From Candidatus Woesearchaeota archaeon (GTDB lineage: Archaea; Nanobdellota; Nanobdellia; Woesearchaeales; B72-G16), in assembly GCA_003650545.1 (NCBI GenBank), contig QMQO01000011.1, forward strand, positions 1 to 36,139: a stretch of 36,139 nucleotides of DNA. Direction: 5' to 3'. The notes beneath the pieces were generated by a model. It worked only from the letters and a program-made list of their open reading frames with translations. It was not told where the DNA came from and made no database searches. Made by a program: the position numbers and the translations under genes. Position 1 is the stretch's first letter. Each line of letters opens with the position of its first letter. Below, in pieces: positions 1 through 36,139 of the stretch.

Positions 1-77
1 AAAAAGAATAGTGAGCCAAAATCACATAAGCACTTCTTAATAAGATTTTTCATGATGTTATGATGCTATATTAAAAA

Positions 78-1367
78 TCAACCCCTTCCCCATTTTTTTA
101 TTGCTTTATACAACTCAGGATACTTCTTCTTATAGACATCATATCCTTCTTTAGCATAATACGCTTCAACTGCTTGTCTTACAGCTTTTGCTCCTGCAAG
201 AGTTCCATCAGGATGCCCTGTTACACCTCCACCCATCTGAATAACTATGTTCTTACTCATTGTCCTTATAAGCTTTGGCACCATCCCTGGATGAAGACCA
301 CCACTAGCAACTGCCATCACAGGCTTTATGTTATACCACCTCTGTTCAAGAACATGCAATTTCGGATTTGCAAATATCTTCTTATACTCTATATCCTTTA
401 ATAAAGCCAGCTCTTCTTCCTTGCTACCATGCATTTTTCCAATTGCAGCTGTGCCAATATGTAACTGGTCTACTCCAATTAACCTGGCAGCATCAGCAAG
501 AACAGCCATGCTGATACCATGCTTCTCGTTTCTGGTTAAAGCAGCATGCCCAGCTCTATGAGCATGTATAAACTGCTTATCATTTCTCTCCCTCATAGTC
601 TGTAAACCCGCCCAACCTGCTGTTAGAATATCAATCATAATATATTCACCACCATTCATCTTAACATGAGCAGCTCTGCGGACCATTTCAATGGTCTCTG
701 CAGTTATGTTAGGCATGTAAATCTTTTTCTCACCAGTTTCTTTCTCAGCCCTATCACGCATCTTCAATGTCAGCTCTATTCTTTTCTTAAACTTATTAAA
801 TGACATGCTTGATAAATTTTCATCATCTTTCACTATGTCAAGTCCACCAACCCAGGCATTATATGCAATTTTTGCATGCTGTTTTTCATCCAAGCCTACT
901 TTCGGTTTCACAATTGTACCAAGCAATGGTCGTCTGTAGACCTTTGTAAGTTTTCTTATACCTTCTATCCCAAACCTTGGTCCTTTAAATTTATCTATTA
1001 TCACCTTTGGATAGCTGACATCTTCCAAACGTAAATTTTTCACAGATTTCATGCCAAACACATTACCACCAATACTAGAAAAAATTTGAGGCATGTTACC
1101 TGCTTCAAATAATTCATGCGGGTAAGCAATCTTAATGATGTTTTTCTTAGAATCCATATAAAAAATCGTTGGTCTCAACTTTTTAGCAATTTTAGGATTC
1201 ATTGTTTTGATTGTTGTCCATGTTCCTATGCTACTTTCTGCTGCAACATAAACAGCAGCTTTCCAGAACTGAACTCTATATGGTTCCATATAATATTCAA
1301 CAACAACATCATTCCTTGAAGGCTTATAATTCTTATCGATATAAGCGCGATTTGCATAAGCGGACAT
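78..1367 (-). CDS. rbcL: Ribulose-bisphosphate carboxylase large chain, archaeal form III-like
   Basis: 429 aa; AAESSIGTWT, GTIVKPKVGL, GGLDIVKDDE (carbamylated Lys plus Asp/Glu), HAHRAGHAA, GKMHGSKEE loop-6 Lys, VASGGLHPG and QMGGGVTGHPDGT; GAGGTGATG ribosome-binding site before the ATG. Confidence 0.96.
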   Translation of the reverse strand: MSAYANRAYIDKNYKPSRNDVVVEYYMEPYRVQFWKAAVYVAAESSIGTWTTIKTMNPKIAKKLRPTIFYMDSKKNIIKIAYPHELFEAGNMPQIFSSIGGNVFGMKSVKNLRLEDVSYPKVIIDKFKGPRFGIEGIRKLTKVYRRPLLGTIVKPKVGLDEKQHAKIAYNAWVGGLDIVKDDENLSSMSFNKFKKRIELTLKMRDRAEKETGEKKIYMPNITAETIEMVRRAAHVKMNGGEYIMIDILTAGWAGLQTMRERNDKQFIHAHRAGHAALTRNEKHGISMAVLADAARLIGVDQLHIGTAAIGKMHGSKEEELALLKDIEYKKIFANPKLHVLEQRWYNIKPVMAVASGGLHPGMVPKLIRTMSKNIVIQMGGGVTGHPDGTLAGAKAVRQAVEAYYAKEGYDVYKKKYPELYKAIKKWGRG

Positions 1368-1497
1368 TTCATCACCTCTTTACTACAAAAAAATATCTTT
1401 TTCTTTATATAAATTTTGGATTCTGTACGGGTAAATCGCAATAAGATTTTGATAAATTTTGTTTATTGTTTATTTAGAATTATTAGAATAAAGTTCA

Positions 1498-1523
1498 GCA
1501 ACCCGCTCTTCGGAGCGGGTTGC
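1498..1523. terminator. 11-bp perfect hairpin with TTCG tetraloop (possible terminator of the 1554-2246 gene)
   Basis: gcaacccgctc-ttcg-gagcgggttgc, lying between the 3' end of the 230-aa gene and the 5' end of rbcL. Confidence 0.6.
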
Positions 1524-1553
1524 ATCATCTATCACATCTTTTTCCCAAGCAAA

Positions 1554-2246
1554 TTATTTATTACCAAAATAAAAATACTTCTCTATCGATACATCTTCTG
1601 AGCTAATGTCACCCACCTTAGGGTGAGGCATTTTTTTCTCTTTTGACTTTTGCTCTTTGGATTCTTTAGACTCATCAGGTTTTAATTCTTTTGATTCTTT
1701 TTCTGCAACTGTTTTTTCTTTTGGAACATTGTATTCAGCTTCTGGAGAATTTGTAGACTCAACTTTAATTACCTTACTCTTTAAAGCTGCAACATCATCG
1801 TTAAGCACATCAACCTTATCTTTTAGCGTTTTTATCTCCATCACAAGCTCATTGATAACTGCTTGTAGTTTTGTTTGTAATGTCTTAGCAAACTCATCTG
1901 GATCAAAACTTGTAGTAGCTTTTTCTTCTCTTCCTTCTTTGGCTAGTGTTTTAGCTGACTCAACATCGCCTAACTCTTCAACCTCTGCCATTATCGGTTC
2001 TTTTGCTGGTTCTGTAATATCTTCATTAGTTTGTTTTTTATTCTGTTTTATGGAATCGTCTTGCCAGTACTCTTGAATCTTTTCTTTATCAGCCTCAAGC
2101 ATCGCTGTCACCTCAGAAAGAGATTTGTCGCCTTTTTCAAGAATATCACGAGCCATCCTTGTTGCTGTCTCCAGATCATCAGCATGGCCTGTTTGAAGCA
2201 ATGATTTAGCCAAAGCATTTATCTTTTGAATCTGTTCAAAATCCAT
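1554..2246 (-). CDS. Hypothetical coiled-coil protein with N-terminal small helical domain and charged KE-rich tail
   Basis: 230 aa; MDFEQIQKINALAKSLLQTGHADDLETATRMARDIL N-terminus, heptad-like centre, Lys/Glu/Ser-rich C-terminus. Confidence 0.8.
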   Translation of the reverse strand: MDFEQIQKINALAKSLLQTGHADDLETATRMARDILEKGDKSLSEVTAMLEADKEKIQEYWQDDSIKQNKKQTNEDITEPAKEPIMAEVEELGDVESAKTLAKEGREEKATTSFDPDEFAKTLQTKLQAVINELVMEIKTLKDKVDVLNDDVAALKSKVIKVESTNSPEAEYNVPKEKTVAEKESKELKPDESKESKEQKSKEKKMPHPKVGDISSEDVSIEKYFYFGNK

Positions 2247-2603
2247 TTTGTCACCGATTTTAAAGATTTGATATCAGAATAATATTGTTGTTTAAAAAGT
2301 TTTCTTATCTGGAGTGGATAGGACAGAGGATAAGTTGTTAAATGTTAGCGCTATCAGTTCACTGACTTGACTTCTAAAGATCTTCCTACTCTGTCATTCT
2401 CTGTAGTGATACTTGAAAAGAACAACAAGTATAATAAAAGAGTGAATTAAAATAGAAACAACAAAAACAACAGAAACATTTTTATATTCTAAAAATCATC
2501 TAGTAGTTTATAAAGTATAAGATTTTTGGACACCAAAATAATTAAAAGATTAAAATCAAGGTTGCATATTTGCCATATTAATCAAAAAAGGGGCGATAGT
2601 TAG

Positions 2604-3386
2604 ATGAAGAAATTAATATCAGTTATAATTTTTCTGTTATTTTTTCCTATGGTTATATCCTTATACAATTTCAATGACGCCAGATACCCAAAATTGTCTA
2701 CAACTACGTACTTTGAAAAGGTGAGTCTTTGTGGCACTAATTTCACATGCGGAATAGACGAAACAAAGATAGAAAACCCACTAATGCCAGGACAAAACTA
2801 TCAATACGATGTCTGTCCTGAAATTTATGCATGTGATGGCATATCGTGCGGCAATAAGCAAGTCTGCCTCCAGGACGATCCTGGCTGTTGTCCTATTAAT
2901 CAGTGGGTACCTGCTGGTGAAGATAACGTTGGTCCTCAGGTTCCAGCAAACTCTCCCATTAAGGTAGGGTATGATAAAAAAAATGACTCATGGTCTGAAT
3001 GCTGCGGCGATGACGATGACGAAGTTCTTGTTGAAAATGGTCCAGGCCCAACAAAATGCTGCAAAGACCACTACAAAGACATTCCAGAATGTGCAGGCAA
3101 AGATCGTTGCGCTGGCAAATTCCTTTGTATTGACATAAACGGAGATTGTGTGGTTGATGCAATTGATCCAGTCACATGCGCAACATCTTATAAGGAGATC
3201 TGTGGAGATGGTATTGACAATGATGGCGATGATGAAATTGACGAAGGTTGCGAAGCAAGCATCAAAGGGATGGTTTGGATTGACAGTGAAGACATAATCA
3301 CAACAAGACGCTTAATCACAAGAGAAGGTCCTGAAGGAAAGCTGAAACGTATAACAGCTATTATAGATGTGTTCAGACAATCGTAG
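2604..3386 (+). CDS. Secreted Cys-rich protein with a MopE-like/EF-hand-like C-terminal motif
   Basis: 260 aa; signal peptide MKKLISVIIFLLFFPMVIS, many Cys, ICGDGIDNDGDDEIDEGC. Confidence 0.8.
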   Translation: MKKLISVIIFLLFFPMVISLYNFNDARYPKLSTTTYFEKVSLCGTNFTCGIDETKIENPLMPGQNYQYDVCPEIYACDGISCGNKQVCLQDDPGCCPINQWVPAGEDNVGPQVPANSPIKVGYDKKNDSWSECCGDDDDEVLVENGPGPTKCCKDHYKDIPECAGKDRCAGKFLCIDINGDCVVDAIDPVTCATSYKEICGDGIDNDGDDEIDEGCEASIKGMVWIDSEDIITTRRLITREGPEGKLKRITAIIDVFRQS

Positions 3387-3474
3387 CAAAATAACCAAAG
3401 TTAAAGCCTTTATACACACCAACTATAACATAATCATAAAATCATATTTAAGATATAAATGACTAGACGCATAA

Positions 3475-3984
3475 TCATATTAGGTAAATAAAATCTTTTT
3501 CTTCTTCTTGTTTTTTGAATCTGTTAAACCTGCTTATCAAAGCATGCTCTAGGTGCTCGATCTTCCTTGGCTCAATCTTTTTCAATAGAGAAATTGCGAT
3601 TTTTGCCTTATCCTTAGCAACTCTCTTCAGCTCTGCAATCGCTTTTGTAACATCCTTAAAATTTTGCGCTGCTGTTAAACTGATAATTTTATCAAACATC
3701 TTATCTGGAAAAGGCAAATCCTCTGCATAAGCACATAAGAATGTCTTTGTATCATCGCCAGCATATTTCATTCTAGCAAGTTTAATCAGACCTTCGCTTG
3801 GATCAACACCATACACCCTACAGTTGAAGTCAGAGCTAATGCCTGTACCACAGCCAACATCTAACAAGACATCTGTTTCTTTAACATTTAGATATGCTTT
3901 AACTATTTCAAGCTTTTTCTTCTGTTCTTGCTCATACAATTCATCATAACTTGGTGCGATTGTATTGTAGAAGTTCATTTTCAA
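3475..3984 (-). CDS. Class I SAM-dependent methyltransferase
   Basis: 169 aa; VLLDVGCGTGISSDF motif I, AEDLPFPDKMFDKIIS; start overlaps the stop of the upstream protease gene by 4 nt. Confidence 0.85.
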   Translation of the reverse strand: MKMNFYNTIAPSYDELYEQEQKKKLEIVKAYLNVKETDVLLDVGCGTGISSDFNCRVYGVDPSEGLIKLARMKYAGDDTKTFLCAYAEDLPFPDKMFDKIISLTAAQNFKDVTKAIAELKRVAKDKAKIAISLLKKIEPRKIEHLEHALISRFNRFKKQEEEKDFIYLI

Positions 3985-6900
3985 CTTACCACTTTAAATT
4001 CCCAACACCTTTGGCCTAAATCGTATTCAATTAGTTCTCCAGTGCTGTACATTAATTCCACACAAACCCTATATCTGCCAGGTTCATTTATCCTTACATT
4101 TTCCTGGTTAAATATTTGGTCTAATTTAACTAAGCTATTTTCTGGTACAGTTATATCCCTATTGGAAATGACATTTAGGTAGTTTGTCCATTGTGCACCT
4201 TGTTGTTTTTGAATTTTTATGTTTATCTTTCCTGAAAACCTATTTGTTCCAAGATTTTCTATTTTTGATTGTGGTCTATGAGCATAAAAACCAGAATGTT
4301 GGTTATCGTGCTGGAATATTGGCCAGTCTAAAGTTTCAGATTTTCCAAGTTCCCACGCATACACATAACCATCGCTTGCAGTAGCAATGATATCCAGCTT
4401 ATTGTTATAATCTATGTCAGCGAAATTTACTGATTTTACACCAGGCCAACCCATGCCTCTATAATAAGGCATGGTGTATTTTGGAAATCCTTCCATCACC
4501 ATTCCGTTATCGTCTAATAAGAAAATAGAATTTCCTCCACAGAACAATCCACAATATCCATGATCACCGAGTGTCCCAAACAATATTTCTGACTTACCAT
4601 CATTATCAACATCAGCTGCAGCTAATGTTGAGGTAGAATATTGCCACCAAATACCCGCAGAATCTCTCACAGGATTGAACACGTCTGTTTTATAGGGCCA
4701 TCCATCTACCACGGTTCCATCATGATTAAGGACATAAACAAGCGGAGGACTGTTTTTACGCCAGTAAGAAGGAATCCACATTGGGGATAATGTTAGTACA
4801 ACTTCTTTATAAGGGTCATCATCAACATTTGCTATTAATATATTAGTAACTTCATTATAATTAATGATATTAGCTGGTGGCCAGCCTTCCATTAAGCTGC
4901 CATCATGGTGATAAGCTATCACTTCGTCTGACTTAGGAGCAAATATTATTTCTAAGTCGCCATCATTATCCAAATCTCCAATGACTGGCTGAGAAACTCC
5001 AAAGAAAGGACCCCATGAAGAAATAGATGTTTCATTTGACCACAATAATTGTGCTTTATTGTTAAGAACTAAAATTCCTTTTTTTCCATTATTATTAGAG
5101 TAAGTTGCAATAATCTCATTTAATCCGTCATAGTTGATGTCACCAATTGCAATTCCATAAATAATTGCATGTTCTATATCTTCTGGACCTTCAAAAAGAT
5201 AAGGCCAACCCTGCATAACTGTCCCATCACTATGAACCACAGTAACTAATGGTTTGTAGAAATAACCCATCACTATTTCCTGCCCAGGATAATCAGGATC
5301 AATGTCTCCAATGGATAAAATATTCAAAGAACAACCGCCTTCAGGAGGTTTATATTTATCAGATTTATAAGAAAGTCCTGGTAATGAATTTCCTGCGACA
5401 TCAAAACCATAAATCCCCCAACTACGTCCTAATGTCAAGATTTCATTTTTCCCGTCATTGTTGATATCGGATATTGCTGAAGGAATTTTGTAATTTGATA
5501 TTGTAAGACTTTTTGGCCAACCTTCTCTTATTGTCCCATCAGCGTGCATTAAAGAGAGTCTCCTACCTATTTTGTCACCTATCTGGACCAAATAATCAAG
5601 TATTATCTCTTTGCCTTGATAATCTTCATCAATATCTGCAATTGTAGCTTTCACATATGTTGCTGTTATTTTACTCTCTATTTTTTTAGGCCAACCTGGC
5701 TTAAGTGTTGAATCAATAGTTACAGTTATTTGTTCTGTACTAATCTTATCATCCTGATGAAACACCTTAAGTCTAATATCATATTCACCACTTTCAAGAT
5801 TCTGTGTATTCCATGTAGCAAACAAACCCTCTGATAAACCTGTCAGTGAAATTCCATCGGATGACCAAGACTCTAAACCACTTCTAGAAAATTCTATAAC
5901 ATAGCTATTATAATCTCTTCTAATATAACCTTCTATTTCCACATTTTTATAAGGACCAAAAATCGAGCCTTCTCTTGGACTTGTTATTTTAATGTTATCT
6001 ATCTCAATCATAGCTTTATCTTCTATGACTTTTCCAGTAGTTGTGGTAAGTGTAAGCTTGATTGTATGATAACCATCTGAAAACTGTGTTGTATCAAAAC
6101 TATCTATCAAAATATTATTTGATGGAAAAACATTTGAATCTTTTATTAATACCCAATCAGACGGATTTCTTCCTTCACCTATTTCAATGTTATATTTTTG
6201 AAAATTTTTGCTAGATAAAGTTCCTTTTATTTGAACTGTTTCACTTATTCTTGAAACAGGGATGTCTATAAATGCAAACAAAGAAGGATCTTCAATCTCA
6301 AATACAGACTCGACATCAATAAGACCATGCCCTTGTTTTATTGATAAATCTCCAATGTAATTTGCAGATCTCATCAGAGCATTTTTTATATCATTTGGAC
6401 TCCAGTCAGGATGCACGTCTTTAACTAAAGCTGCAACACCTGCAACATGCGGAGCTGCCATTGATGTTCCTGAAATTGCCATATGCTTGCTATCAACGCA
6501 CCGATGTACATCTGGTCTAGCAGGGTCAAAATAATTATCATCAATCCCAAATGCAGTATCCCATTGTGCAGCACAAATCTCAACCCCTGGTGCAACAACA
6601 TCGGGTTTTATCAAACTTAAGCCATCAATGTCCCAAACAGGGCCTGTTGAACTGAAGCAAGGTATTTGGTCTATTTGCGTGTCAGTATCTATGCAAGAGC
6701 TATAACTCAAAGTCTCAAAATTACTCTTATAAGTTGCTCCGACAGTTATTGCTTTTCTTGCTGTCCCGGGACTACATATTGTTTCTATATCCGGGCCTGA
6801 GTTTCCAGCTGCAACTACTACAACCACACCTGCATCAACTGCGTTATCAACAGCAGTGCTTTCAGGATCATCTGGGCCACATTCGTCACTAGGAAATCCC

Positions 6901-8639
6901 TTGCAATAAGATCCTAAACTCATACTTATGATGTCAACATGATCAGAAAAATCTCCATCTTGATTAGGGTCAACTGCTCTCTCAATCGCTGCAATTATTG
7001 CGTTCATATTGCCAGTTCCATAGGCATTTAATGTTTTATAAGCATATATCTTTGCTTGAGGTGCAACTCCTTTCAACGTACCTTGGCCAGCAGCTATTGC
7101 TGCACAATGAGTGCCATGTCCGTTATCATCCATAGGATCTGAGTCTCCATTCACAAAATCGTAACCGTCTACAACTTTACAACCAGCCCCCATACAACCA
7201 CCAAGATCAGGATGATGATAATCCACACCAGTATCAATTACTGCAATCGTAATGTCTTTTCCTGTATAACCAAGACTCCAGCTATAATCAGCATTAATGT
7301 GCGGAACAGAACCCATTAAAGTTGCCTTAACCTCTAAATTTGGATAAACATCTTTTACCTCTCTTAACTTTTTGATTTCCTTAGCCTCCTCTCTAGTTAT
7401 GTCAAGAGCTAAACCATTAAACACCTTTTCATATTCTCCAAAAACCACAAGGGTGTTTCCTTGTTCCGAAAGATCTGCAACAGCACTACCAGTCACTAAG
7501 GTTTCTACTTTAGCCTTCTTTAATTTTTTTCTTATTTTATCCTTTATCTTTTGCCTATCTGACATTATTTGTTTTTTTTGTTTAGCAAGTTTTTTTGGAA
7601 CATCCTCACTTGAAGTTGCAAATATCTTGTAAACATATTTAATAGGGTTATAATCACTCATCGCTTCTATCTTTTGCTCATTCTTTTCAGCCAGTTTTTT
7701 TAATGAGACTTCTTTTTTAAGTAACGGTTCTCTTTTAAGTTCTACAATATAACCTTTTGGAGGCTGGACCTCGGGCAATGTTTCACCCAAAATGGCTACA
7801 GCTTCTTGTCCAGTTTCTTCACCATAATACATTTCAGGTGCAATGATTGACTCTTTTTGAAAGTTTGGCGTTACAGTCAACTCTGACCAGTTCCCTAAAT
7901 TTAACTTGCCTGGCTTCTCATAGAAAGTACCGTTAACATTATCTTCAGTATTTTTGTCTGGAGGATCGGTTAGTTTAATCTGTTCGTCTATAGAATACCT
8001 GTCCTTTAATGTTGCTATGAATACTCTTAATCCAGCCCCAAAGCATCCATCCAATAGTTCAACATCACTAATTAGCTCAGGAGAACAAAGTTGGTAACAT
8101 CCATACTTCTGTGCAAACTCAACGTAACAACTATCACGAGTATAACTATCTTTTATAAAGGTACAACCCCAAACGTAATTCAAAACATTCTCACAAATAT
8201 CTGCTACATAAGGAGCTGCTAATGTCTCCCTTTTATAACAAGCATCTTTCTCAGATTCTGGAACCACAGATTCACAAGTCCTATGAACATAGTTATAATA
8301 AGTGCAATCCTGTGGACAGATAGAATAATCCTCGTCTAGATCACACCTCTCATTCCCACACCAAGCACAATACTTCTCAGCACAATTTTTATAACTCAAA
8401 TCTGTTATTAGCCAGCCAGCATCCTGACATTGCTTTACTGTTTTAATGCTGCATTCATTAGTATCGTTGCTTGCAACTGTTGCTGGATCAAACTTAGTAC
8501 AACAAATATGACAATCAGGGCATGATTTAATACAATCCTTCTCAGCACCAGTACAAGGAGGCATCTCTTTAAATTCAACACAACCTGTAACTAGTATAGC
8601 AATTACAACAACAATCGCAATTAAATATTTTATTCGCAT
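3981..8639 (-). CDS. Subtilisin-like (S8) serine protease, predicted lipoprotein, with C-terminal FG-GAP/VCBS beta-propeller repeats
   Basis: 1552 aa; lipobox VTGC; I9-like propeptide segment; Asp (AVIDTGVDYHHPDL), His (DNGHGTHCAAIAAG), Asn (AAGNSG), Ser (SGTSMAAPHVAG); repeats such as SDINNDGKNEIL, GDINYDGLNEII, GDLDNDGDLEII, ADVDNDGKSEIL. Confidence 0.95.
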   Translation of the reverse strand: MRIKYLIAIVVVIAILVTGCVEFKEMPPCTGAEKDCIKSCPDCHICCTKFDPATVASNDTNECSIKTVKQCQDAGWLITDLSYKNCAEKYCAWCGNERCDLDEDYSICPQDCTYYNYVHRTCESVVPESEKDACYKRETLAAPYVADICENVLNYVWGCTFIKDSYTRDSCYVEFAQKYGCYQLCSPELISDVELLDGCFGAGLRVFIATLKDRYSIDEQIKLTDPPDKNTEDNVNGTFYEKPGKLNLGNWSELTVTPNFQKESIIAPEMYYGEETGQEAVAILGETLPEVQPPKGYIVELKREPLLKKEVSLKKLAEKNEQKIEAMSDYNPIKYVYKIFATSSEDVPKKLAKQKKQIMSDRQKIKDKIRKKLKKAKVETLVTGSAVADLSEQGNTLVVFGEYEKVFNGLALDITREEAKEIKKLREVKDVYPNLEVKATLMGSVPHINADYSWSLGYTGKDITIAVIDTGVDYHHPDLGGCMGAGCKVVDGYDFVNGDSDPMDDNGHGTHCAAIAAGQGTLKGVAPQAKIYAYKTLNAYGTGNMNAIIAAIERAVDPNQDGDFSDHVDIISMSLGSYCKGFPSDECGPDDPESTAVDNAVDAGVVVVVAAGNSGPDIETICSPGTARKAITVGATYKSNFETLSYSSCIDTDTQIDQIPCFSSTGPVWDIDGLSLIKPDVVAPGVEICAAQWDTAFGIDDNYFDPARPDVHRCVDSKHMAISGTSMAAPHVAGVAALVKDVHPDWSPNDIKNALMRSANYIGDLSIKQGHGLIDVESVFEIEDPSLFAFIDIPVSRISETVQIKGTLSSKNFQKYNIEIGEGRNPSDWVLIKDSNVFPSNNILIDSFDTTQFSDGYHTIKLTLTTTTGKVIEDKAMIEIDNIKITSPREGSIFGPYKNVEIEGYIRRDYNSYVIEFSRSGLESWSSDGISLTGLSEGLFATWNTQNLESGEYDIRLKVFHQDDKISTEQITVTIDSTLKPGWPKKIESKITATYVKATIADIDEDYQGKEIILDYLVQIGDKIGRRLSLMHADGTIREGWPKSLTISNYKIPSAISDINNDGKNEILTLGRSWGIYGFDVAGNSLPGLSYKSDKYKPPEGGCSLNILSIGDIDPDYPGQEIVMGYFYKPLVTVVHSDGTVMQGWPYLFEGPEDIEHAIIYGIAIGDINYDGLNEIIATYSNNNGKKGILVLNNKAQLLWSNETSISSWGPFFGVSQPVIGDLDNDGDLEIIFAPKSDEVIAYHHDGSLMEGWPPANIINYNEVTNILIANVDDDPYKEVVLTLSPMWIPSYWRKNSPPLVYVLNHDGTVVDGWPYKTDVFNPVRDSAGIWWQYSTSTLAAADVDNDGKSEILFGTLGDHGYCGLFCGGNSIFLLDDNGMVMEGFPKYTMPYYRGMGWPGVKSVNFADIDYNNKLDIIATASDGYVYAWELGKSETLDWPIFQHDNQHSGFYAHRPQSKIENLGTNRFSGKINIKIQKQQGAQWTNYLNVISNRDITVPENSLVKLDQIFNQENVRINEPGRYRVCVELMYSTGELIEYDLGQRCWEFKVVS

Positions 8640-10531
8640 TTTCTGAAATAATAGCCCTCAAAATTTTCCTTACATAAAAACGTTCCTGCAACAGGATCTG
8701 TTTTCTCTATTCGAATATATAAATAATCCTGATACTCGTTAACAGTATATGTATGGTCAGTCCAACCATCAACCGTTTTAACATTAAGCCCAGCTGCAAG
8801 ATCGCTTAACTGCAACAAGCTACCATCAGGCAACACTCTTGAAATACCATAATAAAGATAATTGTCATCATAGCCAGAAATAGATTGCGCTTCTTCAGGA
8901 TTAACATAGTTACAAAAATAATATGTACAAAGCAGACACACCCCTCCAATACAACTATAGCTTTGACCTTGTGGATCAGAGCCACACTCTACATCTGTTT
9001 GGCAGTTCTCTCCATGCATATCTTTGCAAGGAACTTTATCTGCACAATCTTGATCAGCGCAGTCTATAGCACCATCACAGTCGTCGTCTATATAATTATC
9101 ACAAATCTCTGCTACACCAGGATTAACAGCAGCAGTATTATCATCACAATCTGTATTATCATCTATATAACCAGCAGGTGCATCGCACGCCCTATTGCTT
9201 GCATCCGGATTACCATAATTATCTCCATCAGCATCTTCGTATGCTAGCGTTACACAGTCTACATTACAACTTGTTACACTGTCGTCACAATCGTTTCCTA
9301 AAGCACAGCCAAGACCATACCCATCACCATCACTATCCTGGCAGATTACAGCACAAGCAGCATCACCAGTGCAATCTGGATCGTCACAATCAACATCACC
9401 GTCGCAATCTTCGTCTATGTTGCCAATGCAAATCTCTGTTGGTGCAGCTACCCAATGACAGCCATCACACCTTTGCCCATCATATGGAATTCTACATTCT
9501 GTGCCAGAACACTCACAGGCAATACAAAAGCTACTACAATCGCTATCACCACAATCTGTTGATTCATCACAATCATTATCCTTACCATCGTCACAAACTT
9601 CTGCAACAGGCACCACAGCACCCTCACACTTACTCCATTTCCCTCCTGAACAAGTCTGGGTTCCCTTGCTACATTCGCCAATATCACTTCCACAGCTGCG
9701 CGTCTCTCCTTCATTCTCACAGCTTCCGAAATGGGTGAAGTCTTCTTCATCATTCACATAAGAAAATAACCCATAATAACTACCCTTCATCCCTTCACTC
9801 ACCCACTTATTAAAATAAAACCTTTCAAAAAAGTTAGGACCATATCCAGAGAAACTATAAGTTCCATTGGCTTTCATATCATCTATAAAACCTTCTCTAA
9901 CAGAATCTGCTACCTTTACGTTCAAATTCTTATTTATAACAAAACCCTCATGATCGACATAAAACTCACCACCTAGATGATTGCTGAATGTCCTGTCGGT
10001 AATACCGTTCATCACAAACATAGGATCCTTTATCCCAAATATCGACATGTATGTTGTAATATTGACATGCCTTGGCTCGTATTTGATATCAGAACTATCT
10101 AAACTGTAGTTAACCTCAACATCTATCTTTACAGACATAGAATTATTCAGATCTACATAAAGCTTGTTCTTCAATATCTCAAAATTTACTTCGACACCAA
10201 GAGGAATTCTAAATTCACTCAGTTTGGTTTCATAGTTGCCGATGCATTTAGAAATATTAGACTTTGCAAAATACAACATTTGAGATTCATTTTTAAACTG
10301 CGTATAAGCAATTGTATTAAAACTCTTAAAAGCACACATCCTAGTAACAGTAGCTGTATAATCTTTCATGTTAGCTATCAGATTATTCAAGCTAGCAACC
10401 TTGGTTTTTAGTACAGGAACTTCTGTTGCATATGGTTGGCTTGCCTGCATAGCTAAAAAGGCTATTATCAATAATGCAACTATAAAGATTGCTACAAGAC
10501 TAAAAAACACTGCTTTCTTGCTCAATGCCAT
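8630..10531 (-). CDS. Pilin-like N-terminus fused to MopE-type metal-binding repeats (candidate minor pilin/adhesin)
   Basis: 633 aa; MALSKKAVFFSLVAIFIVALLIIAFLAMQ; repeats VCDDGKDNDCDESTDCGDSDC, ICIGNIDEDCDGDVDCDDPDC, ICDNYIDDDCDGAIDCADQDC, plus DSDGDGYGLGC and DADGDNYGNP. Confidence 0.85.
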   Translation of the reverse strand: MALSKKAVFFSLVAIFIVALLIIAFLAMQASQPYATEVPVLKTKVASLNNLIANMKDYTATVTRMCAFKSFNTIAYTQFKNESQMLYFAKSNISKCIGNYETKLSEFRIPLGVEVNFEILKNKLYVDLNNSMSVKIDVEVNYSLDSSDIKYEPRHVNITTYMSIFGIKDPMFVMNGITDRTFSNHLGGEFYVDHEGFVINKNLNVKVADSVREGFIDDMKANGTYSFSGYGPNFFERFYFNKWVSEGMKGSYYGLFSYVNDEEDFTHFGSCENEGETRSCGSDIGECSKGTQTCSGGKWSKCEGAVVPVAEVCDDGKDNDCDESTDCGDSDCSSFCIACECSGTECRIPYDGQRCDGCHWVAAPTEICIGNIDEDCDGDVDCDDPDCTGDAACAVICQDSDGDGYGLGCALGNDCDDSVTSCNVDCVTLAYEDADGDNYGNPDASNRACDAPAGYIDDNTDCDDNTAAVNPGVAEICDNYIDDDCDGAIDCADQDCADKVPCKDMHGENCQTDVECGSDPQGQSYSCIGGVCLLCTYYFCNYVNPEEAQSISGYDDNYLYYGISRVLPDGSLLQLSDLAAGLNVKTVDGWTDHTYTVNEYQDYLYIRIEKTDPVAGTFLCKENFEGYYFRKCE

Positions 10532-11040
10532 ACCTTTACCTCCACCTTATATGGTCCCCAAATTCTGTCCCCCTTTACACCAAACACATGCAACTCTGTG
10601 TTTGTTGCAGTGGTTGCTTTTACCAATGTTAGTTCAGGGTTAACAGGTGGTGGCTGGCTATAGATAATTGTATCATTTATCTCAATCTGTATTCCATAGT
10701 TCTTTGGAAGGCCTACTTTTGCTAGGCTCTTTGAAATGTTCCCCGCTAGCGTTAACTCACCTGCTTCATATAACTCACCCATAATCTCTATGGCAGTCAT
10801 CGCTCCCAATCGTGCATAATCATAATCAGCATAATCTATTATACCTTGAATCTTCGATACGTCTGCAATTTTGTTATAAGGAGTTCTAGTATAAAGATCC
10901 AACAAATCCTGTGAAAAAAACTGTGTTTGCTGTGTAGGCGCTCTACCAACAAACGCAGACAATATCACAATAAAGCCTGCTACTATTATCACTAATGCAA
11001 TTATAGCATCCATCGTAAAAAAATAGCCTTTTTTTTTCAT
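10522..11040 (-). CDS. Pilin-like protein with class III-type signal peptide
   Basis: 172 aa; MKKKGYFFTMDAIIALVIIVAGFIVILSAFVG; 3' end overlaps the 8630-10531 gene start. Confidence 0.8.
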   Translation of the reverse strand: MKKKGYFFTMDAIIALVIIVAGFIVILSAFVGRAPTQQTQFFSQDLLDLYTRTPYNKIADVSKIQGIIDYADYDYARLGAMTAIEIMGELYEAGELTLAGNISKSLAKVGLPKNYGIQIEINDTIIYSQPPPVNPELTLVKATTATNTELHVFGVKGDRIWGPYKVEVKVWH

Positions 11041-11052
11041 GTTAGTATATCA

Positions 11053-11571
11053 TCATGTTGTTGCTAGCTTTTCACAGCCAGCATTAAGTTCATCTCTTCT
11101 TTCCAGAGGAATATCGTTTATGTTTTTTATTACCTTAGAACAGCAAGGCACTGCCCCACCATCTTCAGCACTAACAGTTACTCCTGGTCCGCCATAGCAG
11201 AACACACGAGTTCCTGCTTTTAGCTCTGAAAGACTACCATTACTCTCTCTAAAATAAATCACAAAATCGTTTCTTAAGCCGAGTTCTCTTTTAACTAGCT
11301 CATAATCTTTCTCTATCAGTGCAGACAACTTCTTCTGATCGATCTGATTATTCACTATGAATGTGTATGGATCTTCTACTTCTGTAGCTTCAGTTGCTAC
11401 AAACCTATCTGCCAAACCAGAACTTTCTGTATCTAGGCTTTGTACCTTCTCACGGGTTCCACCTGTCCCTCTGCCAAATATCACTACCAAAGTAATTGTT
11501 ATAACCACGCCAAATACAATAAATGCTGTTAGAAGATCAAAGCTAAACTGCTGTGCTTTTTTATATTTCAC
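11053..11571 (-). CDS. Pilin-like protein with class III-type signal peptide
   Basis: 172 aa; MKYKKAQQFSFDLLTAFIVFGVVITITLVVIFG; 12 nt upstream of the next pilin-like gene. Confidence 0.8.
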   Translation of the reverse strand: MKYKKAQQFSFDLLTAFIVFGVVITITLVVIFGRGTGGTREKVQSLDTESSGLADRFVATEATEVEDPYTFIVNNQIDQKKLSALIEKDYELVKRELGLRNDFVIYFRESNGSLSELKAGTRVFCYGGPGVTVSAEDGGAVPCCSKVIKNINDIPLERRDELNAGCEKLATT

Positions 11572-11697
11572 TTTGCACCTCTTTCGTCCAAGAAAAGAAT
11601 CTATAGTTTATAAAGGTTTTGAAAAAGGAAAATGGATAAAGATAGACAAAAATCTAAAAAAATATTTTATTATTATTTTTTTCTCGTCTGAAGAAGA

Positions 11698-12114
11698 TCA
11701 AGGATTTATTTTCACAATATTTTTTACTTTCTTTATGATATTTTCACCTAGTTTCAAATCACCATTAATCAAACCAGAAATAATTTTAACCTCATCATAG
11801 ATTTCATCGTCATATTGGAGAACAAGTTCTGCCACTTCATCATTTATTATATCAAGCTTCACACTGTATTTTTTTCCATTAAGATTTGCAGGCAACATAA
11901 ATGTCCTAACATATCCATCTTCTGCACCAGCCGCAACATCCAACTCTTGTTTAATATACTCTCCAAGGTCTCTTAGAGCAAGTCTATCCCTTTCTTGTGA
12001 AAATTCAACAAACCTAATAGTAAATATCCCTATAATAGCTACAAAAATGAGCATCATCACACCAATCAACATAAGAAATTCTAAAGATGATTGGGATTTT
12101 TTTAACAGTTCCAT
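11698..12114 (-). CDS. Pilin-like protein with class III signal peptide
   Basis: ORF 11698..12132; internal ATG at 12114 gives MELLKKSQSSLEFLMLIGVMMLIFVAIIG, a better class III signal. Confidence 0.8.
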   Translation of the reverse strand: MELLKKSQSSLEFLMLIGVMMLIFVAIIGIFTIRFVEFSQERDRLALRDLGEYIKQELDVAAGAEDGYVRTFMLPANLNGKKYSVKLDIINDEVAELVLQYDDEIYDEVKIISGLINGDLKLGENIIKKVKNIVKINP

Positions 12115-12277
12115 CTTTTTTACAGGCAACATTTTATTCGTAAATAATTTAGTATATAATAATTTAGTATAATTATATAGTTTTTGGTTTTCTGTTTAGA
12201 CTATGTTAGTCAATCCGCCAGCTCTTCTGAAAGGAAAGATTAATAAATATTTATTCTTAACCTATAATTATGATTGC

Positions 12278-12387
12278 ATGAAACCTCGCGGTTTTATATT
12301 CCCCGCAGGAAATATAAAACGTTGAGGTGATAAAACATGCAATATGTAGGTTTAGACGTACATAAAAAATTCACCGCGAGGTTTCAT
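12278..12387. mobile_element. 110-bp palindrome-bounded element derived from an IS110-family insertion sequence
   Basis: Perfect 15-bp inverted repeat atgaaacctcgcggt (12278-12292) / accgcgaggtttcat (12373-12387); internal 10-bp hairpin gttttatatt/aatataaaac (12291-12320); gaggtgat RBS and ATG encoding MQYVGLDVHKKFT, an IS110-type transposase N-terminus. Confidence 0.65.
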
Positions 12388-12948
12388 AGATGGCAGAAGT
12401 TAAAATTTTTTGAAGGATATACAAGTGCAGATAAACCTGGCAAAAAAGAAACTACCTGCCCTACAATAACTTTGGTTAGAGACAAAAACTTTTTAATTGT
12501 TGTTGACCCTGGTGTTTTAGAAAGCCAAAATATTTTAGTTGATACATTAAAGAGAGAAGGCCTATCATTAGAAGATATAAATATAGTTTTCATAACACAT
12601 TCGCATATAGATCACTACAGAAATACAGGAATGTTTCCTAACGCAAAAGTAATTGAATATTATGGAGTGTGGGATAAAAACGAGGTGGAAGATAGGCAAA
12701 ATCAGCTTACTGAAGATATTAAAATTATAGAAACACCTGGACACAACTATACTAGTCTTACCCTCTTGGTCAAAACAGATATAGGGATCATAGCAATATG
12801 TGGAGATGTCTTTTGGAAAGAAAATTATCCTGAAATAGATAAGTATGCTGATGATCCTGAAAAATTAAAAAAAACCAGAAAAAATCTCTTAGAAATTTCA
12901 GATTATATAATTCCAAGTCATGCAGGTATGTTTAAAGTTAAAAAATAA
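12337..12948 (+). CDS. MBL-fold metallo-hydrolase with chimeric N-terminus (IS110 transposase start fused to a frameshifted MBL gene)
   Basis: 203 aa; FITHSHIDHYRNTG zinc motif, ETPGHNYTSLTLL, CGDVF; first ~13 codons are transposase-like; probable native ATG at 12390 reads MAEVKIF-stop. Confidence 0.75.
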   Translation: MQYVGLDVHKKFTARFHRWQKLKFFEGYTSADKPGKKETTCPTITLVRDKNFLIVVDPGVLESQNILVDTLKREGLSLEDINIVFITHSHIDHYRNTGMFPNAKVIEYYGVWDKNEVEDRQNQLTEDIKIIETPGHNYTSLTLLVKTDIGIIAICGDVFWKENYPEIDKYADDPEKLKKTRKNLLEISDYIIPSHAGMFKVKK

Positions 12949-12999
12949 CCCTTTAATAGTCCTTTCAGCTTGTCGGCTGGAATTCTTTAGGCTTCTTAC

Positions 13000-13009
13000 G
13001 AAACCTCGC
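13000..13009. repeat. Third copy of the element-end core gaaacctcgc
   Basis: Same 10-mer as in the 12278-12292 repeat, 9 bp before the start of the duplicated MopE fragment. Confidence 0.5.
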
Positions 13010-13014
13010 TATTT

Positions 13015-13233
13015 TCAACCATCACCATCACTATCCTGGCAGATTACAGTACAAGCAACATCACCAGTGCAATCTGGATCGTCACAATCAACATCACCGT
13101 TGCAATCTTCATCTATGTAACCAGTGCAAATCTCTGCTTGTGCAACTACCCAATGACAGCCATCACACCCTTGCCACAGTTCTGACTTTGTGTTAAACCT
13201 TTCATCTACAGAACCAGAGCCATTTGCAATCAT
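13015..13233 (-). pseudogene. Truncated partial copy of the MopE-like gene
   Basis: 13019-13175 aligns without gaps to 9322-9478 (about a dozen mismatches by eye); encodes CDGCHWVVAQAEICTGYIDEDCNGDVDCDDPDCTGDVACTVICQDSDGDG then stop. Confidence 0.8.
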
Positions 13234-13236
13234 TGT

Positions 13237-16200
13237 CTACGTTATTGCAGCTCTCTGCTTTTGCTTTATTGCATTAGAAACCAAAATTATGTCACCAACA
13301 TCACAAACCTCGCCATTCTTATTGAAATCAAGATCATCATTGTTACACTTTACTAAAACATTAACATCGAACTTGTCAACATTAGTATCGCCATTCAAAT
13401 CGTATGTTTCAACAGCTCTAAGAACTTTTGCAATATCTCCTGAGTCACATAAGATATCATTCTTATTAAAATTAACATCGCGATTGTTACAGCTTGTCAT
13501 TGCTTTGATATCATAATCAGTAAATTTACCATCTCCATCTACATCTGCTTTAAGTCTTGTAATTGAAGTTAAATCTCCTATATCACAAACTTGGCCGTTC
13601 TTATTTAAGTCTAAATCTTTTACATTACACTTGGATACTATGTTGACATCCAACTGATTTATTTTGCCATCTTTATTCAGATCATATATTTCTATCTCAC
13701 TATTCAGCTTGGTGATATCACCGATATCACACAACTCTTTATTCTGGTTAATATCTGTGTTATGAACATTACAGTTACTCATAGCTTTTATATCGTACTT
13801 TGTTAATTTACCATCTCCGTCTACATCTGCTTTTATTTTAGTAACAGATTTTTCAACACAAATAGACCTCTTAAAGATAAGCCAACCTTGTTTAACAACC
13901 TCACACCTATCCAGAGGACACTCCTTTGCAGAATATTCACCACATGAAGCTTCAACACAAGCACCATTCTTACAAGTATAACCACTGGGACATTTAACAT
14001 AAGGAGAAACAATTACACTACCCTCGCATACTCCTTCTACAACACCTTCGCCTGTGTCTGAGCAACCTTCAAATTTGTTTTCAGAGATCTGTGTAATGCA
14101 ACAATCTGCACGTTCAATAATTTTCTTACAGCTCTCGTCTCGACATCCTCTAGTTATTCCTTTTACATAAATGTTTTTTCCATTATCCGTGTCAATGCAG
14201 ACATTCTTGTCCATGCAAACATTTTTCTTAAAAATCCAACCTTTCTTAGCTACTTGACATCTTTCTAATGGGCAATCCTCTACAGAATACTCTTTGCAAG
14301 GTGTTACCACCATTGCTGTTGATATTTTCGGTCTTTCTAATGTTCCAGTCACATAAACTCTATTATAACCCTCAATTTTACTCAACATACCTCTTGCTAT
14401 AACTCTTGCAGCAACCCTTAACATTTGTTCGTCATTTGAGAGCACAAATAAATCGTATTTACCTTTATCTTTGTCTACCTGTGAAAGTTCTATTATCGCT
14501 GTCTTAAACATTGCTTTAGGAATCTGGTTACATTTGAAATGGTTCCTTACTAGTATATTTGTATCGCAATTACCGAATATAATTAAGTTGATATCGTTGT
14601 AACTATCACCAACCTCTGTGTCAAACTTAGAAAAACTTACAGTAGACCCTTTAGGCATCAAAGATGTAGAAACATCAGTCATTGCAATAGTGTGACTGGC
14701 TGGCGCATTCACACCAACAACAAGCCGAGAATTCATCTCTCTGCCAATGACAAATGGTTCTGGAAAATCATTTAACAAATACTCCTTTGGCTTGCAATCT
14801 TCAGGACAATTGCATCTATTTTCTCCTTTTCCGCATACGCCATCCCCACACTTAATACAAACAATGCAAGGAGTTATTGGAGTTACACATGTTTCTCCGA
14901 CTGGTCTTGAGCAATTCATCTGTTTTAGGCCAGGACAACATTCCTTCTGGAAAAGTTTCATAGGTATTATTTGTGTTTCTTCTTTCTCAGCATCTAATTC
15001 TTCTTCTGCCTTTAATGTTGCGTAAACCTCTTCGCCTTCTATTGCGCAAGGTATACAACATTTTTCAGATTCTCCACCAGGACAATCATAAGGCCCTATA
15101 CTCATGTAGCCTTCGTTGCATCTCTTTTTCCAATAAGTACAGTAACCTCTTTTTAACGCAACACAATTAGGCTCAACTGAAACTGGTTTATTTCCCACCA
15201 GACATAGTTTTACAGAATCTCTCTCAGCCACATCTGTATTTAGAACTATAAAATCTACCTTAATTATTAAACCCAAGCCAGTATCAACTGCACTTTTTTC
15301 TCTTAACCAGAAATTCTTACCATTCACACTTAAACCAACTTTACCACCAGTAGTAACCACACTAACACTGACATCAAATTTTCGTCCATCAACAACGAAA
15401 GTCTTCATTTGACCTTCTTTTACATCACTCCTAATATCACAGTAAGCATCTGGAATACCAAGCACATTATTCCTCCCTAAGTAAACATCATGACTTATGC
15501 CGGCTAGCACAAGTGTAGCCTTTCCTAAAGTGCCAGTACCTATCAAAGGTTTATACATTATCTCTATAATTTCTCCTGTATTCACCACCTTGAATTCAAG
15601 TGTTCTGCTGTCTGTATCTATATCTCTATATTCAATGATGTAAACATCACCAGAGACAGCTCCCTTAGGAGCCCTTAACATGAAATATTCATCTTGTTCT
15701 ATATCATAAATAATTTTTTCTTCCCTAACACAAGCACCATTCTTACATTTACAGTTGTAAATCACTTCTTTAATAGTGTTATTTTCGCAAAAATATTCAG
15801 TCACTGCTCCACAAAAAGTTTCGCAGACCTCTCCTGGTATACAAAGTCCTGTACAATGTACACAACTGTCTGTTTTCTGCTCTCTATCAGATATAACAGT
15901 CCCCCTCACATAATAATTCAAACCACCGTCACTATCATTACATTCCATAGGCAGAGGTAAAGGTTTGCATTTTTCCCGCTTTAACAACTCTCCTGTTTTA
16001 TTATAATACCATCCTTCGGCTTTTGTGCCTACATATTTACATACAGGTGTGCCTTTTCTTGGATTATAGCACAGAAGACCACCGCCAATCATCCCTGGCA
16101 TGCTAAACCCTTTTAAACCTCTACAGCAACCATATCCATACTTTTGAGAAACTTCTTTACTTGTGTATTCGCCTTCTTTTGCACATCTACAGTCCTGCGG

Positions 16201-16641
16201 ACAGTTATGAGCGCTTTCTGTCAGAGCATCGCAAACACCATTACCACATTTAGATGTGCAGATTCCCATTGTACCAATCAGATTTGGATCCTTTGGAGGG
16301 ATCATAGTCAACCCAGAGCAACAAGGAGGAGCTTCTGGCACTAGAGGAACAGTGCCACCTTCTCTAATGCATTCTTGAGGCAAAATGACACCTCCTTCTT
16401 TTATCCACGCCTCTATCACCTTACATGGTTTTTTATATCTCTGGTATAGATTTTCTTCTGAATAATATCGAGAGATTAAATCATTTAACTTGTTTATATC
16501 TCCATTTTCAAGATAATCAAGTGCTTGCTTTTTCATCGTTTTTTCATCGATGCAATAATAAGCAGAAACCAGATTGACTAATGCAAGAAGTGTTACTAGA
16601 ACTACTAAAAACACTACGATTCTTCCAAACCTCTTTTTCAT
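13237..16641 (-). CDS. Large secreted Cys-rich surface protein with S-layer-like central domain and C-terminal dockerin/EF-hand-like repeats
   Basis: 1134 aa; N-terminal hydrophobic segment; many Cys; ADVDGDGKLTKYDIKAMSNCN / YDLNKDGKINQLDVNIVSKCN / ADVDGDGKFTDYDIKAMTSCN / YDLNGDTNVDKFDVNVLVKCN. Confidence 0.85.
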   Translation of the reverse strand: MKKRFGRIVVFLVVLVTLLALVNLVSAYYCIDEKTMKKQALDYLENGDINKLNDLISRYYSEENLYQRYKKPCKVIEAWIKEGGVILPQECIREGGTVPLVPEAPPCCSGLTMIPPKDPNLIGTMGICTSKCGNGVCDALTESAHNCPQDCRCAKEGEYTSKEVSQKYGYGCCRGLKGFSMPGMIGGGLLCYNPRKGTPVCKYVGTKAEGWYYNKTGELLKREKCKPLPLPMECNDSDGGLNYYVRGTVISDREQKTDSCVHCTGLCIPGEVCETFCGAVTEYFCENNTIKEVIYNCKCKNGACVREEKIIYDIEQDEYFMLRAPKGAVSGDVYIIEYRDIDTDSRTLEFKVVNTGEIIEIMYKPLIGTGTLGKATLVLAGISHDVYLGRNNVLGIPDAYCDIRSDVKEGQMKTFVVDGRKFDVSVSVVTTGGKVGLSVNGKNFWLREKSAVDTGLGLIIKVDFIVLNTDVAERDSVKLCLVGNKPVSVEPNCVALKRGYCTYWKKRCNEGYMSIGPYDCPGGESEKCCIPCAIEGEEVYATLKAEEELDAEKEETQIIPMKLFQKECCPGLKQMNCSRPVGETCVTPITPCIVCIKCGDGVCGKGENRCNCPEDCKPKEYLLNDFPEPFVIGREMNSRLVVGVNAPASHTIAMTDVSTSLMPKGSTVSFSKFDTEVGDSYNDINLIIFGNCDTNILVRNHFKCNQIPKAMFKTAIIELSQVDKDKGKYDLFVLSNDEQMLRVAARVIARGMLSKIEGYNRVYVTGTLERPKISTAMVVTPCKEYSVEDCPLERCQVAKKGWIFKKNVCMDKNVCIDTDNGKNIYVKGITRGCRDESCKKIIERADCCITQISENKFEGCSDTGEGVVEGVCEGSVIVSPYVKCPSGYTCKNGACVEASCGEYSAKECPLDRCEVVKQGWLIFKRSICVEKSVTKIKADVDGDGKLTKYDIKAMSNCNVHNTDINQNKELCDIGDITKLNSEIEIYDLNKDGKINQLDVNIVSKCNVKDLDLNKNGQVCDIGDLTSITRLKADVDGDGKFTDYDIKAMTSCNNRDVNFNKNDILCDSGDIAKVLRAVETYDLNGDTNVDKFDVNVLVKCNNDDLDFNKNGEVCDVGDIILVSNAIKQKQRAAIT
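13262..13850 (-). repeat. Tandem ~282-bp (94-codon) coding repeat, two units of paired dockerin/EF-hand-like motifs
   Basis: ccatctcc(a/g)tctacatctgctt recurs at about 13529 and 13811. Confidence 0.75.
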
Positions 16642-16837
16642 TAAATGAGAAATGTTTTTTTTATATATAAATATTACCTAAAATCTAAATGAAAAATTTA
16701 AATGTAACACATTTTACACTCGCAAAAATAATTATCTAATACAGATGTCAATGTTCTTAAACTAAACTTGGAATTTACTTGAACATAAGCTATCTTTCTG
16801 AAAGCTACTTAAAACTAATTAAAAGAATTTATTGTAT

Positions 16838-17431
16838 TTATCCACAACAGAAGCCATAAGAATTACAACAACTAGATTTAAAACCCGGCATCACATTTTC
16901 CATAACATCACAATAACTTCCTTCGGCTGTGCTACATTGCTCATAACTATAACCAACACCCGGCATGTCTGTCAATAAAACAAAATCTCTATCGCCACTC
17001 TTTGTTACCAAAACCTGTAATTTTTTGCTACCTGCTAAAAAATCACTTGAAATCAATTCGTCCATTGGTACATTCTTAAGTAAAAAAACTCTCTCGCTCA
17101 GGTCATTGAAAGTAAAGACTATCTCAGAATTTATACAGGTTTTAACATCACCAAGACTACCATTGTTATTGTAGCAAAAAACAGAAATATCCATCAAGTT
17201 ATCTGGAAGATCAGCATCTATCGTAATCCTAGAATCTTCACCTTGAAAATAAACCAAGTTGGCATTCTCTTGTATGGCTCTACCAACGATATTTATTCTC
17301 TCTTGACTTATTTGCTTTTGTGAACGCTGGCTAACAGAGATAAACAAACCAAACGCAGATACAATGATTAGCATTGCAAAACCAACTGTTAGCAGATAAT
17401 CCATTGCAGCCTGTGCTTTTCTATGTTTCAT
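16838..17431 (-). CDS. Pilin-like protein with class III signal peptide, Cys-rich C-terminus
   Basis: 197 aa; MKHRKAQAAMDYLLTVGFAMLIIVSAFGLF; C-terminal SCCNSYGFCCG. Confidence 0.85.
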   Translation of the reverse strand: MKHRKAQAAMDYLLTVGFAMLIIVSAFGLFISVSQRSQKQISQERINIVGRAIQENANLVYFQGEDSRITIDADLPDNLMDISVFCYNNNGSLGDVKTCINSEIVFTFNDLSERVFLLKNVPMDELISSDFLAGSKKLQVLVTKSGDRDFVLLTDMPGVGYSYEQCSTAEGSYCDVMENVMPGFKSSCCNSYGFCCG

Positions 17432-17432
17432 T

Positions 17433-17885
17433 TTAACTAGAATGTGTTCTTAGATTTCCAACAATTCTGTGGCTTGAACCTGTGAGCGTAATCTTATAAT
17501 CTATGATAAGATCACCATCTAAAACATCACCCTTTTTTATGGTGTCATCGCATGTTACAATTAAACTTCCTGTTTCACTATTTGGGATTACAAGCGCTTC
17601 TGATATTCCTGTGCAATCAAACTCAGCACCATCAACACTAACATTTACTATCTCTATCTCATAGCCCAAACCATTGTAGAACAACAAGGTCAGTTGTGTT
17701 TCCCCATCTGAAGATACAAGACTGGTTCCTTCACATCTGAAATCACTACTAACCTCGCAACGCTCAGGAACAAAACCACTAAAGTCTACAAATGCTAGTA
17801 TAACGCCAATAATAGCTGTAATAACAAGTATTGCCCAACCATATGTAAGCAAGAATTCCATTGCTGCTTGTGCTTTCTTCTTCAA
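17433..17885 (-). CDS. Pilin/archaellin-like protein with class III signal peptide
   Basis: KKKAQAAMEFLLTYGWAILVITAIIGVILAF; ORF extends to 17939 but TTG at 17885 with an upstream ggtgat RBS places the signal at the N-terminus. Confidence 0.85.
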   Translation of the reverse strand: MKKKAQAAMEFLLTYGWAILVITAIIGVILAFVDFSGFVPERCEVSSDFRCEGTSLVSSDGETQLTLLFYNGLGYEIEIVNVSVDGAEFDCTGISEALVIPNSETGSLIVTCDDTIKKGDVLDGDLIIDYKITLTGSSHRIVGNLRTHSS

Positions 17886-17994
17886 AATATCACCTTCATA
17901 TTCACACTTAATCACAATTAGAACTAGTTTTATAAACATTTATTATCATTTAAAAGTAGAAAAGGAAAAATAAAACTTTGTAATTTATGGAACT

Positions 17995-18471
17995 CTAAGG
18001 AACTCTAAAGCGGGCAGTTCCTGTATCTCTTATATCAGTTTCTCCAAAGCCAGGGATTCTATATACTATTGTCAGTGATCCTAATACTGAGTCTCCTGAT
18101 TTAAGCTCTATTCCGCCGCTACAACTTCCAGACATGCTTGATCCCTCACCTGCTCTGAGAAGCCCTCCATCATAAAACAGATCGCATTCTATTCCTGCAA
18201 ATTCTGTGTCTGTGCTTGCAACAAACTTTCCACTCTGTGGTATAATACTTGTACTATATATATTCTTAAACAAGACAGTCACACCATTTACATCATCATA
18301 GCTAATATCAACGCAATCAACTTTGCCCCTAACATCACACACGTTTGGCGTAGAAATCCTCGGCATTATGTACAACAAGAAGACACTAATGATAGCCAGC
18401 ACAACTAGGATCGCCCAGCCATACGTAAGCAAGAACTCCATTGCAGTTTGAGCTTTTTTGCTCTTTCTCAT
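17995..18471 (-). CDS. Pilin/archaellin-like protein with class III signal peptide
   Basis: 158 aa; MRKSKKAQTAMEFLLTYGWAILVVLAIISVFLLYIM. Confidence 0.88.
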   Translation of the reverse strand: MRKSKKAQTAMEFLLTYGWAILVVLAIISVFLLYIMPRISTPNVCDVRGKVDCVDISYDDVNGVTVLFKNIYSTSIIPQSGKFVASTDTEFAGIECDLFYDGGLLRAGEGSSMSGSCSGGIELKSGDSVLGSLTIVYRIPGFGETDIRDTGTARFRVP

Positions 18472-18620
18472 AATTATCTACCTCCTTTTTTGACTATGAT
18501 TTAATGATGATATTACCATTAAATATTTAAATGTTTCTAAATTAGGTTAAGTAACAGCGACTATCATGTAATAGCCTGCTCATCGTTACCATTATAGCTT
18601 TTGGCTGTATTTTGTTGGAT

Positions 18621-18737
18621 ATAAGTATTATTAAGTATTACTAGTTATGTTAAGTATTATTAGTTATTAGTTTTTATGTTAAATTGGTTATGTTAATTTA
18701 AATTAGTTATGTTAATTGTTAAGTATTATTAGTTAGG
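18621..18737. repeat. Degenerate AT-rich direct repeats (ttaagtattattagttatgttaa-like)
   Basis: ttaagtattactagttatg, ttaagtattattagttattag, ggttatgttaattt, agttatgttaattg, ttaagtattattagttagg in succession. Confidence 0.7.
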
Positions 18738-18801
18738 TGTTTTTGTTTTATATCAAATCTTTATGCCAAACCTAGACCATATCAATCTAGAATCTAGATA
18801 T

Positions 18802-21201
18802 CTAGATAAAACTAAATATCTTTGCAAAAAACTCTCTTAACCACTCTAAGATTCCTTTCTTGGATTTTTTCTTTACAATCTGCCTGGTTTGAGGAACCTT
18901 AGTAGGTCTTACCTTCTCAATAGCTGTTGAACTGGCTAAATATTTATTATCGTCGAACTCATAACTCAACAAAGCAACACCATAACCTTCCCCTTCATAG
19001 CTAAATATTTTTTTCTCTGCAAAGTTGATTGCAAATGAATATCTTTTGTCACCATCAATAAGCTCTACATTAGTAGCATTTCCTTGATTAAATACTTCGA
19101 TTGTTGTGTTGCCAGCTTCAATGGTCTTTGCGATCATTATGACAGGACCAGTGAGTTTTCCTTTAATAACATCTACATTCATTCTTCCAATCATGCCTGT
19201 ATGCTCTCTCAACAAAGTATCTAAATAACTAAAAACATTCTGTTTAAGTTCAAGCCTCCCTGATTTTTTAGGTCTCATAAGCACCTTAAATCTCTGTCTA
19301 GATCCTTTTGCAAGATTGTCTATCCTGTAGTCCTTTTCGCTATTAACCAGATCAAAGTCAGGTTGTAGTAAATCAATTACGATGTTATTAACAACACAAT
19401 CTCCTGTATTAGTTACTGTATACTCTACCTCTGTTAAGCTACCTTCTACAAATGGTCTAGTCACTCTCCGACTCACACTAAGCCTGGGATTTATCCCTTT
19501 CAAATTGAAAGAGCCCAGCTTTGTTATATTATAAAAATGATCGTCTGCAAAAAATGTTATTTGTGTGCTAATAGCATAATTCTTTATAGAAGCACTCATA
19601 GGTGCGTTCAATTTATATATATATACTGTCTTCTTCTGATTGCCATCGATGTGTGTCCTTGTTGATGTCTTCCCCTCGACCAGTTCAAATGCAGAGTCAT
19701 AGCTATCCATTATGTTAAGATCAGTGAACCTTCTATCTAGCATATTCTCTATCATTGTTCTTATTGTGATAGTTTTTCCTGGACTCAAAACACGAGGTTC
19801 AAAACTTCGAGAGATCTTAAATGCCTCATCTATTGGTATGACAGATACAGAGCTTGTCTTTGAAAACTGCAAGGTTTCTCCAGTTATAGTCTGATAGCTT
19901 CCTTCCATCTTTAAACTATAACTAGTCTTCTTGCTTACTTTAGGTGCCTTGAACTCGATATTAAGAGGGATCCTAGAACCTCCTTCAGAAATAACATCAA
20001 GCATAACAGGTTCAGCATCAAACAAACCAGAAGTAAAATTTACATTTATGTTATAGTATCTTGCAGCCTTATCTGGATTCTCAAGTATAGCCTTAACACT
20101 GCCCTTAAGACCACTACCCAAAACCTTATTTGAAAACTCAATAATGGGTTTTAACTTTTTGCTTTTAACAGTAAACACCTTCTTAACCTTATTGACAAAA
20201 TCTTCACCTTTAGAAGAATATTCAACCTCTAGTAGAATCTCATATCTGCCTAAGTAATTTCCTCGCAACTCTAGCTCAAAGTCTTTTTCATCATACTCGT
20301 CTAACAAAAAGCTTGTTGAGTACTGAGTTGGGTATCTAGCGTCTATTCTTCTAAATCCAGCACTATCCAACACAGACACTAATTTTGGAAGTGTAAGTTT
20401 CACACTCTTAACATCAACATCGCTATCAAGATTATTTATAATTTTCAAAAATAACTTAGACTTCTCCGTTATACCAACGCTTGCAGGAGACAAACTCATA
20501 TCAATCTTTAGCAAAGCTTCTGTCCTATACCAATTAGTGATAGTCAAGCTTCTCTCTGTGCTAGCATAAACATACCTTGTTTCAGCTTTCACCTTCGCAT
20601 CCAGCTCAGAGTCAACCCTGAAAGTGTATGTGAATGACATAGCCCTTCTTCCACCGATAGTTTTCTTCCACATCAATTTTCTGCCATATAAATAAGCACC
20701 ATTCGTGACTTCTACGATACTAATCCCCTCAGGCAAGATCTCTTCATATGTAACATCTGATGCAGCCTCTTCGCCTCTATTCTCTATAACAACTGTCGCT
20801 TTAACCTCATCCCCCACAAAGAGTTTTTTCTTATCTAACGTTCTTTCAACCTTAATCTTCGGCGCATAAGAGTAAACTACAAGCTTAAGCGCAGGGTAGC
20901 CTTTATTAGTTATAGGGTCTATTTTCAGGTCCTCTGGCGCATAAGATACATTAGTAAAGCAAAATCTGTACTGTCCATCAGGAGAGTCCTCACAGCTTCC
21001 GATATCAACAACAAAAGACTGTTCATCAAACAACACTATTTTTGTGTCATACTGATCTGTTGATATAGTATAGATATTATCGTCAATTTCAATTGTATCG
21101 TCTTTGTAAACCTTCCTGTCAAAAATTTTTTCATCTGCACAAGCAGCACAAACAAAAACCAACAATACATACAGAAACATTAACACATTTACTGTTTTCA
21201 T
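18802..21201 (-). CDS. Secreted/membrane multi-domain CARDB/DUF11-like protein, predicted partner of the TadC platform
   Basis: ORF to 21240; ATG at 21201 gives signal peptide MKTVNVLMFLYVLLVFVCAACA and an ATGA overlap with the upstream TadC stop; repeated NRGEEAASDVTYEEILPEGI / NTGDCVVNNIVIDLLQP-type beta domains. Confidence 0.8.
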   Translation of the reverse strand: MKTVNVLMFLYVLLVFVCAACADEKIFDRKVYKDDTIEIDDNIYTISTDQYDTKIVLFDEQSFVVDIGSCEDSPDGQYRFCFTNVSYAPEDLKIDPITNKGYPALKLVVYSYAPKIKVERTLDKKKLFVGDEVKATVVIENRGEEAASDVTYEEILPEGISIVEVTNGAYLYGRKLMWKKTIGGRRAMSFTYTFRVDSELDAKVKAETRYVYASTERSLTITNWYRTEALLKIDMSLSPASVGITEKSKLFLKIINNLDSDVDVKSVKLTLPKLVSVLDSAGFRRIDARYPTQYSTSFLLDEYDEKDFELELRGNYLGRYEILLEVEYSSKGEDFVNKVKKVFTVKSKKLKPIIEFSNKVLGSGLKGSVKAILENPDKAARYYNINVNFTSGLFDAEPVMLDVISEGGSRIPLNIEFKAPKVSKKTSYSLKMEGSYQTITGETLQFSKTSSVSVIPIDEAFKISRSFEPRVLSPGKTITIRTMIENMLDRRFTDLNIMDSYDSAFELVEGKTSTRTHIDGNQKKTVYIYKLNAPMSASIKNYAISTQITFFADDHFYNITKLGSFNLKGINPRLSVSRRVTRPFVEGSLTEVEYTVTNTGDCVVNNIVIDLLQPDFDLVNSEKDYRIDNLAKGSRQRFKVLMRPKKSGRLELKQNVFSYLDTLLREHTGMIGRMNVDVIKGKLTGPVIMIAKTIEAGNTTIEVFNQGNATNVELIDGDKRYSFAINFAEKKIFSYEGEGYGVALLSYEFDDNKYLASSTAIEKVRPTKVPQTRQIVKKKSKKGILEWLREFFAKIFSFI

Positions 21202-22517
21202 CCGAATTGCAACCCTCCAAAGAACAATCCAAATACCCACATAGCGATTTGATACACAACCAAACCAACAACAACGTTTAATGGGATGTATTTGACTCCT
21301 GAGCGAATATTCCCTGAGCGAATAATGGACACGATCATTGTTGCAAAAAATGTGATTATGACGATACTTAGCCTAGAGAAATTAACAAAATCAGGCAACT
21401 GGATTGCGGGCTCTGTTGATACCTGAATAAAACTAGTTGTTGTCATTGTGGTACCAAGAGTCTTTGTGAACCCAGTGATCAATCTTAATAGCTGATAAGC
21501 CATTGCAAATAAGAATGGTGCAACCAACATCACAATAAATGAAACGAAAAACACATAATTCATTGAGGTTGTTCTTATTTCTTCTCTTAAATTAGAAGTA
21601 TCACGCAGATTCTCCACAACACCATCTATGATGTCTGACATTCTGCCTCCTCCCCTAATACCTTCTGTTATCAACACAAAAGATCTTCTTAATGTGGGGG
21701 ATTTATACTTCTCAGTAAACTCTGTTAAAGCTTTTTCGACACTGGCACCTGTTGCCACCTTTTTTGAAGCAATTCTGATTTCAGCGGCAAGTACATCAAA
21801 CTCTGGTCTGACTGCTTTCCACAATGCTTGGTCAAAAGACATCCCTGCTCTCAAGTTTTCACCAACAAATTGCAGAAAATCTGGCAGAACCTTTTCTATC
21901 TTTTTTGTTCTGTTGTAGATCTTCACATCATACCCATAATAGATAAGCAGCATAAAGAATAATGCGATAACAAGTTGCACAAAAACCCAAGAAACAAACG
22001 TAAACACCAGGAGTCTTAAGACTTCCAAACCAGAAACTCTATAATCAGGATTAATTGCTCCGACATCTATTTTGTAACGATCCCACTCAACATCCTCAAA
22101 AGAAACTTCAAATGATTTCGTGCCTTTTGCGGGAATATCTACTCTAATTCTATCCTTGTATGTGCCTGCCAGTATTTCAGTGTTACCTCTTCCTCTATTA
22201 TACACATTCACAGTTATTAGTGCGTTTTCAACTGTAAAACCACGTTTATTCTCGAGCACACCAGTAACAACTAATTCTTTTGTCGCAAACAAAGTTGCGT
22301 CAACACTATCGTCAACCACAACTAGTGTATGTGTAGTTAATGCTGGATAAACTGCAAGAACATATATCAGCAAGGTAAGCACAAAGCTAACATAGAAAAG
22401 CACACCAAATGTTTTATATGGAATCTCAGCCTTCCCTGCTTTGAGAAAATATTTCCTCATCCCTGGGCGTAAAAATGTCGGTGTAAATGCCTTTCCTAGT
22501 TGTTCTGTTAATCCCAT
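21198..22517 (-). CDS. TadC/T2SSF-family platform protein with extracytoplasmic insertion between the first two TM segments
   Basis: 439 aa; FLQFVGENLRAGMSFDQAL, EGIRGGGRMSDIIDGVVENL, multiple TMs; ~100-aa beta-rich segment after TM1. Confidence 0.85.
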   Translation of the reverse strand: MGLTEQLGKAFTPTFLRPGMRKYFLKAGKAEIPYKTFGVLFYVSFVLTLLIYVLAVYPALTTHTLVVVDDSVDATLFATKELVVTGVLENKRGFTVENALITVNVYNRGRGNTEILAGTYKDRIRVDIPAKGTKSFEVSFEDVEWDRYKIDVGAINPDYRVSGLEVLRLLVFTFVSWVFVQLVIALFFMLLIYYGYDVKIYNRTKKIEKVLPDFLQFVGENLRAGMSFDQALWKAVRPEFDVLAAEIRIASKKVATGASVEKALTEFTEKYKSPTLRRSFVLITEGIRGGGRMSDIIDGVVENLRDTSNLREEIRTTSMNYVFFVSFIVMLVAPFLFAMAYQLLRLITGFTKTLGTTMTTTSFIQVSTEPAIQLPDFVNFSRLSIVIITFFATMIVSIIRSGNIRSGVKYIPLNVVVGLVVYQIAMWVFGLFFGGLQFG

Positions 22518-23338
22518 CAGATGTTCACCGTTGGTTTTATCTGCCTAAATAGTGATATAAACATGAATTGTATGAAAGCTAGCATCGTCAAAATAAGTGC
22601 TAGCATACTCCAGTTCACTCTGATACCTGGCAAGAAACTTAGTATTGCCGAAAGCATGGTCAATCCTAAAGAAGGTATAACAACTGCAAGTATAAGATAA
22701 AACATTGCCAAAGAGTTTAGCTTTTTACCATACGCTCTAATCTGCCTCATCTGTTCTGTAGTTATCTGTTCAAGTATAGTCCTTAAAGCTTTTGTTGTAT
22801 CTGTACCTGTTCTAAGTGCATTTATAATCTGCCACAGTATTTTTTTAAAACCTTCTGAAGGTGTATTTCTTGCTGCTTTTTCCAGAGCTTCTTCTAAAGG
22901 AGTTCCGAGATTTACATCATCTACTATTTCCTTAAAAAATTGACCTGCAACACCATAGCTTTTACTCGCATCTTCTATAGCATTAAAAAAGGGCACACCA
23001 GATTGCATCTTAACAAGTAAATACTGACCTGCAAACAACACTTCCCTATCAACAGCGCGTTTTCTTTTAAGTATATAAACACGTGGTGTTTGCATTATAA
23101 AAAAGAAGCCAAAAGCATAAACAATGATAAATATGAGTATCGCAAATAAGATATTTTTCTCGAACTTTAATAAAAAAAGCACACCAAGAAAAGTAAAAAC
23201 AAGAGCACCATAGAGCGGCACCAAGAGATTTTTCTTTGCAAAATACTCTGGTGTCTGTTTGACGTGTGCAATCTTTAGATCGCGTTCTATTTTAGGAAAT
23301 ACCCTTAAATAAGCCTTGATCAGCCCGATGATAACCAC
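22517..23338 (-). CDS. TadC/T2SSF-family platform protein
   Basis: 273 aa; QYLLVKMQSGVPFFNAIEDASKSYG, ALRTGTDTTKALRTILEQI; TGATG stop-start coupling to the next gene. Confidence 0.88.
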   Translation of the reverse strand: MVIIGLIKAYLRVFPKIERDLKIAHVKQTPEYFAKKNLLVPLYGALVFTFLGVLFLLKFEKNILFAILIFIIVYAFGFFFIMQTPRVYILKRKRAVDREVLFAGQYLLVKMQSGVPFFNAIEDASKSYGVAGQFFKEIVDDVNLGTPLEEALEKAARNTPSEGFKKILWQIINALRTGTDTTKALRTILEQITTEQMRQIRAYGKKLNSLAMFYLILAVVIPSLGLTMLSAILSFLPGIRVNWSMLALILTMLAFIQFMFISLFRQIKPTVNI

Positions 23339-23470
23339 CTATTTGTATAAACTTTTTCATGAATTTTTTCATTGTCAAGGAAAAATTTTTTTTTACTTTT
23401 TTTCTAATGAATGAGCTATTTTTGACACATATACGCCATGAGTAAACGCAGCTTTTTTTTGTAATAAAAA

Positions 23471-24936
23471 TTACAATCTTCCAGTATAATATTTAGCAAA
23501 TATCATTCCTACTTCATGAACATCAGTTATATTACGTTTAACAAGCCATTGCAGAATCCTTATTTTCTCATTTAAATCTGATTTCATCTCTTGCCTGGTC
23601 ATTCCTGTGTAAAGGTTCAATGTTTCAAACGCTGTTATCGATTCCCTAAGTTTCTTTATCCTATCAGTTCTGGGATCAAGCTGCATCAACACACGCGGAT
23701 CACCTCCGGGAGTAATCTCTGCAAATTGCAAAGTTCGTCTCAAGTTAGTTCTTCTATTTCTATTTTGCACAAGGATCAATGATAGTGCTGGCAGAACTGC
23801 TTTGGGAACATTTATCGGTGGTGTTGTTAAACGCGTTATGGTTTCTTCAGCGTTATTGGCGTGAATTGTGCCATAAACGCTATGACCTGTGTGCATTGCC
23901 TCAAACAGAACCTCTGCTTCTTTCTGCCTTCTAATTTCTCCTACAATAATCCTATCAGGTCTCATTCTAAGCGAGTTGACAACTAGATCTAGCATGCTAA
24001 CCCCACCTTTTCCTTCCGGATTCGGCAGTCTTGTTGCCATTGGCACCCAATGCAATGATTTTGGCAAGGTCAACTCGCGTGTATCTTCTATAGATATAAC
24101 CCTTTGATTTGGTGGGATAAAATTAGCAGCAACATTTAACATAGAAGTTTTACCACTCCCAGTACCGCCGGCTACCAGAACACTTAGCTCGTGTTGAATT
24201 GCCAACCATAAGAATGCTGCAGCATCATAATCTATTGTTTTTAGTCTTAGGAAATCTGTAATCGTCCATGGCTTTACTGCAAATTTTCTTATTGTGATTG
24301 TATTACCTCGATCTGAGATGGGCATAAGAGTAGCGTTAACCCTGTCTCCTGTCAACAAATGGGCATCTAGCAATGGATTCAAAGTTGTAATCTCTTTACC
24401 AACATCCCTTGCAATCATTGTTGCATAATGTCTTGTTTTTTCTTCATTCGGCATGTAGATATTTGTTTTCAGCCATCCAAACTTTTTATGATAAACATAC
24501 ACAGGTTCTTTAGATGAATTTACAACCACCTCTTCTAGATTAGGGTCCTTTAACAATAGCTCAACATCACCCAGACCAATATTTTGTCTTATTATATATT
24601 CTATCAACAAATTCGAAGTGCGTTCATCAACGGTTGGAAAATACTTCTTGATTAATCGGGTTATTTCTTTTTTAAACTTTGATTTTATAGTTTCTATACC
24701 AGTTATGTCAACTATCTCTGCTTTTGGCAAAGTTATCTTAGAAACAAACTCTTCTCTGATTTTCTCCAATATCAGAGCGGTTGTCTTGCTCACATTCAAC
24801 ACAGAACTCGTATAAGTTGGAACAAAATCATCAGGATGTTGATAAATCTTAACATCGATTACAGTATCACCAACCCGTATCTCGTAGGCATCAAGTTGTT
24901 TTACTTTTGTATCATTTGTTTCTTCTTTTACCATTT
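23471..24936 (-). CDS. TadA/VirB11/ArlI-type secretion ATPase
   Basis: Walker A VAGGTGSGKTSMLN, DRIIVGEIRRQKEAEVLFEAMHTGH, YGTIHANN; ATG at 24936 (MVKEETND) preferred over 24967. Confidence 0.95.
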
Positions 24937-24942
24937 TAACAC

Positions 24943-27900
24943 CTATTTCAGGCCAAGCTTTTTCCAATACTGCTCTCTGGCTTCTGCTCTTTTTTTAGCT
25001 TTAAGACTCAGTTTTTTTCCACTTACAACAGACTGCTTTGCTCTTACACCCAGGCGACCATATCTCTCTAGAAGTTCTTCACGTTCCCTTATTCTAGAAG
25101 CCGCTCCTTCGGGTGTAATTATTTTTGTCTCTCTAACCGGAGCTGGTTTAACATCAACTTTTTTAAATAGACTGATATGTTTTGGCCTTGAGTACTTGGT
25201 ACGCATCTCTTCGCGTTCTTCTATTCTAGCCATTTTTCTATTGGAAGTCTCCATAGTCTCCACTTTTACAACTTTCTCTTCTGGTGTCTCTGACGATTCT
25301 TCCATTGTTACCTCTGTAGGTGTCTTCTTAGACACACCAGAGAATAATCCCTTTTTTACAGATGCCTCAGCTTCAAGCTCCTTTTTCTTTTGCTTTATAA
25401 TCTCTCTTAGCTGTTTAACACGCTTTAACTCTTCCAGCAACAAAGCACGTTCAATTTTTCTTGCCTTAACTTTTTTCTTTTGCTCTTCTTTTTTCTTAAG
25501 TTCCTCTGGTTTAATAATCTCTTCTACTTCTTTGACTTCAGCAGCAATTTCCTTAATTTTTCTCTTTGGTGTGATTTTTGCTTTGATTCTTTTTGGTTCC
25601 ACTTTAGCCTTTTGAACTTTGAATTTTTCTTCTATACTAGGAATCTCTGCTTCTTCTTTCTCAAGCCGTGCTATTGACTCTGAACCTGTCTTGTATTTCT
25701 CTAAAATAAGCGCACGTTCAAGCGACCTTGCAGATAGAAATTCGGGCTTAGGTTCAGCCAGTTCAGTCTTACGTTTCTCAAGCTTTTCAATCTGTGCAAG
25801 CCGTGCTGCCCTTTCCTTCTTGCGCTTAAGTATCATCTCGCGTTCCATTTTCTTAACTATGGACGGTTCAAGTTTCACTTTTTTCTTTGGTACACCCTTG
25901 CTATACAAAAGGTATTTCTTATTAACAAAGTCAAGTAATGGCTTATCCTCGGTTGTATCGCGCAGCTTTGTCTTCATATAGTTTATCTCTTGAAGAATCT
26001 TTGTGACCTTCTTATCATCATCCTTGTATTTGTCTAGCTGCAGTGCTTTATTATAAAGCTCAATTTTATCATGCAAAGCAAGAATTTCTTCCCTTATTTT
26101 AGGTCTCATGCTAACAAATCCAACAGGCAATTTATTAAAAACATCAACAATCTTCGTATAAATTGACTCGATGTCTTCAAAATCATTTTGTTCTATATTT
26201 TTATGTATTTGCACCATCAGCCTAAGCATCTCATCATATTTACGATTTACATCAGGACCAATCTTTGTTAATAATTCCATATCAGAAGCAGATAATATTC
26301 TCTTATAAAACTCAGATAGCTTAACATGCACATCTACTTTCATATCAAGAAATCCCTTTGGAATATCATTATATAAAACTAAAGCTTCAGAATAATATTC
26401 GTGCGCAAGATCAATCTGTTTCCTTCTAAGACAACGGTCTATTCTCCTCATCATAGTTAAAATTTCTTTCAGTATATTATGTGCTCGTTCTGTCTCAACC
26501 TTGTATCTTAAAGATTGTAAATTATTACTAGTTTTAATCAGACGGGATTCAACCTCTGTCTTTTTTTTCAAAAAACCTTCAGGAAGTTCTTTAAATTCTT
26601 GTTTAGCTTTCTCAATAAGCCTATTTGCCACATCGAATTTCTTGTGCGCTATCTGTCTGTCCGCATCATTCAATAAAGATTCTATTTGTAAGAGTCTATG
26701 GCTCGATTCATCTATTGCATATTTAATTTTTAGGTTGATAAGAGACTCGTGCAACCTTAGGATTTTTTCTTCCAAAGCAATTCTTTCTTTTATAAATCCT
26801 GCTGGCAAAGATATAAAAATCTCCTTAATCTGGCTGAAGAGTGTATCCGCTGTTTTGACATCGCGCTTATTTATTGCTGCTTGTGCCTTGACAAGAAGAT
26901 TTTCTATCTCTCTTGACTTAGCTTTCATAATCTTAGAATAGCGTTTAATTCTAAGATTAATCAATGAATCGTGTAATTGAAAAAGTTTTTTCTCCATTGT
27001 TGATCTCTGTTTCAGAAAACCAGTTGGCAGTTTTCCAAACAAAACTTTTGCATCTTCTAACAGTTTCTTACTTTGCTTGAAATCGTCATGTTTTATCGAA
27101 GCCTTTACCTGCTTAAGAATATTATCAATCTCAGCTGATTTAACACTCATCTCATACGATAAGGCTTTATCAACACCAAGGAATAGATCCTTATTCACTT
27201 TTATCATATCGTAAAGGTATTCGCGTTTTTTCTCGATGAATTTATCAGGCAACTTCTGAAACTCTTGTTTCATTTTAGAATAAAGATTTTTTGCGGTTTT
27301 GAAACGTTTTTTTGCAATTGCAGCCTCTGCTTGCTGGAATAGTTTTGTAAAGTTGTCTAAAATCTTAGTCTCCTCTGAAGGCCTCTGAGGTGCTTTAAGT
27401 TTTTTTGCTATCTTTACTATCTCTTCGCTTGGCCCTTCTTTTATAACTTTACGCTCAACTCCTTTTTTGATTGATTTGATTGCTGGCTTAATCACAGGTT
27501 TAATCGTTGCTGTTGGTTTTGCTTTCATTATTTTTGGTCTTTTGATTTCTTTCCCAAGTTTAACTTCTTTCCCAAGTTCTTGCTCAACCTCTTCTGCAGC
27601 TAATTCGTGCTCAACAGCCCTTTCTGCTGAAATCTCTGCCCTTGGCTCTTTTATTTCATAAACCTTTGCAACCTTTCCTTTCTTTATAACTTCTTTTACC
27701 TCTACTTTTTCTTTTTTTAGCTCTGGCGCTGCCCTACCCTCTAGCCTGATCTCTTCAGGCACTATTTTTTTCACTTCTACATATTTAAGTATTGGCTTTG
27801 TAAAACTATAAACAATCTTAAGCATACCCTCTTCTTCAAGAAAAGTTGCCCATGCTTCTATTGTATTAGCACTTATGCCAAGTTCTTTTGAAGCATCTTG

Positions 27901-27975
27901 AATAGAAATCTCCTTTCTTTTCTTAACAAGAGCCATTAATCTATCTACATCTGTTGATATTATTTCATTCGTCAT
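24943..27975 (-). CDS. wHTH domain plus six ~65-aa helical (LPxGF) repeats plus long charged coiled-coil tail
   Basis: 1010 aa; N-terminal KKRKEISIQDASKELGISANTIEAWATFLEEEGMLKI; repeats around KLPDKFIEKK, KLPTGFLKQR, SLPAGFIKER, ELPEGFLKKK, DIPKGFLDMK, KLPVGFVSMR. Confidence 0.85.
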   Translation of the reverse strand: MTNEIISTDVDRLMALVKKRKEISIQDASKELGISANTIEAWATFLEEEGMLKIVYSFTKPILKYVEVKKIVPEEIRLEGRAAPELKKEKVEVKEVIKKGKVAKVYEIKEPRAEISAERAVEHELAAEEVEQELGKEVKLGKEIKRPKIMKAKPTATIKPVIKPAIKSIKKGVERKVIKEGPSEEIVKIAKKLKAPQRPSEETKILDNFTKLFQQAEAAIAKKRFKTAKNLYSKMKQEFQKLPDKFIEKKREYLYDMIKVNKDLFLGVDKALSYEMSVKSAEIDNILKQVKASIKHDDFKQSKKLLEDAKVLFGKLPTGFLKQRSTMEKKLFQLHDSLINLRIKRYSKIMKAKSREIENLLVKAQAAINKRDVKTADTLFSQIKEIFISLPAGFIKERIALEEKILRLHESLINLKIKYAIDESSHRLLQIESLLNDADRQIAHKKFDVANRLIEKAKQEFKELPEGFLKKKTEVESRLIKTSNNLQSLRYKVETERAHNILKEILTMMRRIDRCLRRKQIDLAHEYYSEALVLYNDIPKGFLDMKVDVHVKLSEFYKRILSASDMELLTKIGPDVNRKYDEMLRLMVQIHKNIEQNDFEDIESIYTKIVDVFNKLPVGFVSMRPKIREEILALHDKIELYNKALQLDKYKDDDKKVTKILQEINYMKTKLRDTTEDKPLLDFVNKKYLLYSKGVPKKKVKLEPSIVKKMEREMILKRKKERAARLAQIEKLEKRKTELAEPKPEFLSARSLERALILEKYKTGSESIARLEKEEAEIPSIEEKFKVQKAKVEPKRIKAKITPKRKIKEIAAEVKEVEEIIKPEELKKKEEQKKKVKARKIERALLLEELKRVKQLREIIKQKKKELEAEASVKKGLFSGVSKKTPTEVTMEESSETPEEKVVKVETMETSNRKMARIEEREEMRTKYSRPKHISLFKKVDVKPAPVRETKIITPEGAASRIREREELLERYGRLGVRAKQSVVSGKKLSLKAKKRAEAREQYWKKLGLK

Positions 27976-28187
27976 ACTAAATATGCAAATTAGTATATAC
28001 TATTTATTTATTAGTATTAACTCCCCAGTCGGGACAAAAAGAAATAATAATAACCAAACTATACTTAAGAATATAAAACTTTATAAATCAATAACTACTG
28101 TTTGATAACATCAATATAACACAGCTTAATAGCTTAATAAATAATAACCTAATAAAAAGAATCAAGCCTGATCAAGGGGGGAGCCGA

Positions 28188-29882
28188 ATGAGTCAAACAA
28201 AAAAAACATTAGCATTTTTTGTTGTGATATTGTTTTTATGTTTAGCATGTTCTGTATCAGCAGCTATAACTACAAACAGTTCTGTCAGTAAAACTGTCAG
28301 TGCTGGCACAAATATAACAGACATACTAAAAATAACAAACACAGGTAATAGTACAATTAACATCACATTCTCTGGAAAAACATTATCAAATGGTATAGCT
28401 ACATTAAATATAGACATAGACAACATAACTAATCTAGAAAACGGTTCAACCGTGAACATACCATTTAACATAACAGTTCCTGTATCTCAGACAATAGGCA
28501 CTTACACTGGGAATCTTACACTTAATTATGATTCTAACACAAAAGACATTCCTTTTACAATAACCGTAACTTCGGCGCCAGAATTTACAATTAGTTCAAC
28601 AAACATTACATTAATAGGAGACTATGGTAGAAACTCAACTGCTTCATTCACACTCTCTAAAGTCAGCTCTAATGTATATGGTTTAAACATAAATTATGAT
28701 GCTGCAGACTTTAGAGATGATGACAATGAAGAAATTAAACTATACTTCTCTCCATCATCAAATATAAATATAACAAACACAACCACAATTGATCTTGTTG
28801 CTGTTACACCGCTAAAGATGGACTATGGCGTATATTCCGGCCTAGTAAATATCAGCAATGAAGATACATTAGAATCAATCAATGTTACAGTGATATTAGA
28901 TTCTATACTTGTCATTAAAAAAATTAAAGTTACTTCCGAAGGAAGAGACAACGAAGTGATACCTGGTGAAGAGATCAATGTCGAAGTAACTGTTGAGAAC
29001 AAATATGATGAAGACGCAGACAATGATCTTGAACTGGACCTAGACGATGTTGAGATCACAGTCACTATAATGGATGGGAACTCACCACTAGAGGACGATG
29101 ATGATGATGAGCTTGAAGATACATCTTCAACATTTTCGCTACGTGCAGGCAAAGATACAACTAGAACACTTACTTTCCAGATGCCATGGAGCAAACTAAG
29201 TGACGATGATAAATACACAATAAAGGTAGAAGTAGAAGGGGATAACAATGATGACAGTACGCAAGAGTTTTACGATAAAGATGAAAGTGAATATATTACC
29301 GTAGATTTACCTGCCCACGCACTCCATGTTGAGGGTGGCGGCAAGCTATTCCCGACTGTAGTTAGTTGTGATAGACAAACAACACTTACCTTTGAAATTC
29401 AGAATGTTGGAAGAAATGAGGAAGATGTTCGTGTAACAGCTTGGTCCCCAGAGCTCGGTCTAAATTTTGTTGATTCGTTTGAACTGGACAATGACCTAAC
29501 AAGCAGACGTAGCAGAAAAACAGTCTCAATCCCGATAGACGCAAGCAATGTAGCTCTTGGTGATTATCAGATTAACTCAAAAATCAGATATGATAATAAT
29601 AAGAAAGTTATTAGTAACGCATTCAAGCTAACTGTTGAAGAATGTAAGACAGACAAAAAAGATTCAGATAGTGATACTGACACTGAAAATGGAGACAACA
29701 ACATGTCAACAGAAGAAACAACATGGGATACTGAAAGCGAGAGCACAGACACCACTGAAACAGGACTCTCACAAACATCATTCACAAACAGCATCTGGTT
29801 TATTCTAGTGATGGTTATCGGAATAGTGATTGTGTTTGGTCTAATCGTGTTCCTTATAATGTACATGATAATGGCTAAATAA
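28188..29882 (+). CDS. Surface-anchored protein with signal peptide, NEW3/CARDB-like beta domains, acidic stretches and C-terminal TM
   Basis: 564 aa; signal MSQTKKTLAFFVVILFLCLACSVSAA; ILKITNTGNSTINITF; LEDDDDDELED; C-terminal SIWFILVMVIGIVIVFGLIVFLIMYMIMAK; ggggggag RBS. Confidence 0.85.
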   Translation: MSQTKKTLAFFVVILFLCLACSVSAAITTNSSVSKTVSAGTNITDILKITNTGNSTINITFSGKTLSNGIATLNIDIDNITNLENGSTVNIPFNITVPVSQTIGTYTGNLTLNYDSNTKDIPFTITVTSAPEFTISSTNITLIGDYGRNSTASFTLSKVSSNVYGLNINYDAADFRDDDNEEIKLYFSPSSNINITNTTTIDLVAVTPLKMDYGVYSGLVNISNEDTLESINVTVILDSILVIKKIKVTSEGRDNEVIPGEEINVEVTVENKYDEDADNDLELDLDDVEITVTIMDGNSPLEDDDDDELEDTSSTFSLRAGKDTTRTLTFQMPWSKLSDDDKYTIKVEVEGDNNDDSTQEFYDKDESEYITVDLPAHALHVEGGGKLFPTVVSCDRQTTLTFEIQNVGRNEEDVRVTAWSPELGLNFVDSFELDNDLTSRRSRKTVSIPIDASNVALGDYQINSKIRYDNNKKVISNAFKLTVEECKTDKKDSDSDTDTENGDNNMSTEETTWDTESESTDTTETGLSQTSFTNSIWFILVMVIGIVIVFGLIVFLIMYMIMAK

Positions 29883-30137
29883 TTTTGGCTAATTTAGCTA
29901 AAGTAATGCGAAGAAACAATCATAGATAACATTAGATATAAGTAAATAACACATTAAATAACGCAGATAAAGCTCAATAGATAAGCATTAAATAGCTTAA
30001 TTAATTATAAGTTAAATTAATTTTAAATTAATTATAGCTATTAATTTTAGCTGAGCTGTGAATTTAGCTATTAATTAAAATCGTAATCTTTTGTTATAAT
30101 TAAATCTTCTTATAATATAAAATCTTTTTATAATAAT

Positions 30138-30175
30138 AAGAAACATCACAAGAAACATCACAAGCAAGAAACATC
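30138..30175. repeat. Short tandem repeat (aagaaacatcac)
   Basis: Two adjacent 12-mers plus a third partial copy aagaaacatc. Confidence 0.8.
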
Positions 30176-30370
30176 GGAAGCACCATAGCTGGTTTTCTAT
30201 TTTTCTCTCTAATAATTTGTAAAAAACTGAAATTTTATTGGAATTTTCAGTGTTTTCTGGAAAAACAAAACCATTTGTTTTATATAAAACGCACACTCAT
30301 CATATAACATGGGACAATAACATGGGACAAATAGCAAGACTAAACAACATAAAAAGTAGAAGGTGTCAAA

Positions 30371-31300
30371 ATGAAAATAAAATTTTGGGGCGTTCGGGGC
30401 TCTATACCAACACCTGGAACAGATACTGTAAAATACGGTGGAAACACTACTTGTCTCGAAGTTCTTTCTTCAAAAGGTGACGAATACATACTCGACGCAG
30501 GTACAGGTATTAGGGTTCTAGGTCTTGATATGCTTTGTAGGGATAAATACAAAAAAAAGCCAATAGAAGCAAAGATTCTAATAAGTCATGTACACTGGGA
30601 CCATATCCAAGGCTGGCCATTTTTTGTTCCAGCATATATGCCTAACAACAGATTTCAGATTTATGGTGGTGCCAGGAGCAAAGTCAAGCTAGAAGAAACA
30701 CTTGTTGGCCAAAAAGAAAACCAGACACTCAAAGCCACAATCGAAAATGCAACAATGAATAAAGTAACAAACCACGCATTTGAGATGCAACAATCAAGGT
30801 ATGTTTTTCCAGTAAGATTAGAACAAATGGCATCAAATATCCTATTCAATGATCTAAAAAATGGTCATTTCATCCAGAACAACTTAGATATCAGCTTCAG
30901 ACAATTTACAGACATGCATCCTGATGGAATTGTCTCTTACAAACTTAGTGAAAACAGAACAACATTTGTCTATGCAACTGATGTAGAACATAATAAGCAA
31001 GACGAAGAATTCATCGAGTGGATCAGAGATGCTGATGTGCTATACTTTGATGGACAATACTTACCTGAAGAATATAAAAATGGCAAACAGGGTTGGGGGC
31101 ATAGTACTTATGAAAAAGCAGTTGACTTCTGCCTAGCTGCTAATGTAAAATATGTTGTTCTTGGCCACCATGAACCAACACACAACGATATTATGCTTGA
31201 TAAGAAACTAGACCTTGCTAACAGATACCTGATAAGCAAAAAAGGAGCAAGCAAGCTACACATAGCACTGGCAAGAGAAGGACAAGAATTATATATCTAA
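30371..31300 (+). CDS. MBL-fold metallo-hydrolase (phosphodiesterase/RNase Z-like superfamily)
   Basis: 309 aa; MKIKFWGVRGSIPTPGTDTVKYGGNTTCLEV, ISHVHWDHIQGWPFF, VVLGHHEPTHND. Confidence 0.9.
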   Translation: MKIKFWGVRGSIPTPGTDTVKYGGNTTCLEVLSSKGDEYILDAGTGIRVLGLDMLCRDKYKKKPIEAKILISHVHWDHIQGWPFFVPAYMPNNRFQIYGGARSKVKLEETLVGQKENQTLKATIENATMNKVTNHAFEMQQSRYVFPVRLEQMASNILFNDLKNGHFIQNNLDISFRQFTDMHPDGIVSYKLSENRTTFVYATDVEHNKQDEEFIEWIRDADVLYFDGQYLPEEYKNGKQGWGHSTYEKAVDFCLAANVKYVVLGHHEPTHNDIMLDKKLDLANRYLISKKGASKLHIALAREGQELYI

Positions 31301-31354
31301 TACAATCTAACATTCCAATCATAGTCCCACAATTCCAGCTGGGCCAACTGGTGA

Positions 31355-31401
31355 CCAAGCTCTTAAGGCTCCTCACACAAGTGAAGAGGGCTTGAGCTTG
31401 G
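31355..31401 (+). terminator. Imperfect 47-nt hairpin followed by T-rich tract
   Basis: ccaagctc ... gagcttgg outer stem, inner ctcac-acaa-gtga, then ttcttgtttttaacttattttt; downstream of the MBL gene. Confidence 0.55.
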
Positions 31402-31648
31402 TTCTTGTTTTTAACTTATTTTTAATTTTGCTTTTTTGATAAGACTACAAACTACAATATTGCGACTTAGGGTCTTAGTGTCTCGCAAAGCTTGAAGCAA
31501 ACCAATAAGCCAACCTAAGCCAACCAATAGAAAGAAAGCCTGTCCTGTTAAAAAATATCAAATCATCATAAATCATCTTAAAACCATTTCCACCTTTCTA
31601 TAACACCTACATCTTCATCTTTCTCCATCTTATTTATCTTATTTATAA

Positions 31649-32215
31649 TCAGAATATTTTCTCCAGCATCTTTATTTTTTCTTTTGTTAGAAGCAGCTTT
31701 GCATTAGCCTTTTCAATCAAATAAAGAAGATAATTCTCATCTATCAGAAATTTTCTGTTTTCTGCAATAGGAACGTCCATTCTCTCAGTACCGATTATTT
31801 CTATTGTAACACGTTTATTAGCCGCGATTACGCCTGAACGTTTGAGGCCGAGCTTGCGAACATCATTAAGCAAATTGAATGCAGATTGCAATGTTCTACA
31901 TCTAATATGTAAAATCAAAGGTTCTTGTCTAAGCCAAACTGTTTTCTCTGGTAAATTTATTTCATATAATTTTTTTAAAAATAAAGACTTATTAACAGGA
32001 TCATGACTACTAAACAACCACTTTGCTTTGTCTTTTTCTTTTGCTTCCTCTCGTTCTATCAAAACGATTCTTCCAGAGCAACTGCTTGTACTATAATAAT
32101 CCTGCTGAGAATTAATCAGACTGACCAAATTTAAAATTCCAGAATCTATACTCCCCTTTTTAGATTTATCCTTCTTTGCAAGAAACACTCTTTTTTCTTC
32201 ATCAAAAATATCCAT
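31649..32215 (-). CDS. taw3: tRNA wybutosine-synthesizing protein Taw3 (TYW3 family)
   Basis: LVSLINSQQDYYSTSSCSGRIVLIE, AKWLFSSHDPV, PLILHIRCRTLQSAF; ATG at 32215 (MDIFDEEKRVFL) preferred over the ORF start at 32287. Confidence 0.88.
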   Translation of the reverse strand: MDIFDEEKRVFLAKKDKSKKGSIDSGILNLVSLINSQQDYYSTSSCSGRIVLIEREEAKEKDKAKWLFSSHDPVNKSLFLKKLYEINLPEKTVWLRQEPLILHIRCRTLQSAFNLLNDVRKLGLKRSGVIAANKRVTIEIIGTERMDVPIAENRKFLIDENYLLYLIEKANAKLLLTKEKIKMLEKIF

Positions 32216-32432
32216 ACTATCTCCGCCATAATTTTTGGTTTTTGAGACAAACGACTTTATTTTAAAAATAGCAGCTCCTTTTTTCAACTAAAAATCTAAT
32301 TAAATATAAATATATCTAAAAACAACAAAATCTTTTCCAGACATAAAATCAGACATAAATCAATGACACATTAAACTGACATATAAAACTGAACATAAAA
32401 CTAATCCCAGATCTCTTTGGATTCATAAAATC

Positions 32433-33242
32433 CTACTTAAACTTTCTCCCTTCCACAAAATCAGCCATTCTATCTACAAATTCTTCTGCAGCTTTCCTAT
32501 ACCGATCATACTCTCTTCCAGATATATCGTGTACTTCACGATATACAATCATTTTACTAATCTTGTAGAATTCACGTACAACATCAACATATTTTTTACC
32601 AAGTAATTTTTTCCTAACTAGTTTTTCGTTCAACAGATCAGCTACATGTTCTGGACTTGGAGGTATCTCTCCTATTCTCATCAGTGTTGCGTGTGCAGCG
32701 TCTACAACAGCCCAATATAAATCAAGAACAGCTTGCATCACATGCCATCTTGCGTTTTTTATTGTATTTGGTGCACGAGCATAGTATGTCCAGATGCTTT
32801 CCTCACTTGGTCGAATCCTTCCCCTTCTTAGTAGAATCTGCAAAGGAACAAAGAAGCTGGTATCGTATAAAGCAACACCATCCCTTAAAATATTTATAGC
32901 TATAGGATCACCATTTCGAACAAAGTCCCAAAAATGCGTCATCTTCAGTGTTGTGATGTGTAGCTTCAAACTAACCTGAGCAACAATCTCCTCAAGTATT
33001 ATTCTATAGCTTTCAACCACTTCTGGTGTGAGCTCTAGCATAGTATCATCAACAACAACAAGTACATCTATATCACCTTCTGGATGTTTATGCCTACTGA
33101 CAGACCCAAACAACACAACTGATTTTATAAATTCTTTAAACTCTAAGAGAACCTTTTTAGCAAAATCAGAAGCAATGTCATAATCCGATTTCTTATAAAG
33201 CTCTATATTTGGCTGCTTTTTCTGCTGCACTTTAAACTTCAT
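32433..33242 (-). CDS. Nucleotidyltransferase-domain (Pol beta superfamily) protein
   Basis: 269 aa; SVVLFGSVSRHKHPEGDIDVLVVVDD. Confidence 0.85.
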   Translation of the reverse strand: MKFKVQQKKQPNIELYKKSDYDIASDFAKKVLLEFKEFIKSVVLFGSVSRHKHPEGDIDVLVVVDDTMLELTPEVVESYRIILEEIVAQVSLKLHITTLKMTHFWDFVRNGDPIAINILRDGVALYDTSFFVPLQILLRRGRIRPSEESIWTYYARAPNTIKNARWHVMQAVLDLYWAVVDAAHATLMRIGEIPPSPEHVADLLNEKLVRKKLLGKKYVDVVREFYKISKMIVYREVHDISGREYDRYRKAAEEFVDRMADFVEGRKFK

Positions 33243-33476
33243 TCTCCACCCGAAAAAGAAAAGAAGATATTGTGTTTATTAAGTTTTGTGAGCGTTAAGG
33301 AGTAGAGACAAAATAATTTCTAGGTTAGATTACTTATTTAAAATTACTTTTTTGAATTTAGAATTTTAAAAGTATTTTAGAATAATCTTATCATCAGAAT
33401 TTTTTATATTTAATTTATAATCCACCCAAACAAACAAAATTAACGTTATGACAAAAATGTCCCACTTTGCGAAACA

Positions 33477-33484
33477 TTTATATA
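33477..33484 (+). promoter_or_regulatory. Archaeal TATA box for the Fis-type HTH gene
   Basis: tttatata centred ~28 nt upstream of the ATG at 33508, consistent with a leaderless transcript. Confidence 0.5.
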
Positions 33485-33507
33485 GGCATACAGCATCTAT
33501 TTTTTAT

Positions 33508-34176
33508 ATGAATGAGACAAAAAAATCAAAGGAAAAACAAGAGTTGGAGATCGTTATTGAACAGAAAATAAAGCCTCTTGTAGACAGCGCATTCCACAGA
33601 TTCACAGGTGTCAGCATAAATGAGCTAAATACAGACATATCTGCTAAACTCACAAGAAGTCCATTATTAGATTTCAAGATAGATACGAAAATTCCATTCA
33701 AGTTGGCAAAACGTATGTTCAAACAGGAATACCTAAAGAGGCTATTAGAGCGCAACTATGGCAACATTTCAGAAGTGGCCAAACTTGCAAAAGTTGATAG
33801 GAGGTCTGTTCACAGGCTTGTAAAAGAGATAGATGTTGGAAAGATTAGAAAAGAAATGCTTAAGCCCAGCTATGTCAAACAGATGCATGTCAGTAGTATA
33901 ATAGAGCACACACTAAATGATTATAAAGAAAAAAAAATAATTCATCCCGACAAACTAGAAGAGTTCTACAAAAATGTAAACATCATCTCCAGGGATATAG
34001 TAAAAGACCTCCCTGAAGATCCTCTCACACTAAAGGAAGCTGAAGAAGAATTTGAGCATGCTTACTTAAAGAAAGCTCTTGAAGAGAATAGCATGGATAC
34101 AGTATTAGCTGCAAAAAAGATTAAAATAAGATATGAGACGCTACACAGAAAAGCAAAAAAGCTAAGGTTAATCTAA
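33508..34176 (+). CDS. Protein with two Fis-type HTH domains
   Basis: FKQEYLKRLLERNYGNISEVAKLAKVDRRSVHRLVKEI and FEHAYLKKALEENSMDTVLAAKKIKIRYETLHRKAKKLRLI; the 33448 ORF start lies upstream of the TATA box. Confidence 0.75.
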   Translation: MNETKKSKEKQELEIVIEQKIKPLVDSAFHRFTGVSINELNTDISAKLTRSPLLDFKIDTKIPFKLAKRMFKQEYLKRLLERNYGNISEVAKLAKVDRRSVHRLVKEIDVGKIRKEMLKPSYVKQMHVSSIIEHTLNDYKEKKIIHPDKLEEFYKNVNIISRDIVKDLPEDPLTLKEAEEEFEHAYLKKALEENSMDTVLAAKKIKIRYETLHRKAKKLRLI

Positions 34177-34443
34177 ACCCTCTAGTGCTTCATAGAACAT
34201 ATCTAATGTAGACTTTTGTACTTTTTTGTTTTCCCTGTCTTCTGCTTTTTTAGGTTCAATAAACATTGGTCTAACCCCCTCTAAATCAGTAAAAACTTCC
34301 TGTTGATCACCAAGATTATTCACTTTTTGTTTTGTTTTTCGATAGGACAAATATCTATGCTCCAACCTGTAAATTAATTTTAAAGTCTCAAAAGCCGCTT
34401 CATTCTTCATAGATTTTGGTCTCAAATAATCGTACATTAGCAT
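34168..34443 (-). CDS. Hypothetical small protein
   Basis: 91 aa; convergent with a 9-nt tail-to-tail overlap with the Fis-type gene; no recognised family. Confidence 0.55.
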   Translation of the reverse strand: MLMYDYLRPKSMKNEAAFETLKLIYRLEHRYLSYRKTKQKVNNLGDQQEVFTDLEGVRPMFIEPKKAEDRENKKVQKSTLDMFYEALEGLD

Positions 34444-34753
34444 GATTTCAACCTGTAGATCGGGTGTATGTGTTAAACTATTTATTCTTTTTTATACTTG
34501 AGAATCATAAGATCATCTGAATTTGTTAATGAATCCTTAAATCCTAGTTAACTAATTTTCCAAATAATTAACAATAGATCCAGACAGTATCCTTTATTGA
34601 GCCTCATAACTGATGCGGATACGAATTAGAAATGCATTACGAAGCAGTGACTAAGTCCGCGATCATGTAACCAAGTAAGTTGAGCCAGAATAAGCCTAGA
34701 TTTTATGAGTAAAAAATAGAAAAATTTTAATATTCAAAAAAAGCTCTGATGTT

Positions 34754-35782
34754 ATGGGCGCAACTATACAACCTTACACACCTGACCAAGATCTTGTTCT
34801 GTATGGTAGAAATCTTGTTGAGATGGCTTACGAAGGCGAACTGCGTCAGAACGGCAACAAAGTTATTGCACACTTTCAAGAAATCAACGAGAAACTTGAA
34901 AAGATACTAAAAGACTCTGAATTTGCAGGTGTGAATCTCAAAGAAATCGGACTTTTTGTTGGTTGGACGCACGATCTTGACGAGGACCATAAAAATCTCA
35001 AGTTAAAAATTCTCGTTTATAATCCTGAGCAGGGTCAATTAAGGAAACTTCCTGAAGGCGCAGTCTTTCTGAACGATCTTCTTCTAGCTGCAGGTGATAA
35101 AGGCAGAGCAATTTGTTATTGTCTTGATAAAATAACATTTAAGCCGCTTCCTGGAAGGCACTATTCAACATACATGGACAACATTTTTACCTTTGAAAAT
35201 GGTAAAAGCCTTAAAAGGAAACTTGACGTCCTTGTTGCAGTTGTAAAAACAGTTAACAGATTTGTCAACACAAACCCTAATGAAAGAGTTTTCATAGACG
35301 ACACTGTAGATGAATATATAAAACTAAAAAATAGTTCTGAAGCAGAGTTAAAACAGTTCTATAAAGATAAAAAAGTATACCAATTCTTTGAGGGCAGATG
35401 TGATTTTAATTATGATCTTAACTTTTTAATCTCCGCTATTAACAAAAGATTTCTGATAAAGATGGAGAGCAATGCATTTGACAATGCAACGCATTACTTT
35501 CCTGATGCAGAACATAAGCTAATTATTAATAGAGGTATGACTGAAAACGGTAAATTTGACATGAACAAGATGTCGAATACAATCACATTTGACTATCACT
35601 TAATGAGAGAGTTTATAAAACAAGGTTTTCTTAATTCAGTTATAATACTAGAAAGAACGATGTTTCCAAATCATACAAGAAAAGAGATCATTGAGTTTTT
35701 TATGCGAACAGGTTCAAATAGAGGAGCACAACACATAGAAGGTTATACAAGTATTCTGCAAGAGTTACATAACGAAATTTGA
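34754..35782 (+). CDS. Hypothetical protein, no recognised family
   Basis: 342 aa uninterrupted ORF, globular composition. Confidence 0.8.
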   Translation: MGATIQPYTPDQDLVLYGRNLVEMAYEGELRQNGNKVIAHFQEINEKLEKILKDSEFAGVNLKEIGLFVGWTHDLDEDHKNLKLKILVYNPEQGQLRKLPEGAVFLNDLLLAAGDKGRAICYCLDKITFKPLPGRHYSTYMDNIFTFENGKSLKRKLDVLVAVVKTVNRFVNTNPNERVFIDDTVDEYIKLKNSSEAELKQFYKDKKVYQFFEGRCDFNYDLNFLISAINKRFLIKMESNAFDNATHYFPDAEHKLIINRGMTENGKFDMNKMSNTITFDYHLMREFIKQGFLNSVIILERTMFPNHTRKEIIEFFMRTGSNRGAQHIEGYTSILQELHNEI

Positions 35783-35962
35783 ATCCAATGAAGGATACAT
35801 CTGCCTATCTAATCTATAATTTCAGCATAAACAGGTCTACAAACTTTTTTTTGTCTAGACAGATCTTTAGTCTCAAAACTCTTTTTGTTGTTACAGTTCT
35901 ATCAACCTTTTTACTTTTTACTAAGCAAACTTTTTACTATTTCGCCCCACCCTGAGGAAATA

Positions 35963-35970
35963 ATATATTT
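35963..35970 (+). promoter_or_regulatory. Archaeal BRE/TATA-like promoter upstream of the right-edge structured element
   Basis: gaggaaataatatatttaaac; predicted start about 25 nt downstream, near 35993-35997. Confidence 0.45.
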
Positions 35971-36020
35971 AAACAGGAGTCTCTACTACTACTATTAGAT
36001 AACAAATATTGAGTGGTAAA

Positions 36021-36139
36021 ATGAACCTCCTTGGGCTAAAGCCCAAGGTATCGATTAAGCAAAAGAGCCGAGCTTCTTTTGCTGTGGTAAATCCCAATGA
36101 CCTTGGGAATGTGAAACGTAATGCTGAATTGTTTCGGCT
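36021..36139 (+). ncRNA. Structured RNA candidate, truncated by the window edge; possible omega-RNA/HEARO-type RNA of an IscB/TnpB-like element
   Basis: Three successive hairpins: ccttgggc-taaa-gcccaagg (36029-36048), agcaaaagagc-cga-gcttcttttgct (36058-36083), cccaa-tgacc-ttggg (36093-36107); directly follows an ATGA tetranucleotide. Confidence 0.45.

What the first reader, a model, noticed from the sequence alone, without database searches (positions are those of the whole stretch)
12278..12420. IS110-derived palindromic mini-element gives a new start codon to a frameshifted MBL-fold gene
A 110-bp element with perfect 15-bp inverted ends carries an RBS, an ATG and 13 codons of an IS110-type transposase start (MQYVGLDVHKKFT). 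It ends 2 bp before what looks like the native ATG of the MBL gene (12390, MAEVKIF...). From that ATG the frame hits TGA after a run of six T; with five T it would read MAEVKIFEGYTS, which resembles the usual start of this family. The transposase ATG is in the frame that bypasses the stop, giving one open 203-aa chimera. This may be a domesticated start, a decaying gene, or slippage at the T run.
Basis: partly seen in the sequence, partly recalled or inferred. Interest (0 to 1): 0.68.

Follow-up and report, generated by a model that had tools for sequence, protein, structure and literature searches.

The report
Start-site-seeking archaeal insertion sequence, mini copy
A short leftover of a jumping gene sits exactly on the start codon of an archaeal gene, and its relatives in other archaea all sit on the predicted transcription start of genes whose messages begin right at the start codon, apparently taking the gene's promoter and leaving their own in its place.

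Summary
Window 12271-12390 is an internally deleted copy of an IS1111-group (IS110 family) insertion sequence, with 15-bp subterminal repeats and the first 13 transposase codons. It lies on the native ATG (12390) of an MBL-fold gene in a Woesearchaeales MAG. The six-T run puts that ATG out of frame, and the transposase ATG gives the only open full-domain frame (203 aa).

The larger result is the parent element. Copies in ten related genomes sit on start codons (aRF1, TyrRS, CutA1, lipoproteins). All 18 left flanks carry a TATA box at -29..-31 from the ATG, against 19/110 ordinary ORF starts (p=5e-12), so the target is a predicted leaderless transcription start. The right end carries its own TATA box at -26..-30 (12/12) and rebuilds the A of the ATG. 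Each insertion would thus give the host promoter to the transposase and the element's promoter to the host gene. A matching empty site exists (aRF1, G158 versus G306). The putative guide RNA has invariant ATG-matching segments. Transposases with this target form one clade (99/97).

I found no description of such a target. How the start site is recognised, and whether the MBL chimera is made, remain inference; the T run needs raw reads.

The parts
12240..12247 (+). TATA-like box of the host promoter (TTAATAAA), first base at -30 from A12270
   Evidence: all 18 left flanks of related copies have it at -29..-31
12270..12281 (+). left copy of the start codon (A from host, TG from element) and leader ORF ATG ATT GCA TGA (M-I-A-stop); predicted transcription start
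   Evidence: sequence; leader ORF in other copies
12271..12390 (+). internally deleted IS1111-group element (7-bp left extension TGATTGC, 3-bp right extension AGA)
   Evidence: boundary rule PMC11187229
12278..12292 (+). left subterminal inverted repeat ATGAAACCTCGCGGT
12283..12328 (+). left-end hairpin; in intact elements it buries the transposase Shine-Dalgarno
12324..12331 (+). transposase Shine-Dalgarno GAGGTGAT
   Evidence: sequence
12337..12375 (+). first 13 codons of the transposase frame (MQYVGLDVHKKFT), fused to the right end; the last codons already lie in right-end sequence
12364..12369 (+). deletion junction in an A run (LE ..CATAAAAAGTTT / RE ..ATGAAAAATTC), 4-5 bp microhomology
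12361..12368 (+). right-end TATA-like box (CATAAAAA) at -29 from ATG 12390
12373..12387 (+). right subterminal inverted repeat ACCGCGAGGTTTCAT, containing GAGGT (12378-12382) shortly before the native ATG
12390..12413 (+). native MBL start ATG GCA GAA GTT AAA ATT TTT TGA, ended by the six-T run 12406-12411
   Evidence: homologues
12337..12948 (+). open 203-aa chimera, MBL-fold domain (PF00753) with HSHIDH motif

Best explanation
The feature is an internal-deletion derivative of an IS1111-group element that inserts between A and TG of the ATG of leaderless genes, that is, at a predicted transcription start site. Shown by sequence: position, ends, flanks, promoters on both sides, one matching empty site, clade. 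Inferred: insertion swaps promoters. The host TATA box comes to drive the transposase, and the right-end TATA box (in the circle intermediate, the presumed junction promoter) with its final A rebuilds a leaderless promoter and ATG for the host gene, so even essential genes tolerate it. In the window, a deletion at an A-run microhomology removed most of the transposase and the guide-RNA region. RNA from the host promoter now carries the transposase Shine-Dalgarno and ATG, in frame with the MBL body because the T run is six. RNA from the right-end promoter starts at the native ATG and stops after 7 codons. If the T run is real, the MBL protein is most likely made as the chimera (about 0.5 for this last step).
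For: Sister copies in the same genome. All 18 left flanks have TATA at -29..-31 and a pyrimidine at -1; shuffles mean 1.4, max 6 in 2000 runs; ORF starts 19/110, Fisher 5e-12. A-rich BRE-like AA at -34/-33. Right flanks: 20 of 24 ATGs open ORFs of 60 aa or more, against 98/538 YATGs, including aRF1, a tRNA synthetase, CutA1, a glycosyltransferase. Right-end TATA 12/12. Empty aRF1 site in G306, same length, 52/60 identical to the joined flanks of G158. Guide segments invariant. One clade, 99/97. Predicted fold of the mini-element buries the native Shine-Dalgarno (unpaired 0.00) and partly frees the transposase one (0.56; 0-0.17 in intact left ends).
Against: Start sites are predicted from TATA spacing, not mapped. 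The chimeric frame could be open by chance (about 0.09). No close relative of this genome is held, so the T run and selection on the chimera cannot be tested. Most copies end contigs, so left and right flanks pair up only in G168, G158, G307, G020 and the two mini-elements.
Confidence: 0.8

Rival explanations
1. The guide RNA recognises only about YATGR, insertion is scattered, and selection removes all copies except those on leaderless start codons, where host genes stay expressed; no active recognition of promoters.
For: Guide and flank share only about YA|TG plus 0-3 bases in this clade, against 5-7 bases in several other archaeal IS1111-like elements. Copies at starts would be least harmful.
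Against: Of 256 YATGR sites in the window only 17 have TATA at this spacing; 28 are intergenic and only 5 of these have it. None of the 18 copies lies at an intergenic or start site lacking TATA, and genes with leaders should also tolerate insertion at ATG.
Confidence: 0.4
2. The T run is a sequencing or assembly error; the native frame is intact and the gene is read from ATG 12390 behind the right-end promoter; the chimera is an illusion.
For: Homologues start at this ATG; the reading frame after the run is fully intact; the right-end TATA and GAGGT serve ATG 12390.
Against: The contig breaks at repeats suggest a short-read assembly (inference), in which a six-base run is seldom misread.
Confidence: 0.25
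3. The T run is real and the MBL gene is read from ATG 12390 by +1 frameshifting at UUU UGA, as in bacterial prfB.
For: The phase is right: UUU UGA A at 12408-12414 needs +1 to enter the open frame (sequence); a stop follows the slippery codon as in prfB (own knowledge).
Against: No such event is known here; the native Shine-Dalgarno is predicted buried and lies outside a leaderless transcript.
Confidence: 0.1
4. The MBL gene is a recent pseudogene.
For: Native start is out of frame; a degraded mobile element lies in front.
Against: About 180 codons and the metal-site motif are intact.
Confidence: 0.2

Closest known systems
IS1111 group of the IS110 family (seekRNA elements ISEc11, ISKpn4, ISPa11)
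   Same: DEDD transposase, subterminal repeats with 7-bp and 3-bp extensions, noncoding region after tnp, target segments in the order top-strand complement then bottom-strand complement, promoter at the joined ends
   Different: Known targets are fixed sequences (attC, REP, a linear site); here the target is a functional site, the leaderless start codon 30 bp after a TATA box, and the guide matches only about YATGR
IS621 and bridge-RNA IS110 group
   Same: RNA with two internal loops reading target and donor, core dinucleotide (here TG)
   Different: NCR upstream of tnp and short repeats in IS621; the reverse here
Yeast Ty3 (own knowledge, analogy only)
   Same: Integrates at transcription start sites
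   Different: Retroelement guided by Pol III factors; unrelated
Rickettsia palindromic elements
   Same: Mobile remnant fused in frame to a host gene (PMC10969869)
   Different: Those insert inside ORFs; this one replaces the start

Membership tests
IS1111 group of IS110 family | DEDD_Tnp_IS110 and Transposase_20 domains | tested here: met
   full-length relatives; in the window only 13 codons remain
IS1111 group of IS110 family | subterminal inverted repeats 7-17 bp with 7-bp left and 3-bp right extension | tested here: met
   15 bp; joined flanks give a clean empty site with 7/3
IS1111 group of IS110 family | noncoding region downstream of tnp giving an RNA with target segments | tested here: met
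   (sequence and consensus fold in relatives); expression not testable; region deleted in the window copy
IS1111 group of IS110 family | circular intermediate and RNA-dependent transposition | not testable with these tools
   needs an experiment
IS110 group (IS621 type) | long NCR upstream of tnp, repeats 2-3 bp | tested here: not met
   left end about 70 bp, repeats 15 bp
MITE | many copies moved in trans | tested here: not met
   single copy of this deletion form in the genome; an unlike mini form in G124

The most novel reading that the evidence does not exclude
A seekRNA-guided transposase whose guide has shrunk to the start codon and which finds its place through the open promoter complex (melted DNA at +1, or contact with TBP/TFB/RNA polymerase): a prokaryotic start-site-directed integrator that exchanges promoters with its target gene.
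Probability: 0.4. Interest if true: 0.9.

Novelty: new variant of a known kind. Interest (0 to 1): 0.74.

Why it matters
RNA-guided IS110/IS1111 recombinases are being developed as genome-writing tools. A natural clade that selects leaderless start sites and leaves the gene usable shows how such an element can tolerate insertion in essential genes, and offers a sequence-level map of leaderless promoters in uncultured archaea. The window copy shows how such an element can change a gene's start by simple deletion.

Tried and rejected
Exact right-end pattern in genome contigs: none. Viral contigs: no relatives. Left-end pattern in 378 genomes of the class: only the own genome matched. Rfam: no match for two loci with the right end. 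Rescue of the host gene mainly by the right-end GAGGT as Shine-Dalgarno: first favoured, then demoted, because the right-end TATA places the RNA start downstream of it; it would act only in read-through RNA. Leader peptide MIA* as a conserved switch: not held, because G254 reads 21 codons. Pattern matches in G275, G143, G186, G085, G070 and G286 judged chance or unproven and left out. Structure prediction not used: a single-sequence fold would not decide the start.

Full report
OBSERVATION. The repeats, the 13-codon transposase start, the 203-aa open frame and the out-of-phase native ATG are all present as described. Alignment with other copies shows the element continues 7 bp left of the left repeat and 3 bp right of the right repeat, the published IS1111 geometry (PMC11187229), so it spans about 12271-12390.

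ORIGIN. In the same genome two left ends (C24, C9; 92% over 118 bp) and two right ends (C16, C7) lie at contig ends, as expected for a repeated full-length IS that breaks a short-read assembly. The window copy joins left-end sequence up to ACATAAAAA to right-end sequence AAAAATTCACCGCG, a deletion in an A run. The central transposase is not in the bin, but full relatives of 1290-1347 bp exist in G168, G158, G307 and G020; the three proteins scanned match PF01548 and PF02371. Named records matching G168, G158 and G020 are Candidatus Woesearchaeota MAGs.

TARGET. A right-end pattern found further copies in same-order genomes, with almost no control matches; left ends were then sought in the carriers. 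In 24 right flanks the element abuts an ATG; 20 open ORFs of 60 aa or more, against 98 of 538 YATGs in the window. The four others are the window (frameshift), a 36-aa and a 37-aa ORF, and one with an ORF starting 4 nt downstream. Pfam places the ATG at the start of aRF1, a class I tRNA synthetase (TyrRS-like), CutA1, a glycosyltransferase and others. All 18 left flanks (8 genomes) have a TATA-like octamer starting -29..-31 from the A, mostly AA at -34/-33, and T or C at -1. Ordinary ORF starts do so in 19 of 110 (p = 5e-12), and 17 of 256 YATGR sites in the window have it. This is the layout of an archaeal leaderless promoter with +1 at the A of ATG. The aRF1 gene of 16 congeners of G158 lacks the element, most with a TATA box about 30 bp before its ATG; joined flanks of G158 equal the G306 site in length and in 52 of 60 bases.

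ENDS. Each of 12 distinct right ends carries a TATA-like box at -26..-30 from the same ATG (shuffle mean 2.0, max 8); the boxes of G000 and one G254 variant are weak. The right end closes with A, so host TG becomes ATG again. In a circle this same box would lie before A|TGATTGC and act as a junction promoter, as reported for a few IS1111/IS110 elements (PMC11187229). I infer an exchange of promoters at insertion.

GUIDE. The noncoding region after tnp aligns across six elements into two hairpins with internal loops. CAUCAU (complement of the top strand; CAACAU in G178) precedes AUGAUU (match of the top strand), the order reported for IS1111 seekRNAs, and AUGAUU and GAUAGAUG (AAUAGAUG or GAUAGAUG with AUAGAUG fixed) do not vary. 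Covariation support is modest (7 of 35 pairs). Several archaeal relatives with other targets match their left flank over 5-7 further bases; here the match is short and copies in one genome have unlike flanks. Start-targeting transposases form one clade, 99/97.

MBL GENE. Homologues begin M(A/T)EVxVLxEG or similar, so 12390 is the native start. Six T are out of phase. The only full-domain frame starts at the transposase ATG. Folding predicts that the fully paired repeats bury GAGGT at 12378 and leave the transposase Shine-Dalgarno about half free, unlike intact left ends where it is buried. This favours the chimera if the run is real; the open frame alone has a chance of about 0.09.

LITERATURE. 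Searches for IS110/IS1111 elements at start codons, leaderless starts or transcription starts found no such report in the held library; subscription papers, preprints and ISfinder were not searched.

Noticed in passing
L048 (G124 C64), near 4092-4160 of the contig: Independent mini-element of about 70 bp with no transposase, also on a start codon behind a TATA box; its GAGG lies in a 14-bp hairpin.
   Followed up: partly
L083/L085 (G337 C74:16712-16769): Right end duplicated in tandem (39-bp unit) in front of the TyrRS-like gene, giving two ATG-bearing right ends in a row.
   Followed up: no
L051 (G158 aRF1); long frames also in L205 (G308): aRF1 gene carries an intein-like insert directly after GGQ of the catalytic motif (PF14890).
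   Followed up: no
L054, L065, L061, L060 and L114, L115, L121: Other archaeal IS1111-like elements have GAATTC-type repeats and a left-target guide just before GATTG in the noncoding region that matches their left flank over 5-7 extra bases in several of them.
   Followed up: partly
window 13000-13009: GAAACCTCGC, identical to part of the left repeat, recurs just after the MBL gene; may be chance.
   Followed up: no
window 13015-13233 (-) and 8630-10531 (-): Short ORF resembles part of the Cys/Asp-rich protein encoded at 8630-10531 (DVDCDDPDCTGD..VICQDSDGDG): a partial duplicate.
   Followed up: no
L100 (G254 C63): Truncated left end followed by ATGCAATCATAG, the complement of the left terminus, then unrelated DNA: another deletion form.
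   Followed up: no
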